Part shown: in pieces, positions 1-64,000 of the stretch
Layout of the letters: each line of letters starts with the position of its first letter
How positions within the stretch are numbered: the stretch's first letter is position 1
From: a bacterium
GTDB taxonomy: Bacteria > Joyebacterota > Joyebacteria > Joyebacterales > Joyebacteraceae
Reading direction: 5' to 3'
Length of the DNA stretch: 64,000 bases
Assembly (NCBI GenBank): GCA_025774245.1
Contig: JALGWI010000021.1
Coordinates: 1-64,000 of the forward strand
Made by a program: the position numbers and the translations under genes
Notes under the pieces: generated by a model
Told to the model about the DNA's origin: nothing
The model's input: the letters and a program-made list of their open reading frames with translations, nothing else
Database searches by the model: none

Positions 1-450
1 CCACGGGAAGAGCCCGTAGGGGCCGGCACGCATCGCCGCCCCGTTCCCCGCGTTCCCCTCCTCGCTGCCCGCCTCGTTCCAGGCCGCGCCCTCGTAGACC
101 ATCCGCCCGACCGCGCGGGTGACCGAGACTCCCCAGCCCGGCGTCCGGTGCTGGCGCATCTCCCGCGCCAGGAGTCCCGCGAGGTCCTCGGGATCGCTCC
201 CCCGCTTCGCCGCGAGCGAAAACATCGCGAGCACCGTGAACTGCGTGTCGTCGCTCGTTCGTCCGGGTACGGCGTTGGGATCGTACGGCGGCGCCGCGAA
301 GCCCTTCCAGAAGTCCGAGGCCTCGACGCCCTCGATCGGCGGAAGCCCCTCGAACGGGACGCCCATCGCGTCGCCGATCGCGGTCCCGAGAAGGAACCCC
401 CGGCAGCGATCCCTGAAGCGGTCCGTGATCTCCGGCCCGTTCGACGTCAC
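1..450 (-). CDS. ADP-ribosylglycohydrolase (DraG/ARH family), partial at window edge
   Basis: The frame opens with GTG at 450 and runs off the left edge, so only the N-terminal 150 residues are present. Visible motifs are typical of ADP-ribosylglycohydrolases: GDAMGVPFEG near residue 20 and SDDTQFTVLA near residue 68 (the Asp pair that binds the Mg ions), then GNGAAMRAGPYGLF near the truncated end. Members hydrolyse ADP-ribosyl bonds on proteins or nucleic acids; the substrate here cannot be told. The GTG start overlaps the TGA of the CCA-adding enzyme by 4 bp (GTGA, 447-450), so translation is probably coupled. Family call is firm; the rest of the gene lies outside the window. Confidence 0.88.
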   Translation of the reverse strand, partial: MTSNGPEITDRFRDRCRGFLLGTAIGDAMGVPFEGLPPIEGVEASDFWKGFAAPPYDPNAVPGRTSDDTQFTVLAMFSLAAKRGSDPEDLAGLLAREMRQHRTPGWGVSVTRAVGRMVYEGAAWNEAGSEEGNAGNGAAMRAGPYGLFPW

Positions 451-1850
451 TCCTCCCCCTCCGTCTTCGCGATGATCTCGCGCGCGTACTCGAGCCCCTC
501 CTCGAGCGTCGCGAACTCGCCCTCGATCTGGGCGTCGTAGCACGCTCGGAGAATGGCGCCGAAGTGCGGCCCGGGCGCAAGCCCGATCTCGATCAGGTCA
601 CGTCCCTGGACGATCGGCCGCGGGACCGAGTCCGCCACCGCGAGCTCACGCGCCCGCTCGATGAGCCACTTCCCGGCCGGGAAGTCGTCGTACGGCCTCG
701 GCGGGCAGCCCACCTGATCCGCCCGGGCGACCCGGACGAGCCGGTCGATGCGCCCGACGCGCTGGGCGAGGCGCCTGATCGCGGCGCTGCCCGCGCGCCC
801 CTCGTAGAGGTCCCTCGGCTTCATGTGGTGCTCGACGAGCGGCACGACCTGATCGATGACGTCGCCCTGCCTCGTCATCCTCGACAGGAACGTGCATGTC
901 CGCTCGCCGCCGACCGGCTCGTGCCCGAACGACCGGATCCGCCCGTCGATCTCCTCCGACGTCTCGGGCTTCCCGAGATCGTGGCAGAGCACGGCGAGCC
1001 CGACGACGAGGTCCTCCCACTCGTCGCCGGTTCGCTCGTCGGCGAACGCGTCCATCGCGTGAAGCGTGTGCGTCCACGCGTCGCCCTCCGGGTGCCACTC
1101 GGGATCCTGCTCGCACCCCACGAGCGCCTCGAGCTCAGGGAAGTAGCGGATCCATCCCGACTCCCTCAGGAACGAGAGGCCGCGCGACGGCACGACGCCC
1201 TGGAGGATCAGCTTCCGCCACTCCTCGAAGATCCGTTCGGGCGCGAGCCCCTCGGGCTCGATCGTCCGGCAGAGCTCGATCGTCTCGGGCGCGGCGACGA
1301 GGTCGAACCGCGCGGCGAACTGCATCCCGCGGAGCACGCGGAGAGGATCCTCCGCGAACTTCTCGGTCGTGTGCCTGAGCACCCTCCCCTCGATATCGGC
1401 GAGCCCGCCGTAGTAATCGACGACCTCGCCCGAGAAGGGATCGAGCGCCAGGGCGTTCATCGTGAAGTCGCGACGCGCGGCCGCCTCCTCGAGCGTCATG
1501 TCGGGATCCGAGAGGATCTCGAATCCGCGGTGCCCGAGTCCGGCCTTCGACTCGCGTCGCGGGATCGAGACGTCGATCGGGAGGTGCTGGACCTTGATCA
1601 CCCCGAACGACTGCCCGACGAGATCGACGTTGAACCGCGCGGACAGCAGATCGACGAGCCGGTCGGGAGAGACCCCGTAGACCTCGATATCGATGTTCTT
1701 CGTTGGAATCCCCAGGGCCGTGTCGCGGACGCACCCGCCGACGAGGTGCGCGTGCCCCCCCGCCTGGCGGACGTCGTCGCAGATCGCGAGGTACGCCTCC
1801 CTCGTCGCACCGTCGTCGACCCGGATCTCCATGTGTCGTCTCTCGGTCAT
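447..1850 (-). CDS. cca: tRNA nucleotidyltransferase (CCA-adding / poly(A) polymerase family) with HD domain
   Basis: 467 residues. The nucleotidyltransferase core begins with LVGGCVRD (residues 36-43) and the carboxylate pair D54-x-E56 in IDIEVYG. RRDFTMNALA (127-136) and EDPLRVLRGMQFAARF (167-182) are the usual nucleotide-recognition and RNA-binding blocks of class II enzymes. A C-terminal HD phosphohydrolase domain carries H290-D291 (CHDLGKPE). The family adds or repairs the 3' CCA of tRNA in the cytoplasm. The start at 1850 has AAGGAG nine bases upstream; a second ATG at 1832 also has a purine-rich leader. The gene is followed, with a 4-bp overlap, by an ADP-ribosylglycohydrolase. CCA-adding versus A-adding activity cannot be decided from sequence. 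Confidence 0.9.
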   Translation of the reverse strand: MTERRHMEIRVDDGATREAYLAICDDVRQAGGHAHLVGGCVRDTALGIPTKNIDIEVYGVSPDRLVDLLSARFNVDLVGQSFGVIKVQHLPIDVSIPRRESKAGLGHRGFEILSDPDMTLEEAAARRDFTMNALALDPFSGEVVDYYGGLADIEGRVLRHTTEKFAEDPLRVLRGMQFAARFDLVAAPETIELCRTIEPEGLAPERIFEEWRKLILQGVVPSRGLSFLRESGWIRYFPELEALVGCEQDPEWHPEGDAWTHTLHAMDAFADERTGDEWEDLVVGLAVLCHDLGKPETSEEIDGRIRSFGHEPVGGERTCTFLSRMTRQGDVIDQVVPLVEHHMKPRDLYEGRAGSAAIRRLAQRVGRIDRLVRVARADQVGCPPRPYDDFPAGKWLIERARELAVADSVPRPIVQGRDLIEIGLAPGPHFGAILRACYDAQIEGEFATLEEGLEYAREIIAKTEGEE

Positions 1851-1948
1851 GCTGCGCTACTCCTTGCGCGATGGGCACGCGGTGGTTCGGCGAGAGCCCG
1901 GCGGCAGGCCGGCGCCATCCCGGCGGCGGCATCCCCCGCGCGCGGCTC

Positions 1949-3157
1949 CTAGGACGCCTCCCCCGATGGTTCGGGGAACTCGGTCCCCTTCCCATCCTCC
2001 AGCGCGTGGATCCAGCCCCACACGTCCTGCGCCGCCACGCGGTCGAGCGTCTTCATGATCTCGTAGGTCGCCTCGACCTTGCCCAGGACGTAGTAGAGCT
2101 GCGCCAGGTGGATGCGCCCGTGTGTGAAGTCGGGCGCGATCTTGAGCGCCTCCTGGATGGTCGTGACCGCGACGTCGTGCTTGCCCAGATAGGAATACGC
2201 AAGCGCCATGGAGTCGTACGACTCGACCATCTGCGGGTTGTGATCGATCGCGCGCTGGAACTCCTCGACCGCACCGCTGAAGTCGTTCAGCGCGATGAGG
2301 GTCGAGCCGAGCACGTGGAGCGCCCTGGGCATGTCGTGTCTGCGCTCGAGAGCGTCGGCCAGCGTGTCTCTCGCCTGATCGTACCGGCCGACGTCGTAGA
2401 GGCTCTCTCCGAGGAGTGCCCTCGCCTCGGCCCACGCAGGCTCAAGGGTGACGACCTCCTGCCGCGCGTTGAGCGCCTCCTCGAAATTCCCAACGGCGCT
2501 CTCGGCCACAGCGAGGAACCACCACGGTTCCCATCGGTTCGGCTCAATGCGCGACTCCTCCCGAAGGAGCTCGGCGGCTTTCGCGTACCGCCCCAGATCG
2601 AGGAGCGACTTCCCGAGGTAGAGCCGCATGCCGGGCTCCTCGGAGAGGTTCCCCGACGCAAGCTCGAACGACTCCGCTGCCTCGTCGTTACGCCCAAGTT
2701 CCATGAGGATCCTGCCCAGGTGAGCGCGCGGGTCCGGATTCCAGGGAGCGAGCCCGGCGGCTCTCTTGAGCGAGCGCACGGCCTCCTCCCGGCGCTCGAG
2801 TTCCCCGAACGTGACGCCGAGCGAGAGGTGCGCCTGCTCGAGCTTCGGATCGCGTCGCGCGGCCTCCAGGAACGCGGCCACCGCCTCCTCGTACTTCTCC
2901 TGCCGGAAGAGCGTCTCTCCGAGGTTCAAGTGCACATATGCCTGCGACGGATCAACCTCGGCCGCCTTCCGGAAGACGTCGGCGGCATCCTCGAGGCGCC
3001 CTTCCTCATCGAGAAGCCTCAGGCCCTTCTCGTTCAGCTGGACCACGAGGGGCTTCTCCCGCGGCCGCGGCGCCGACGTCGGACTCCGCATGAAGTTGTA
3101 CACCAGGGCGATGATGGCGATGCTGACCAAGGCGCCGGTCCACGACTCACTCCACAT
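1949..3157 (-). CDS. membrane-anchored TPR protein
   Basis: 402 residues. One N-terminal hydrophobic helix (about residues 8-23) is followed by a short Pro/Arg stretch and then by back-to-back 34-residue tetratricopeptide repeats to the end, with repeated A-x-x-L-G and A-x-x-x-[FY]-x-x-A signatures. Such proteins are scaffolds; here the repeats should sit on one face of the inner membrane. No enzymatic motif is visible. It is co-oriented with, and about 100 bases upstream of, the CCA-adding enzyme. A candidate promoter lies at 3258-3287. It is one of three TPR-only proteins in this window, and its specific partner is unknown. Confidence 0.85.
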   Translation of the reverse strand: MWSESWTGALVSIAIIALVYNFMRSPTSAPRPREKPLVVQLNEKGLRLLDEEGRLEDAADVFRKAAEVDPSQAYVHLNLGETLFRQEKYEEAVAAFLEAARRDPKLEQAHLSLGVTFGELERREEAVRSLKRAAGLAPWNPDPRAHLGRILMELGRNDEAAESFELASGNLSEEPGMRLYLGKSLLDLGRYAKAAELLREESRIEPNRWEPWWFLAVAESAVGNFEEALNARQEVVTLEPAWAEARALLGESLYDVGRYDQARDTLADALERRHDMPRALHVLGSTLIALNDFSGAVEEFQRAIDHNPQMVESYDSMALAYSYLGKHDVAVTTIQEALKIAPDFTHGRIHLAQLYYVLGKVEATYEIMKTLDRVAAQDVWGWIHALEDGKGTEFPEPSGEAS

Positions 3158-3257
3158 GACAAATCCCCTGACGGGCCAGGAATGCGTTCCCGACCGCCCT
3201 CACGGGTAGATCCAGGTTGACCTGGGGAAAATGGTCCTCGTCTGACGGGGCTGGGAC

Positions 3258-3287
3258 AGGATAGGACATCCGCCGTGCGGGCGTCAA
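3258..3287 (-). promoter_or_regulatory. candidate sigma70-type promoter for the TPR gene
   Basis: On the minus strand a TTGACG -35 (3282-3287) is followed after 18 bases by TATCCT (3258-3263), about 100 bases upstream of the ATG at 3157. The spacer is one base longer than the 17 found at most other sites here, so this call is weaker. Confidence 0.4.
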
Positions 3288-3333
3288 AGGGAAAACAGCG
3301 TTCGGGAGTGCCGCAGCCGCGGTCCCCATGGGA

Positions 3334-3359
3334 TGAGCCGGCCACTGAGGGCCGGCTCA
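3334..3359 (-). terminator. hairpin after the lipoprotein gene
   Basis: Inverted repeat TGAGCCGGCC (3334-3343) / GGCCGGCTCA (3350-3359) with a 6-base loop, 30 bases past the stop codon of the minus-strand lipoprotein gene. No clear T-run follows, so termination is inferred from the strong stem and its position. Confidence 0.45.
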
Positions 3360-3388
3360 GGAATGACCTTGCGCGAACGCCCTCCGCT

Positions 3389-5302
3389 CTACCCCCCCGT
3401 CTCCCCGAAGAGCGTCAGCAGCTTCTCGAAGGCGGCCGTGACCTGCGGGGTCTGCAGGTAGTAGAGCGGGAAGCCAAAGTAGCAGGTGTTGCCCCTGCCG
3501 GTGCCGGTGACGCCGATCACCGCGCACGGCTGGCCCTCGAAGCTCATGTTCAGATACGAGTCAATCACGTAGGGCTCGATGGGCTCGCCCTGGTACGCCT
3601 CGACCTTCTCCACCTGCGAGAGCCCGCCCCTGTTGTAGCCCGACTGCGTGAACGTGTAGACCGGCCACTTGCCCGGCTCGGGATACCCTCCGGCGCCCAC
3701 GCTGTCAATGTACATCGGCTCGAGTTGGACCACCCGCGATTCCGGGATCGACGTCGCGCTCGGGACGGCGCCGTAGAAGCAGTAGCCGTAGGTCCACGGC
3801 GCGTTCTTGTTCGCTGAGGTGCCGCTCGTCTGCCCGTACCCAACGCCCATGTGATCCCTCAGGAAGACAGCGGCCTCTGTCGTGTCGGCCGCCGTAACCG
3901 TGATCGGGTAGTAGTCGTCCGTGATCTGCCTGAGTCCTTCGAACCCGCACAGGATCAGATTCCCTCCGACCCGCATGTAGCCGGCCAGGACATTGTAGCC
4001 ATCGAAGTACGGATTGAACATGTGATCGAGGGCCGTCTCTTCATGGTCGAAGTACCAGATGATCGTCGACGCCCCCGCGAGGGTCTCGACATCGGGCGGC
4101 TGGCACACACCCTCCACACTGTTCTCGAGCGCGTCCCACTGGAGCGTCGGACGAGAGCAGACCATCGTCAGCGTATCGTAGAAGGCGTCCCGGGCGGCGT
4201 CGGTCCCCCAGATCTCTTGGTACTCGCGCCAGGTGTAGTCGTCGACGATGAGGACGTACTCGTCGAGCGATGTTTCGACCACTTCGAAGCAGATCCTGCC
4301 GCGGGTAATGACGTTCGCGTTTTCGAGCGCGCTCACGTAGAGCGAGTGCTCGCCCGGCGTCGGCTCCGTCTCGAAGTGCGTGTCCGAGATCGACCAGGCG
4401 GGCCAGACCGTCGTGTCGTCGAACGCGTGCCGGTACCCGAGGACGATGCCGCCGTACTCCTCCGCGCTGGCCGACCAGTCGAAGGTCAGCAGTCCCTCGT
4501 CCAGAATCGGCACCGGGATGTTGTACTCGGGGCTCCAGACCGGTCCCCGGAACGTGTGGGTCCCGACGAAGCTCGTCCTGACGATCAGTCGCGCGCCGGC
4601 GAGCTCCGGATTGGAGATGAAGTCGCGCACGGCGGGCGTCGGGTCGGCCTCGCCGGCGTCGTCGATCGACCACACCTCGAACCTGTGCTGTCCGGCGATC
4701 GGGCCGAACCAGATCGAGACCACCTCAGGATCGAAGTCGCCCTCCCACACTTCAATCCAATCGTCGAGTTGCCAGCGATAGAGCCGGGCGCCGTACCCGA
4801 TGACCACACCGTCATAGTCCCAGCCGCGCCACTCGAAGAAGACCATCGGTCCCGTGACGGGCTCGGGGCCTGCGATGATCTCGGTCTCCGGGAGGATGTT
4901 CCGGTGCGAGAAGGTCACGGTCACGGGCGTGGGATCCGTGAGCCCGTCGTCGTCGACGGCCGCTACTGAGAAGGTGTGCTTCGCGAGAACGCGCGCGGAG
5001 CCGGTCGGATCGTACGGTGGAAACGCGAGAATCGTGTCCGAGGTGGCGACGCGTCGCCACCCGAGCGTGTCGAGCCGCGTCCGGAAGGCCACCACCTCCC
5101 CATCCGTGTCGGTGCCGGACCAGGCGATGTGCAGCACGACGCCTGTTGAATCGGCACGGGACGACCGGACCGCAAGCGTCGTCTCCGGCGGGTGGGCTCC
5201 TCCGACGGAAAGGGGACCAGACCTGGAGCAGCCGGCGGTGACGAAGAGGCCGGCGAGCCCCAGCGCGAGAAAGAGAGCGGCGAGTCGGCGGGATAAGATC
5301 AT
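3389..5302 (-). CDS. large exported lipoprotein with fibronectin/Ig-like N-terminal repeats
   Basis: 637 residues from the ATG at 5302, preferred over 5329 because GGGGGAGG stands seven bases upstream. A signal peptide ends in the lipobox TAGC, with lipidated Cys at residue 25. About three Ig/fibronectin-like segments follow, each with a pattern like P-E-T-x-x...D-x-D-G-x-V...Y-x-x-R-L-D. The C-terminal half (LIVDDYTWREYQ..., later TSGTSANKNAPWTYGYCFYG) resembles a glutamine-amidotransferase-like or flavodoxin-like fold found in secreted proteins of this type, but I see no catalytic triad. A cell-surface role is likely and the function unknown. The gene stands alone with its own promoter (5387-5415) and a hairpin downstream. 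Confidence 0.8.
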   Translation of the reverse strand: MILSRRLAALFLALGLAGLFVTAGCSRSGPLSVGGAHPPETTLAVRSSRADSTGVVLHIAWSGTDTDGEVVAFRTRLDTLGWRRVATSDTILAFPPYDPTGSARVLAKHTFSVAAVDDDGLTDPTPVTVTFSHRNILPETEIIAGPEPVTGPMVFFEWRGWDYDGVVIGYGARLYRWQLDDWIEVWEGDFDPEVVSIWFGPIAGQHRFEVWSIDDAGEADPTPAVRDFISNPELAGARLIVRTSFVGTHTFRGPVWSPEYNIPVPILDEGLLTFDWSASAEEYGGIVLGYRHAFDDTTVWPAWSISDTHFETEPTPGEHSLYVSALENANVITRGRICFEVVETSLDEYVLIVDDYTWREYQEIWGTDAARDAFYDTLTMVCSRPTLQWDALENSVEGVCQPPDVETLAGASTIIWYFDHEETALDHMFNPYFDGYNVLAGYMRVGGNLILCGFEGLRQITDDYYPITVTAADTTEAAVFLRDHMGVGYGQTSGTSANKNAPWTYGYCFYGAVPSATSIPESRVVQLEPMYIDSVGAGGYPEPGKWPVYTFTQSGYNRGGLSQVEKVEAYQGEPIEPYVIDSYLNMSFEGQPCAVIGVTGTGRGNTCYFGFPLYYLQTPQVTAAFEKLLTLFGETGG

Positions 5303-5386
5303 GATCAGCCTCCCCCTGTACGTCAACATGCCGGGTGGGGAGCCAGACGCGCCGCATCGGCGGCACGCGGGAAACCACTAGTATCG

Positions 5387-5415
5387 ATTCTACCACCGAC
5401 TTGCCTGCCCGGCAA
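5387..5415 (-). promoter_or_regulatory. promoter for the lipoprotein gene
   Basis: Minus strand: TTGCCG (5410-5415), a 17-base spacer, then TAGAAT (5387-5392). The -10 matches 5 of 6 consensus bases and the gene starts about 85 bases downstream. Confidence 0.6.
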
Positions 5416-5437
5416 CCGCTCTCACCGGTCAGAGACT

Positions 5438-5466
5438 TTGAAAACCGCCCATCCGCATGATATGAT
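5438..5466 (+). promoter_or_regulatory. promoter for the beta-helix protein gene
   Basis: TTGAAA (5438-5443), 17-base spacer, TATGAT (5461-5466). Both hexamers match 5 of 6 consensus bases. The start codon is 153 bases downstream, giving a long leader. Confidence 0.6.
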
Positions 5467-5619
5467 GAGGGAGTCGGCATCAGGAGACTGCCAGCGCCTT
5501 CCCCGGCGGGACGCTCCGCCGAGCGGATCGTCCACCGGAAACAAGATCAGGGAACCAACCTCCTTCGGTGCCTCGCGGACCCGGATCGCGGCCCCACCTG
5601 TTCTCCGTGGAGGACGACG

Positions 5620-7167
5620 ATGAAACCGATGCGAAACGCCCGAGCCACGACGCTGGTCCTCGCCGGCATCCTGGCAGGACTCCTTCTCCTCGTTGCCGCC
5701 TCGACAGCCCACGGACGCGCTCGCGCTTCCGCGTCAGACGAGGCCACGCTCCACCGCCCCGGCCTTGAGGACACAGTTCTGGCGTGGGACGACGGAACCG
5801 CGGAATCGGAGACGACGGGGCAGTCGGGCATGAAGCTCGCGGTCGGCTTCCAGGCGCCGGTCTGGGCCGTCTCGCTCGTGGGGATCCAGTACTACATCAT
5901 GGACGACAACGTCGAGAACCCCGCGAACCCGGGCGCGCCGACCACGAAGCCCATCATCGCGTACGTCTGGCAGCCCAATCAGGACATGCTCCCCGGACTC
6001 ATCGCGACCGAGGAGTTCGTCGGAGAGGGGTACGAGGAAGAGGCGTGGCTCACGGTCTACCTCGAGACACCCTTGGACATCTCGGACCCCGACGATTTCC
6101 CCGACCGGTACTTCTTCGTCGGGCTCGAGTGGCTACACCGAAGCAACCCGATCATCGGTCTCGACGCGGATCTGCCGATCCACTACGCGAGCTTCCGCTG
6201 GAACTGGTACGAGTGGGAGCAGTTCACCGGGCACAATGTGATGATCCGGGCGATCGTGAGGGACTACGGGGGCCCGGGCGAGCTCTTCTACATCGACGCC
6301 GGCGGCGGCGGGGACTTCTTCACTATCCAGGAGGGACTCACGGTTGCCGGCCGCGGCGACACGGTGCTCGTGGCACCGGGCACCTACACCGGCCCCATGA
6401 ACCGCAGCCTCGGCTTCGCCGGGAGGGACATCCTCCTCATATCCGAGGCCGGCCGGACATCGACGATCATCGACTGCGAAGGCGAGGACCGCGCGTTCTA
6501 CTTCGTCGACGGAGAGACCGGCGACGCGCTGGTGCAGGGTTTCACAGTCGTGAACGGTAGCGGCTCGGGAGGCGGCATCCGCCTCGTGAACTCGTGGCCG
6601 ACGATCGTCGACTGCGTCTTCGAAGGCTGCGACGGCGGTGGCTACGGCGGCGGGATGTACTGCACGAACCCCGTCTCCCCCTCCCCGACCATCACGGACT
6701 GCGTCTTCCTCGACAATCAGGCGGCCGTCGCGGGCGGCGGCGTTCGTCTCGACTACTCGGAGGCCGAGTTCGTGCGCTGCACCTTCGCCGGGAACGGCGC
6801 GCCATCGGGCGGCGGCATCGACTGCGGGACTCTCTCGTTCCCGACGTTCACGAACTGCATCGTCGCGTTCGGGACGCAGGGCGGCGCCGTGGACTGCCCC
6901 GGGAGCGGCAGCCCGACCTTCGCGCGAAGCTGCGTCTACGGAAACGCCGGCGGCGACGACCTCTGCGGGATCGTGGTAGACATCCTCTTCGAGGATCCGC
7001 TCTTCTGCGACCCGGGGGAAGGCGACGTGTCGCTCGCCGAGGCCTCCCCGTGCCTCTCCGAGAACAACCTGTGGGGCGAACTCATCGGAGCCCGGGACGT
7101 CGGCTGCATCGTTCCGGTCGTCGTGGAGACGAGGAGCTGGGGGGCGATCAAGGCCCTGTTCCGGTAG
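5620..7167 (+). CDS. secreted right-handed beta-helix protein with WGxIK C-terminal tail
   Basis: 515 residues, ATG preceded by GGAGGACG. A signal peptide occupies about residues 1-32 (Arg/Lys start, a long Leu/Ala core, cleavage after AHG or nearby). Residues 45-215 form a beta-rich domain of unknown type. From about residue 220 there are parallel beta-helix repeats of the PbH1/DUF1565 kind (FYIDAGGGGDFFTIQEGL, then GGGI/GGGM turns with S-x-P-T-I-x-D-C). The last 14 residues, VETRSWGAIKALFR, closely match the ends of two other exported proteins in this window. Beta-helix domains often bind or cleave polysaccharides, but no catalytic residues are identifiable. It should be exported; how it is retained or released is unknown. 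Confidence 0.82.
   Translation: MKPMRNARATTLVLAGILAGLLLLVAASTAHGRARASASDEATLHRPGLEDTVLAWDDGTAESETTGQSGMKLAVGFQAPVWAVSLVGIQYYIMDDNVENPANPGAPTTKPIIAYVWQPNQDMLPGLIATEEFVGEGYEEEAWLTVYLETPLDISDPDDFPDRYFFVGLEWLHRSNPIIGLDADLPIHYASFRWNWYEWEQFTGHNVMIRAIVRDYGGPGELFYIDAGGGGDFFTIQEGLTVAGRGDTVLVAPGTYTGPMNRSLGFAGRDILLISEAGRTSTIIDCEGEDRAFYFVDGETGDALVQGFTVVNGSGSGGGIRLVNSWPTIVDCVFEGCDGGGYGGGMYCTNPVSPSPTITDCVFLDNQAAVAGGGVRLDYSEAEFVRCTFAGNGAPSGGGIDCGTLSFPTFTNCIVAFGTQGGAVDCPGSGSPTFARSCVYGNAGGDDLCGIVVDILFEDPLFCDPGEGDVSLAEASPCLSENNLWGELIGARDVGCIVPVVVETRSWGAIKALFR
7123..7164 (+). other. WGxIK C-terminal tail motif, copy 1
   Basis: Codes for VETRSWGAIKALFR immediately before the stop codon. Compare the tails at 7996-8037 and 16166-16207. 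Confidence 0.65.
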
Positions 7168-7248
7168 TCCGCCCGGCTTCGTACCGCTCCGACCGCGCGC
7201 CCGGCCCCCACCCCACGCCGGCCCTGCCGACCGTCCCGGCATTGTCCC

Positions 7249-7277
7249 TTGCCAACTAGCTTGCCATGTGGTACTAC
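7249..7277 (+). promoter_or_regulatory. weak promoter candidate upstream of the small lipoprotein gene
   Basis: TTGCCA (7249-7254), 17-base spacer, TACTAC (7272-7277). The -35 matches 5 of 6 bases, the -10 only 3 of 6. The rest of the 7168-7446 gap shows no other feature I can name. Confidence 0.35.
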
Positions 7278-7446
7278 TTGGCTGCTCTGTGAGAAGTTCC
7301 GCTTCCGACCGACAGGTCGTGTCCGCTGACGCGAGCAGGGAGGTGCGATGGCAGCAGCCTGCTAGATCGTTCGACAACCCACCATCTGCGCAGCGGCTCG
7401 ACCGCGGCGCGGACCTACTCGACAGGAGAAGGCAATACGGATCTTT

Positions 7447-8040
7447 GTGATTGCTGCGATTCTGACCATCGCCGTGTCGGCGTGCGGTCAGGGCTTCCTG
7501 GAGACCTTCGAGGCGGGCGTCCCGCCGGCCGACTGGGCCGTCATCGACAACGCCGGCAGCGGCTGTGTCTGGGCGACGAACCTCGACTTCGATCTCAGGT
7601 TCGACAACTTCACCGGGGGCGACGGCCTCTGCGCGATGTGCGACTCGGACGCCTGCGGCTCCGGTGTCTACCTCGACACCGAGCTCGTCACGCACTCGTT
7701 CGTGGTGCCCGCAGGCTCGACCCTCGAGTACGACGCCAACTACAACGACCTCAGCTCCACCGCTGGCGACCTGGCCGACTCCGACATCAACGTCGGCGCC
7801 GGCTGGGTGAACCTCCTCAGCTGGAACGAGGACCACGGCGCCAACTACGCGCTTCCCGGAGAGCACGTCTCGATCGATCTCTCCGCGTACGCCGGGGAGC
7901 TGGTCCAGCTCCGGTTCCACTACTGGGACAACAGCGGCACGGGTTGGGACTGGTACTGGCAGGTCGACAACGTAGAGGTCACCGGCACGACGGCCGTTGA
8001 GACCACGACGTGGGGCTCGATCAAGTCGCTCTACCGCTAG
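7447..8040 (+). CDS. small exported (probably lipid-anchored) jellyroll protein with WGxIK tail
   Basis: 197 residues from GTG at 7447. A better-looking start is ATA at 7435, in frame, 6 bases after AGGAG, adding M-R-I-F to the front of the signal peptide. VSAC around residues 10-13 fits a lipobox, so a lipoprotein is likely. The mature part (FLETFEAGVPPADWAVIDNAG..., then YWQVDNVEV) resembles the MAM-like/choice-of-anchor jellyroll domains that open with F-E-x-G-x-P-x-x-W and close with W-x-I-D-[ND]-V. It ends in VETTTWGSIKSLYR, the tail shared with its upstream neighbour. A strong terminator follows at 8070-8097. Function is unknown, perhaps adhesion or carbohydrate binding. Confidence 0.78.
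   Translation: MIAAILTIAVSACGQGFLETFEAGVPPADWAVIDNAGSGCVWATNLDFDLRFDNFTGGDGLCAMCDSDACGSGVYLDTELVTHSFVVPAGSTLEYDANYNDLSSTAGDLADSDINVGAGWVNLLSWNEDHGANYALPGEHVSIDLSAYAGELVQLRFHYWDNSGTGWDWYWQVDNVEVTGTTAVETTTWGSIKSLYR
7996..8037 (+). other. WGxIK C-terminal tail motif, copy 2
   Basis: Codes for VETTTWGSIKSLYR immediately before the stop codon. Confidence 0.65.
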
Positions 8041-8069
8041 TCACCACGACCGAGAGAGCCATGAAGTGA

Positions 8070-8097
8070 GAAGGCCCGATCGCGCGATCGGGCCTTC
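8070..8097 (+). terminator. Rho-independent terminator, usable in both directions
   Basis: A 28-base near-perfect palindrome (GAAGGCCCGATCGC and its complement) followed by TTCTTT. It lies 30 bases after the stop of the plus-strand gene and 30 bases before the stop of the convergent minus-strand gene. Confidence 0.85.
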
Positions 8098-8128
8098 TTC
8101 TTTGGAGCTTCGAGCGAATCGGGACCCG

Positions 8129-9634
8129 TCACGGCCCGGCGCCGTCTCGCGGACCGCCGCGGACGCGTTCCCCCTGCGATTCCACCCGTCTGTCGACGAA
8201 CCCCCGCACGAACCGAACGAAGGCGTACACGTCGGCGAAGTTGCTCACGACCCCGACGGAGACGCGCACGGCGCCCGAGCTCTTGCCGTCGATACAGAGG
8301 CGGAGGTCGTCGAGCGTCAGCCGTTCGTCCGGCTTCGAGAAGCAGGCGACGAGCTCCGGCTGGGAGATCCCGAGCGCCACCTCCCCGCCACCCGGGTTGC
8401 AGAAGCAGCCCGTGCGGAGCGAGATGTTGACCCTCGCCGCCTCCTGCTCGACCAGGAGGTGGTCGAAGAAGCGGCCGTCCGGATCGTAGAAGTTCATCGT
8501 CACCGTGCCACCGCGCATGTGCGTGTCGAGCGGGCCGTAGATGCGCACCACCGGCTCCCCGTTCGAGTGGCGCACGTCGACCAGGTTCGAAAGGAGCCAG
8601 CCGGTCAGGCACCGCACCCTCGTGTGGATCGTCTCGATCCCGATCTCGGTCATGTGATCGAGTCCGATCTCCACGGCCGGCAGACAGAGGTAGTTGACGG
8701 TTCCGTCCTCGAACGCCGCCTCGTTGTCGTGGAGGTAGTACTTGTCGCCCTGCACGGAGGCGACCGTGATCGTGCCGCCGGCGAACCACGGGCGATCGAG
8801 CTTCGTGAGCGCCTTCCTCCGAGCGAGGAGACACCCGACGCCCGTCGGATACCCGAACATCTTGTAGAACGAGATCGCCACGTAGTCCGGCTTCCAGCGG
8901 CCGAGGTCCAGGCGGTTGCTGGCAACGAACGCCGCGGCATCGAGGAGGACGTCCCAGCCCGCGCTTTGCGCGAGGCCGACCCACTCGAGCGGGTGCTGCA
9001 CGCCCGAGAAGTTCGACTGCGCCGGGTACGCGAAGAGGTTGTCGCTCCCCCGACGCACGTGGTTGAGCTCCGTCACGAGCACGGTCTCGTCGACCCGCGT
9101 GTCGGGAAGCACGATCGGCACGTAGGTCGCGTCGACGACCCTCGCCCGCGCGAACTCGCGGATCCCGTTGACCGAGTTGTGGTTGTCGAACGTCAGCAGG
9201 AAACGGCCGCCGGGCCTGAACGGATACGCCTCCCCCACGAGCTTGAGCGCGCCCGTGGCGTTCGGCGTGAAGATGGCGGCGTACTCGTCCGGGCTCGCGT
9301 TGAAGAACTCGAGCACCCGCCCCCGGGTGCGCTCGATGAGGTGCGTCATCGCGAGGGAGGTCGGATTCGAGGAGTGCGGGTTGCCGAACACGCCCTTGCA
9401 CAGAAGATCCAGGTGCTCTTTGAGCTGGCTGTCGGCGTAGAGGCTCCCGCCGGTGTAGTCGAGGTAGACGTGGCTGTGCTCGTCGACCCGGCCGTACTCG
9501 GCCGCGCGGAGTTCGTCCAGCTTCCGGGTGGTCTCGAAACCGGGGTAGTCCCGCAGGAACCCGGCGTAGGCAGCAGCCAGACCCTCGGCGCCGTGGCGCT
9601 TCTCGCGCGCTACCTGCAACTGGTCCTCCCGCAT
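8129..9634 (-). CDS. class V aminotransferase, molybdenum-cofactor-sulfurase-like PLP enzyme
   Basis: 501 residues. The PLP-binding Lys is K258 in SFYKMFGYPTG and the PLP-ring Asp is D232 in LLDAAAF. RTGCFCNPGGGE (C410, C412) is the signature of the MoCo sulfurase N-terminal domain rather than of IscS or SufS. The YLDYTGGSLYADSQ start (residues 57-70) also fits that family. These enzymes take sulfur from cysteine as a persulfide. The C-terminal MOSC domain of eukaryotic MOCOS is missing, as in many bacterial homologues, so the sulfur acceptor is uncertain. The gene follows the radical SAM gene by 64 bases on the same strand, probably as one operon. Confidence 0.85.
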   Translation of the reverse strand: MREDQLQVAREKRHGAEGLAAAYAGFLRDYPGFETTRKLDELRAAEYGRVDEHSHVYLDYTGGSLYADSQLKEHLDLLCKGVFGNPHSSNPTSLAMTHLIERTRGRVLEFFNASPDEYAAIFTPNATGALKLVGEAYPFRPGGRFLLTFDNHNSVNGIREFARARVVDATYVPIVLPDTRVDETVLVTELNHVRRGSDNLFAYPAQSNFSGVQHPLEWVGLAQSAGWDVLLDAAAFVASNRLDLGRWKPDYVAISFYKMFGYPTGVGCLLARRKALTKLDRPWFAGGTITVASVQGDKYYLHDNEAAFEDGTVNYLCLPAVEIGLDHMTEIGIETIHTRVRCLTGWLLSNLVDVRHSNGEPVVRIYGPLDTHMRGGTVTMNFYDPDGRFFDHLLVEQEAARVNISLRTGCFCNPGGGEVALGISQPELVACFSKPDERLTLDDLRLCIDGKSSGAVRVSVGVVSNFADVYAFVRFVRGFVDRRVESQGERVRGGPRDGAGP

Positions 9635-9698
9635 TCGGGGAATACTGACCGGCCAACCCGTCCGACCACCCGCCGCCGCCGAAACGCAACGCGCGGCA

Positions 9699-10805
9699 CT
9701 AGCTCGTGCGCGCCGCTCCCCTCAGACGGCCGGAGACGTAGAGCGCGACCTTCCGTCGAAGCGACAGGTTGGACACGTGATGGCAGCACCTCGCGCAGAT
9801 TGGAAGGAGCCGTCGCTTGAGAACGCGGCGAAGCCTCGCGCGCCGCTCGCCCTCCCAGATCTGCCGGAGGGATTGCTTCCTGAGGTCGCCCAGCGGGTAG
9901 TCGTCGAGGTGGGAACAGGGCATCACGACGCCGAAGGGATCCGCGATCAGCTCGCGGCCGACGACGGAGCACCTGCGGACCGGGAAGCGTCCGGCCGCGA
10001 TCGCCTCGGGTGTCATCGCCGCCAGGTACAGAAGCGAAGGCGAGGGATCTCTCTTCGACTGCTCGCGCGCGAAGTCGCGGATGGACTCCGCCTGTGCGCG
10101 AGACGGCAGAAGAGAATCGTCACCGGGGATGAACTCCGAGCCGGCGGCGACCTCGTCCCCGACGCGGCTGGACGAGACCTCGCCCTCCGGGCTCTCGCTG
10201 ATGAGCTGGTAGCTCAGGGACTCGATCCCGAGATCCTCGGCGACTCTCTGCACCCTCGTGAGGGAATCCGCGTTGATCGACGAGATCGTGCAGTGCATGC
10301 CGATCAGCGGAGTAGACGACCCGGCCTCCTTCCTCGCGGCCTCGAGGCTCCTGATTCCCCCCGCGGCCGACTCGAACACACCCGCCCGGCCACGAACCTC
10401 ATCGTGGATCTCCGGAGGACCGTCGATCGAGACCGTGATCCTGCCGAGCCCCGCTGAGACCAGCTCGGACGAGAGCGACGGCGTCAGGAGCGTCCCGTTG
10501 GTCACGACGTGCACGGAGAATCCACGCTGCTTCGCATCTCGAACGATGCCCGCGAGATCCTTCCTGGTCAGCGGTTCGGCCCCGACCAGGGTGAGCTCGC
10601 GCGCCCCAAGAGCGTGCGCCTCGTCGAGGATTCGGGAGATCTCCTCCGGTGTGAGCTCGTCCTGGGACCGCGCGGTGCCCTTCTTCCAGGTGCCGCACAT
10701 GCTGCACCTGAGGTTGCAGCGGTACGTCAGCCCGAGGGTGACGGTACCGAGACTGCCCCAACCCAGATCCATTTCCTTCCGGATCGCTCTCAAGAGACGA
10801 CGCAA
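9699..10805 (-). CDS. radical SAM protein with SPASM/twitch-like C-terminal domain
   Basis: 368 residues. The radical SAM cluster motif C30-x3-C34-x2-C37 lies in LTYRCNLRCSMCGTW. The C-terminus has C279-x12-G-x4-C297 and C337-x2-C340-C341-H-H. This matches the front of a SPASM domain but with too few Cys for two extra clusters, so a twitch-type single auxiliary [4Fe-4S] cluster is likely. Relatives modify peptides, proteins or small substrates; the substrate here is unknown. It is probably co-transcribed with the PLP enzyme downstream from the promoter at 10894-10922, and the two sit next to genes for proteins with a W-x-x-I-K tail. Confidence 0.85.
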   Translation of the reverse strand: MRRLLRAIRKEMDLGWGSLGTVTLGLTYRCNLRCSMCGTWKKGTARSQDELTPEEISRILDEAHALGARELTLVGAEPLTRKDLAGIVRDAKQRGFSVHVVTNGTLLTPSLSSELVSAGLGRITVSIDGPPEIHDEVRGRAGVFESAAGGIRSLEAARKEAGSSTPLIGMHCTISSINADSLTRVQRVAEDLGIESLSYQLISESPEGEVSSSRVGDEVAAGSEFIPGDDSLLPSRAQAESIRDFAREQSKRDPSPSLLYLAAMTPEAIAAGRFPVRRCSVVGRELIADPFGVVMPCSHLDDYPLGDLRKQSLRQIWEGERRARLRRVLKRRLLPICARCCHHVSNLSLRRKVALYVSGRLRGAARTS

Positions 10806-10893
10806 TCGCTGATCCCCCTGCTCCCTCGTCGTACCGCCGCCGTGCTCCCGACGCCGTTGAGGCGGTCCCCAGCGTGCGCCGCATCCGCTTCCC

Positions 10894-10922
10894 TTCTATC
10901 CCGCCGCGCAGATGAAGTCAAC
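10894..10922 (-). promoter_or_regulatory. promoter for the radical SAM / PLP enzyme operon
   Basis: Minus strand TTGACT (10917-10922), 17-base spacer, TAGAAG (10894-10899), about 90 bases before the start codon at 10805. Confidence 0.55.
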
Positions 10923-11060
10923 AGCGAAGGCCGCGGGCAGTCGAGCGGCGGCCGACGCGGGTCCGCTTCCACGTCCCCGGCGGACAGCGCGTCGTTCGCA
11001 CACGTCGGGCCAGCGAACTTCGGGCAGCCTCCCTGTCGTCACGCACGGAACCGTTCGGTC

Positions 11061-14000
11061 TCAGCGCAGCAACACGAGCTTCCGGTCGATCCGCCCCTCG
11101 GGCGTCTCGAGCCGGTAGAAGTAGACGCCTGAAGGAAGCGCGCGGCCGAGGCGGTCGCGCCCGTCCCAGCGGACGTCGTGGTCGCCGGCTGGCAGACGGC
11201 CCCGGGCGAGCTCGCGCACGAGGCGGCCGCGAAGGTCGTAGACCGAGAGCGTGGCGGGCATTTCGGCAGGAAGGTGGAAGCGGATCTCCGCCTCTCCCCT
11301 CGCGGGGTTCGGCAGGCTCTGGTGGAGCGCGACGGTCGCGTCGACGCCTGTGCCCGCGTCCTCGATGCCCGTCTCGGGAATGTGAAGAACGAGGTACTCG
11401 TCGATCAGGAGGTTCCCGTCGCCGTCGCCCTCCGGCACCTGGATCACGAGGGGATCTCCGTCGTTGGTCCCGTAGGCTCCCACGGCGACGTAGATCGAGT
11501 CAGGCACGTCGCCGAAGAGGTCTTCGAGCCTCATCATCCCCTCGAGCACGGTCCCACTCATGAAGTCGCAGTACGCCGTGTGAAAGAGCTCCTCGGCCCC
11601 GTCGAACCAGCTCGACCAGTTGTTCGAGTCCTCGTTCCCGAGGAGGTACTCCCACCCCGCGACGGTCCCGGCCTTCGACCAGGGCGCCGCGCGCGAACCC
11701 GACGGGTCCCGATCGACGAACAGGAAGTGGTCGAGGCCCGACGTCGAGGTCACCGACTGCGTCGCGAGGTAGATCCAGCTCCCGTCGAACGCCCAGTAGA
11801 GGTTGAGGCCGTCCGACGTCGCGGCGAGCTCCGCGGTCTCGTCGAGGACGCCGTCCATCTCGTACCCCCCGCCGGGAGTCGTGCCCGTCACCGGGAAGCT
11901 CCAGTCGGCGCCGCCGTTGTTGTCCCAGTTTCCGGCGCCGTCGTTCGTGACGAACTCTACCGACGTCGCCCACGGCGGAATCGCGTAGGCGTAGGTCCAC
12001 ACCCCCTCCGCGGGGTCCCACGTCATGGCCGGATCCGGCCCCACGATCTCGTGCCAGCCGCTGTGCCCGACGTGGATGTAGACGGGGTCGGTCGAAGGCG
12101 GAAGCACGCCGCGACAGTCGAGGCCGTAGCAGATCGTGACCGACGTGCCGGTCTCGGGGACGGGCGGCTCCCACCACACGCACGTGTCGGGTGCCGCTCC
12201 CCCCCCGCTTCCGACCCAGACGTGCTGGATCGGCGACCGCTTGACGTGGCCGAGGCCGTCCTCGGCCTCCACGTAGTAGTCGAGGAGGACGTCCTCGTAA
12301 CCGGTGAGGTGCGCGAAGTACTCGTCGGCAATGTAGCTCGGCATCACCGTGAAGTCGATCCCCGGGTCGCCGTGCACGTTCGCAGCCGGGAAGTCGCGGT
12401 GCGTCATCGCGACCGCTTGCCACTCCCCGACGCCCGGGCCGCCCGCGTACGTCTCGTTCACGTCGGTCGACATCGGGTTCACCCCGTCGTCGTCCGCGCG
12501 GATCATGACGTCTACCGAGGCCACGCCCGAGACGTCGTAGACGAAGGTCCAGACGTGGAAGTCCTGGCTCATCGGGAACCCGCTCCCGCCGGGGTAGCTC
12601 CAGAGCGAGCCCGCACCGTAGCCGCCGGGGTTCCACGGGAGCCGCTGCGGAAGCCAGATCGTCGGCGGGACCGTGTCGCCGCCCGACCCGATCGCCGCGT
12701 CGGCGTAGGCGACCGCGTTGTTGCACGCGAGCGTTGCCTTGATCTCGTGGTCGAGCGACGTGCCGTAGTACATGTAGCCGCTCTCGTATCCCGCGAGGAG
12801 GAAGTGCCACGCCTTCTCCGCGTCGTTAGCGCCGAGCGAGGGTCGCTGGATCCTGGCCGGGTCGAGCGGGCCGGCGATCGCCTCTGCCGTCTCGACGCGG
12901 TTCTGCGCGGCCGTCAGGACGGCCCAGTTCCGCTCGTCGATCGCCCAGCCGCCGGGGATGTCGAAGCTCCCGGAGGCGTCGTGCAGGGGCCAGTTCCAGT
13001 TGATGAACTGCGGGCTGCCGAAGTCGCCGTCGGCGTTCACCCATCCGCCGTCCTCGACGTGCACGACGTCGGCCGGATCGAGCGGATGGTCGGCCAGGTA
13101 CTCGGCGACCGTCGTCGGCTCGTACCCGAGACCGGCGGCCGCGTGGCTGAACTGGGAGACGTTCTCGTACCAGTACGAGAAGCCCCCCGACCATGCGTTG
13201 TCGCCGTCGTGGGCGAAGAGGATGAGCATCGGGTGCTGCGGGTCGTTGTGCTGGTCGATCGCCTCGATCTCGCCGGTGCCGTAGAGGCCGTAGCCCTCGT
13301 TCCACGACATCGCGTTCGCGGCGGGAACGACGACGATCTTCGACTCCTCCCCCGTGGCGGGATCGACGTACCGGGCGTTGTGCGGACGGAAGCCGTACGG
13401 CGGAGGGACCTTCACGGTGACGCCACGCGGGATGTAGATGCCGTAGTACTCGGGCTGCGCCGGGTTCACCTGGTCGGCGCGGTTCGGCGGATCGCAGTTG
13501 TCCTGGTTCGCCTGGAACGGGTAGTTCTCGCACGCTCGCGATATGTGGATGTCGGCCACCACCGACCACTCGATCCCCTCCTCGACGAGGACCGGGATGA
13601 GCCGCTCGGAGAAACACGTCTCGGCCGGGAAGAACCCGACCGAGAGATCCGAGTCGCCCCAGGCCGAGGGGAAAGCCGCCTTCTGGATCTGGATCTCCTT
13701 CCGGAAGGCGTTCTCGTCCATGAGGGGGTAGATGCCGTGGTGGTGGCCCACCAGAACCATGTCGCAGCGCGTGCGGCCGCCCGAGGTCGTCCAGTTCCGC
13801 GCCTCGCGGTACCACTGGTACCAGTCGGGCGCGTAGAGCCCGCCGCTCCAACCGGCGTCGCCCAGGCTCGTGATGTTCTCGATGAGCGACCCGGCGAAGC
13901 TCACCTGCGCTCCGGCGTCCGGGAGGTCGAGGATCGAGAAGATCGCGTCGCGCGGGTAGTGCTGGTAGTCGCCGACACGGTCGGGCTTCCCGAAGATCTC

Positions 14001-14228
14001 CGCCTCGTCGTTCTCGGAGTGCCCTGTGACGATCGTCTCGTACGCCTTCTCGTAGGCGTCCCCCTCCCACGTCGAGAGATCCGGCCAGTAGATCGGCTGG
14101 TGCATGTGCCAGAGATAGGTCGTGTGGACAGGCGCGGCGAAGGCCGCCGCGCCTGGGGAAACCAGAACGATGATCGTGAGGAGAGCGGTCAGGGACCGCA
14201 GGGTCGCCCGCGCCGGATGCTCGTTCAT
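11061..14228 (-). CDS. secreted GH57 glycoside hydrolase with CBM25-like and FlgD/Por-type C-terminal domains
   Basis: 1055 residues. Signal peptide about 1-31. The GH57 catalytic domain (about 33-500) shows HMHQP (41-45), GFFPAETCFS with the probable nucleophile E203, and AHDGDNAW with the probable acid D341, the pattern of amylopullulanase-type enzymes. Around residues 700-790 a module with YIHVGHSGWHE and FVTNDGAGNWDNN matches starch-binding CBM25. A further beta-rich domain is followed by a FlgD-like tail (about 965-1055: SLPNPARGEAEIRF..., SGVYFYRLE...RKLVLLR) of the kind used by type IX secretion. It probably degrades alpha-glucans outside the cell or at its surface. No ribosome binding site precedes the ATG (see 14235-14263). 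Confidence 0.88.
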   Translation of the reverse strand: MNEHPARATLRSLTALLTIIVLVSPGAAAFAAPVHTTYLWHMHQPIYWPDLSTWEGDAYEKAYETIVTGHSENDEAEIFGKPDRVGDYQHYPRDAIFSILDLPDAGAQVSFAGSLIENITSLGDAGWSGGLYAPDWYQWYREARNWTTSGGRTRCDMVLVGHHHGIYPLMDENAFRKEIQIQKAAFPSAWGDSDLSVGFFPAETCFSERLIPVLVEEGIEWSVVADIHISRACENYPFQANQDNCDPPNRADQVNPAQPEYYGIYIPRGVTVKVPPPYGFRPHNARYVDPATGEESKIVVVPAANAMSWNEGYGLYGTGEIEAIDQHNDPQHPMLILFAHDGDNAWSGGFSYWYENVSQFSHAAAGLGYEPTTVAEYLADHPLDPADVVHVEDGGWVNADGDFGSPQFINWNWPLHDASGSFDIPGGWAIDERNWAVLTAAQNRVETAEAIAGPLDPARIQRPSLGANDAEKAWHFLLAGYESGYMYYGTSLDHEIKATLACNNAVAYADAAIGSGGDTVPPTIWLPQRLPWNPGGYGAGSLWSYPGGSGFPMSQDFHVWTFVYDVSGVASVDVMIRADDDGVNPMSTDVNETYAGGPGVGEWQAVAMTHRDFPAANVHGDPGIDFTVMPSYIADEYFAHLTGYEDVLLDYYVEAEDGLGHVKRSPIQHVWVGSGGGAAPDTCVWWEPPVPETGTSVTICYGLDCRGVLPPSTDPVYIHVGHSGWHEIVGPDPAMTWDPAEGVWTYAYAIPPWATSVEFVTNDGAGNWDNNGGADWSFPVTGTTPGGGYEMDGVLDETAELAATSDGLNLYWAFDGSWIYLATQSVTSTSGLDHFLFVDRDPSGSRAAPWSKAGTVAGWEYLLGNEDSNNWSSWFDGAEELFHTAYCDFMSGTVLEGMMRLEDLFGDVPDSIYVAVGAYGTNDGDPLVIQVPEGDGDGNLLIDEYLVLHIPETGIEDAGTGVDATVALHQSLPNPARGEAEIRFHLPAEMPATLSVYDLRGRLVRELARGRLPAGDHDVRWDGRDRLGRALPSGVYFYRLETPEGRIDRKLVLLR

Positions 14229-14234
14229 ACTACT

Positions 14235-14263
14235 ATTCTAGCACCGCGGCGCGTCCATCCGAA
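14235..14263 (-). promoter_or_regulatory. promoter of the GH57 gene, implying a leaderless mRNA
   Basis: Minus strand TAGAAT (14235-14240) lies six bases from the ATG at 14228, with TTCGGA 17 bases further upstream (14258-14263). Transcription would begin at or within a base or two of the start codon, and no Shine-Dalgarno sequence is visible. Confidence 0.45.
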
Positions 14264-14298
14264 CGGGAACCGGCCGCGCCGGAATCGGCCGTACGGGC

Positions 14299-15210
14299 CT
14301 ACCGCCCCTCGATCCTGACGCGGTTCTTCCCGCCTCCCTGGCTCTCGGAGAGCATCTTGTCCGCCCTCTGGAGGAGCGACTCGACCGAGTCGCCGCGCTT
14401 CGCCACCGCGCCGCCGATCGAGGTGGAGACGCGGATGGTGCCATTGGCCGTCCGAAGCTCGGCCTTCTTCACGAGCGTCCGGAGCCGCTCGGCCGCTTTC
14501 TTGAGCTCCGACCGGCTGACGTTCCTGACGATGCTGAACAGCTCGCCGCTGCTCCACCGACCGAGCGAGTCCCTCGGACGCGAGTTGTCGACGAGGACGT
14601 CGGCCAGGACGCGGATCATCTGCTCCGCCGTCTGCGGGCCGTGCTCGCCACGGACCTTCTTGAGTCCGCCGATGCTGAGGAAGAGAACACCGAACGGTTT
14701 GCCCAACCTGTCGAACTCGGCGAGGCACGCCGACAGCTCGTCCTCGAGGTAGCGTCGATTCGGAAGGCACGTGAGCGCATCAAGGAGCTCCGCGTCGCCC
14801 GCCTCACGGAGACGATCGCGGATCGTCGTCTTCGGCGAGCCGTCTGAGAACACTTGCACGACCCCGACGATCTCCTCCCCCGTCTCGCCCTCCCTGAGCG
14901 CCGTGACGCGCGTGTGCACGGGAATGCGGTGCCCGTCCTTCCGGCGGACGTAGGTCTCCGCCTCGCGATGCCGTCCATCCTCCAGCGTGGCCATGAGGTG
15001 ACACCCGCCCTCGCAGAGAGAGTTTTCCTCGGAGTCCGTGCACGCGAGGACGTTGTCCCGGCAGGAACGCCCAAGGACCTCGTCGCTCGTGAAGCCGGTC
15101 ATCCTCTCGGCCGTTCCGTTCCAGTAGGTGATCGTCAGGTTCCGGTCGATGAGGCAGACGCCGTCCGGAAGCTGGTCCAGCAGCATGCGGTGGAGCTCAT
15201 TCTTCTCCAT
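14299..15210 (-). CDS. PAS-GGDEF protein with degenerate active site
   Basis: 303 residues. A PAS domain (about 8-125) includes a Cys-containing insert (C50, C57, C66, C70). A GGDEF domain starts with DALTCLPNRRYLEDEL (about 144-159). The diguanylate cyclase signature is eroded: the expected RWGGDEF reads RWSSGEL (218-224), and the metal-binding Asp residues of the usual L-D-I-D-x-F-K are S179 and G181. Cyclase activity is therefore doubtful; a GTP- or c-di-GMP-sensing or protein-contact role is more likely. No membrane segment and no EAL domain are present. The gene is divergent from the exported protein at 15605 and 70 bases upstream of the GH57 gene. Confidence 0.82.
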   Translation of the reverse strand: MEKNELHRMLLDQLPDGVCLIDRNLTITYWNGTAERMTGFTSDEVLGRSCRDNVLACTDSEENSLCEGGCHLMATLEDGRHREAETYVRRKDGHRIPVHTRVTALREGETGEEIVGVVQVFSDGSPKTTIRDRLREAGDAELLDALTCLPNRRYLEDELSACLAEFDRLGKPFGVLFLSIGGLKKVRGEHGPQTAEQMIRVLADVLVDNSRPRDSLGRWSSGELFSIVRNVSRSELKKAAERLRTLVKKAELRTANGTIRVSTSIGGAVAKRGDSVESLLQRADKMLSESQGGGKNRVRIEGR

Positions 15211-15604
15211 GTCTATGCACCCCCTCCTGCGCTCCAGCGGGACGCGGGACGGCCAGCCCGTCGCCGCGAACCCGGCGAGGATTCCTTACTTCTGGGGACA
15301 ATAGTGCATGGATCATGCCATCGTGAGAGGCTGGGGCGAGTTCGCCGATCGAGCGACTCACCTGGATCTCAACCGATCCAGGAGCGGCTGCGCCTGGCAC
15401 CCGCGCCCGTCCCTATTCCACATGACTCGGGTCCGGCACGTGCCGTTGCTCTGAGGCCTGCCAACGGCGCTCCCCGCGAACAGCAGTCAAGAAAACCCTT
15501 GACTGACTGATGCACAGGCGCTATGACCGAGTCGTCGCACCTGTGATGATGCATCCGAAGCGGTATGTCAGGTGATGACTTAAGCATGAGAGGAGAGGAG
15601 AGAC
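15211..15604. other. divergent intergenic region
   Basis: 394 bases between the PAS-GGDEF gene (minus) and an exported-protein gene (plus). One promoter candidate for the plus gene is visible (15499-15527). I found no RNA gene or repeat in the rest. Confidence 0.5.
15499..15527 (+). promoter_or_regulatory. promoter for the exported WGxIK-tail protein
   Basis: TTGACT (15499-15504), 17-base spacer, TATGAC (15522-15527); start codon 78 bases downstream. Confidence 0.5.
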
Positions 15605-16213
15605 ATGACGCGTCTGCGCATCCTCGGGATTGCCGTTCTCGGCGCCTCTGTCCTGGCACTGGCCTTCCCCGTCGCCTCCCAGGGGCAGTACATCTGGGGA
15701 ACCAGCACTGCGGAGCTCACCACGGACCCAGGCTTCGAGGGCTACTGGAAGTACTGCTTCGAGATCGGGTGGGACGTTTCGGAGTTCGGACACGGTGTCA
15801 GTCACGCGAGCATGATCCTCGGCCTCGAGGACTGCTTCTGCGCCTGCGACGATCCCTACTTCATGTGTGCTGATCCAGCCGGGAGCGGTCCCGGCGTGGG
15901 CGGCTGCACCGTCTACTACTACTGCGAGTTTGACTGCGAGGGGAATCCGCACTTCCCGGGCGAGGGCCCGACCATCAAGTTCGAGCCCGACGAGGACGAC
16001 TGCGAACCGGGCTACACCGGTTGGATAGAAGCCTGTTTCTACTCCCTGTTCGAGCCGACCGACCCCGGCGTCTTCCCCGACGTCCTCGGCATCAAGTTCG
16101 CCACACAGACAGAGACCGGCGACCTCGAAGGGGTCCTCCCCTTCTGCGAGTGCGGTATCACTCCGGTCGACCACGCGACGTGGTCGGTCATCAAGTCGAT
16201 CTACCGTCCGTAG
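15605..16213 (+). CDS. Cys-rich exported protein with WSxIK C-terminal tail
   Basis: 202 residues, ATG preceded by AGGAGAG. Signal peptide about 1-26 (cleavage near VASQG or just after). The mature part is acidic and rich in Cys, with CFCACDD and CEFDCEGN clusters that could form disulfides or bind metal. I recognise no domain. It ends in VDHATWSVIKSIYRP, which aligns without gaps with the tails of the proteins ending at 7167 and 8040, apart from one extra Pro. It is monocistronic, with its own promoter and a terminator at 16265-16295. Function unknown. Confidence 0.75.
   Translation: MTRLRILGIAVLGASVLALAFPVASQGQYIWGTSTAELTTDPGFEGYWKYCFEIGWDVSEFGHGVSHASMILGLEDCFCACDDPYFMCADPAGSGPGVGGCTVYYYCEFDCEGNPHFPGEGPTIKFEPDEDDCEPGYTGWIEACFYSLFEPTDPGVFPDVLGIKFATQTETGDLEGVLPFCECGITPVDHATWSVIKSIYRP
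16166..16207 (+). other. WGxIK C-terminal tail motif, copy 3
   Basis: Codes for VDHATWSVIKSIYR; a single Pro codon and the stop follow. Confidence 0.6.
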
Positions 16214-16264
16214 CGATCGCCGCGCGGCAGGCGGTCCGCGCGCACTTCCGACCGCGGAACAAGA

Positions 16265-16295
16265 GATCGGGCTCCCACGAGTGGGGAGCCCGATC
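16265..16295. terminator. bidirectional terminator between the exported protein and groEL
   Basis: GATCGGGCTCCC (16265-16276) pairs with GGGAGCCCGATC (16284-16295) around a 7-base loop, between two convergent genes. The minus side continues TCTTGTT. Confidence 0.75.
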
Positions 16296-16363
16296 TTGCA
16301 GTTCATCGATGGAAGTCCGGAACCCCCGCGGCGAACACGAACCCGAGCGGGAGACCCGTACCC

Positions 16364-18320
<1,957 letters not shown>

Positions 18321-18370
18321 GGTTCTCCCTCCTTGAGGTGGCCAACGCGCATTCACAAACTCCAACTGGT

Positions 18371-18397
18371 CTAGCACTCTATTGGACAGACTGCTAA
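18371..18397 (-). promoter_or_regulatory. CIRCE operator (HrcA binding site)
   Basis: Plus strand CTAGCACTC-N9-GACTGCTAA. The CIRCE consensus is TTAGCACTC-N9-GAGTGCTAA, so 16 of 18 arm bases match and the 9-base spacer is exact. It begins at the -10 element and covers the expected transcription start of groESL. Repression by HrcA is inferred from known CIRCE biology; hrcA is not in the window. Confidence 0.9.
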
Positions 18398-18424
18398 TCT
18401 AGGCGAAACGGGTGCGGGGCGCAA
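18396..18424 (-). promoter_or_regulatory. groESL promoter
   Basis: Minus strand TTGCGC (18419-18424), 17-base spacer, TAGATT (18396-18401), directly adjoining the CIRCE element. Confidence 0.65.
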
Positions 18425-18497
18425 GGGGTTTCTCGGGGTTCAAGGGATAGGATGCGGGGCATTGCGGAGGATTGCCCGGGATCGCCTGCGACCGCGA

Positions 18498-18527
18498 GGG
18501 AGGCCGGTCCCGAAGGCCCGGCCTCCC
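18498..18527 (-). terminator. hairpin after the DUF1254 operon
   Basis: GGGAGGCCGG (18498-18507) pairs with CCGGCCTCCC (18518-18527), 28 bases past the stop of the second DUF1254 gene. No clear T-run follows. Confidence 0.45.
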
Positions 18528-18554
18528 CTGGCCACCGTCGAACCGGAGAGAGCC

Positions 18555-20027
18555 CTAATCCACCTTCACGACGTCGCTGAGCTTCCAGCTTTTGTCGAAG
18601 AAGGGCTCCAGCGGTCCGTAGAAGCGGAAGTACATGAAGAAGCCCTCGCCCGGCTTCGTCTTGATCCAACCCGTTTCGCCTGATGGCGGCGGCGTGGGGC
18701 CGAAGTGGATGTCGACGCTGCCATCTGCGTTCACCGGCAGGTCCGCATACGAGTTGATGGCCGACTTCGGCCGACCCGCGTCCAGGATCGAGCGCGTCTT
18801 GGTGTCGTAGACGCAGACCGACCAGAAGTCCTGGGCGGGGACGTCTGTCGGGACGTTCAAGGTGTAGGAGTGGCTCCCGTTCAGGTGCGCGCCCGTCGCG
18901 TCGCGGCACGTGAACATGTACTTCGAGCCCTTCCCGCGAATCGACAGCACCATGGAGAATGCGCCGGTCATGGCTTGATGTGAGAACGCGGCACGTTCGT
19001 AGAGCTCGAGGCGGTGCTCGCCGTCGAAGGACGGCGAGTCGGTGAGGAAACAGAACTCCCACTGCCGGTCCGGATAAACGATCGCGCGCGGTAGCTCGCT
19101 CTCGAACGAGAGGGTCGTGTTCATCGCGAACGCGACCTCCTCCGCCTCGACCAGCAGCGCACGCATGGCTTCGTCAGGCTCGAACGGCTTGCCCTTCTCG
19201 ATCCCGATCATCGACGCCATGCCCATCATGGCGCGGTCATGGGGTTGCACGGTCTCCTCGTTCAACCCCTTGGCGAGTAGCTCCCAGTAGGCGAACCCAC
19301 GCGGGGGGATGCAGTACGCCGGGTGCTCCGAGGCGTTCAGGTAGCGCTGCGGTGCGTCCGGGTCGGAGAGCGGGTAGAGCTTCATGCCTTTCAAGGTCTC
19401 GGCTGCCGCCTTGTTGTCGCCGTCCTTCACGAACGCCCGGGCAAGCCAGAACACGTTGAAGGTCGCGCACGGCACGACGTAGTAGCCCTCCTCCGGCAGT
19501 TCACCTTCGTAGCCCGGAGGCACCAGGAGGTAGCTGCCGCCCTTGCCGCCATCGGGGCCGGGGCGGCCCAGGTCGGACTGGGGGCGCTGCCACGCGTCGC
19601 CGATGAACCCGACCACATCGGGGACCACCTCCAGCACCATCGGCTCGGTCGCCAGCGTCAGCACGTTGTAGGCGTAGACGGTGGACTGATTCCCTGTCGG
19701 GACGACTGTCTTCGGGGTGAGGTAGTCCTCGAAGATTGGGATCGAAGTGCTCGTGATCCCGACCTCGCGGTGCCCCTCCCGCAAACTCATGACGTTGGCG
19801 AACGGGAAGCTCCAGAGGAACGTCTGGACAGCGGCCTGGAACCTGAGCTCCTCTCTGAGCATGGAGGCCGTCGCCTCGGTCACGTAGCCGCCCTCGAGCT
19901 CGATCGTGCCGAGCCGGGCGGCTCCGACTCCACCGCCTGTCTCCGATGCGCCCCCCGGCGCCTGTGCCAGCGCCGTGGCGCATCCCAACGCCAGGACGCA
20001 CACCAGGGCTACTACTGCGTTCTTCAT
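18555..20027 (-). CDS. exported DUF1254/DUF1214 protein, paralogue 2
   Basis: 490 residues from the ATG at 20027 (GGGAG eight bases upstream). Signal peptide about 1-22 (VALVCVLALGCATALAQA). The N-terminal DUF1254 domain spans about 50-180 (FLWSFPFANVMSLREG, GDAWQRPQSDLGRPG). The C-terminal DUF1214 domain includes LNVPTDVPAQDFWSVCVYD and ends with FFMYFRFYGPLEPFFDKSW. Such proteins are secreted or periplasmic and their biochemical role is not established. It is a tandem paralogue of the gene immediately upstream, 59 bases away, and closes the operon. Confidence 0.85.
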   Translation of the reverse strand: MKNAVVALVCVLALGCATALAQAPGGASETGGGVGAARLGTIELEGGYVTEATASMLREELRFQAAVQTFLWSFPFANVMSLREGHREVGITSTSIPIFEDYLTPKTVVPTGNQSTVYAYNVLTLATEPMVLEVVPDVVGFIGDAWQRPQSDLGRPGPDGGKGGSYLLVPPGYEGELPEEGYYVVPCATFNVFWLARAFVKDGDNKAAAETLKGMKLYPLSDPDAPQRYLNASEHPAYCIPPRGFAYWELLAKGLNEETVQPHDRAMMGMASMIGIEKGKPFEPDEAMRALLVEAEEVAFAMNTTLSFESELPRAIVYPDRQWEFCFLTDSPSFDGEHRLELYERAAFSHQAMTGAFSMVLSIRGKGSKYMFTCRDATGAHLNGSHSYTLNVPTDVPAQDFWSVCVYDTKTRSILDAGRPKSAINSYADLPVNADGSVDIHFGPTPPPSGETGWIKTKPGEGFFMYFRFYGPLEPFFDKSWKLSDVVKVD

Positions 20028-20086
20028 GTTCGGTCTCCCGTTGACGTTGGGCACGCGGTCCAACGCCGTGCCCAGCCGGATGAACA

Positions 20087-21511
20087 CTACTCCACCAACT
20101 CGATGTCGTTCAGCTCCCAAGAGCCGTCGAAGACCGCCGGCTCCGGTCCGTAAAAGCGGAACAGCAGGAAGAACTTCCGCCCCTCTGCGGTCGGCACCCA
20201 GTTGGTTTCCATCCCTTCGGGGGCCTCGGGGCCGAAGAAGAGATCGACGGTGCCGTCGTCGTTCGTGACGAGACCCAGGGTAGCCGATCCGGCGCCGACC
20301 TTGGGCATGTCCCTGATCCAAGCGGCGGACTCGAGGTCGTAGACCACAGCCGACCAGAAGTCCCTCACCGGCACGTCGGCGGGGACGTTGAGCCTGTAGG
20401 TCCTCCCCCCGTCCAGCCAGTTGCCGTCCTTGTCTTCCGCGAGGTCGAGGTAGTAGGTGGCGGTCCCGTAGTTCTTCACACTGCTGATGACCGCGTAGTA
20501 GAGACATCCGCGGGCGTGGTAGTCGAAGTGGCTCGGGAACACCCACGAGAAGTCGGTCTCCACGGCGCCGGGAGGAGTCAGGACACTCCACTTCTTCCCC
20601 TCGTATGCCCACGGGTTCAGGAACTTGTGGTACTGCTCGATCATGTACTCCAGCGCCTCGGCGGACGCGACCGCGTAGACCTCCGTCATCGCGGCATCCG
20701 GCGCGAAGGGCGCACCCTTCTCGATCCCGATGGTCCTGAGCAGTCCCATCATCGCGAGGTTCTGCTCTTCGACTGTCTCTTCCTGGATGATCTCGTGCAG
20801 CTCGGCGTAGACGGTCTCGTCGAGCTTGACGATCCCTTCCATGTTCCTGCCGTAGATGTCCACGGAGCGGCTCTCGGGCGGGTTCTCCGCCTGCGACAAC
20901 GGGTAGACCTTGATCCGCTTCGCGAAAGCGGCAGCCTTGGCGAGGTTCTCTGGGCTCGCGTCCGGGATAATCGGACGGAGGATCGCGAAGCCGTTGTACG
21001 TCTTCTGAGGGAGGACGTAGGCCCCGGTGAGAAGTTCGCCGTCGTAGCCAGGCGGCAGCATCAGGTACTTGCCGCCGCGTCCCTGATCCTTGCCCTTGGC
21101 GCCGACGTCCTCGAGGGGACGCTGCCACGCGTCCATGAGTGTGCCGAAGATCGCTACCCCCTCCGCCGACGGGGGTATCTCGACGACCACCGGCCCGTCC
21201 TTCACCGTCCAGAAGAAGTCCACGTAGGGCGTGTTGTCGTTCGGAGTGGCGGCCTGGAACTTCCAGTCCTGGACCAGGGAATTGTAGGCGATGTCGTTGT
21301 AGCCGACCCCGAGATCCGCATGACCGTCGCGGAAGGTCTTGAAGTTGAGCAGCGGCATCGCCCACACGATGGCATCGATGGCGCGATAGTGCGTGACGCG
21401 ATCACCGATGGTCCTTCCCTGCGCGCCCGCCGAGCCGACGCTACCCGTCAACAGGAACGCGGCGACCAGCACGACGCAGAGCGCTCGCGGCACCACAGTC
21501 TGTGCTCTCAC
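20087..21511 (-). CDS. exported DUF1254/DUF1214 protein, paralogue 1
   Basis: 474 residues. GTG start at 21511; its second to fourth bases form the TGA that would end the full-length coaX frame, a 4-bp overlap. Signal peptide about 1-31 (VVLVAAFLLTGSVGSAGAQG). DUF1254 motifs: IVWAMPLLNFKTFRDG and MDAWQRPLEDVGAKG. DUF1214 motifs: LNVPADVPVRDFWSAVVYD and the ending FRFYGPEPAVFDGSWELNDI. Clearly homologous over its whole length to the next gene. Two diverged copies kept side by side suggest a heteromer or different substrates, but this is inference. Confidence 0.85.
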   Translation of the reverse strand: MRAQTVVPRALCVVLVAAFLLTGSVGSAGAQGRTIGDRVTHYRAIDAIVWAMPLLNFKTFRDGHADLGVGYNDIAYNSLVQDWKFQAATPNDNTPYVDFFWTVKDGPVVVEIPPSAEGVAIFGTLMDAWQRPLEDVGAKGKDQGRGGKYLMLPPGYDGELLTGAYVLPQKTYNGFAILRPIIPDASPENLAKAAAFAKRIKVYPLSQAENPPESRSVDIYGRNMEGIVKLDETVYAELHEIIQEETVEEQNLAMMGLLRTIGIEKGAPFAPDAAMTEVYAVASAEALEYMIEQYHKFLNPWAYEGKKWSVLTPPGAVETDFSWVFPSHFDYHARGCLYYAVISSVKNYGTATYYLDLAEDKDGNWLDGGRTYRLNVPADVPVRDFWSAVVYDLESAAWIRDMPKVGAGSATLGLVTNDDGTVDLFFGPEAPEGMETNWVPTAEGRKFFLLFRFYGPEPAVFDGSWELNDIELVE

Positions 21512-22287
21512 TGTCCCCCCCCCTCATTCACCCTCTCATGAATGAGCGCGAGCCCCAGAAGCGTCAGATCGGGCTCGACGATGTTGATCACCTTCGTGAA
21601 GATCGAGATCTTCTCGGCCAGGCCGCCGGTCGCGACGACCGTCGGCTTCTCCCCCCACTCCTCCTAGAGCCTGCGGACGATCTCGTCGACCTGTCCGACG
21701 ACCCCGAAGATGATCCCCGACCGCAGCGACTCCTCTGTCGATTTCCCTATCGCCGACTCCGGCGGGTCAAACGGCACACCGTGGAGGAGCGCCGCCCGCC
21801 GGAACAGGTTCTCGGCCGACGTCACGACGCCGGGCGCGATCGCGCCGCCCAGGTAGTGACCGTCAGCCGTCACGACGTCGAACGTGGTCGCCGTCCCGAA
21901 GTCGACCACGATCGCCGGACCCTTCGCGAGCTCCATGACCCCGACGGCGTTCGCGAGCCTGTCGGGCCCGACCTCCGACGGATCGCGGTAGTCGATCGTG
22001 ATCCCGAGGTCGAGATCGGGACCCACGACGACCGGGTGGACCTTGAGGATCTCCTCCGCCATTGCGACGAACGCGCTCGTCAACGCGGGGACGACGGAGC
22101 AGACGGCGACACCCGCGATCTCGCGGAGATCGACGCCGGACTGCCCGCACAGCTCCTTCAGGAGGATGCCGAACTCGTCGGCGGTCCTCCGCGGATCACT
22201 CGTCACACGCCACCGGAAGAGCAGCTCCTTCTCCTCGAGCAGCCCGAGCACGATGTTCGTGTTGCCGATGTCGACTGCGAGAAGCAT
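21508..22287 (-). pseudogene. coaX: type III pantothenate kinase coaX, interrupted by an in-frame TAG
   Basis: The intact frame gives 207 residues ending in a TAG at 21664-21666. It has DIGNTN (6-11), GPDRLANAVG and VVDFGTATTFDVV. Reading on past the TAG in the same frame gives 51 more codons to a TGA at 21508-21510. These encode the missing CoaX C-terminus, including the VVATGG adenosine-binding motif and LTLLGLALIHER. With one sense codon in place of TAG the protein would be 259 residues, the normal family length. One base change (AAG or CAG to TAG) explains it. TAG ends other genes here (groES, rpmB), so recoding is unlikely: a nonsense mutation or an assembly error. The enzyme makes 4'-phosphopantothenate for CoA. 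Confidence 0.85.
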
Positions 22288-22347
22288 CAGGCTCTCCTTC
22301 CGTCCCCGTCGCCGACCGGGTTTCGCGACGTTGTGCTGCCCCGTTGC

Positions 22348-23232
22348 CTAGAACAGGATCTCCCGCGCCAGTATTCCAGTGGCAACCGCGACGAGGATAC
22401 TCCAGAGAGTACCTATCAGGTAGTAGTCTGAGAAGCTCTGCGACTCGAGTTCCTTGAACCTGGCGATGGACTTCGCTGCGAGGACGAGACCGAGAGCCCC
22501 CCACTGACCGTACAACAGGAGCGTCAGCGCCAGTGCTCTCTCGAGTCGCCCTATCATCATTCCCATCCGGCGATCAGCCGTGTAGTCCATGGCACCGGGA
22601 CCGTCGCCTTCCTGGTGATCGCCTGGAGGCGGCTCTTCTTCGGTACCGTTCTTTCGGCGGACAACCAGCAGATCGCCTTTCACTCGCACGAGAAAGGACG
22701 TAACAGCCGTACCGTTGACTCCTGGATAGGCGCCGAGGGCCTTCTCGACGATCATGGATCCACCCCAGACACAGAAGACGTAGGCCGTGCTCAGCACGGC
22801 GACGTGCCTCAACGTCGGCATCCAGAGAGTCGGAGATGGAAGCAGGATATCTCGCTGAGCCCCCGACCTGTAGAGGACCCACCATACAGCGATGATCATC
22901 AGGACGTGAATCGCCTGATCCGCAAGCAGCCCGGAGACCGACCTTCCACGCTCTCCCCAGAGTCTGATCCTGAGAGCGTCCTGCAGCGTGTGCGCTGCCG
23001 CGAGCGCCATCGCCCAGAGCACGGCTGCGACGCTGAGGAACGGGATCAGGAATCCGACGTGAGTGACCAGCACGATCACACCATGGACGAGAAGACTCCG
23101 GAGGCTCCTCTCCTTCTTTTCGGCAAGTCGCCGAGACTGGAACAAGAAGTCTCCAAACACATGCCCGGCAACGAGAAGTACAAGCAGCAGGGTTGCCTTG
23201 TCGCTGGGCGCGAATGACATCTGGAAGGTCAT
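22348..23232 (-). CDS. DUF3307 membrane protein
   Basis: 294 residues from the ATG at 23232, which overlaps the satD stop by 4 bp (ATGA). Several hydrophobic helices are seen: LLLVLLVAGHVFGDFLFQ near residue 16, VIVLVTHVGFLIPFLSVAAVLWAMAL, VLMIIAVWWVLY, and a C-terminal pair. The HVFGDFLFQ segment followed by H-x(n)-H motifs (LLVHG, AAHTLQDA) is characteristic of DUF3307. Genes of this family often sit beside satD-like genes, as here, and the pair is presumably one functional unit. The biochemical role is unknown. Codon use looks somewhat less GC-biased than in nearby genes (by eye). Confidence 0.8.
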   Translation of the reverse strand: MTFQMSFAPSDKATLLLVLLVAGHVFGDFLFQSRRLAEKKERSLRSLLVHGVIVLVTHVGFLIPFLSVAAVLWAMALAAAHTLQDALRIRLWGERGRSVSGLLADQAIHVLMIIAVWWVLYRSGAQRDILLPSPTLWMPTLRHVAVLSTAYVFCVWGGSMIVEKALGAYPGVNGTAVTSFLVRVKGDLLVVRRKNGTEEEPPPGDHQEGDGPGAMDYTADRRMGMMIGRLERALALTLLLYGQWGALGLVLAAKSIARFKELESQSFSDYYLIGTLWSILVAVATGILAREILF

Positions 23233-23906
23233 TGCTCTGAGCTCCTCCGCGGGGCAGCGTGATCCCCGCCGGTCTGACCGAACAGAGTCAGCGCATTCAC
23301 AGCCGCATTCTCCGCCTCGCGGACCGGCCCATACAGAGCCGCTGCCAGTGTCTCGGTCACGACGGACGGCACGACACCAAGCTCCGATGCCACTTGCTTC
23401 CGTGAGGGTGCCCAACGCGCGAGCGCGACGATCTCGGCCTGCCTCTCAGTCCAGCCACGACGGACTGCGCCCAACAGCGAGAAGATGCCGTTCACTATCC
23501 TGTCAGCCTCCGGCCCGAAACCGCGCGCAACCACCCACTCTTCCGACTGCTTGGCTTCGCCGAGAGCTTCCCTGGCAAGGTGGAAGCACGGACCGTCCAT
23601 CACTGCCGCGTCCGCGTCTACCGCGGTGTCGATCTCTCCCCACCCGAGGCCGTATCTGATCCCGACTCCTGGCAGTCCCCCCTCCATGTGCACCAGCGCG
23701 TCTATCGCACCCGCCGGTCTCTTGAGGAGACCTTCGAACTCATCACCGAGAGCGATCCGGAACCCCGATTCGATCACATCAGGTCCCAGCCGAGTGTTCA
23801 GCTCCTGGAGAGCTTGCTTCAGACGTAGCTGAACCAGCTTCCGGTCGGGGAGGTTTCTGGAATCAACGATGTCGCCGATCATGACGAGGTGTTTTGGTTC
23901 GGTCAT
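23229..23906 (-). CDS. SatD-family protein with C-terminal HTH, probable autoregulator
   Basis: 225 residues from the ATG at 23906 (MTEPKHLVMIGDIVDSR). The opening IGDIVDSR plus LKQALQELN, ALGDEF and IRYGLGWGEI match the SatD family named after the Streptococcus sat operon. The last third (AEIVALARWAPSRKQVASELGVVPSVVTETL) looks like a helix-turn-helix. Four 18-bp TTCGG-N8-CCGAA palindromes lie around its promoter and start codon (23898-24040), so it probably represses itself and the co-translated DUF3307 gene. GAGAGG stands about 12 bases upstream of this ATG; an alternative frame to 23984 would run through the operators. Confidence 0.75.
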   Translation of the reverse strand: MTEPKHLVMIGDIVDSRNLPDRKLVQLRLKQALQELNTRLGPDVIESGFRIALGDEFEGLLKRPAGAIDALVHMEGGLPGVGIRYGLGWGEIDTAVDADAAVMDGPCFHLAREALGEAKQSEEWVVARGFGPEADRIVNGIFSLLGAVRRGWTERQAEIVALARWAPSRKQVASELGVVPSVVTETLAAALYGPVREAENAAVNALTLFGQTGGDHAAPRRSSEQ

Positions 23907-23915
23907 TTTGCCGAA
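23898..23915 (-). promoter_or_regulatory. satD operator 1 (over the start codon)
   Basis: TTCGGTCATTTTGCCGAA on the plus strand: TTCGG-N8-CCGAA, with the satD start codon inside it. Confidence 0.65.
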
Positions 23916-23926
23916 TTCCTCTCTTT

Positions 23927-23944
23927 TTCGGCGTTTATGCCGAA
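23927..23944 (-). promoter_or_regulatory. satD operator 2 (leader)
   Basis: TTCGGCGTTTATGCCGAA: perfect 6-base arms TTCGGC/GCCGAA with a 6-base centre, exactly 29 bases from operator 1. Confidence 0.7.
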
Positions 23945-23993
23945 CAGGAGTCCGTTCTTGCTGCCTTCTTCCGGATATGAACATGTCTCATGA

Positions 23994-24011
23994 TTCGGGA
24001 TATTCACCGAA
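23994..24011 (-). promoter_or_regulatory. satD operator 3 (just past the transcription start)
   Basis: TTCGGGATATTCACCGAA: TTCGG-N8-CCGAA, 67 bases from operator 2. Confidence 0.65.
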
Positions 24012-24022
24012 CTCACCAACAA

Positions 24023-24040
24023 TTCGGCAAATTACCCGAA
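24023..24040 (-). promoter_or_regulatory. satD operator 4 (over the -10 element)
   Basis: TTCGGCAAATTACCCGAA: TTCGG-N8-CCGAA, exactly 29 bases from operator 3. The -10 hexamer (24029-24034) lies in its centre. Confidence 0.7.
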
Positions 24041-24057
24041 TAGCTCCCTGCTGTCAA
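24029..24057 (-). promoter_or_regulatory. satD-DUF3307 promoter
   Basis: Minus strand TTGACA (24052-24057, overlapping the birA stop codon), 17-base spacer, TAATTT (24029-24034). The perfect -35 and a -10 buried in an operator suggest a strong promoter held off by a repressor. Confidence 0.6.
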
Positions 24058-24881
24058 CAGGAATCCGCACTGCCTCGCAGCACCCTCAGCGTCACGTTCC
24101 CCAGCGGCAGGATCTTCTCCTGCCGCCCCGCGGGCAGCCGGACGACGATCCCGCCGTCGTCCTCGAGACCGTGCACGGTACCCTCCACGGTCCTCCCCTC
24201 CACCGTCACCTCCACCTGCTCCCCGAAGACCAGTGACAGCTCCCTCCACTCCTCGATCAGGTCGCGGTGGTCCGGACTGCGGTACTGGAAGTAGCGCGGC
24301 TCGAACTCCCTGATGATGCGAGCCAGGATCGCCCCGCGCATGAACCGCCGTCCCGCTTCGCACTCGAGCGACGTCGCCTCGTACCAATCGTTCGAGGGGA
24401 GCGCATCCGCGGGCACGTTGACGTTGATCCCCACACCCAGCACGAGCGCGCCCTGCCGCGGAGCGCGCGGCCGCCCGCCGGCCGTCTCGATCATGATGCC
24501 CGCGAGCTTCCGCGGACCGACGTAGACGTCGTTCGGCCACTTGATTCTCGTTTCGACGCCCGACGCGTCCGTGACCGCCTTCGCGATCGCGACGGCCGCG
24601 ACGATCGAGAGTCCGCCCGCCCGTTCGGGAGGCAGGTGCGGCCTCAGGATCACGGAGAACCAGAGACCGCCCGCCGGAGACTGCCAGACGCTCCCCCTCC
24701 TGCCCCTGCCGCTCGCCTGCGTCTCGGCGAGGACGATCGTCCCCTCCGGCGCGTCGCCCTGCGCGAGCCGTCGCGCGACGTCGTTCGTCGAGCCCACCCT
24801 GCCGAAGGCGTGGAGGCGCCACGTCACGCGCTGCCCGTTCGGGCGCGCGGCTTCGCTGCCGGACGCGCGTTGGCTCATCAC
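24054..24881 (-). CDS. birA: biotin-[acetyl-CoA carboxylase] ligase (monofunctional)
   Basis: 275 residues. It starts directly with the catalytic domain: GSTNDVARRL near residue 30, then ASGRGRRGSVWQSPAGGLWFSV (biotin/AMP loop), KWPNDVYVGPRKLAGIMIE and GVGINVN. There is no N-terminal DNA-binding domain, so this is a class I ligase that biotinylates the carboxyl carrier protein but does not act as the biotin repressor. The C-terminal SH3-like domain ends near the stop. The start overlaps the nadC stop (ATGATGA) in a coupled uvrB-nadC-birA series. Confidence 0.92.
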   Translation of the reverse strand: MMSQRASGSEAARPNGQRVTWRLHAFGRVGSTNDVARRLAQGDAPEGTIVLAETQASGRGRRGSVWQSPAGGLWFSVILRPHLPPERAGGLSIVAAVAIAKAVTDASGVETRIKWPNDVYVGPRKLAGIMIETAGGRPRAPRQGALVLGVGINVNVPADALPSNDWYEATSLECEAGRRFMRGAILARIIREFEPRYFQYRSPDHRDLIEEWRELSLVFGEQVEVTVEGRTVEGTVHGLEDDGGIVVRLPAGRQEKILPLGNVTLRVLRGSADSC

Positions 24882-25722
24882 GGCTTCGCCTCGAGATCGA
24901 GGGAGATGTCGAGTGCCGGGGCGGAATGGGTGAGCGCCCCGACGGAGATGAAGTCGGGGCCTGTCTCGGCAATCGTGCGAACCTCGTCGAGGGTGACCCC
25001 GCCCGAGACCTCGATCTCAGGCGTCGGGCAGTGCGATCTCGCCATCGCGACGGCCTCGCGCATCTCGGCGATCGTCATGTTGTCGAGCATGATCCGGCCG
25101 ACGCCCGCGTCGAGCGCCTCCCGGAGCTCGGAGGGCCCCGTCACCTCGACCTCGATCGCGAGGCCGGGGTGTCGTTCCCTCACGCGCTCGACGGCGGGAC
25201 GAATCCCGCCCGCCGCCACGATGTGGTTGTCCTTGATCAGGGCCATGTCCCAGAGACCCATGCGGTGGTTGCCGCCGCCCCCGAGCGACACCGCGTACTT
25301 CTCCAGGATCCGCAGGCCGGGCGTGGTCTTCCTTGTGTCGAGGATCGTGACACCCGTTCCCTCGACGGCCGCAGCATACCGCGACGCGAGCGTCGCGACA
25401 CCGGAGAGCCGCTGGAGGAAGTTGAGCGCGGTCCGCTCGCCCGTGAGGATCGCCCGGGTCCTTCCCCGGACCGTCGCCACGAGCGTGCGCGGCGTGACGC
25501 GCGCGCCCTCCGCGACGTGCGCCTCGACCTCGACGTCCGGATCCAGCTCCCGGAAGACCGCCTCCACGACCGGGATGCCCGCGAGCACGCCATCCTCCTT
25601 CGCGATGATCCGTCCCTTCGTGACCTGCTCCGCCGGGACGGTGGAGTCGGTCGTCGCGTCGCCCGTTCCGAGGTCCTCGGCGAGCGCGTTCCTGATGAGT
25701 CCGAGCGTGCGCTCGTCGATCG

Positions 25723-25726
<4 letters not shown>
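24878..25726 (-). CDS. nadC: nicotinate-nucleotide pyrophosphorylase (quinolinate phosphoribosyltransferase)
   Basis: 282 residues, full length. Recognisable blocks: [11 protein letters not shown] near residue 17, [58 protein letters not shown] and the C-terminal [28 protein letters not shown] (quoted in part). It converts quinolinate and PRPP to nicotinate mononucleotide in NAD synthesis. It overlaps uvrB upstream and birA downstream by 4 bp each. nadA and nadB are not in the window. Confidence 0.95.
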
Positions 25727-27873
<2,147 letters not shown>

Positions 27874-28011
27874 GCCGTCCCCGGAGGTTGTGGCGGTCAC
27901 GAGGCGGGCCTGAAGCTGCAAGGCGCCCCGGCGCGCAACGCCGCCCGGGCGCCCGAAGTTGCCGTCGACGTCCGCGCCGGCGCGGGAGTCAGGGCGACGC
28001 GGGCCAGCCGG

Positions 28012-28776
28012 CTACCGCGGGACAATGCCGCCCTCGTTGATGACGACATTCTCGACCAGGCGTCGTCCCGCCCCCGGCGTGCCCAGACTCTCCCCGTTGA
28101 GATAGAGATCCACCGTGCCGCCGCTGCCGACGTCGAGCTCGAACATCTCCTCGGCCTCCCACGCCCGGCGTTCCCCGGCCTCGAGGGTGACCTCGTCGCT
28201 CGCCTCGCCGTCGGTCGAGACGCTGATCCACGTCCTCTCGCGGGCGACGGCCATGAGCTCGAGCTTGTGCCAGACGATCATCGTGTCATCGGCCACACTC
28301 CCCGCGCCGCCCTCCACGTTGACCGGATCCGGACGCTGCTGCTCCTCGGCGTGGGTCGTCTCCATCATCTCGACGGGCTCCGGCGGGGGAATCTCCCGGC
28401 CCTGGCGCCACGCGTACACGACCACGACGGCAAGAGCCACCAGCACGACCACGATCCACGTCCAGCGCCTGCCGGCGAGCCTGCGCCTGTCGTGGATCTC
28501 CACCTCGACGGCGTCCCACTCGTCCAGCTCGTCGGGCTCCTGCTGCTGCGTGAAGCGGAGGTACTTCTGGACGATCTCCTCCTCGTCCAGCTCGAGATGT
28601 CTGGCGTAGGTCCTGATGTGCCCCTTGACGTAGACCGGGGCGGGAAGCGTGCTGAAGCGGTCATCCTCGAGGGACTCGAGGACGACCCTGCTCATCCTCG
28701 TGGCCTTCGCCACCTCCTCGATCGTCTTCCCCTGAGCCTCGCGTGTCCGCCTCAGGAGCTCGCCGACGGACTCCAT
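28012..28776 (-). CDS. RodZ-like membrane protein with N-terminal HTH
   Basis: 254 residues, GGAGG upstream of the start. Residues 1-75 form the Xre-like helix-turn-helix of RodZ (VGELLRRTREAQGKTIEEVA, LPAPVYVKGHIRTYARHL). A single membrane helix lies at about 104-122 (WTWIVVVLVALAVVVVYAW). The periplasmic C-terminal domain (about 160-254) matches the DUF4115 beta domain (ISVSTDGEASDEVTLEAGE...). RodZ links MreB to the wall-synthesis complex and helps set rod shape. It lies 33 bases after the DUF4139 gene in the same direction. Confidence 0.82.
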   Translation of the reverse strand: MESVGELLRRTREAQGKTIEEVAKATRMSRVVLESLEDDRFSTLPAPVYVKGHIRTYARHLELDEEEIVQKYLRFTQQQEPDELDEWDAVEVEIHDRRRLAGRRWTWIVVVLVALAVVVVYAWRQGREIPPPEPVEMMETTHAEEQQRPDPVNVEGGAGSVADDTMIVWHKLELMAVARERTWISVSTDGEASDEVTLEAGERRAWEAEEMFELDVGSGGTVDLYLNGESLGTPGAGRRLVENVVINEGGIVPR

Positions 28777-28809
28777 GTCATCCTCCGGGACACGCCGCCT
28801 GCGCGGCGT

Positions 28810-30168
28810 CTAGTACTCGTATCGAACCGTGTACGCGAGGACGGTCTCGCCGTCTGCCTCGACCGGCAGTTTGAACTCGATCCGGCTCGCCTCGACCTTC
28901 TCGTACTCGTGTGTCTTCGCGGTGACCGTCCAGTACGCGTGAGGGTGCTCCACCACCAACACGACCACGTCCTCGTCCTTGTGGTTCCTGATGCTGATCT
29001 CGTAGTCCTCCTCGTGCACGCGGTTCGTTATCTTCCTCGTCGCGAGGACCTTCCGCTCGGCGGCCACGTCGAACGCGTTCCCGAGGTACAGCTCGACGTC
29101 CTCGTTCTTCGGAGTGTGGTCGATCCTGTCCTCACCGATGAACTGGAGATCGCCGATCGAGTCCTCCTTGTACATCCTGACCTTCCCGGCGGGGAGCGCG
29201 CGTCCGAGGCCCGCCTCCTCCGAGTTCACGAACTCGAGGAGGACCCTCACGTCGGTTCCCCTGTAGGAGTCGAACTCGAGGACCTTCTCGACGCCGACGG
29301 CGGTGCTCGGGAAGAACGCGAGCTGCTTGATCTCGCGGTCCGCCACGGTGGCGGGCGTGTCGAGCTTGTAGAGGTAGTACTCGAAGAGCTGCTCCTCCTG
29401 GAACTCCGGCGCCGCGGCCATCATCTCGAGCTGCATATCGGCCTTGTACCCTCGCCCCAGCGCCACCGGCTCGCGCACACGGTGCACGTCGCCGGCGACG
29501 AGGTCGAGCCTGGCGTCCTTGTACGACGCGCCCGATCGGTTGTCGATCGAGACCCATGCCGCCAGGTCGACCGACGTGTCGTCCTCGTTGATGACGCCGA
29601 CGTACTCGGCGTGCCAGTTGATGCTCGAGGTCATGTACGTCACCTCGACGAGCCTGTCCCCTCCCCGCTCGGCGCCAATCTTCCACACGAGGGTGGGCTT
29701 CGAGATGAGCCCCTCCGGAAGCATCGGGAACCTCACGTACGAGACCTTCTCCCGGTTCAGCGTGACGACCGGGCCGACGCCGCGCCCCTGATCGAGCACG
29801 ATTCCGGCTCCGTCGACGCTGATGAGCCGGCCGCTGAAGAGATCGGCGTCCTCCGTGACGACGTCGATGTCCTTCTCGAGATACCTCTCGAGGATCTTCG
29901 ACGTGCTCGCCAGATCGAAGCGGTAGTTCTGCTCCCAGACGGCCGCGTCGGGCCCGTCGACGACCTTGAAGTGAACGCTCGTGGGATCGATGCGGGAAGC
30001 GACGTTGCCGAACTTCACCTCGCTCACACCCTCAGAGATGTCGATGCTCCTCACTTCCTTCACGAGCGCGAGGTCGGTGTTGTAGACGGTGATCGCAATG
30101 CCCGGCTCCGCCCCGTGCGTGGCGGCGGCGGCGAGCAGCACCGTCAGAAGAATACTCATCACCTTCAT
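28810..30168 (-). CDS. exported DUF4139 domain protein
   Basis: 452 residues. Signal peptide about 1-19 (ILLTVLLAAAATHGAE). The sequence ITVYNTDLALVKEVRSIDI at the mature start and VTYMTSSINWHAEYVGVINEDD in the middle are typical of the DUF4139 family of bacterial exported proteins. The C-terminal half is beta-rich with no catalytic motif I can identify. Function unknown, probably periplasmic or envelope-associated. It lies 29 bases after uppP, so it is probably part of the same transcription unit. Confidence 0.78.
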   Translation of the reverse strand: MKVMSILLTVLLAAAATHGAEPGIAITVYNTDLALVKEVRSIDISEGVSEVKFGNVASRIDPTSVHFKVVDGPDAAVWEQNYRFDLASTSKILERYLEKDIDVVTEDADLFSGRLISVDGAGIVLDQGRGVGPVVTLNREKVSYVRFPMLPEGLISKPTLVWKIGAERGGDRLVEVTYMTSSINWHAEYVGVINEDDTSVDLAAWVSIDNRSGASYKDARLDLVAGDVHRVREPVALGRGYKADMQLEMMAAAPEFQEEQLFEYYLYKLDTPATVADREIKQLAFFPSTAVGVEKVLEFDSYRGTDVRVLLEFVNSEEAGLGRALPAGKVRMYKEDSIGDLQFIGEDRIDHTPKNEDVELYLGNAFDVAAERKVLATRKITNRVHEEDYEISIRNHKDEDVVVLVVEHPHAYWTVTAKTHEYEKVEASRIEFKLPVEADGETVLAYTVRYEY

Positions 30169-30197
30169 GGTCGTGCCCCCTTTCGGATCGCGGACCC

Positions 30198-30998
30198 CTA
30201 GCTTCTCACAATCGAGAGGACGAGTCCAATGATCCCGACGGCCCAGCAGTAGTAAGCGAACCGGGAGAACTTACCCGCGGATACGACCTTGAGGAGCAGG
30301 GCGATCGCGGGGATCGCCGCCACGAAGGCCGCGACGGTGCCGGCCGCGATGGCGGCGCCCTGCGCCGCCCCCGCGTCGAGGGCGTCGCCCAGGTTCGCTG
30401 CCGTCGCCCCCAGGATGACCGGGATCGAGAGGAGGAACGCGAACTCCGCCGCGGCCCTCCGCTCGAGCCCGAGCGCGAGTCCCACCGAGATCGTAGAGCC
30501 CGACCGGGAGATCCCCGGGAGGATGGCCGCCGCCTGCGCGGAACCGATCGCCAGCGCGTCCCTCCAGGTCCCCCGCGCCTTCGTGCCCGGCGGAATGCGG
30601 CGCGTCGACCACAGGACCACGCCGGTCACGATGAGCAGGATCGACACAAGCACCGGGCTGTCGAAGGCGGCCTCGATCCGGTCCTCCAGCAGGAGACCGA
30701 CGACGCCGGCAGGGATCGTCCCGACGATCAGGTGAAATCCGAGCCTCGCCTCGTCGGCGTCGTGCGGGAGCCGGAAGACGAACCGGGCGACCGCGGCGAC
30801 GACCGACACGACCCGCTTCCAGAAGAAGCAGATGACTGCGAGCGCCGTCCCGAAGTGCACGAAGACCTCGAACGTGACACCCGGGCTCTCGACGCCGAAG
30901 AACGACTCGGCGAGCGCGAGGTGCCCGGAGCTCGAGACCGGAAGGAACTCCGTCAGTCCCTGGAGAACGCCGAGGGCGATGGCCTGGAACAACGTCAC
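30198..30998 (-). CDS. uppP: undecaprenyl-diphosphatase UppP (BacA)
   Basis: 266 residues; GTG start with GGAGGAG upstream. The two active-site motifs are present: GLTEFLPVSSSGH near residue 14 and PGISRSGST near residue 161, within a protein of about eight hydrophobic helices. It recycles undecaprenyl diphosphate to the monophosphate carrier used for peptidoglycan and surface polysaccharides, and its loss sensitises cells to bacitracin. It sits in the envelope-related run between the UbiA-like and DUF4139 genes. Confidence 0.95.
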   Translation of the reverse strand: MTLFQAIALGVLQGLTEFLPVSSSGHLALAESFFGVESPGVTFEVFVHFGTALAVICFFWKRVVSVVAAVARFVFRLPHDADEARLGFHLIVGTIPAGVVGLLLEDRIEAAFDSPVLVSILLIVTGVVLWSTRRIPPGTKARGTWRDALAIGSAQAAAILPGISRSGSTISVGLALGLERRAAAEFAFLLSIPVILGATAANLGDALDAGAAQGAAIAAGTVAAFVAAIPAIALLLKVVSAGKFSRFAYYCWAVGIIGLVLSIVRS

Positions 30999-31050
30999 GT
31001 GTGCAACTCCTCCCCTTCGTGTGAGTGTCGACGGAATCCCGGCGCGGCAT

Positions 31051-31110
31051 CGGCCGCGACTTCACAGCGCCGGCCGCGACTTCACAACACCCGCCGCGGC
31101 TTCGTCGATC
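31051..31110. repeat. 20-bp tandem repeat, three units
   Basis: Two units starting CGGCCGCGACTTCACA (31051-31070 and 31071-31090) differ only in their last four bases; a third, degenerate unit (31091-31110) overlaps the stop codon of the UbiA-family gene. It lies in the 110-bp gap before uppP. Confidence 0.7.
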
Positions 31111-31996
31111 AGAATCTCCCGAGCGCGATCGCCGCGAGCCCCAGGAGCATCACGACCTTGAGCGTCCTCGAGAGGATCTGGAACTCCGACCGGGTCGGCT
31201 CCGGCCCCGTCGGCTCCGGCCGCCGGATGACGAAACGCCACGCGAGGATGGCCTCGACGAGCACGACGATCGCGAGGTACCAGCGGCCGTAGATCTTGAA
31301 CCCGTACGGAAGGAGGGCCGCGGCCATGAGCAGGACGACCACGAACCTCGCGAGCGCCAGCGACGCGCGACGTCCGAAGAGGACCGCGAACGTCCGGACC
31401 CCCTGGGCGGCGTCTCCTTCGAGATCCTCCGCGTCCTTGACGACCTCGCGCGCCAGGTGGATCAGAAACGCCAGCCCGAGCGGGACGAGCGAAGCCCCGG
31501 CGTTCCCCTGCGAGATCGCTCCCATGAGGAGCGGCGACGACGCCACGAGCGCGACGACGACGTTCCCGAGGAGCGGCACGCCCGAGAGGACCCACGAGTA
31601 GAGGATCGTCACGACGACCCACGAGAGCGCCAGCCCGCGCGCCTCGAGGCCGATCGACATCGCCGCGAGGATCGAGACGCCGTACGCGCCGAGGCCGACC
31701 GCGAGCGCCGTCAGGGGCGCGATGCCGCCGGACGGGATCGGCCGGTCGGGCCTGTTGATCCGGTCGGCCTCGCGATCGACGTAGTCGTTGAACGCGTTGG
31801 CGCCCGACGCGGCGGCGAACGCCGAGAGGGCCCCCCAGAGCGCGGGGCCCGGGACGAACGGGCGCCCCGCCACGAACGCGCCAACCAGGACCGCCGCGGC
31901 CGCCATCGCGCCGTTCACCGGGCGCAGAAGCGCCAGGACGGCTGCCGGCGCGGGATCAGATGCGGACCTGGATACCGGCCCAGATCTCCCAGCCAT
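31109..31996 (-). CDS. UbiA-family membrane prenyltransferase
   Basis: About 295 residues from the ATG at 31996, chosen because GGAG lies nine bases upstream; in-frame starts at 32005 (ATG) and 32011 (GTG) are possible. The key motif NAFNDYVDREADRINRPDRP (N-x3-D-x3-D) binds the prenyl diphosphate through Mg. About eight to nine hydrophobic segments follow, with a second acidic region near DAEDLEGD. The sequence resembles geranylgeranylglycerol-phosphate or (homo)gentisate-type prenyltransferases; the acceptor cannot be told. The start lies inside the 3' end of the Wzi-like gene (about 40 bp overlap in another frame), which suggests coupling. Confidence 0.85.
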   Translation of the reverse strand: MAGRSGPVSRSASDPAPAAVLALLRPVNGAMAAAAVLVGAFVAGRPFVPGPALWGALSAFAAASGANAFNDYVDREADRINRPDRPIPSGGIAPLTALAVGLGAYGVSILAAMSIGLEARGLALSWVVVTILYSWVLSGVPLLGNVVVALVASSPLLMGAISQGNAGASLVPLGLAFLIHLAREVVKDAEDLEGDAAQGVRTFAVLFGRRASLALARFVVVLLMAAALLPYGFKIYGRWYLAIVVLVEAILAWRFVIRRPEPTGPEPTRSEFQILSRTLKVVMLLGLAAIALGRF

Positions 31997-33650
31997 CGCC
32001 GTCATCTCCACTGACGTTCCCGCGGTTCCTGACGTTCTGCCAGGCGACGCCGATCCCCCCGGCGACGCCGCGGAGGTTCTGGTAGTTCGCTTCGAGCGAC
32101 ACGCGGTCCGACTTCATCACGACGCCGGACGGGAAGGTCGGATCGGGATTCTCGCCGGGGACGAACGGATCGGTGAGCCTCCCCTCGCCCTTCCTGGCGT
32201 GCCGGTAGCCGAGCCCGACAGACCATTCGGGAGTCGGGTGGGTCACCGCCTCCGCCGCGATGCGATCGGAGTCCGGACCGAGCTCGAACCCGATCGGCAG
32301 ACCGTCGTGCGCGAACCGGTGCTCGACCACGTTGCTCGAGTAGGTCCACTTCCGCACGTTCGAGTACTCGGTCGTCAGCTCGAGGTCCGAACCGAAAAGG
32401 CGTCCGAAGTACGTCCCGCCGATCGTCACGCCGTACTTATCGGGGTGCCCCGTGTAGCGATCGTACTGGAGGTCGTCGATGAGGAACTCCACGTACACGT
32501 CCAGGCCGCGCGTCGGGCGCAGCAGGAGGTCGAACGACCACTCGATGTTATCGTTCTCGCGCTCGTTGTGCTGCGCGAGGTAGAACGGGAAGAGCGGGTT
32601 CAGGTAGACCGGATCCGGCGTCGTCGAGCTGTAGACGACGGCCTCGCTCGCGCTGAAGCTCCCCCACGACCCCGCCACGACGAGCCTGTGCGCGGCGATG
32701 TAGACCTTCTCGTACTCGGCCAGGTCGTTCTCGGCGCCCGTCTCCTTGTACTCGACGTGCCCGTGGAGCGCGTGGAACGAGAGGGGCCCGACGCGGAATC
32801 GCGCGTCGATCTGGTCGAACGTCGGGGCGGCTCCGGAGATGAGGAGCCTGCCCCAGCGCGCCCGTCCCCAGACCGGGTCGCGGCGACCCGCGGCGACGGC
32901 GAACCAGGGCTGCTCCAGCATGAAGTACGCCCTCTCGACCGTCGCGGCCACGCCACGCCAGGTCCTGGTCCGCTCGGAGATGCGGACGGTGCGGGCTCCG
33001 TCCTGTCCTCCGAAGAGGACGTCGGCGTCGGCGTAGAACCCGACGAGGTTCCGCACGCCTCCCCAGATCTCGGGCGCGACGTCGATGGCCACGTCGAACC
33101 GGTAGTCGTCGTCCTCCTCGTCGTCCCTGGGCGTCGTCGGCCCGCCGGGCACGTCACCGCTCCAGAGGCCGAGGGTCGCGCGTTCACCACCGTATCGAAG
33201 CTGCGAGAAGAGCCTCACGCCCAGGCCGACCATCGCGTCGTTCTCCTCGAGGTGCGCGGCCGGAGCGTCGACCTCGCCCCTGAGGAACTCCGCTTCGAGC
33301 CGCTCGAGCGCCCACGTCTCGCGCGCGGTCAGCTCGGGCCGCTCGTCCTCGCTGTCGCGGGCGTCGAGGAGCGCCTCCGCGATCACCACCCTGGAGACCG
33401 GGAGCGTCGAGAGGTCGACGTAGACGACGCGACGCGCGACGAGCCTCGCGAGAAGCGGGTACGACCAGTGGCCGGTCGGTACGTCCTGCGGCGGCCGGGG
33501 CGCGCTCCAGGCGCTCTCCCCCGCAGCGTCGCCGCCTCCCGAGCCCTCCGCGGCGTGGGAGGCGACCGCGCCGGCCAGGACCGCGACGCACACGAGCGCC
33601 ACTGCGCACGCCAGGAAAACCGGGTTCGGGGTGTCGTTCTTCCTGTCCAT
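31956..33650 (-). CDS. outer-membrane beta-barrel protein, Wzi-like (capsule assembly family)
   Basis: 564 residues. Signal peptide about 1-34 (ACAVALVCVAVLAGAVASHAAE). A short helical part follows (WSYPLLARLVARRVVYVD...TARETWALERLEAEF). The remainder is alternating beta strands ending in an aromatic-polar strand (GWEIWAGIQVRI), as expected for a barrel inserted by BamA. The block RRDPVWGRARWGRLLISGAAPTF resembles Wzi, which anchors capsule at the cell surface. An acidic D/E loop lies near residue 180. Its neighbours uppP and a prenyltransferase fit surface polysaccharide handling, but capsule genes are absent, so the role is inferred. Confidence 0.72.
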   Translation of the reverse strand: MDRKNDTPNPVFLACAVALVCVAVLAGAVASHAAEGSGGGDAAGESAWSAPRPPQDVPTGHWSYPLLARLVARRVVYVDLSTLPVSRVVIAEALLDARDSEDERPELTARETWALERLEAEFLRGEVDAPAAHLEENDAMVGLGVRLFSQLRYGGERATLGLWSGDVPGGPTTPRDDEEDDDYRFDVAIDVAPEIWGGVRNLVGFYADADVLFGGQDGARTVRISERTRTWRGVAATVERAYFMLEQPWFAVAAGRRDPVWGRARWGRLLISGAAPTFDQIDARFRVGPLSFHALHGHVEYKETGAENDLAEYEKVYIAAHRLVVAGSWGSFSASEAVVYSSTTPDPVYLNPLFPFYLAQHNERENDNIEWSFDLLLRPTRGLDVYVEFLIDDLQYDRYTGHPDKYGVTIGGTYFGRLFGSDLELTTEYSNVRKWTYSSNVVEHRFAHDGLPIGFELGPDSDRIAAEAVTHPTPEWSVGLGYRHARKGEGRLTDPFVPGENPDPTFPSGVVMKSDRVSLEANYQNLRGVAGGIGVAWQNVRNRGNVSGDDGDGWEIWAGIQVRI

Positions 33651-33713
33651 GGATTCTCTTGGGGTGGTGGGGCACGACGGGGCGCCGGCGGGACCGGCCC
33701 GCCGGGGCGCGGC

Positions 33714-34808
33714 CTACGGGCGGCCGTGAAGCTTGTCAGCGCGCCGGTACGACTCGACCGCCTCGACGCTTCGCCCCATCCTGTCCATCAGGATTCCGAG
33801 CTGGTAGTGGATCTTCGGGTCGTCCGGCGAGGCCGCCGCGGCCTTCCGGAGGTACGTCTCGGCGTCGTCGAGCCGGTCGAGCGACGCGAGGGCCAGACCG
33901 ATCTGGAAACACGTCTCGGGCGTCTCGCCGTCGAGCGCGATCACCCGCTGGAACTCGGCGACCGAGCGCCCGAACTGCGCCTTCCTCGAGTACACGAGTC
34001 CGAGCTGGTAGTGGGCCATCGGGTTGTCGATCGAGTGCCTGACCGCGAGCTCGAGCTCCGCCAGCGCGTCGTCCTCCTTCTCGGACCCGAGGAGGGCCGT
34101 GCCGAGGTTGTAGTGCGCCTCCGCGCTCGTCGGGTCGATCTCGGCGGCCGTGCGGAACTCCTCGATCGCGTCGGCGAGCATCCCCTTCTCGCCGAAGATC
34201 GCGCCGAGGTTCAGATGCCGCTCGGCGTTCTCCGGGTCGATCTCGATCGCCCGCTTGAACTCCAGAATGGCCTCGGCCGTCTTCTCCATCCGATCGAGGG
34301 CGTACCCGAGGTTCGTGTGCGCCTTCGCGCACTGATCGTCGGCCTCGATCGCCTTCCTGTACCACTTCTCCGCCTCGTCGAACTCGCTCCGTCTCCCGTA
34401 GGTCACCCCGAGACGGTAGTAGGGCTCGGAGTCGTCGGGATCGAGACCGATCGCCGTCATGTGCTGCGTGATGGCGTCCTCGTTCCTCCCCATGAGGTCG
34501 TAGATCCTGCCGAGGTTGGATCGCGCGAGCGCGTTCTCCGGATCGGCTCTCGTCGCGCGCTCGAACTCGGAGGCGGCGGGCTCGAGGAGGTCGAGCTTGC
34601 GGTAGCAGGTCCCGCACGCGAGCATCGCGTTGACGTCGGTCGGCCGCCTCCCCAGAAGCTGCTGGAGGACGACCACCGCGTCCGCGTATCGCGCCGACTC
34701 CATGTACGTCGACGCCAGGTCCCAGAGGGTCTCCACCTCGTCGGGCGCCGACCGGAGCTTCTTCCGGAAGTCGAGGAGCTCCTTCTGCATCGTGTTCCGC
34801 CTGGCCAT
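33714..34808 (-). CDS. cytoplasmic TPR protein
   Basis: About 364 residues if started at 34808 (MARRNTMQKELLDF); 34790 and a GTG at 34838 are alternatives. It consists almost entirely of consecutive 34-residue TPR units (for example A-x-x-N-L-G-x-x...A-I-x-x-F-x-x-A-I-x-x-D-P), nine or so, with no signal peptide or membrane helix. Such solenoids bind partner proteins. It lies between the Wzi-like gene and the response regulator on the same strand. No partner is identifiable. Confidence 0.8.
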   Translation of the reverse strand: MARRNTMQKELLDFRKKLRSAPDEVETLWDLASTYMESARYADAVVVLQQLLGRRPTDVNAMLACGTCYRKLDLLEPAASEFERATRADPENALARSNLGRIYDLMGRNEDAITQHMTAIGLDPDDSEPYYRLGVTYGRRSEFDEAEKWYRKAIEADDQCAKAHTNLGYALDRMEKTAEAILEFKRAIEIDPENAERHLNLGAIFGEKGMLADAIEEFRTAAEIDPTSAEAHYNLGTALLGSEKEDDALAELELAVRHSIDNPMAHYQLGLVYSRKAQFGRSVAEFQRVIALDGETPETCFQIGLALASLDRLDDAETYLRKAAAASPDDPKIHYQLGILMDRMGRSVEAVESYRRADKLHGRP

Positions 34809-34840
34809 CGTTCGCCCCGCTTCCGGACCTCGCCCCAATG

Positions 34841-34891
34841 CGACGCTTCGCCCGCTGTCACGCCTCGCCCACTGCTGCGCTTCTCCCCCGA
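34841..34891. repeat. degenerate 17-bp tandem repeat
   Basis: Three units at 34841, 34858 and 34875 with the pattern nnnCGCnTCgCCCnCTG. They fill the gap between the TPR gene and the response regulator gene. Confidence 0.5.
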
Positions 34892-35257
34892 CTACACCTT
34901 GCCCCGCGCCTCGAGGACCTCCTTGATCTTATCCTTGAGCTCCGTCAGGTCGGCCGACTTCACGACGTACGCATCCGCCATCCACGACGCGAAGTCCTGC
35001 TTGTACGTGGAGTACGCGGAGTTCAGGATCACCGGGAGGTCCCTGCGCTTCTCCATGATCGTCCGGAGGCAGTCGATGCCGTCCATCCCGTCGAGCCGGA
35101 TGTCGAGCACCACCAGGTCCGGCGTGCTCTCCGCGATCGCCTCCAGGGCGTCCTCCGCACTCTCCACGCTCGTCACATCGTAGCCCTCGCGTTTGAGCTC
35201 CGTCTCGTAGAGTTTCCTGACGTTCTTCTCGTCGTCGACCACAAGCAGCTTGGTCAT
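34892..35257 (-). CDS. single-domain response regulator (CheY-like receiver)
   Basis: 121 residues, receiver only. Acidic pair D8-D9, phospho-acceptor D52 (VVLDIRLDGMDG) and conserved K100 (VVKSA) are all present. The usual Thr/Ser at the end of strand 4 is S80 (ILNSAYS). With no output domain it must act by protein contact or phosphotransfer. Its ATG overlaps the stop of the histidine kinase gene by 4 bp (ATGA), so the two are a cognate pair. Confidence 0.92.
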   Translation of the reverse strand: MTKLLVVDDEKNVRKLYETELKREGYDVTSVESAEDALEAIAESTPDLVVLDIRLDGMDGIDCLRTIMEKRRDLPVILNSAYSTYKQDFASWMADAYVVKSADLTELKDKIKEVLEARGKV

Positions 35258-36534
35258 TGTGCGCCTCCGGTTCCTTCCTCTCCGTTTTCGACAGCGTGTC
35301 CGTCCGGCGCGTCCTTCGCGCCGTAGAGCTTCTCGTGTTCGAACTCCTGCGTCGTCCGCAGGATGGGAAGCGAGATCTCAAACGTCGTGCCCTCCCCGAC
35401 CTCGCTCATGACCTCGATCTCCCCGCCGTGGTTCTCGACGATCCTCCGAGTCACAGCGAGCCCCAATCCCGAGCCGGTCTGCCGCGTGGTGAAGAACGGG
35501 ACGAAGAGCTTGTTCATCACGTCGCCCGGGATGCCCGGGCCGCTGTCATCGACCCGCACGACGATCGTCTGGCCTCGCTGCGCGCTCGAGATCTTCAGGG
35601 TCCCGCCGTCCGGCATCGACTGGATCGCGTTTGTGATGATGTTCAGGAACGCCTGCTTGAGCTGGTTCGCGTCGCCCATCGTGATCGGCAGGCCGTCGGC
35701 CAGATCGCCGATGAGCCGGATCTGCGACGAGAGGATGCCGTGAGAGAGGAGCTTCCTCACGTCCTTCAGGATCTGGTTCACGTCGACCGGGCGAAGGACG
35801 GGCTGGAGGTGCCGCTCGAGCGTCAGCTGCTCCCTCAGGATCTGCTCGAGCCTCGTGACCTCCTCGAGGATGATGCCGGTGTACTCGCGCTTCGGGTCCC
35901 CCGCATCCAGCTCCTCGTGGAGCTGCCGCGCGAAGCCGCCGACGGCGATGAGCGGGTTCCTGATCTCGTGCGCGACGCTCGCCGCCATCCGCCCGATGCC
36001 GGTCAGCTGCTCTACCTCGCGAAGCTGCTTCTGGAGCTTCACGCGGTCGGTGACGTCCTTGATGTACTGAATCGCCTGGATGGTCTCGCCCTTGTCGTTG
36101 TTGACCGGGAACGTGTAGACGTCCACGCCCCGCCTGTGGTAGCCGACCGACGTCTCGAGGCGTGTGATGAGCGTCGGCTTCCCGGTCGCGAAGGTCTGGT
36201 GGGCGGGACACTGTTCGCAGGCGACGTCGCCGCGGCAGTAGATGTGGAAGCAGTCCTTGCCGACCACATCCTGAGGCTTCTTCCCGAGGAAGGCCGCCTC
36301 GGCCTTGTTGACGGCAACGATCTTGAAGTCCCGGTCGACGATGATGAGCCCGTCGGTGATGCCGTCGAAGATGGCCTGGAGCTGCCGCTTGCTCCGGTAG
36401 ACCTCGCTCTCCTCCTTCGCCTGGCGGCGCAGACGGGCGACGCAGACGACGGACGCGACGCCGGCGCCGAGCGCCGCGCCGACGACGAACCAGACCACCG
36501 GACCGAGCGCTACGGCCGGGCCGACCGCCAACAT
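35254..36534 (-). CDS. PAS sensor histidine kinase
   Basis: 426 residues from the ATG at 36534 (GGGGAG six bases upstream); the longer frame to 36789 runs through its own promoter. One N-terminal membrane helix (about 10-32) is followed by a PAS domain (47-165) with a Cys cluster C95, C100, C106, C109 that could bind metal or sense redox state. HisKA has H189 in ASVAHEIRNP. The HATPase shows the N box (NIITNAIQSMPDGG), G1 (DDSGPGIP) and G2 (TGSGLGL). It autophosphorylates and should signal to the adjacent CheY-like protein. It is first in a long co-oriented gene run, with a promoter at 36620-36648. Confidence 0.92.
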   Translation of the reverse strand: MLAVGPAVALGPVVWFVVGAALGAGVASVVCVARLRRQAKEESEVYRSKRQLQAIFDGITDGLIIVDRDFKIVAVNKAEAAFLGKKPQDVVGKDCFHIYCRGDVACEQCPAHQTFATGKPTLITRLETSVGYHRRGVDVYTFPVNNDKGETIQAIQYIKDVTDRVKLQKQLREVEQLTGIGRMAASVAHEIRNPLIAVGGFARQLHEELDAGDPKREYTGIILEEVTRLEQILREQLTLERHLQPVLRPVDVNQILKDVRKLLSHGILSSQIRLIGDLADGLPITMGDANQLKQAFLNIITNAIQSMPDGGTLKISSAQRGQTIVVRVDDSGPGIPGDVMNKLFVPFFTTRQTGSGLGLAVTRRIVENHGGEIEVMSEVGEGTTFEISLPILRTTQEFEHEKLYGAKDAPDGHAVENGEEGTGGAQ

Positions 36535-36619
36535 GCTGGACTCCCCGTTCGAGAATGGACTCGCCCGGCTCGCCTGGGGAAGTTCGAGAGACGTCCTCGC
36601 CCCCGGTCCGGACGCGGTC

Positions 36620-36648
36620 ATAGTAGGAAGGTGAACGCCACGTGTCAA
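36620..36648 (-). promoter_or_regulatory. promoter of the histidine kinase gene run
   Basis: Minus strand TTGACA (36643-36648), 17-base spacer, TACTAT (36620-36625), 86 bases upstream of the start codon. Confidence 0.65.
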
Positions 36649-36756
36649 GGTCAAACGCCTGAGGCTAGGGCACTTCCGCCGGGCAACAGATGGCGCGTCG
36701 CCGGCGAGGAGCGGCGCGGCCGCGGGGCCCGCTCGAATCCGCCACCAGAACCCCCC

Positions 36757-36785
36757 TTGACACCCCGCTCGACTCCCCCTAGATT
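36757..36785 (+). promoter_or_regulatory. mscL promoter
   Basis: TTGACA (36757-36762), 17-base spacer, TAGATT (36780-36785); the ATG is 98 bases downstream. Confidence 0.7.
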
Positions 36786-36883
36786 CCACGCACCCGAACT
36801 ACAGATGAAGAGAGAGCTCGCGAGGGACGCGCCCCGGGATCCGCCGGGACCCAGCACCCTCGGGACCACGATGAGGAGGGGCG

Positions 36884-37345
36884 ATGATCAAGGAGTTCAA
36901 GGAGTTCGTGATGCGCGGCAACGTCGTCGACATGGCCGTCGGCATCATCATCGGCGCCGCGTTCGGAACGATCGTGAAGTCGCTCGTGGCAGACGTCATC
37001 ATGCCGCCGATCGGCCTCTTGCTCGGGAACGTCGACTTCAACAACATCTTCTCCGTGCTCAAGGTCGGCGAGACGGCCGGCCCCTACGCGACGCTGGCCG
37101 ACGCCCAGGCCGCCGGGGCGGTGACGGTGAACTGGGGCGTCTTCATCATGACGATCATCAGCTTCCTCATCGTCGCGTTCGCCATCTTCATGCTCATCCG
37201 ATCGCTCAACAGGATGAAGCGCGAGGAGGAGGAAGCGCCGGCCGAGCCGACGACGAAGGAGTGCCCGTTCTGCCTGAACGAGATCCCGATCAAGGCCACG
37301 CGCTGCGGTTTCTGCACGTCCGAGCTTTCGGCAGCAGGCGCCTAG
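36884..37345 (+). CDS. mscL: large-conductance mechanosensitive channel MscL with C-terminal zinc ribbon
   Basis: 153 residues, GAGGAGG upstream of the start. The N-terminal helix and first membrane segment ([20 protein letters not shown], then [15 protein letters not shown]) and the second membrane segment (about 87-106) are standard MscL. The protein opens under membrane tension to release solutes during osmotic down-shock. Unusually the C-terminal helix is followed by C127-x2-C130-x10-C141-x2-C144, a zinc-ribbon pattern, making this form about 20 residues longer than most. The cytoplasmic ribbon could stabilise the pentamer or recruit a partner. A terminator follows. Confidence 0.95.
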
Positions 37346-37384
37346 GCTCCGGGGAACCGGGCCCGGTCGCCACCGCCGTGTGAA

Positions 37385-37413
37385 CGAAACTGCCCACTCT
37401 GTGGGCAGTTTCG
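37385..37413 (+). terminator. mscL terminator
   Basis: A 13-base perfect stem (CGAAACTGCCCAC, 37385-37397, with its complement 37401-37413) around a TCT loop, 40 bases past the mscL stop. Confidence 0.85.
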
Positions 37414-37459
37414 CTTCAGACCGAGCAGAAGGTGCGACCACGACTCGAGGAGGTTACGC

Positions 37460-38347
37460 ATGAAGATCCTCGCGATCGCCATCGCGGCGATCCTGGCCGC
37501 CGCGGTTCCACTCTGCGCCCAGGAGGAGGCAGAGGCGGACACGCTCGGCATCGACAGCTGGTACATCGTCTCCGACCTGAACCTCACGCTGACGCAGAGC
37601 TCCTACAGCGAGAACTGGGACGGGACCGAGGTCGGAGCGCTCACGTGGGCGTTCCTGTGGCAGAACCTCGCCAAGCGCCAGCTCAGCAGCTCGCTCCACA
37701 ACAAGACCACCCTCAGGCTCGCCTTCGGCCAGACGCACAGCCAGGACGAGGAGACGAAGAACTGGGACCGGCCGAGGAAGTCGACCGACGAGATCGACCT
37801 TGAGTCGCTCTTCCGGCTGACGCACGGGTGGATGGTCGACCCCTACTTCGCCGGCCGCGTCCAGTCGAGCTTCCTCGACGACCGCGACCCCGCGAGGAAG
37901 CACTACCTCAATCCGAACCTGTTCACCGGGAGTGTCGGTGTCGCCAAGCTCTTCATCGAGGAGGAGAAGCGCGAGTTCTCCATGCGCCTCGGTGGCGCCC
38001 TCAGGCAGTTCAACGACCGCTATCCGGAGCTGGCACTGGACCGCAAGGAGTGGGAGCACGACGGGGGCATCGAGTTCATCACGACCTACTTCACCCCTTT
38101 CGGGCACGACAGCCTCATCTACGGCACCCGGCTTTGGACCTACAAGGCCCTCTACTACTCGGAAGCGGACCCGTTGAACGACGATTGGAAAGCAATTGAG
38201 GTTGACTGGAGAAACACCCTCACCGCGAACATCACCAGCTACCTGATGGTGAACCTCTACGTGCAGTTGCTTTACAACGAGAAGATCATCGACGAGTGGA
38301 GGCTCAAGGAGACCCTGTCGCTGGGCCTCACCTTCGGCATGCTGTAA
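37460..38347 (+). CDS. exported DUF3078 protein
   Basis: 295 residues, GAGGAGG before the ATG. Signal peptide about 1-20 (ILAIAIAAILAAAVPLCAQ). The mature protein is rich in alternating beta strands with many Trp, Tyr and Asn residues (NLTLTQSSYSENWDGTE, FAGRVQSSF, YGTRLWTYKALYYSE), the pattern of the DUF3078 family common in the Bacteroidetes/Chlorobi group. It probably forms an outer-membrane barrel. No catalytic motif; function unknown. Confidence 0.8.
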   Translation: MKILAIAIAAILAAAVPLCAQEEAEADTLGIDSWYIVSDLNLTLTQSSYSENWDGTEVGALTWAFLWQNLAKRQLSSSLHNKTTLRLAFGQTHSQDEETKNWDRPRKSTDEIDLESLFRLTHGWMVDPYFAGRVQSSFLDDRDPARKHYLNPNLFTGSVGVAKLFIEEEKREFSMRLGGALRQFNDRYPELALDRKEWEHDGGIEFITTYFTPFGHDSLIYGTRLWTYKALYYSEADPLNDDWKAIEVDWRNTLTANITSYLMVNLYVQLLYNEKIIDEWRLKETLSLGLTFGML

Positions 38348-38410
38348 GCCGGAGTGTTTCAGATTTCACGCCTATGCTGGCACCGTCCTTGCAGACTGGC
38401 AAGGTGACAG

Positions 38411-38442
38411 CGGGGACGCCGTTCCTCTTGACAGCGTCCCCG
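38411..38442. repeat. 9-bp inverted repeat across the M23 gene promoter
   Basis: CGGGGACGC (38411-38419) and GCGTCCCCG (38434-38442) are perfect complements flanking the -35 box. It could be an operator or a terminator for the preceding gene. Confidence 0.5.
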
Positions 38443-38456
38443 TCTGACGGTATATT
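38428..38456 (+). promoter_or_regulatory. promoter of the LysM-M23 peptidase gene
   Basis: TTGACA (38428-38433), 17-base spacer, TATATT (38451-38456). The ATG at 38471 is only 15 bases past the -10, so the leader would be about eight bases and has no ribosome binding site. Confidence 0.7.
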
Positions 38457-38470
38457 CGCGAGCTGACTCT

Positions 38471-39727
38471 ATGGTTACACGAAACGAAAAAGAAGCCTAC
38501 GCGACCGGTGCCATCCTCGCGCAGTTCAACCGCTTGCCGGAGACGGCGCGGTTCTACTCCGTGCTTTCCGTCCTTGTTCTCCTGCTCGCGGTCGCTTCCG
38601 GGCTCACCATCCACGGAACGGCCAACCACGCCGAGCCGGTCAGCCTGAACCCGCGCTCTCCCCTCTTCACCGAGCTTTCGCCCTGGGGCCGCGTCCTGGC
38701 CTCCGACGAGACCAACTACCTGAAGTCGAGCTTCGACGTGATCGGCGTCGTCACGCCGGTTCCCGGCGACGCGGCCAGCCTCCAGTACGTGGCCGAGCCG
38801 GGCGAGGGCCTGGAGTCGATCGCTGCCACCCACGGCATCGACCTCGACCTCCTCGCGAGCGCGAACAGTGCGAGCTACGCCCAGGTGCCGAGACGCAAGA
38901 CCGACGTGAGGCTCCCGCTCCTCTACTCGCGGGAGCGGTCGTGGGACCGATCGCTCGAGTTCCTGTACCCCATCTCCATTCAGGCCCCGATGGGCGGGAA
39001 CGGCAAGGCCAAGAAGGGCGCGCCGGTGATCGTCCGGCACGTGATCTCGCGGGGCGACTGCCTCTGGAACATCGCCAAGAAGTATCACGTTAGCATGGAA
39101 ACGATCATCGCGATGAACGACCTGGCGAGCGCCAGGCTCCTGAGGCCCGGGCAGGTTCTCGAGATCCCGGACACCGACGGCACCTACGTCGTCATCAAGA
39201 AGGGCGACACGATCAGCGGTGTCTGCAAGAAGTATGAAGTCGACCTCACCGAGCTCGTGAACGCCAATCCCGGCGTCGACGTCGCGGCGCTCCGCCTGGG
39301 GCAGAAGCTCTTCGTCCCGGGGACCGAGGCCCTGGGTCAGCTCTTCCGCTTCGGCTGGCCGGTCCACGGCAGGATATCGAGCCGCTACGGCAGGCGCTAC
39401 CACCCGATCTTCCACAGGCACATGAATCATACGGGGATCGACATCGCGGCCCGCCACGGCACGCCGATCCGCTCCGCGCTCTCGGGCATCGTGAAGTTCG
39501 CGGGATGGAAGACGGGATACGGGAACACCGTCGTCGTGGAACACCCGAACGGCTACGAGACGCTCTACGGTCACTGCTCGAAGCTCCTCGTGAAGAGGGG
39601 CGACACGGTCAAGAAGGGAGAGCAGATCGCGAAGGTCGGGAGCACCGGCGTCTCGACCGGTCCTCACATCCACTTCGAGGTCCGCGAGAACAAGAAACGC
39701 ATGAATCCCGAGAGGGTGCTGTATTAG
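38471..39727 (+). CDS. LysM-containing M23 metallopeptidase
   Basis: 418 residues. One N-terminal membrane helix (about 29-45). One divergent and two clear LysM domains follow (VRHVISRGDCLWNIAKKYHVS and VVIKKGDTISGVCKKYEVD). A C-terminal M23 domain (from about residue 295) shows the Zn ligands HTGIDIA and HIHFEV and the YGHCSKLLV segment. All ligands appear intact, so this should be an active peptidoglycan endopeptidase or an activator of amidases at the periplasmic face. The start is ATG with a very short leader. Terminator at 39754-39784. Confidence 0.92.
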   Translation: MVTRNEKEAYATGAILAQFNRLPETARFYSVLSVLVLLLAVASGLTIHGTANHAEPVSLNPRSPLFTELSPWGRVLASDETNYLKSSFDVIGVVTPVPGDAASLQYVAEPGEGLESIAATHGIDLDLLASANSASYAQVPRRKTDVRLPLLYSRERSWDRSLEFLYPISIQAPMGGNGKAKKGAPVIVRHVISRGDCLWNIAKKYHVSMETIIAMNDLASARLLRPGQVLEIPDTDGTYVVIKKGDTISGVCKKYEVDLTELVNANPGVDVAALRLGQKLFVPGTEALGQLFRFGWPVHGRISSRYGRRYHPIFHRHMNHTGIDIAARHGTPIRSALSGIVKFAGWKTGYGNTVVVEHPNGYETLYGHCSKLLVKRGDTVKKGEQIAKVGSTGVSTGPHIHFEVRENKKRMNPERVLY

Positions 39728-39753
39728 GCTCGCACCCTCCCGGACGAAGATAC

Positions 39754-39784
39754 AGAGCGCCCCGCGGTCTCCGCGGGGCGCTCT
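39754..39784. terminator. bidirectional terminator
   Basis: A 14-base perfect stem (AGAGCGCCCCGCGG, 39754-39767; complement 39771-39784) with a TCT loop, followed by CGTTTG. It lies between convergent genes. Confidence 0.85.
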
Positions 39785-39827
39785 CGTTTGGAGTCCTCCG
39801 AGTCGGCCGGGCCGGCGGCCCGACTCC

Positions 39828-40373
39828 TCAGAGCCCCAGGTCGTCGCTCACCTCCTGCATCGACGCGAGGGCGATCCCGATGAACTCCTCGAGGGAGAGC
39901 CCCATCTCCGTGCTCGACTCGATCTGCTCCCGGTTCGCTCCGGCGGCGAACCTCTTCTCCTTGAAGCGCCGCATCACGAACTCGACGTCGAGGCCCGCGA
40001 GCTTCTTGTCCGGGTGCATGAGCGCCGACGCCACGATGAGCCCCGTCACGGGATCGCTCGCGTAGAGCGCCCTGTCCATCATGCTCGACCGGTCGACGTG
40101 GTCGTTGTGGGCCTTGACGGCGTGGATGATCTCCTCCGAGAACCCCAGATCCGCGAGCTTCTCGGCCGAGAGGAGCCCGTGGCGATCCGGGTCGTCGTAC
40201 GTCTCGTCGTAATCGAGGTCGTGCATGAGCCCCGCGAGCGACCACGCCGTCACGTCCTCCCCCAGCTTCTCCGCGAGCCCCGCCATCACGGCCTCGGTGG
40301 CGAGCATGTGCTTGAAGAGGTTCTTGTTCCTGCAGTTCTCCTTCAAGACCCCGATGCACTCCTCTCTGGTCAT
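39828..40373 (-). CDS. HD-domain phosphohydrolase-like protein
   Basis: 181 residues from the ATG at 40373 (GGGAGGGAG upstream). The HD motif is intact: LAGLMHDLDYDETYDDP, then H-x-x-H-type ligands (DRHGLLSAEKLADLG, VKAHND) and a later Asp (YASDPVTGLIVASAL). This compact arrangement matches small HDIG-type metal phosphohydrolases acting on nucleotides or signalling molecules; the substrate is unknown. It follows recG by about 90 bases on the same strand. Confidence 0.8.
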   Translation of the reverse strand: MTREECIGVLKENCRNKNLFKHMLATEAVMAGLAEKLGEDVTAWSLAGLMHDLDYDETYDDPDRHGLLSAEKLADLGFSEEIIHAVKAHNDHVDRSSMMDRALYASDPVTGLIVASALMHPDKKLAGLDVEFVMRRFKEKRFAAGANREQIESSTEMGLSLEEFIGIALASMQEVSDDLGL

Positions 40374-40464
40374 GCTCCCTCCCGGTTCGCGGGCGCCGCT
40401 TCGGGGCGCCTCCCAGATCCGCCTGCGTTCCTTGACACACGGCACCGAATGGGCCGGACCGCAT

Positions 40465-42561
40465 CTAGCCCACGTCGATGAGCGTCTCCCGGTCCCTGAA
40501 CCGCCTCTCGATCGCCCCGCTGACAAGCCGCGCCTCATCCCCGGACATCTCCGGGTCGGCCTCGACGAAGCCGAACGCGTCCTCGCGGGCCTCGACGAGG
40601 AGCCTCACGTCGCGCCTCAGGTCGGCGACGGAGAACCGCGGCAGCCCGTGCTGGCGGACGCCGAGGAACTCCCCCGGGCCCCTGATCGCGAGGTCCCTCT
40701 CCGCGATCACGAACCCGTCGCTGGTGTCCGCCAGGACCTGGATGCGCTCCCGCGCCTCGTCCGAGGCGCCCGTCCCGACCATGAGGACGCAGTACGACTT
40801 GAGCCCGCTCCTCCCGACCCGCCCCCGGAGCTGGTGGAGCTGGGCGAGCCCGAAGCGCTCGGCGTGCTCGATCACCATGACGGTCGCGTTGGGCACGTCG
40901 ACGCCGACCTCGACGACCGTCGTCGAGACCAGGAGATCGATCTCGCCGGTCTTGAAGCGCTCCATTACGGCGTCCTTCTCCTCGGGACGCATCCTCCCGT
41001 GGATGAGCCCGAGGCTCGCCTCGGGGAACACCTTCTTCCGCAGCCGCTCGTACATCTCGGTCGCCGCCGAGAGCTCCATCTTCTCCGACTCCTCGACGAG
41101 CGGGTAGACGACGAAGACCTGGCGGCCGCCGGCGATCTCACCCTTCAGGAACTCGTAGACCTTCTTCCGCGCGGCCTCGTCCCGCACCGCCGTGACGACT
41201 GGCGTCCGTCCCGGAGGAAGCTCGTCCAGCACCGACACGTCGAGGTCGCCGTAGACCGTGAGCGCCAGCGTCCTCGGAATCGGCGTCGCCGTCATAACGA
41301 GGAGATCCGGCGCCGTCCCCTTCTCGCGAAGCGCCGCCCGCTGCACGACGCCGAAGCGGTGCTGCTCGTCGACGACCGCGAGGGCGAGATTCCCGAACCG
41401 CGTCCCCTCCTGGACGAGCGCGTGCGTTCCGACGACGACGTCCGCCTCGCCGCTCTCTATGAGCGCGAGCGCGGCGTCCCGCTCGGCGGCCTTCATGCCG
41501 CCTCGCAGAAGGACGACCCGATCGCCCAGGGGACCCAGGAGCCCCTCGATGTTGACGTGGTGCTGTTCCGCCAGGATCTCCGTCGGCGCCATGATCGCCG
41601 CCTGGTATCCATTCGCCACCGCCTGGTGCATCGCCGCCGCCGCGACGACCGTCTTGCCGGAGCCGACGTCGCCCTGGAGGAGCCGATGCATCGCCCGATC
41701 GCTCGACATGTCCCCACGGATCTCCTCGATCACGCGCGCCTGCGCCGCGGTGAGGGCGAACGGGAGGGACGCGAGGAGACGCTCGTGCTCGCGCCCGTTC
41801 CAGTCGAGGCGGATCGCGGGGCCTCCTGCGGCCGCCTTGAGCCTCCGGAGCGCGACGATGACCTGGAAGAGGAAGAACTCCTCGTAGGCGAGCCTCTCGC
41901 GGGCGGCCGCCGCGCGCTCGAGCGACGGCGGGAAGTGGATCTCGCCCATCGCCTCGCGGATCCCGGGCAACGAGCGTTTCTTCCTCACGGCCTCGGGGAG
42001 TGGATCGACGAGATCGTCGAGGAAACGGTCGAGCGCGGATTTCACGAGACCCCGGATGCGCCGTCGCGAGTACTCCGGAACGATGCGCCCGGCGTGGACC
42101 AGCTCGGCGGCCTCGGTCTCGCGGAGCACCTCGAAAACAGGATTGATGAATTCGGTCCTCCGCGCGAACCGGTCGAACCGGACCTCTCCCGAGACCACGG
42201 CCTTCGTGCCCGTCTTGAGGACGTTCTGGAGCCAGGGCTGATTGAACCACCTCGCGAAGATCGCCCCGGAATCGTCCTCGAGCGCAGCGACGAACGTGCG
42301 GAGGCGCCCCCGGCGCGCAACGTCGCACGAGAGGACCGTCGCCACGACGGTCACCCGGTCCCCGATCCGGAGGTCATCGATCCTCGAGATCCGGGACCAG
42401 TCGGTATACGCGCGGGGCACATAATAGAGGAGGTCGTCGATCGTCTCGACGCCGGCCTTGGCGAAGAGGGACGCGAACCTGGGGCCGACACCCTTGAGAT
42501 ACCGGATCCCCGAGAGGAGCGTCGTCTCGGTGGCGATAAGGCCCTCCGTGCAGGCGGTCAT
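40465..42561 (-). CDS. recG: ATP-dependent DNA helicase RecG
   Basis: 698 residues from the ATG at 42561; 42615 is also possible and neither has a strong ribosome binding site. An N-terminal wedge/OB domain (ISRIDDLRIGDRVTVVATV) is followed by Walker A LLQGDVGSGKT, motif Ia MAPTEILAEQH, DEQH box VVDEQHRFGV, TATPIPRTLA, and helicase C motifs ending in QLRGRVGRSG. RecG remodels stalled forks and branched DNA. Length and motif order are normal. Confidence 0.96.
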   Translation of the reverse strand: MTACTEGLIATETTLLSGIRYLKGVGPRFASLFAKAGVETIDDLLYYVPRAYTDWSRISRIDDLRIGDRVTVVATVLSCDVARRGRLRTFVAALEDDSGAIFARWFNQPWLQNVLKTGTKAVVSGEVRFDRFARRTEFINPVFEVLRETEAAELVHAGRIVPEYSRRRIRGLVKSALDRFLDDLVDPLPEAVRKKRSLPGIREAMGEIHFPPSLERAAAARERLAYEEFFLFQVIVALRRLKAAAGGPAIRLDWNGREHERLLASLPFALTAAQARVIEEIRGDMSSDRAMHRLLQGDVGSGKTVVAAAAMHQAVANGYQAAIMAPTEILAEQHHVNIEGLLGPLGDRVVLLRGGMKAAERDAALALIESGEADVVVGTHALVQEGTRFGNLALAVVDEQHRFGVVQRAALREKGTAPDLLVMTATPIPRTLALTVYGDLDVSVLDELPPGRTPVVTAVRDEAARKKVYEFLKGEIAGGRQVFVVYPLVEESEKMELSAATEMYERLRKKVFPEASLGLIHGRMRPEEKDAVMERFKTGEIDLLVSTTVVEVGVDVPNATVMVIEHAERFGLAQLHQLRGRVGRSGLKSYCVLMVGTGASDEARERIQVLADTSDGFVIAERDLAIRGPGEFLGVRQHGLPRFSVADLRRDVRLLVEAREDAFGFVEADPEMSGDEARLVSGAIERRFRDRETLIDVG

Positions 42562-42731
42562 GAGTCGTGGTCGGGCAGCCTGGCGAGCGCCCCGCCCCGG
42601 CCGGCGCTCCGCCATGGCCGGCGCTCCACGCTGGAGCCGGGGAGGCCGGGCGCATGCCGTGAGGGATTCTAGAACAGCCCGGCGGGCGGGTCAAGAAGGC
42701 CCCGAGATCCCGAGGTGTCCCCTGAAACCCC

Positions 42732-42760
42732 TTGCACGTCTCTCGGGCCCGTGCTAGATT
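42732..42760 (+). promoter_or_regulatory. rpmB promoter
   Basis: TTGCAC (42732-42737), 17-base spacer, TAGATT (42755-42760); start codon 34 bases downstream. Confidence 0.65.
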
Positions 42761-42793
42761 GAAACGTTGTTCAACGAATACACGGAGGATATC

Positions 42794-42997
42794 ATGTCGA
42801 GGAAATGCGAGATCTGCGGGAAGCACCCGCGCGTGGGCAACAGCATCAGCCACGCCCACAACGTGACGAAGCGCAGGTGGTCGCCGAACCTTCAGCGCGT
42901 GCGCGTCGTCGTGAACGGCACACCGAAGAAGATCATGGTCTGTACGAGCTGTATCCGTTCCGGCGCCATCGACAAGCTGAGGAAGCAGGCCACGTAG
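42794..42997 (+). CDS. rpmB: 50S ribosomal protein L28
   Basis: 67 residues from the ATG at 42794, with GGAGG just upstream; the frame is open nine codons further back. MSRKCEICGKHPRVGNSISHAHN and TKRRWSPNLQRVRV are typical of L28. Both CxxC pairs (CEIC, CTSC) are present, so this is the zinc-binding form. It is a single gene with its own promoter and a strong terminator at 43023-43050. Confidence 0.96.
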   Translation: MSRKCEICGKHPRVGNSISHAHNVTKRRWSPNLQRVRVVVNGTPKKIMVCTSCIRSGAIDKLRKQAT

Positions 42998-43022
42998 CGA
43001 GAGAGCGTGAGGCGGAAGAGAA

Positions 43023-43050
43023 CGCGGGGGCTCCGAAAGGAGCCCCCGCG
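43023..43050 (+). terminator. rpmB terminator
   Basis: CGCGGGGGCTCC (43023-43034), GAAA tetraloop, complement at 43039-43050, then TCTATAT. Confidence 0.88.
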
Positions 43051-43175
43051 TCTATATCTGTCGACGTCGCAGGCGCGCCGCACGCGCGAAACCCGCGGAC
43101 GCACGCCCGGCCCTCCGCCTCTCCCCGACCGGGTCGGCCTCCCCCAACTCGTCCCCTCCCGATCGGCCCCGGAGA

Positions 43176-43631
43176 TCAGATTCCCCCGTCACCGCCCTCG
43201 GGAGTGCCGGAGTGGCACTTCGTCATCTTGACCGTCGTGCCCTTGTCCCTCGACATCTCGAACTCGACCTCGTCCATCGTCGCGCGCATGATGAAGATCC
43301 CGCGACCCGAGCAATCCATGCAGTGCTCGGCGTCGGTCGGATCGTGCGCGCACGACAGGTCGAATCCCTCGCCCTCGTCCTGTACCGAGATGGTGATCTC
43401 GCCTGGCCCCCATCGGCACGAGAGCTTGACCTGCTTGTCCTTGTCTAGGCGGTTCCCGTGGATGACCGCATTCGTCACGGCCTCGATCACCGCCATGGCA
43501 ACCTCGTTCGACGTCTGCTCGTCCAGCCCAGCCAGGTGGCTGCACCTGAGCATGATCTCGTCGACCCGCTCGAGCGTGGCGAACTCGCTCGGAAGGACCA
43601 TCTCTTCCATTCCGGAATCCTGTTCAGACAT
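43176..43631 (-). CDS. RsbW-like anti-sigma factor / serine-protein kinase (HATPase)
   Basis: 151 residues. A stand-alone GHKL ATPase: N box ANEVAMAVIEAVTNAVIHGN (starting EVAMAV), G1 VQDEGEGFD and G2 CSGRGIFIMRATMDEV. This matches the RsbW/SpoIIAB family, which phosphorylates a STAS antagonist and binds a sigma factor or another target. Extra Cys residues lie near the G2 box (CAHDPTDAEHCMDCSGRG). It follows the STAS gene by 19 bases, so the two form a partner-switching module. No sigma factor or PP2C phosphatase gene is nearby. Confidence 0.88.
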   Translation of the reverse strand: MSEQDSGMEEMVLPSEFATLERVDEIMLRCSHLAGLDEQTSNEVAMAVIEAVTNAVIHGNRLDKDKQVKLSCRWGPGEITISVQDEGEGFDLSCAHDPTDAEHCMDCSGRGIFIMRATMDEVEFEMSRDKGTTVKMTKCHSGTPEGGDGGI

Positions 43632-43650
43632 GCCTCAGACGACCCTCGCG

Positions 43651-43986
43651 CTAGAAGCTCTCGATGGCTTCCTTCTCCGTGGGGTACGTATCGAAGATCG
43701 TAAGGAGCTTCGTGATCATGAAGAGGCTCTGGATACGATCCGACACGTGACAGAGCTTGAGCACGCCCTCGCTCCTCTGAACGCTCGTGTAGACCGCCAT
43801 GAGCGCTCCGAGGCCGGTGCTGTTGATCCAAGGCACGCCCTTCAGGTTGATGATGAACTTCTTCGAGCCCTCGTCGAGCAGCCGCTTGATCTCGTTCCTG
43901 AGGTTCTCGCTCTCAGGACCACCCATCAGCTTGCCCGAGACGTGGACGATGGCAATGTCGTTCTCCATCTGGGTCTTGACCTTCAA
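43651..43986 (-). CDS. STAS-domain anti-sigma factor antagonist
   Basis: 111 residues. Start TTG at 43986 with GGAGGT five to six bases upstream; an ATG at 43968 is the alternative. The STAS phosphorylation site is S56 in WINSTGLGAL. It should be a substrate of the RsbW-like kinase encoded next: unphosphorylated it frees the sigma factor or other target, phosphorylated it releases the kinase. A TTGTGA-N7-TCACAA palindrome lies about 100 bases upstream. Confidence 0.88.
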   Translation of the reverse strand: MKVKTQMENDIAIVHVSGKLMGGPESENLRNEIKRLLDEGSKKFIINLKGVPWINSTGLGALMAVYTSVQRSEGVLKLCHVSDRIQSLFMITKLLTIFDTYPTEKEAIESF

Positions 43987-44570
43987 GATCCACCTCCGTG
44001 CTCAGAATGACCCGACCGCCCGTCCCCTTCGGCGGCCCTCGCAGAGCCAAACACGGTTCCCACACCCTCAGCAGGAACCGAGTCCGATTGTGAGACTGTA
44101 TCACAAAGGTCGCGTGATGGCCAAGGGGAATCCCGGGCCCGGTTCCGGGCCGGCTGCCTCGACCTCGGCCGCCCGGGCCGGCCACGCCCCCCGACCGTCC
44201 GCTCGCGGGGCCTCTTCCGGCCGCTCTGCGCCCGATTCTGGCAGGGAACTTGCTTTCTCCGTGAGTGCAGGACTTGCCTGCGGTGGACCGAGTCGCGGGG
44301 GGTCGCGGACCAGCCCGTCACCACGCCGCGACACCTCCTTGACTGGGGCGCATCCACCCAAGACGTGCCACTTCGCGCCGGCTGGCGCGCCGTTCCCCCC
44401 GCGGGAGCCGCGCCGAGCGGTCGCAAAACGCATGGTCGAACCGCCGCGGGTGGGGAAACCCGCCGCGCTCAGGGGCGCGGCACGGGACATCCAGGAACCG
44501 CTCCCCGGAACCGGAAGGCGGCCGGGGAATCCGTCACGCCGGCAGGCGCCGTCGGGCAATGGAGAGGACC
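43987..44570. other. divergent intergenic region
   Basis: 584 bases between the STAS gene (minus) and the first giant hybrid kinase (plus). Apart from the palindrome at 44088-44106 and a few short GC-rich hairpins, I see no promoter that meets the 17-base-spacer pattern, no convincing ORF and no RNA gene. Confidence 0.5.
44088..44106. promoter_or_regulatory. palindromic operator-like site
   Basis: TTGTGA-N7-TCACAA, perfect 6-base arms. It resembles CRP/FNR-family sites but has a 7-base rather than a 6-base centre. It lies between the divergent STAS and hybrid kinase genes. Confidence 0.45.
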
Positions 44571-47500
44571 ATGAGCAGACTGCCAAAGGTCGCAGCCCTT
44601 ATCGTCATCGCCGCTCTCGCGATTCTGACGCTCGACCCGATCCTCGGCTACCTCATCGGGCGCGTCGTCCCGGCCCTCGACGTCCGCCTCGCCGACGAAA
44701 TGATCTACGACCTCCTCTATCGGCTGATCGTCCTGGTCATCGTCATCGCCGCGTACGCGGCGCCGTCGCAGATCCTGACGCAGCTCGGGCGGGCGAAGGA
44801 AGAGGCCAGGCACCTCGACGGGAAGCTCGACGCCGTCAGGAGCATCATCCACTTCACGACCGGCGAGTTCGATCCGTCGGCGTTGATCCAGAGCACCTGC
44901 GATCAGCTGCTCGGCACCAGGAGCTACCAGAAGGTCTGGATAGCGCTGTTCGACTCCAACGGCAGCCTCGTGGAGGCCGCCGAGGCCGGTTGGGGCGACG
45001 AGTTCCAGAACCTGAAGAACCACATGGAGAGGGGCAAGCGCCCGCCCTGCGCGCGGAAGGCCCTGGCAGACTCGCCGATGGTCGTCTTCCAGGACCCCGT
45101 CGCCGAGTGCGGGGACTGCCCGATCCGACCCAAGCACTACGGATCGGCGAACGTCATCGCGAGGATCGCCGGAAGCGTCAACACCTACGGCGTCCTCTGC
45201 ATCTCGGCTCCCCCCTTCATCGTCACCGATCCGGAGGAGCAGTCGCTCCTCGCCAAGGTCGCGTGGGACCTCGGGCTTCGGCTCGAGAGCCTCGACCTTC
45301 AGTCGAAGAACGCCGCCGTCACCGACCAGCTTCGTCGCGAGAAGGACGTCACGACGGCGATGAGCGCCCTCGCCGACGCCCTGGTGATGACGACCTCCGC
45401 CGAGGAGGCCACACGCGTCGCGCTCGACCGCGCCCGCGACTTGACGCGGAGCGCCGAGGGCGCCGCCTGCATGCTCGACCCGAAGGTCGGGGAAGCGATC
45501 GCGTGCGCCTGGACGTCGCCCTGCTCACGGGACGGGGCCGACACCGCGCCCGCCACGTTCGACGCGGTCACCGGCGGCCCGTACGGAGGCCTCTGGAAGA
45601 GCGTCATCGAGACGCGAAAGCCCCTCATGACCAACGATCCGACGTCGCACCGCGTCTGGCGTGAGCCGCCGGAGCGATCCGAGCCGCTCACGAGGTTCCT
45701 GGCCGTGCCCGTGCTCGCCGGCGAGGAGCTCGTCGGCGTGATCGCGGTCGCGAACGCGGACGCGGACTACACGAACCACGATGTCGAGGCACTGAGCCAC
45801 CTCGCCCATCTCTACGCCGAGGCTTCCAAGCGGACCTTCACCGACGAGATGCTGCGCGTCGCCATGACGACCGTGGAGACCACGAGCGAATCCGCCGTGG
45901 TCACGAATCCCGACGGCACGGTGATGCACGCGAATGAGGCGTTCCTCCGCACGTGGGGCTGGCAACATCTGAGCGACGTCTCCGGCCGAAGCATCCGCGA
46001 ATTCCTGCGGGACCCCGAGGTCGTCGCGCCCGCGATAGAGCAGCTCTTCAAGGAGGGCTCGTGGACCGGTGAGGCCGCCGCGAAGCGCTGGGACGGCTCG
46101 TCGTTCCGCGTCCAGGTGTCGGCCGGCCTCGCCACGGGTGAGACCGGCAGGCCGCTCGCCCTCGTGTTCACCTTCGTCGACGAGACGGAGCGGCGGAACT
46201 CGGCGCGCGACCGGCGCATCGTCCACAGGATCGGCGCCGCCGCCAGCACTGCTGAGGACCTCGGTGTGCTCTACAGAACCACCCGGCAGGAGCTCGGGAA
46301 CGCGATCGAAACCCGGAACTTCTTCATCGCGCTCTACGACGCGGAGAGGGAGACGATCTCCCTCCCCGTCTTCCTGGACGAGAACGACCAGAACCAGTTC
46401 TCGACACTCCCAGTGGGACGGACGCTGGCAGCGTATGTGCTGAGAAACAACGTCTCGCTCCTGGCGACCAACAAGGAGATCGACGCGCTGGTCGAAGCCG
46501 GAGAGGCCGACATCGTCGGGACCCCGTGCAAGCAGTGGCTCGGGGTGCCCCTGCGCGCCCCCGACGGCGTGCTCGGCGTCCTCGCCATGCAGAGCTACGG
46601 CGAGGACGACACGTACGACGAGGACGACCTCTCGCTCGTGACCGACGTGTCCGCGGTCGTCGCGACGGCAATCTCGCGGTCGAGGGCGGAGAACGCGCGG
46701 AGGCACGGCGAGGGACGCTTCAACGCAATCGCCGAGACCTCGCACGACGCCCTGATCAACGTCGACAGCCGGGGCAAGATCATCTTCTGGAACAAGGCGG
46801 CCGAGAACATGTTCGGCTACAGCCCCGACGAAGCGGCCGGGCAGCCGTTCTCGCTCGTCGTGCCGGAGGGCTTCCTCCAGGCGCACGTCGACGGCCTCAT
46901 GCGCGCCGTCTCGTCCGAGGGCCAGGGCTTCGTCCGTGCGACGGTCGAGGGCGTCGGCCTCCGGAAGGACGACAGCGAGTTCCCGATGGAGCTCTCCATC
47001 GGCGCGTGGCGGGCCAACGACCAGACGTTCTTCACGGCGGTGATCCGCGACATCACGGCGAGGAAGCAGGCCGAGGAGGAGCTGCAGTTCCTGGGATCGA
47101 TCCCGCTGCAGGTCTCCGACGCCCTCATCGTCACCGACCTCAACTTCAGGGTCACCTACGTCAACAAGGCGGCCGAGTACCTCTACGGCTATCCCGGAGG
47201 AGAGCTCATCGGCAGGACGCTCGAGATCCTCTCGGCCGAGCCGTGGTCGAAGGAGTTCCAGGAGGAGATCCACCGCACGGTCTCATCCGGCAGGGTCTGG
47301 AGCGGCGGCCGTCAGAACAGGCGCAAGAACGGGGGAACGTTCCTCGTCGAGTTCCGCGTGTCCCCGCTCCGTGACAGGCAGGGCAGGCTGTCGTCGTACA
47401 TCTCGATCTTCCACGACATGACCGAGCGAAAGCGCGCGGAGCAGCTACTCCAGACACTGAACGCCGCCGCCCTCGGCATGGAGAGGCACCTCAAGACCGA

Positions 47501-49157
47501 GCAGATCCTCGAGGCCGTGGCCGAGGAACTCGAGAGGGTGGGGCTCTCCTGCGCGGTACTCCTGACGAAGTGGTCGCAGAGCGCCGTGGTGCTCCGCTAC
47601 CTGAGCAGCAGTGTGGAGTTCCCGGAGGCCGATGATTACCGGTACGACGAGGACACCGGCAACGTTTCGCTCTCGTCCGATCCGGCCGATCCGCTGGCGA
47701 GGGCGATCAGCGAGCGGCAGGCGATCTTCATCGAGGGCGCGGGCAACGGCAAGACCGGCCCGAAGGGACCGTCGACCTGGGAGGACGGTGACGGGCTCGC
47801 CGAGATGCTCTACGAGCAGCGGACGGTCCTCGCTCCGCTCGTCACGGGAGAAGACGTCATCGGGGTGCTCGCCGTCCGCTCGGACGAGCTGACGCGGAAG
47901 GACTCCCCGGCCGTGACGGCCTTCGCGAACCAGCTGGCCGCCGCCCTCCGGAAGGCGAACCTGATGCAGGAGCTCGAGAACAGCCTGAAGGAGCTCAAGC
48001 GCACGCAGGACATCCTCCTCCACGCCCAGAAGATGGAGGCCATCGGGAACCTCGCCGGCGGAGTCGCCCACGACTTCAACAACCTCCTCACGGCGATCAC
48101 CGGTTACTCCGAGCTCGTGCTCCGGCGCGTCGACCCGAGCGACCCGACCTACGCCGACGTCTCGCAGATCAAGAAGGTCGGCGAGCAGGCGGCGGGGCTC
48201 ACGGGACAGCTTCTGGCGTTCAGCCGGAGACAGCCGCTCCAGCGGATCGTCCTGAACGTGAACGACGTGGTGACGAACCTCGACAAGATGCTGAGACGCC
48301 TCATCGGCGAGGACGTCGATCTGGTCGTCGACCTCGAAACGACCCTCGAGCCGGTCAAGGCCGATCCGTCGCAGATCGAACAGGTGATCATGAACCTCGC
48401 GATCAACAGCCGCGACGCGATGCCGGACGGCGGAACCCTCACGATCGGCACGGGGGAAGTCGAGCTGACCGAAGAGCAGTGCGGGACCGTCGCCGAGGCG
48501 CGGTCCGGCTCCTACGTCCGCCTCTCGGTCGAGGACACGGGAGACGGCATCAGCCAGGAGGTCATCGACAGGATCTTCGAGCCGTTCTTCAGCACGAAGG
48601 AGGCCGGCAAGGGAACCGGCCTCGGCCTGTCGGTCGTCTACGGCATCATCACGCAGCACGGCGGGTGGATCGACGTCTCGAGCGAGCCCAGCGGTGGTAC
48701 GCTCTTCGAGATCTACCTGCCGATCACGGCCGACACCGAGGAGGAGAAGCCGTCGAAGGACATCCCGCTCGAGACGATCCGGGGACAGGGCGAGCGGATC
48801 CTGCTCGTCGAGGACGAGGAGGCGGTCCGCGACTTCGCGAAGCGGGCGCTTCGCGAAGGAGGATACGAGGTCCTCGAGGCCACGAGCGCGGAGGAGGCCC
48901 TCTCGATCTTCGAGAGCGAGGACGGCCGGGTCGATCTCATCTTCAGCGACGTCGTGCTCCCGGCGAAGAGCGGAGTCCAGCTGGTGGAGGAACTCCTGGC
49001 GCGGAGCCCGCACCTGAACGTCCTTCTCTCCAGCGGATACACCGACCAGAAATCGCAGTGGTCCGTGATCGACGAGATGGGCCTGGCCTTCCTGAGGAAG
49101 CCGTACGACATCACCGAGCTTCTGCGCACCGTCAGGGAGACGATGGAACCGCACTAG
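44571..49157 (+). CDS. giant hybrid sensor histidine kinase (GAF/PAS, HisKA, HATPase, REC)
   Basis: 1528 residues from the ATG at 44571. Two N-terminal membrane helices (about 5-30 and 45-65) precede a GAF-like domain with C-x19-C-x2-C-P-x-R-P-x-H (near residues 160-190). Further GAF and PAS domains follow (a PAS near [19 protein letters not shown], another near [16 protein letters not shown]). The HisKA phospho-acceptor is H1167 ([11 protein letters not shown]). HATPase N box ([12 protein letters not shown]), G1 (DTGDGIS) and G2 (GKGTGLGLS) are intact. The C-terminal receiver has D1460 (LIFSDVVLP) and K in RKPYD. It should be a functional membrane-bound phosphorelay kinase. A diverged paralogue follows directly. 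The signal is unknown. Confidence 0.9.
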
Positions 49158-49636
49158 GCGGCCCTCGGGGGCCGGACCGCGGGTCCGCGTCGAACATCGC
49201 CCTTCCAGGCGCCTCCCTCTCCGGGGAGGCGCCTTTCGTCTGAGGAAGACCCCTCGATCCCGGCTTGCCTTCCCCGGAAGGCCCACGCAGCACCGCCGCA
49301 CGAGTCCCACAAACTGGGCCCGACGATCAAGTCTGGAACAATGAATGCTCCTTGTGGGAGGTGAGGGAGCCGGCGCGCCGCCGCGTAGGGTGCCAGGCGG
49401 CCCGCCGTGCTAACGCCGCGGGACAGCAGAGGCCCGCAGGCGGAGCCGTGTGCAGGCCAGGAAGGCCCGAAAACAGGTCACCATCTGACTGACACTGACT
49501 ATCACTCACCCATCGCTCCAGAAGCCTCCCGGCTGAGGCATTCGGCGCGAGGGGCATTCGGCGACCCGTCTTGCCGCCCGGGGGTGCAAAACGCCCTGAA
49601 CGCGGGGGGGACGGATGGTGGCCGGCGGAGCGAACC
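49158..49636. other. intergenic region between the two giant sensor genes
   Basis: 479 bases. A terminator lies at 49207-49234. The remainder holds no promoter of the 17-spacer type and no RNA structure I can name. Confidence 0.5.
49207..49234 (+). terminator. terminator of the first hybrid kinase gene
   Basis: AGGCGCCTCCC (49207-49217) pairs with GGGAGGCGCCT (49224-49234), followed by TTCGTC. It implies the two giant genes are transcribed separately. Confidence 0.75.
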
Positions 49637-52600
49637 GTGAAGCGCAGACTGATGCCTATCGCGATCGCACTCGGCGCAGGACTGGCCTTCTGGGCTGTGG
49701 ACGCCCTCATCGACTTCTTCCGCTTGCCCGACGCGAAGATCGCTGACCTCCTCCTCTTCGATGTCCCTCTTCCTGAGCTCCTCCTCCGCGCGGGCGTGCT
49801 CACCGGCGCCGTCATCATCGGGGTCTTCGTCTCGCGGCTCCTCGTGAGGCGCGCGCGGGCGCGTCAGGGGACCGAGCAGGCCGACGACGCGACCGACGCG
49901 AAGTGGGACCTGAGCGGGATCATCGATCCCGCGTTCAAGGACGAAGGCGAGCTTCCTGCGAACGGACTGATCGCGGACGCGGCGAACGGAGGGTTCGGTC
50001 CCGGCGCGACGCTCGGAGACGCGAACGCCGACGCTGCCTCTTCGACGACGACCGACGGCACCGGCCGCGACGCGCCGACCGTGGACGGCGGCCTTGAGAC
50101 GTCCTCGCAGATGGACAGCGGCGCCGAGGGCTTCGAGGATGCCTCGGACAGCGAGGACGGCTCCTCGTCAGGACACCACGGATCGCAGGAGCCGGAAGCG
50201 GACGCGGCGAGCACCGACGTCGAGAACGATGAGCGGGCCACAAGCGCGACGACGAACGACGGCGAGGAGACGAGCACCGAGGAGAGTGAGTCGGCCGGGG
50301 GCGAGACCGAGCTCGACGCCGAGGGAGCGCTTCCGACTTCGACCACCACAGGCACGGCCTCCGCAGCTTGCGGGCCGCGCCCCGACGAAGTCATACAGGA
50401 GGCATGCAACGATCTCTTCTCCTCGAGCAGTTACCACACTGCGTGGATCGCAATCAGGGACGACACGGGGAGGTTCGTCGCTGCCGCGGGTTCCGGCATC
50501 GATGCGTCGATGCCCACGCTCATGGAGAGGCTCAAGCGGGGGACACTCCCCACGTGCGTGATGAACGCGCAGCTCAGGCGCGACCTCGTGCTCACGGAGA
50601 GCGGATCCGCCTCCTGCGCAGGCTGCCCCGTACGACCGCTCCACGATGGCCGCTCGGTGATCACGGCTCGCCTCGAGCATGATGGCGGTCTCCTCGGGAT
50701 CCTCTCGGTCTCGATGCGCCCGCGCCGTGCCCGGGACGCCGGGGAGCAGCAGCGAATCCGGGAGATCGCCAACGGCATTGCCGACGAACTTGCGCGGGCC
50801 GGGCCGCGCGCCTCCCTGAAGGACGCGGCCGCCGACAACCTCACCCTCGCGTGCGCGGCCGCCGACGAGACCGACGCTGCGATCGTGATCAGTCCGGCAG
50901 GCACGGTGGAGCACGTGAACCCGCCCTTCCTCGCCCTCTGGGGTTTCGAGGACAGGCAGGAGGTCTGCGGGCGAGAGCTGACCGAGCTCTGGGCGTCGAG
51001 CGAGAAGATCAGGGAGATGGTGAGCGCTCTCGACACGGACGACCCGTGGGAAGGCGCGCTGACGCTCCGCCGCGAGGACGGGACCTCCGAGAAGGTCGAC
51101 GCACGGGCACGGGTTCTGACGAACGAGGGCGGCGAGCCGATCGGCGCCCTCATCTCCTGTCCTCCCCTGCCCGACGAGGCAGGATCCGCGCTCGACGCGA
51201 CGCAGGACGCGGCCGGACGCGCTGCAGAAGATTCGACGGCGGGCAGGCGGACCGATGGGACGCCGGCCTCGCGAACAGAGACGACCGGGCCCGTCGCCTC
51301 GCAGGGCGGCCGGAGCGCGGCGCAGGAGATGGCGGCCGGCCCCGGCGAAGCCTCCCCGAACCCCGCGCATCGGGACGCACCCTCCGGCACGGAGGGCAGC
51401 AAGCAGGAGACCACCCGCGCTCCGGCCGGCACGAACGAAGAGGCCGGCTCTGCCCGCCCCGGGAGCCCAGCGCCTCGGACATCCGGCGCGACCGGTGACG
51501 CCGGCGGAATCGCTCCGACGGTCGTGGTGCCGGGGCCCAAACATCTCGGGGACGAGGAGGCCTACTGGAACTTCCTCGAGGCGGCCGGGATCGCAGCTCT
51601 CACCGTCGACGGCAGCGGACTCGTCTCGAAGTGCAACACCGGCATCGAGCGGCTCCTCGGCTACCGCATCGCAGAGGTCAACGGCCAGCCGGTGGACGCG
51701 CTCATCCGATGGGAAGAGGACGGACGGACGCCTGAGTCCCTCAAGAAGATCCTGCAGAGCACGAGTTCGCAGACGGCCGACTTCGTCCTCTCGGGAAGCG
51801 GCGGGACCACCGTCGACGTGTCCGTACGCTTCGTGCCGCTGCCGGGCGGGGCGGGCGGATGGCGCGGCACCGTCTGCCTGATCGAAGACGTGAGCGATCG
51901 CGCAAGGACGAGCAAAGAGATCGGCCGACTCCGTGAACAGACTGAGCAGTACGCCGCCGCCGAGACGCGGACCCAGGAGGAGCGGAGCCGTGAGCGCGGA
52001 CACGTGGAGCAAGAGCTCTCGAAGGAGCGCGAGCGGGCTGAGGCGGCTCTCGCGGAGCAGCGGAAGGCTCAGGAGGAGCTCGCGGTCGAGCGCAAGGCCA
52101 TCGAGAACCACCTCTCCCAGCACGGCAATGCGAAGAAGGAGCTCAGTCACTCCAGGCGTGAGGCGGAGGAGCTTCTGGCGGCACAGCTGAAGGCGCACGG
52201 GGAAGTCGACAAGGAGAAGCTGCGGGCCGACAGGGCACAGGCCGAGATCGAGAGGCTGCAGGCTGAGCAGGACAACCAGCGGAACCGCATCGATGACCTC
52301 ACGGCGGAGAGCCAGAAGGCCCGGGAAGAGCTCGACAGACAGAGGCAGTCCGCCGACGACCAGCTGACCGAGAGGAAGAGAATACTCGAGGAGCTCGCCC
52401 GAGAGCGTGAGGAGGCGGAGAAGCTGCGCGCCGGGTGGAGCGAGGCCGAGGAGGTGCTCTCCCGCGAGAGGACGAGAGCCGAACAGCTCCTTTCGGAGCG
52501 CGAGAAGGCGAGGGAGGCTCTCTCCCGCGAGCGAGATCAGCTTGAGCGGCTCCGCACGGAACACGACGAGACCCTCGCCGCCCTCGCCGGCGCGAAGGAC

Positions 52601-55414
52601 AGCGGCCGCGAGCGATCCAGAGGGGAGCGGAAGGCAGAGAAGGAGCTCACCGGCCTCACGGAGGAGAACCTCAGGCTCACCGAGGAGCTCGAGACGACTC
52701 GGGGCAAGCTCGAGTCGGCCCTGGGCGACCTGGAAACGGCGCGGTTCGAACTCGAGGCCGCACGGAGAGAGACCGAGCGCATGACCGAGCGCGTCCGTTC
52801 GAGCGCGCCCGGCAGTGAGGCGCTCGAGGAAGAGCTCGAGAAGGAACGCGAGCGCGCTGAGCGGCACCACGACGAGCTCAGGCGCGTCGCTGAGGAGCTC
52901 ACGTTCGAGCGGAAGAAGGCGGAGAACTACCTGTCGGAGAGCAGGTGCGTGCAGACCGAGCTCGAGAAGGAGCGCGAACGGGCGGACCGCTACGTCGACC
53001 TCGCCGGCGCCATCTTCGTCACGCTCAGTGTCGACCAGACGGTCTGCGAGATCAACGAGAGGGGTCGGAAGGTCCTGGGCGCGAGCGGGAGCGAGATCGT
53101 CGGACGGAACTGGTTCGACGGGTTCGTGCCGGAGAGAGAGCGCGCGGAGGCCAAGACGACGTTCCAGCGGCTCATCTCTGGTGACGTCCGTGAGATCGAA
53201 GGGTTCAGGAGCCTCATCCGCACGGGCGACGGGCACGAGCGGGTCGTCGTGTGGAACACCGCGCGACTGAGCGACGAGCAGGGCAAGCCGATGGGGGCCC
53301 TGTTCGCAGGCGTCGACGTCACGGACACGGAAGGCGCGGGCCACGAGCTCTCCATGCTGGGAGCCGTTCCCTCGCAGATCTCAGACGCGATTCTCGTCAC
53401 GGATCTCGACTTCCGTGTGGTGCACGCGAACGACGCCGCCGCGCAGTTCTACGGGCGTCCCACGGAGGCGCTCGTCGGGAAGACGCCGCAGCTCGTGACC
53501 GACGGCGAGCGCGCCAGGGAACTCCAGCGCGCGATCCGGGAGGCCGTCTCCACGAACGGCGTATGGGTCGGCGAGCATTCGGTCACGAGGCCCGACGGCA
53601 CCGTCATCGCCTGCGACACGAGGATCACTCCCCTGAGGGAGGGCACCTCGGACGAACCAACCTCGTACGTGTTCGTGCAGCGCGACGTCACGACACACAG
53701 CCGCCGCGAGAGGCTTCTCGGGATCGCGAACGACGCCGCCATCGCGCTGGAGCGGTCGACGACCCCGAGCGAGGTTCTCGCCGCGGCGACGAGCGAGTTC
53801 AGGAAGGCCAGCCTCACCTGCTTCGCGATGCTCGTCGACGACGAGCGGGAGGGCATCGCCCTCAAGCACATCGACCTCGGTACGGGCGACGGCGGAGGCG
53901 CGGGACGGAGTCGCGCGATCGCCACGACGATTCTCTCGTCGTCGGCCGAAGAGTTCGACGAGCTCAGGACGGTCCTCGAGAAGCGCGAGATCGTGATGCT
54001 TCAGAGCAGCGAGTCGCTGGCGAAGCGCCTCGTGAGCGGGGAGTCGGGCCCGGCGACGGAGGCGGTCGAGACGCTCTTCGGCCGGGGCCGGTTCGCGCTG
54101 GCCCCCCTCGAGGCAGGCGACGAGGTCTACGGGATCTTCGTTGCGGGCTCGGAGTCGCTCGGGGAGGATCAGCTCCCGCTCATCGGTGTCCTCGCCGAGA
54201 TCGTGGGGTCCGCGTGGCAGCGGGCCACCCGCATGGAGGAGGCCGAGCGCGGCCGCGCTAGTCTCGAGATCGTCCATGCCCAGCTCGAGAGGGCGTGGAA
54301 GACCGGAGACGTCGCCGAGGTTGCCACGGGTGTCGTCGGCCAGATCGAGAAGCAGCTCACGGCCATCACCGGCTTCGCCGACCTCCTCGTGAGCCGTCAC
54401 GGCAGCGACGACCCGACGAGGGAGGACATCGGCCGGATCAAGAACGCCGTCGCCCACGCGTCGACGCTCACGAGCCAGCTCCTCTCGGTCGGAAAGGGAC
54501 GACCTCCCGAGAGCGACCGCCTCGACGTGAACGCCGTCGTCAGGAACATGGACGAGACGCTCCGGCGCCTCGTCGGCGGCGACGTGCAGGTCGTCACCGT
54601 CCTCCGGCCTCGCCTGAACAGCATCCTCATGGAGTCGGAGCTGGTCGAGCGGATCGTCGCCGACCTGTCGCTGAACGCTCGCGACGCCATGCCGCACGGC
54701 GGCACGATCACCATCAGGTCGGAGAACCTGACGCTGGACGAGAACCGCCTCCCCTCGCTCCCGGGCGTGCGCCCGGGGCGCCACGTGCGCCTGACCGTCG
54801 AGGACACGGGCGAAGGCCTCGACGCGGAATCGCTCGAGAGGGTCTTCGACCCGTCGTTCACCCCGACGCTCCGCGACGGCCGGACCACGCGGAACCTGTC
54901 TGCCGTCCACGACATCGTCGAGGGTCACGGCGGCTGGATCGACGTGCAGACCGAGAGCGGCCGCGGGACCACCTTCACGCTGTACGTCCCCGCGCTCGAG
55001 CCGCTCACCGAGGAGGGAACGACCCGTCGTACTGTCCGCATGCCCGAGGAGCGGATCCTGCTCGTGGAGGACGAGGACGACCTCCGGCGGACGGCGGCGG
55101 ACGCGCTGGCGGAGCAGGGATACTCGGTGGTCGAGGCGTCGAGCGCGGAAGAGGCCCTCAAGGTCTTCACCGACGAGGGCGGCAGGTTCGATCTCGTCTT
55201 CAGCAACCTCGTGCTTCCCGCGATGAGCGGCATGCAGCTCGCCGACGAGCTCCTCACGAAGGAGCCCGGCCTCCGCGTGCTCCTGAGCACCGGACGAACC
55301 GACGAGGAGCACCAGGACACGCTCATCAAGGAGAAGGGCCTCAGACTCCTGCAGAAGCCGTACGAGATGCACGACCTCCTGCGCTCGGTCAAGCTGGCCA
55401 TGAGGGCGCAGTAG
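49637..55414 (+). CDS. giant degenerate hybrid kinase paralogue (pseudokinase) with long coiled coil
   Basis: 1925 residues from the GTG at 49637 (GGAG seven bases upstream). The layout copies the preceding gene: two membrane helices, a GAF-like domain with the same C-x19-C-x2-C-P-x-R-P-x-H motif, PAS domains, a dimerisation/ATPase part and a receiver. The catalytic residues are gone: the HisKA block [11 protein letters not shown] reads TGVVGQIEKQL (G1568 in place of His); the G2 box GKGTGLGLS reads DGRTTRNLS; the receiver Asp is N1857 (VFSNLVLP). Two Ala/Ser/Glu-rich linkers and a coiled coil of about 370 residues (752-1120, repeats like ELEKERERAE) are added. The frame is open throughout, so it is probably a scaffold or regulatory partner, not a dead gene. 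Confidence 0.85.
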   Translation: MKRRLMPIAIALGAGLAFWAVDALIDFFRLPDAKIADLLLFDVPLPELLLRAGVLTGAVIIGVFVSRLLVRRARARQGTEQADDATDAKWDLSGIIDPAFKDEGELPANGLIADAANGGFGPGATLGDANADAASSTTTDGTGRDAPTVDGGLETSSQMDSGAEGFEDASDSEDGSSSGHHGSQEPEADAASTDVENDERATSATTNDGEETSTEESESAGGETELDAEGALPTSTTTGTASAACGPRPDEVIQEACNDLFSSSSYHTAWIAIRDDTGRFVAAAGSGIDASMPTLMERLKRGTLPTCVMNAQLRRDLVLTESGSASCAGCPVRPLHDGRSVITARLEHDGGLLGILSVSMRPRRARDAGEQQRIREIANGIADELARAGPRASLKDAAADNLTLACAAADETDAAIVISPAGTVEHVNPPFLALWGFEDRQEVCGRELTELWASSEKIREMVSALDTDDPWEGALTLRREDGTSEKVDARARVLTNEGGEPIGALISCPPLPDEAGSALDATQDAAGRAAEDSTAGRRTDGTPASRTETTGPVASQGGRSAAQEMAAGPGEASPNPAHRDAPSGTEGSKQETTRAPAGTNEEAGSARPGSPAPRTSGATGDAGGIAPTVVVPGPKHLGDEEAYWNFLEAAGIAALTVDGSGLVSKCNTGIERLLGYRIAEVNGQPVDALIRWEEDGRTPESLKKILQSTSSQTADFVLSGSGGTTVDVSVRFVPLPGGAGGWRGTVCLIEDVSDRARTSKEIGRLREQTEQYAAAETRTQEERSRERGHVEQELSKERERAEAALAEQRKAQEELAVERKAIENHLSQHGNAKKELSHSRREAEELLAAQLKAHGEVDKEKLRADRAQAEIERLQAEQDNQRNRIDDLTAESQKAREELDRQRQSADDQLTERKRILEELAREREEAEKLRAGWSEAEEVLSRERTRAEQLLSEREKAREALSRERDQLERLRTEHDETLAALAGAKDSGRERSRGERKAEKELTGLTEENLRLTEELETTRGKLESALGDLETARFELEAARRETERMTERVRSSAPGSEALEEELEKERERAERHHDELRRVAEELTFERKKAENYLSESRCVQTELEKERERADRYVDLAGAIFVTLSVDQTVCEINERGRKVLGASGSEIVGRNWFDGFVPERERAEAKTTFQRLISGDVREIEGFRSLIRTGDGHERVVVWNTARLSDEQGKPMGALFAGVDVTDTEGAGHELSMLGAVPSQISDAILVTDLDFRVVHANDAAAQFYGRPTEALVGKTPQLVTDGERARELQRAIREAVSTNGVWVGEHSVTRPDGTVIACDTRITPLREGTSDEPTSYVFVQRDVTTHSRRERLLGIANDAAIALERSTTPSEVLAAATSEFRKASLTCFAMLVDDEREGIALKHIDLGTGDGGGAGRSRAIATTILSSSAEEFDELRTVLEKREIVMLQSSESLAKRLVSGESGPATEAVETLFGRGRFALAPLEAGDEVYGIFVAGSESLGEDQLPLIGVLAEIVGSAWQRATRMEEAERGRASLEIVHAQLERAWKTGDVAEVATGVVGQIEKQLTAITGFADLLVSRHGSDDPTREDIGRIKNAVAHASTLTSQLLSVGKGRPPESDRLDVNAVVRNMDETLRRLVGGDVQVVTVLRPRLNSILMESELVERIVADLSLNARDAMPHGGTITIRSENLTLDENRLPSLPGVRPGRHVRLTVEDTGEGLDAESLERVFDPSFTPTLRDGRTTRNLSAVHDIVEGHGGWIDVQTESGRGTTFTLYVPALEPLTEEGTTRRTVRMPEERILLVEDEDDLRRTAADALAEQGYSVVEASSAEEALKVFTDEGGRFDLVFSNLVLPAMSGMQLADELLTKEPGLRVLLSTGRTDEEHQDTLIKEKGLRLLQKPYEMHDLLRSVKLAMRAQ

Positions 55415-55490
55415 GATCGTCGCCCCTCGATCGCGCGGTAGGGGCACGACGCACGCGGGTCGCCGCGCAGGCGGGTCGCGACCAGGAAGA

Positions 55491-55518
55491 AGCGGCTCCC
55501 TCGAACGAGGGAGCCGCT
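55491..55518. terminator. terminator between the pseudokinase and the C25 peptidase
   Basis: AGCGGCTCCCTCG (55491-55503) and its complement (55506-55518), then CTCGTTTG, between convergent genes. Confidence 0.8.
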
Positions 55519-55572
55519 CTCGTTTGCCCGCCGCGCGCGAAGCGCGGCCTCTGTAATCCGCAGCGCGGGCCC

Positions 55573-58500
55573 CTACTTCAGAAGCACCATGACGCGGCTG
55601 TCGGTGTAGGCGCCGGCGGTCATGCGGCAGAGGTAGACGCCGCTCGCGACCTTCCGCCCGCCGTCGTTCGTGCCGTCCCAGACGACCGATCTCGAGCCCG
55701 CCTCCTGCCTCTCGTCGCGGAGCGTCTTCACGAGCGCGCCGGCGACGTTGTAGACCTTGATCGTCACGTGCGCCTGTTCGGGCAGCGCGTAGCCGATCGT
55801 CGTCACGGGATTGAACGGGTTCGGCCGGTTCTGGAGGAGCGCAAACTCGGTCGGAGTAACCGTGACGTCACCCTCCGCCACGCCGGTCGACGTGCTCGTC
55901 ACGCTGACGTCGTCGACGTACCAGCCCTCCTCGGTCTCGAGGGCGTCCGAGGCGAACCGGAACCGCACGACGGCGCTCTCCCCCTCGTAGGCCGAGAGGT
56001 CGAACGTCTCCTGCCGCCAGTTGAAGCTGCCCGACCAGCACGGCGTGCCTTCCGGCACCGGATTGGCCGCGTTGTCGTTCTTCACGTGGCTGTAGCCGCC
56101 TTCCGGAACGAGCACGCTCCAGCTCTCCCCGACGTCGGTCGAGATTTCGACGAAGGCGCAGTCCCACGCCGACGACGCGCTCTCCTCTTCGGAGCTGAGC
56201 CAATGCCAGAACGTCATCTCTCCATCCGTACCGATGCAGAGCGGAGGCGTCTCGAGCGCTCCGTCAGCCGAGTCCGAGTAGCCCGAAGGCCCGAACCCAC
56301 CGAACTTCCAGCTGTGGCTCGTGGAGTGCGAGCGATACGTCTCGACGTGCCACTCGTCGACGAAGCCTCCCGTCACGTTGTAGTGCGTCCAGTCGGTGCC
56401 GCCCGTCTCGAAGTCCTCATCGAGCGGGCCGGCGATCGTGAGCCTGATCGTCTCAATGCCGTCGTAGCCGGCGGCGGTCCCGATCGCCAGGTCGAACTCG
56501 ACCACGTGGTACGAGGGCGCCGTCGGGAGGATCGTCACCTCGTAGCCGGGTGACAGCGTTCCGCTCGCGCCCGCGTTGATGAACGGTGCTCCCGCGCTCC
56601 CCTGCGTCACCACCGCGTGAGGATCGGTCGTCGTGAGCTCGCCCGTGACGCCGGCTGCCACCGCGCTCCCGGTGTTCTCGAGCGCGACCGAAAGCGTCAC
56701 CGTCTCGCCGGCCTCCGCGCAACCGTTCCCGTTCCCGCCGGGGAAGTCCTCGACGACCATACCGTCGACGGCGAGCACCGGCGCGTGGACGAGGATGTTA
56801 CAGGCGCTCTCCCATATCCCGTTGCCGTCGGTGGCGGTGAGCGTGAACTGGAGGACGTGGCCGTCCGGGCAGGCGCCGTCGACCGCGAAGTCGTAGTCCT
56901 CGAGGCACTGCGCCGTGCCGCCGCTCGCCGTGATGTCCCCATACTCCTCGTAGCCGTCGATCAGCGTCACGAACGGATCGGCGGTCGCGATCGTGGCCGA
57001 GATGCCGTACCCGACGTCGAGGCCGACGTTCTCGAGCGTGACGAGAAGCTCGATCTCCTCCCCCGCCTCGACCTGGCCGTTGCCGTTTCCGGTGCTGTCG
57101 CCGGAGTCGTCGTCATCGATCTCGTGGCTGTGGTAGAGGCAGTACGGCTCGTTCGCCAGCGAGACCGTCGTCGAACCCTCGTGCGGGTAGTGATCGCGCC
57201 TCGTGATCGTGACGTCGAGTTCGCCGGGCACCACCGGCGCCGGGTCGAGCGCAACCGTGGCCTGACCCATCGCGTTCGTGTAGGCGGTCCCGTAGATCCC
57301 CTCGTCGGCCTTCACGAGGCAGACGAGCGCCGTCTCCACGGGGCTCCCGCCGCTCGTGACGCTCAGGCTGAACGAGCTCGAGCCTGCCGGAATCTGGCCG
57401 GGGTAGCTGGCGTCGAGCGTCGCAGGCACGTCGGTCCAGATCTCGACACCGGGGTCGCCCAGGATGTTGTACATCTCGAAGTACCGGTGCGTGCTGCCGC
57501 CTCCGCCGTAGTACTGGTAGAGGTGGTAGAGCGCCCGGTGGCTGATCCCGCAGGCCCACGTATAGCCCTCGACGAAGGCCGCTTCGAAGGCGGCCTTCTC
57601 CAGGATGTCGTCCTGGTCCCAGTACGAGGTCACCGACGATCCCCAGAAGACGAGCGCGCCCTTGTCGGTCGCGTTGATCCACGTCTCGCCGAAGCACGCC
57701 GTGCTGAACTGCCCGGTGAGGCAGGAGTAGCTGTGGATGAGGGGAAGCTTGTCGTAGTTCGTGAGGCCGTTCACGTCCGAGGCGCTGAACGGAGGCCCGT
57801 CGCCCCACGACGTGATCGAGCCGTGGCCCGAGTAGATGCCGAGCGAACGGCCGTCGTTGAACGCGTCGCGGACCTGCTGGGTCGTTGCGTTGTACGTCGC
57901 GGAGTAGAGCTTCTGCGAGTAGTAGCCGGCAGGATCGAGCCACTGCCGGATCACGTAGTTGTGCGTCCCCTCGGAGACCGTGTAGTTGTCCTGCGAGGCC
58001 ATGAAGACGGCCTTCTTGATCCAGTCGGTCCCGCTCGTGAGGTCGTAGCGCTCGTAGTCGACCGTCTTGTTCACGAGGTTCGTGACCTGCGCGCCCGTCG
58101 TGCAGGAGAAGCGGCCGATCCAGATGTCGGGATCCCAGTCGGCGGCCCCGTCCATCGTGACGTAGTAGAGGTCGGTCGTCGGACTCGAGCTCTGCGTCCC
58201 GACCCAGTAGGGAACGTACCCCGTGTCCCCGACGAGCAGGACGAACGTCGGGGGCGCCGGCCAGTTGTCGTAGGCGTCCTGGATGTAGGCCTTGATGTTC
58301 TCCTTGGTGCTCCCGCCCGGGATCTCCGAGGTCTTGACGATGACCGTCTCGTGACCCTTCTGGTCCTTCCAGGCCGCGAGCGGGAGGATCTCGTCGTAGA
58401 AGTCGTCGTGCGTGACGATCAGGTAGATGATCGGGAGCGGGATGTCGTACCGCGACAGAAACGCGTCGTGGTTCACGAAGAGGTCGTGCGCCAGGCGATC

Positions 58501-59178
58501 GAACGAGCCCGTCGAGTAGCGGTCGATCGCGCGCCGCGTCGCCTCGGCGTCCCCGCCGATGAAGTCGATCTCGATCTCGACGCTCGTCGCGAACTCGAGC
58601 TCGCCGGTGGCGGGGTTGTACCGCACCGGGTTCACTTCGAGCTGGACGTACCGGTGTCCCCGAAGCGTCCGAACCTCGCCGAGTCTCGCGACGTCGGTCG
58701 GCTCGAACGCGTTCCTCGAGTAGAAATCGCTCGACATGACGAAGTCCGCACTCTCCAGCGCGCCCGGCACCTTCTCCACCGGATGCTGGACGGGAACGAG
58801 AGGATGCGCGAGCCCGAGCGACGCGAGCGAGGCGCTCCGGAACTCGGCCGAGACGACACGCAGGACGGGATCGGCCCCGCGAGGAATCTCGATCAGCTCA
58901 CGCACCGTCGGCGTGAGCGCCTCTCCCACCGTCGTGGAGTAGCCGTACGACGGGAGCGTGAGCCTGACGAACTCGCCGCCCCTGGTCGAGACGTCCTCGG
59001 CGAACGCCCCCGGCACCCCGATCCTCAGGCCGACGCCCGTGAGGCTCGACGAGACGACCGAGACACTCACGTCGCGTGGTGCGCGGCTCTCGAACGGTAT
59101 CCACTGCTCGGAAGCGGCGGCCGAGCCAAACGCAAGCGCCAGCACCGCGAGAGCCAGGATCATCGTGCGGACCTTCAT
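55573..59178 (-). CDS. secreted gingipain-like cysteine peptidase (family C25) with Por-type C-terminal domain
   Basis: 1201 residues, AAGGGGGT before the ATG. Signal peptide about 1-22. A C25 propeptide region (to about 235) precedes the catalytic domain, with VTHDDFYDEILPLAAWKDQKG, catalytic H452 (GIYSGHGS) and catalytic C486 (HSYSCLTGQF), 34 residues apart as in gingipains. CARDB/Ig-like repeats (about 690-930) and a MAM-like jellyroll (about 935-1090) follow. The C-terminus (NRPNPFNPVTTIGYALPE..., SGVYLCRMTAGAY...MVLLK) is a FlgD-like sorting domain used by type IX secretion. Likely an extracellular protease or, as in PorU-like relatives, a processing enzyme. Promoter at 59250-59278. Confidence 0.92.
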   Translation of the reverse strand: MKVRTMILALAVLALAFGSAAASEQWIPFESRAPRDVSVSVVSSSLTGVGLRIGVPGAFAEDVSTRGGEFVRLTLPSYGYSTTVGEALTPTVRELIEIPRGADPVLRVVSAEFRSASLASLGLAHPLVPVQHPVEKVPGALESADFVMSSDFYSRNAFEPTDVARLGEVRTLRGHRYVQLEVNPVRYNPATGELEFATSVEIEIDFIGGDAEATRRAIDRYSTGSFDRLAHDLFVNHDAFLSRYDIPLPIIYLIVTHDDFYDEILPLAAWKDQKGHETVIVKTSEIPGGSTKENIKAYIQDAYDNWPAPPTFVLLVGDTGYVPYWVGTQSSSPTTDLYYVTMDGAADWDPDIWIGRFSCTTGAQVTNLVNKTVDYERYDLTSGTDWIKKAVFMASQDNYTVSEGTHNYVIRQWLDPAGYYSQKLYSATYNATTQQVRDAFNDGRSLGIYSGHGSITSWGDGPPFSASDVNGLTNYDKLPLIHSYSCLTGQFSTACFGETWINATDKGALVFWGSSVTSYWDQDDILEKAAFEAAFVEGYTWACGISHRALYHLYQYYGGGGSTHRYFEMYNILGDPGVEIWTDVPATLDASYPGQIPAGSSSFSLSVTSGGSPVETALVCLVKADEGIYGTAYTNAMGQATVALDPAPVVPGELDVTITRRDHYPHEGSTTVSLANEPYCLYHSHEIDDDDSGDSTGNGNGQVEAGEEIELLVTLENVGLDVGYGISATIATADPFVTLIDGYEEYGDITASGGTAQCLEDYDFAVDGACPDGHVLQFTLTATDGNGIWESACNILVHAPVLAVDGMVVEDFPGGNGNGCAEAGETVTLSVALENTGSAVAAGVTGELTTTDPHAVVTQGSAGAPFINAGASGTLSPGYEVTILPTAPSYHVVEFDLAIGTAAGYDGIETIRLTIAGPLDEDFETGGTDWTHYNVTGGFVDEWHVETYRSHSTSHSWKFGGFGPSGYSDSADGALETPPLCIGTDGEMTFWHWLSSEEESASSAWDCAFVEISTDVGESWSVLVPEGGYSHVKNDNAANPVPEGTPCWSGSFNWRQETFDLSAYEGESAVVRFRFASDALETEEGWYVDDVSVTSTSTGVAEGDVTVTPTEFALLQNRPNPFNPVTTIGYALPEQAHVTIKVYNVAGALVKTLRDERQEAGSRSVVWDGTNDGGRKVASGVYLCRMTAGAYTDSRVMVLLK

Positions 59179-59249
59179 CTGTACCCCCTTGTGGGACCTC
59201 GGCCACCCGGGCGGCCGCTTCTCACTTCGTTCTCAGGACAATCCTTCTG

Positions 59250-59278
59250 ATATTACCACATAACTGAGCGTCTGTCAA
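59250..59278 (-). promoter_or_regulatory. promoter of the C25 peptidase gene
   Basis: Minus strand TTGACA (59273-59278), 17-base spacer, TAATAT (59250-59255), about 70 bases before the start codon. Confidence 0.65.
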
Positions 59279-59456
59279 TGAGTTGCGGCGCCCCCGAATT
59301 CGCAGGCCCGCGGGAAACGGCGGCGACCGTTCCGAATCTAAACGGGCAAGCAGCGAAGCGCAATGGCGGGGCGACGCGCGGGAGCGTCGGTGAGCGCGGG
59401 CTGACCGGCGCCCGGAGAGGCGTCGACCCCGCCAATAACGAGCAAGGGAGACACGG

Positions 59457-59822
59457 ATGCCCAGGCCCGTCCATTTCGAGGTCCCGGCGGACGACCCGGA
59501 GCGCGCGGTGAGGTTCTACGAGAGCGTCTTCGGCTGGAAGATTCAGAAGTGGGAAGGACCCGTCGACTACTGGCTCGTCGTTACCGGCGAGGCGCCCGAG
59601 CCCGGAATCGACGGCGGCATCGCCAGGCGGGAGACCGGGATGGAGGTCAGGAACACCGTCGGCGTTTCCTCGGTCGACGAGTACGTCGGGAAGATCGAAG
59701 CCGGGGGCGGCGAGATCACCGCCCCGAAGATGGCCGTCCCGGGAGTGGGCTGGCTCGCCTACTTCAAGGACACCGAGGGCAACGTCTTCGGAATCATGGA
59801 GAACGATCCGTCCGCGAAGTAG
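59457..59822 (+). CDS. VOC-family (glyoxalase-like) protein
   Basis: 121 residues; AAGGGAG upstream. A single VOC module with two beta-alpha-beta-beta-beta halves: RPVHFEVPADDPERAVRFYESVFGW at the start and VGWLAYFKDTEGNVFGIMEND at the end. The metal ligands H5 and a C-terminal Glu are plausibly present. Such small proteins act as glyoxalases, dioxygenase-like enzymes or antibiotic-binding proteins; the substrate is unknown. The gene is isolated, convergent with the B12-radical SAM gene and 48 bases from its stop. Confidence 0.85.
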   Translation: MPRPVHFEVPADDPERAVRFYESVFGWKIQKWEGPVDYWLVVTGEAPEPGIDGGIARRETGMEVRNTVGVSSVDEYVGKIEAGGGEITAPKMAVPGVGWLAYFKDTEGNVFGIMENDPSAK

Positions 59823-59869
59823 ACAGCGCGCCAGTGTCCCCCCCGCTGCCGTCTACGCCCCGCCATCGT

Positions 59870-61555
59870 CTACTTCTCGCGAGTGGATCCGCCAGCGTCG
59901 TCGCGGTCGGTTATCAGGCTCCTCGCTTCTCTGTAAGAGGCGAGGAGCTTCTCTTTGGGGACTCCGGCCTCGACGATCTCCCAGGGAAAGACCTCGTCCG
60001 GAGCGCGCTCCAGTCCCGCGACGGCGACGGCGTCGACGCCGCTCCGCTTCAGCGACGCCTTCCACGGCAGGCCTTCGAGCGCAAAGCGGGCGATCGCCGG
60101 GGCGATGTCCCTCCCGCCGCGTGAGAGAACGGCCTCCCGCCAGGCCTCCCGCGGCCCGGCGCTCGTGAAGCCCGTGCCCGAACCGCCCGCGATGCCTCGC
60201 CGGAGCGCGGCGAGCTTCGCGCGCAGGACCTTCTCCTCCTCCATCGCGACCCACTGGAACGGCGTCCGCGCCTTCGGGACGAAGCCTGCGACGCTCGCCG
60301 AGAGCCGCGCGCCCGCGCGGCCTGCGACGAAGGCGGAGCGCACCTCGCGGACGAGACCGGGGATGGCCTCGACGTCGTCGGCCCGCTCGCCCGGCAGGCC
60401 GACCATGAAGTAGAGCTTGAGCCTCTCGAGCCCGGCGCCGCGGAGCGCGCGCGCGGCCTCCACGATCGCGCCGTCCGCGGTGGGCTTGCCGATGATCTTC
60501 CTCAGGGGCTCGGTGCCGGTCTCGGGCGCGATCGTGACGCTCCGGACGCCGCTTGCGACGAGGAGCCTCGCCAGCTCCGAATCGACGTTCTCGGCGCGCA
60601 TCGAGGCGATCGTGACCTCGGCACCGAGACGGGCGAGCGAGTCGAGCAGTTCACGAACATCAGGATGATCTCCGAGCGCCGCCGTCACGAGACCGACCTT
60701 CTTCGTGTGGGGGAGCGCCTCACGAACCGCGTCGAGGATCTCCTCGACGGGCCGGGCGCACAGGGGGCGGTAGACGTGCCCCGCGGCGCAGAAGCGGCAG
60801 CCGCGCCCGCAGCCGCGGTACACCTCGATCAGAAACGCGCGCCCGAAGTGGGTGTCTTCTGAGAGGACGAGGCTCTGTGGCGCGCCGCTGCCAGAGGGGG
60901 CCTGCGCCGGCACGACCGGGAGCGGGGCATCGTCCTCGGAGGCGAAGCCCGCGATCCGCCCGTCGGGCCGGCGGTCGACCCGGTAGAGCGAGGGCACGTA
61001 GACGCCGGGAAGCCGCGCCAGACTCCCCAGTGTCTCCTCCTTCTCCTTCCTCCCCCCTCGCGCGAGCTCGTCGACGAACGGAGGCACGAGACCCTCGGCC
61101 GCCCCCACGAGAACCGCGTCGACGAACGCGGCGACGGGTTCGGGATTCAGGATGGAGCAGATGCCGCCCAGCACGACGAGCGGATCGTCGACCGACCGGT
61201 CGGCCGACGCGACCGGGATCCCCCCGGCGGCGAGAAGCGCCGGGACCACCAGGAAGTCGCCCTCGAACGAGACAGAGAACGCGACGACGTCGAATGCGGA
61301 GAGCGGTGTTCCCGACTCGAGGCTCCTCCCCCGGCGGGCGTCGGTCGGATCCCAGAACGCGCGCTCGCAGCGCACGCCGGGGATGCCCCGAAACGCCGCG
61401 AGGGCGGCCTGGAATCCCAGGTTGCTCATGCCCAGTGGGTATGTGGCTGGATAGCAGAGGACGACCGAGAGGCGTTCGGGCCCGGTCCCAAGGGAATCGG
61501 GCGAGCCCCTGAGCCACGTCTCGTTCGGGAGCGGAGACGTCTCGCGGTGGCTCAT
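59870..61555 (-). CDS. B12-binding radical SAM protein
   Basis: 561 residues. The N-terminal part (CYPATYPLGMSNLGFQAA..., FSVSFEGDFLVV, VLGGICSILNPEPVAAF) resembles a cobalamin-binding Rossmann domain without the classical DxHxxG. The radical SAM core has C-x3-C-x2-C in IEVYRGCGRGCRFCAAGHVYRP (quoted in part). The SAM-binding GE region and TIAPETGTEPLRKIIGKP follow. The arrangement is that of TIGR03960-like proteins, whose reaction is not known to me. It follows a TPR gene by about 20 bases, perhaps as one operon. Confidence 0.85.
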   Translation of the reverse strand: MSHRETSPLPNETWLRGSPDSLGTGPERLSVVLCYPATYPLGMSNLGFQAALAAFRGIPGVRCERAFWDPTDARRGRSLESGTPLSAFDVVAFSVSFEGDFLVVPALLAAGGIPVASADRSVDDPLVVLGGICSILNPEPVAAFVDAVLVGAAEGLVPPFVDELARGGRKEKEETLGSLARLPGVYVPSLYRVDRRPDGRIAGFASEDDAPLPVVPAQAPSGSGAPQSLVLSEDTHFGRAFLIEVYRGCGRGCRFCAAGHVYRPLCARPVEEILDAVREALPHTKKVGLVTAALGDHPDVRELLDSLARLGAEVTIASMRAENVDSELARLLVASGVRSVTIAPETGTEPLRKIIGKPTADGAIVEAARALRGAGLERLKLYFMVGLPGERADDVEAIPGLVREVRSAFVAGRAGARLSASVAGFVPKARTPFQWVAMEEEKVLRAKLAALRRGIAGGSGTGFTSAGPREAWREAVLSRGGRDIAPAIARFALEGLPWKASLKRSGVDAVAVAGLERAPDEVFPWEIVEAGVPKEKLLASYREARSLITDRDDAGGSTREK

Positions 61556-61574
61556 GTCTCTCTCTGTTCCCGGA

Positions 61575-63236
61575 TCACATCCGCATCTTTCGGAGCTCCC
61601 GGTGGCTCGGGGTCCAGTCCGAGAGCTGCGCGCGGGCGATCGGGTTCCTGTGATCGAGTTCGAGGACGTCGCGGAACTGGCTGTCCGCCTCCTCGCTTCG
61701 ATCGACCCTCCTGTACGTCAGGCCGAGCGTCAGCCTCGCCTCCACGTAGTTCGCGTTGATGGCGACGGCCTTCTCGAGCTCCGCGATCGCCTCGCTGTGT
61801 CGTTCGTTCGCGATGTAGCGGTCCGCCAGCTCGCGGTGGAGATCGGCGTAGCCGGGCCGCAACGAGAGCGCCTTCTCGAGATGTTCGATGGCGCCCTCCT
61901 CCTTGTCGAGGAGCGCCTTCACCCTGCCGAGGCAGGCGTGCGCCTCGGCGTACTCCTGGTTGATCTCGAGCGCCCGTTCGAGCTCCCGCTCCGCATCCTC
62001 GAACCTCGAGCGCGCCATGAAAGCCACGCCGAGCCCGCAGTGGAGATCGGCGTAGTCGGGGTTCTCGGAGATCGCGACGGTGTAACGCTCGATGGCCGCG
62101 TCGTAGTCGCCGCTCTCGAGCAGAATGTCGGCCGACTCGCCGGGCATGTCGGTCCTGAACCTCGGGTCGTCGAAGGCGACCTTGAACGCCTCGGTCGCTT
62201 CCTCCATCTTCCTCGAAGACAGGCTCGTCATCCCAAGGTAGTAGTGCGCCAGCGAGTACTTCGGGCACTCCTTCGTCACCTGGAGGAGTTCGGCGCGCGA
62301 CTCGTCGAACATGCCCCGCTTGAAGAAGGCGATCCCGAGATAGCACCTGAGATCCCAGTAGTCGGGTCGGAGATCGACGGCCCGCTTGAGGCTCTCGCAC
62401 GCGTCGCGGTACTTGGCGAGCTTGAGCGCGTAGACCCCGCGATAGAACAGCGCGTCGACGTAGTTCGGGTTCGTGTCGAGCGCCTTGTCGAGCTCCGCGA
62501 TCGCCTCGTCGAACCGCCCGACCTCACCCTCCATGATCGCGAGACGGCAGCGGAGATCCGGATACTGAGGGCGGAGCGCGACCGCATCCCGGAGCTGGTT
62601 GATCGCCTTCTCGGACTCGCCCACGTTGTGCGCGGTGACCGCCTCGTTCACGAGGGTACGGAAGTCCTCCTTGGTGGACATCGCGTCTTTCAGCTCGTCG
62701 TACGGGGGCCTCAGGAAACGCTCGGAGACCTCCGCGAGCCGCGGCGGCTCAGGGATCGGCACGGCCAGCCCGAACCGAGTCGCCTTCTCGAAGGCCTTCA
62801 TCGCCTCGTCGCGCCTCCCGATCTCCGAGAGCGCGATGGCCAGATAGCAGTAGGCCTCCATGTACTCAGGGTTGATCTCGATCGCCTTCTCGAGCGACCC
62901 GATCGCCTGCTCGTGCTGCCCGCGCTTCTCGGAGATCACGCCGAGGTGGTAGTGCAGGTCGGGGTATCTGGCGTTCTCCTCCACCGCCTTCTTGAACTGC
63001 TCCTCCGCCCGCTCCAGATCACCCGTCTTGTAGAAGGAGAACCCGAGATGCGCGTGTGTCTCGGCCGCGTAGAACATGCCGAGCTGGTAGTAGGGATCGG
63101 ACTTGTTGGTGTTCGACGCGATCGCGGTCTCGAACTCCACGACTGCCTTGTCGTACTCGCCGCGGTTGTAGTACTCGATTCCCTTGTTGTAGTGATCGCT
63201 GTCGCCAAGTCCGAAGAGCTTCGTAAAGAGGGACAC
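61575..63236 (-). CDS. large TPR protein next to ftsZ
   Basis: 553 residues from the GTG at 63236, with AAGGAGGT four bases upstream; a GTG at 63242 lies inside that ribosome binding site and is rejected. It is made up of about a dozen consecutive TPR units (G-x-x-Y-Y-x-R-G-E-Y-D-K-A-V-x-x-F-x-x-A-I and similar), starting about residue 16. No signal peptide or clear membrane helix. It lies 44 bases after ftsZ, so it may be co-transcribed with the division gene. Partner unknown. Confidence 0.85.
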   Translation of the reverse strand: MSLFTKLFGLGDSDHYNKGIEYYNRGEYDKAVVEFETAIASNTNKSDPYYQLGMFYAAETHAHLGFSFYKTGDLERAEEQFKKAVEENARYPDLHYHLGVISEKRGQHEQAIGSLEKAIEINPEYMEAYCYLAIALSEIGRRDEAMKAFEKATRFGLAVPIPEPPRLAEVSERFLRPPYDELKDAMSTKEDFRTLVNEAVTAHNVGESEKAINQLRDAVALRPQYPDLRCRLAIMEGEVGRFDEAIAELDKALDTNPNYVDALFYRGVYALKLAKYRDACESLKRAVDLRPDYWDLRCYLGIAFFKRGMFDESRAELLQVTKECPKYSLAHYYLGMTSLSSRKMEEATEAFKVAFDDPRFRTDMPGESADILLESGDYDAAIERYTVAISENPDYADLHCGLGVAFMARSRFEDAERELERALEINQEYAEAHACLGRVKALLDKEEGAIEHLEKALSLRPGYADLHRELADRYIANERHSEAIAELEKAVAINANYVEARLTLGLTYRRVDRSEEADSQFRDVLELDHRNPIARAQLSDWTPSHRELRKMRM

Positions 63237-63280
63237 TAGCACCTCCTTCCATTCGGCGCCTGAAGCGCGGGTCCCTGCCG

Positions 63281-64000
63281 CTAGTCCATCTGCCTTCGCA
63301 GGAACGCCGGGATCTCGAGCTCACGGCGCGACTTCTTCTTGGCGCCCTTGGCAACCACCGCGCTGCGCCGCGCGCCTTCGGCCTGGTGCTGAATAGGCGC
63401 GGGCTCGCGGTGTGCGAGTTCGCGGTGTACGAGCGCGGGCTGGCGACGCCTCAGCGCGGGCTGCGCCTGCCTGTCGTGCTCTGAGACGTTCCGACGCGGC
63501 GTCACCTTCACGGGCTCGACCGCAGTATCGGTCTTCGGCTCGACCACCTCCAGCACCTCGGGGCGTACCTCAGGCTGCTCCTCGGTCCGCAGCTCGGTCC
63601 GCAGCTCCGGCCGAAGCTTCTTCTTCTGGCCGTTGATGCCGGTGGCGATCACGGTGATCGTGATCCCGTCCTTCAGGCTGTCGTCGATCACCGCCCCAAA
63701 GATCATGTTCGACTCGGCCCCGATCGCCTCGTTGACGATCATCGCGGCCTCGTTGATCTCGTGCAGCGTGAGATCCGCGCCGCCCGTGACGTTGACGAGC
63801 ACGCCCTCGGCTCCGGAGATGCTCGTGTCCTCGAGGAGGGGGCTCTGAATCGCCTGCTGCGCCGCCTCGACGGCCCGGTTCTTCCCGGTCGAGACACCCG
63901 TCCCCATGACGGCGTCGCCCATCTCCGTCATCACGGACTTGACGTCGGCGAAGTCGAGGTTGACGAGCCCGGGGATCGTAATGAGATCGGACACGCCGCG
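63281..64000 (-). CDS. ftsZ: cell division protein FtsZ, C-terminal part (cut by window edge)
   Basis: 239 residues up to the right edge; the N-terminal GTPase signature lies outside. [21 protein letters not shown] and [17 protein letters not shown] are diagnostic of FtsZ. The GTPase core ends near [22 protein letters not shown] disordered Pro/Glu/Arg linker follows, and the protein ends with [10 protein letters not shown], the conserved tail that binds FtsA/ZipA-type partners. The linker contains short repeats such as [12 protein letters not shown]. FtsZ forms the division ring at midcell. Confidence 0.95.

Follow-up and report, generated by a model that had tools for sequence, protein, structure and literature searches.

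A short conserved C-terminal tail on exported proteins, probably a sorting or docking tag tied to the T9SS

What is the role of a tail shared by three otherwise unrelated exported proteins? The window, by which we mean the whole stretch of 64,000 nucleotides analysed, comes from the genome (3.23 Mb in 128 contigs) of an uncultured bacterium. A first-pass annotation had claimed three such tails in it, on different bodies. Both points held. The tails are present on ORFs ending at 7167, 8040 and 16213, all on the + strand, with the ends VETRSWGAIKALFR, VETTTWGSIKSLYR and VDHATWSVIKSIYRP, respectively. The bodies are a PF13229 beta-helix, an NF038128 jellyroll and a Cys-rich protein (15605-16213) for which the family-model scan gave no match. 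The tail-bearing genes and their tails are as follows:

5620..7167, + strand: exported protein of 515 aa, a right-handed beta-helix between a signal peptide and the C-terminal tail (PF13229, 39.8 bits)
7120..7167, + strand: tail VVETRSWGAIKALFR-stop of the beta-helix protein (core, from W to stop, 7138-7167)
7447..8040, + strand: exported jellyroll protein (choice-of-anchor J) with tail, true start unclear (NF038128, 40.2 bits, cut-off 30)
7993..8040, + strand: tail AVETTTWGSIKSLYR-stop of the jellyroll protein (core, from W to stop, 8011-8040)
15605..16213, + strand: Cys-rich exported protein of 202 aa that has both a signal peptide and the tail
16163..16213, + strand: tail PVDHATWSVIKSIYRP-stop of the Cys-rich protein, with one extra Pro (core 16181-16206)

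The tail motif in the window and in the genome

All three occurrences of the core pattern in the window lay at the C-terminus of an ORF, and shuffles gave an expected count of 0.00. The third tail was longer than the others by one residue (P). That all three proteins have signal peptides, as the annotation stated, was correct in substance, but for the start of the 7447-8040 gene it is unproven, because no standard start codon precedes the basic residues of the signal segment. The hydrophobic segment itself, KAIRIFVIAAILTIAVSACGQG, is clear and begins upstream of the GTG; this sole in-frame GTG sits within the hydrophobic stretch. The signal segment in window 7380-7470 (KAIRIFVIAAILTIAVSAC) points to an unusual start codon or a sequence error.

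Searching the genome for W..IK..[FY]R followed by a stop returned 62 exact matches, and the reversed pattern, which served as control, returned none. Reading of the matched ORFs gave a consensus of 15 residues, P-V-E-x-x-[ST]-W-G-x-I-K-[AG]-[LM]-[YF]-R-COOH. Positions left free by the search were conserved across the 62 tails: S/T at -10 (61/62), A/G/S at -4 (59/62), G at -8 (55/62), V at -14 (44/62), E at -13 (44/62) and P at -15 (32/62). Looser forms were also seen, such as WGKLKAIYR, WGTVKGMYR and tails with a few additional residues, so the true number is somewhat above 62. In the stretches examined from this genome, 62 motifs were terminal and three internal, two of the latter lying no more than 20 residues from a stop; this count is weak evidence, since most stretches had been picked by the terminal pattern. 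The tail lies outside all Pfam and NCBIfam models, and nothing relevant was found in the literature searched for the exact tail strings, for Eisenbacteria sorting or for FCB sorting signals. The motif is confirmed as real and larger in extent than first noted. Its absence elsewhere in the genome would have refuted the original proposal, and about 60 further proteins carry it.

Exported cargo and a slot shared with the type A domain

The tail is restricted to exported proteins. Signal peptides were found for 27 of 30 called tail genes and for 79 of 200 other genes (p = 1.5 × 10−7), the control being other called genes in the same sequence stretches and not the whole genome. The same scan in other genomes gave 86 of 102 tail proteins (84%) versus 179 of 481 controls (37%, p = 8 × 10−19). 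These calls were made by a simple home-made rule, not by SignalP, and several tail proteins that failed the rule resemble fragments or frameshifts. Equal frequency in cytoplasmic proteins would also have counted against the proposed C-terminal sorting or anchoring signal; instead, tail genes were far richer in signal peptides. This enrichment and the tails on some 60 further proteins support the proposal, although the role itself is inferred. A convincing lipobox was present in only 2 of 174 tail proteins. One locus (L286:3677-4958, - strand, contig C47 of genome G000) holds tandem lipoprotein-type genes with an LVAGC lipobox, whose tail is degraded (WGKLKAAFR) or lost (SSLSELKSSQR); these genes, with one relative in L201, form the sole tail family that bears lipoboxes.

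The bodies of the 64 tail proteins that were read were of varied exported types. They included beta-helices (17 with PF13229), plastocyanin-like, lamin-tail, starch-binding, pectate-lyase, PKD and cleaved-adhesin domains, and choice-of-anchor V, R, J and X domains. When scanned with NCBIfam, none of the 64 matched TIGR04183, TIGR04131 or CTERM sorting domains. The lack of CTERM matches, with the absence of a hydrophobic run, bears out the earlier statement that the tail resembles no LPxTG or PEP-CTERM-type signal.

The sorting domain of type A substrates of type IX secretion (T9SS; TIGR04183, Por_Secre_tail) had 143 matches in the genome, 139 of them above the cut-off. Two window proteins end in this domain:

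11061..14228, - strand: exported protein of 1055 aa with T9SS type A domain (DNA approximately 11073-11312), ending ...RKLVLLR (TIGR04183, 28.6 bits in the protein and 33.7 bits in the genome search)
55594..58425, - strand: C25 (gingipain/PorU-type) peptidase gene with type A domain at 55594-55824 (TIGR04183, 28.1 bits; PF01364, 235.5 bits at 57445-58425)

Tail and type A domain terminate different proteins, with body types common to both (beta-helix, FN3 and others). The window beta-helix protein (5620-7167) resembles beta-helix proteins that end in a type A domain (39% over 181 aa in L041 and 43% over 143 aa in L097). Genome G153 has adjacent related genes that end either in the tail or in a type A domain (L070, 42% over 167 aa; L068, 35% over 178 aa). 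An FN3 profile from which the tail had been removed found seven short orthologs, and all seven ended in TWGSIKA[ML]FR; where the FN3 domain occurred in long proteins, a type A domain of 95-125 aa followed. Since the same bodies end in either, the tail and the type A domain occupy the same slot. The tail is not simply the last strand of a type A domain. Readable type A ends in this genome have K/R as last residue and usually K/R at -6, whereas the tail has K at -5 and is predicted to form a helix, not a strand, and this possibility was ruled out.

The first-pass annotation had inferred two C-terminal sorting or anchoring systems. The second signal, which it had called FlgD/Por-type, was confirmed as T9SS type A, but both signals probably belong to a single machine, because they are alternative ends on the same bodies, SprA, the T9SS translocon, is nearly always encoded where tails are present, and many FCB-type phyla are involved.

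Distribution and co-occurrence with T9SS genes

All 20 genomes examined from the window's own phylum carried tails, with 19-63 in each. Among 173 genomes from outside the phylum, seven had at least two convincing tails, with a maximum of 19, and several had one; an eighth, G026, has two matches only if chance-like matches are counted. Tails were found in at least ten lineages besides the own phylum. Among the matches listed, the named tail genomes belong to Eisenbacteria, Krumholzibacteria, Zixibacteria, Gemmatimonadota, Ignavibacteria, KSB1, Delongbacteria, Latescibacterota, Cloacimonadota, Coatesbacteria, Thermochlorobacteriaceae and Bacteroidota (cultured Hymenobacter and Adhaeribacter). 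One Bacillus match was taken as chance. In a Bacteroidota sample, 69 of 297 genomes matched, nearly always once, and the control matched two.

Many genomes outside the phylum have a single tail, and it is carried by a conserved short FN3-like protein. This protein consists of a signal peptide, an FN3-like domain and the tail, in approximately 130-155 aa, and is mostly single-copy (L289-L302, L304, L057-L060, L063 and about 40 more loci, in Bacteroidota, Ignavibacteria, KSB1 and others). Cultured Hymenobacter and Adhaeribacter possess this single-copy form. Of 16 matching Bacteroidota stretches that were read, 15 encoded the short FN3 protein, and the remaining one was an 11-residue frame. The protein ends in WGSIKA.FR or, in other genomes, WG[MK]IKE.FR. 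The tail is its most conserved part, with a mean majority-residue frequency of 0.92 versus 0.42, in a set that had been selected by the tail. In a fold search, the FN3 model matched nothing more specific than generic FN3/Ig-type folds. The FN3 tail gene directly follows the T9SS gene porD in two lineages only; across 45 loci its recurrent neighbours are maf and other ordinary genes, which makes synteny with T9SS genes weak support. In one SprA-bearing genome (G058, locus L269), an FN3-domain protein ends in TTRWGELKSQD, apparently a tail that has diverged or decayed.

SprA (PF14349) was found in the genome of the window and in every genome of its phylum that was at least 90% complete. Outside the phylum, SprA was present in 23 of 34 genomes with at least one tail match versus 25 of 139 without (p = 5 × 10−8), and in all eight of those with at least two matches; many matches in the 11 genomes lacking SprA look like chance. 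Among 39 named genomes reached via the tail, a set that overlaps the earlier one in a few genomes, 35 had SprA, the four misses being the Bacillus, two draft genomes and the Coatesbacteria. This Coatesbacteria genome (G218), without a SprA match, has a good tail with 13 PorV-family and four C25 matches, and G121 similarly combines a good tail and no SprA match with PorV-family and C25 genes. The PorV family and C25 peptidases were present in all tail genomes tested. The genome of the window has 14 PorV-family and 22 C25 matches, and a PorU-type peptidase gene adjoins PorV, a layout that is plain in the sister genome G002. Twenty-two C25 matches are many for a genome of 3.23 Mb; one of them is the window gene at 55594-58425 (- strand).

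What computation shows is the tail itself, its confinement to exported proteins, the way it and type A domains replace each other on the same bodies, and its near absence from genomes without SprA. Many SprA-bearing genomes have zero or one tail, and the co-occurrence of tail and T9SS is partly phylogenetic, because both follow FCB-type ancestry. The tail sits where T9SS substrates bear their usual sorting domain, and is therefore probably a tag for sorting or docking, not described before, that is linked to this secretion machine. PorD was not detected in the own phylum or in tail-rich outsiders and was rejected as receptor. The copy number of the PorV family does not explain the number of tails, as tail-rich and tail-poor genomes showed no clear difference. 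On contig C47, a PorV-like gene lies near tail genes, with no clear pairing.

Possible roles of the tail and comparison with known systems

AlphaFold2 models of two unrelated tail proteins placed a separate short helix at the C-terminus after a linker (residues 121-132 and 191-204, respectively), loosely attached and with block-mean pLDDT of approximately 57-76. If the tail is helical, as modelled, W, I, L/M and Y/F would share one face.

We lean towards reading the tail as a short docking signal at the C-terminus, by which exported proteins attach to the T9SS and which is used in place of the type A domain of about 80 residues. The Sec pathway would carry the proteins over the inner membrane, with removal of the signal peptide. 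A flexible acidic linker (PVE..) would then expose an amphipathic helix with hydrophobic W, I, L/M and Y/F, an invariant K and a terminal R. This helix may dock on an outer-membrane component of the T9SS, most likely SprA or a PorV-family carrier, and the docked protein would be exported to the cell surface or retained there. Whether the role is docking or export, the receptor, the docking of the helix, recognition by the T9SS and the surface location are all inferred, without experimental evidence or an identified receptor.

Type A domains engage SprA and loops of PorV over a large and mostly hydrophobic surface, and a Lys near their C-terminus is near-invariant and functionally important (PMC10994853). 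Their signal is a folded beta-sandwich with approximately 1,850 Å2 buried in the translocon (PMC10994853), a mode of binding that is not open to a helix of 15 residues. Docking of a helix on such a barrel does have precedent, since in the extended translocon SkpA reaches the periplasmic base of PorV with its C-terminal helix, a contact not essential for export (PMC10994853). Type B signals comprise a longer folded domain with a cognate PorP/SprF shuttle, and they show that different carriers let T9SS machines recognise more than one kind of signal (PMC12618676). Taken together with the tail helix, the knowledge of both types and the SkpA precedent make a short alternative signal for the T9SS, or for a close partner, the best reading. 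A tentative possibility is a C-terminal sorting or docking route of FCB-type bacteria that has not been described so far, in which a dedicated receptor reads the short helical tag apart from type A and B signals, on cargo of the types that the T9SS also serves.

It is rather unlikely, though conceivable, that the tail serves only for docking or retention and, without T9SS translocation, holds soluble exported proteins to a receptor in the envelope (a scaffold of the outer membrane or the periplasm) that merely happens to occur in T9SS bacteria. The single-copy FN3 tail proteins, whose genomes also encode other T9SS substrates, do resemble a docked envelope component more than bulk cargo; a predicted short helix would suit a groove-binding peptide, and the known SkpA-PorV contact is periplasmic (PMC10994853). 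However, the bodies match those of type A (surface) substrates, on which the tail replaces the type A domain, and the choice-of-anchor bodies indicate surface sorting.

Two further explanations fit the conservation poorly. C-terminal degrons typically are short C-terminal motifs with a fixed end, and the tail has this form. It could therefore mark proteins for quality control or processing and be read by a protease or chaperone in the periplasm, much like ssrA-type degrons in the cytoplasm. We consider this improbable: the tail is encoded in about 60 specific genes, is kept across many phyla despite diverging bodies and is linked to T9SS genomes, and proteins destined for degradation would not keep it. 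That the tails are functionless relics of duplicated genes, alike through shared ancestry only, can be set aside almost entirely, for although some tail genes are tandem paralogs, the tail is common to unrelated folds, is the most conserved part of the tail-selected FN3 family (0.92 versus 0.42) and is retained by 7/7 orthologs found with a tail-less query.

Should a T9SS signal be the correct reading, a signal of 15 residues would stand in for a folded domain in T9SS-type bacteria, on dozens of proteins in each genome. Counts of surface proteins would change for many uncultured phyla, and a minimal tag would be gained for work on the T9SS.

The tail can be compared with several known systems. 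PEP-CTERM, GlyGly-CTERM, Myxo-CTERM and LPxTG signals are likewise short C-terminal tags on varied exported bodies, choice-of-anchor bodies included. CTERM tags have a hydrophobic transmembrane segment and a basic tail, or else LPxTG; the tail, in contrast, has no transmembrane segment or hydrophobic run. The C-terminal helix of SkpA is also short and touches the PorV barrel at its periplasmic face (PMC10994853), but SkpA is a single chaperone and its helix is not a tag of many proteins; this likeness was drawn without sequence comparison. Type B (TIGR04131, PorP/SprF) is, like the tail, a second class of C-terminal signal in T9SS bacteria, but is a longer folded domain with a cognate shuttle, and TIGR04131 was found in none of the 64 tail proteins. 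The type A signal differs in being an Ig-like beta-sandwich of approximately 70-100 aa, whereas the tail has about 15 aa and is predicted to be helical, and the TIGR04183 domain expected of type A substrates is lacking (0/64). Three other type A criteria, namely a Sec signal peptide, SprA, and PorV with PorU, are fulfilled by the tail proteins and their genomes. Both signals are C-terminal, on signal-peptide proteins of the same body families, in genomes with SprA, PorV and C25 peptidases, and both have a basic last residue, a nearby K/R and hydrophobic residues between.
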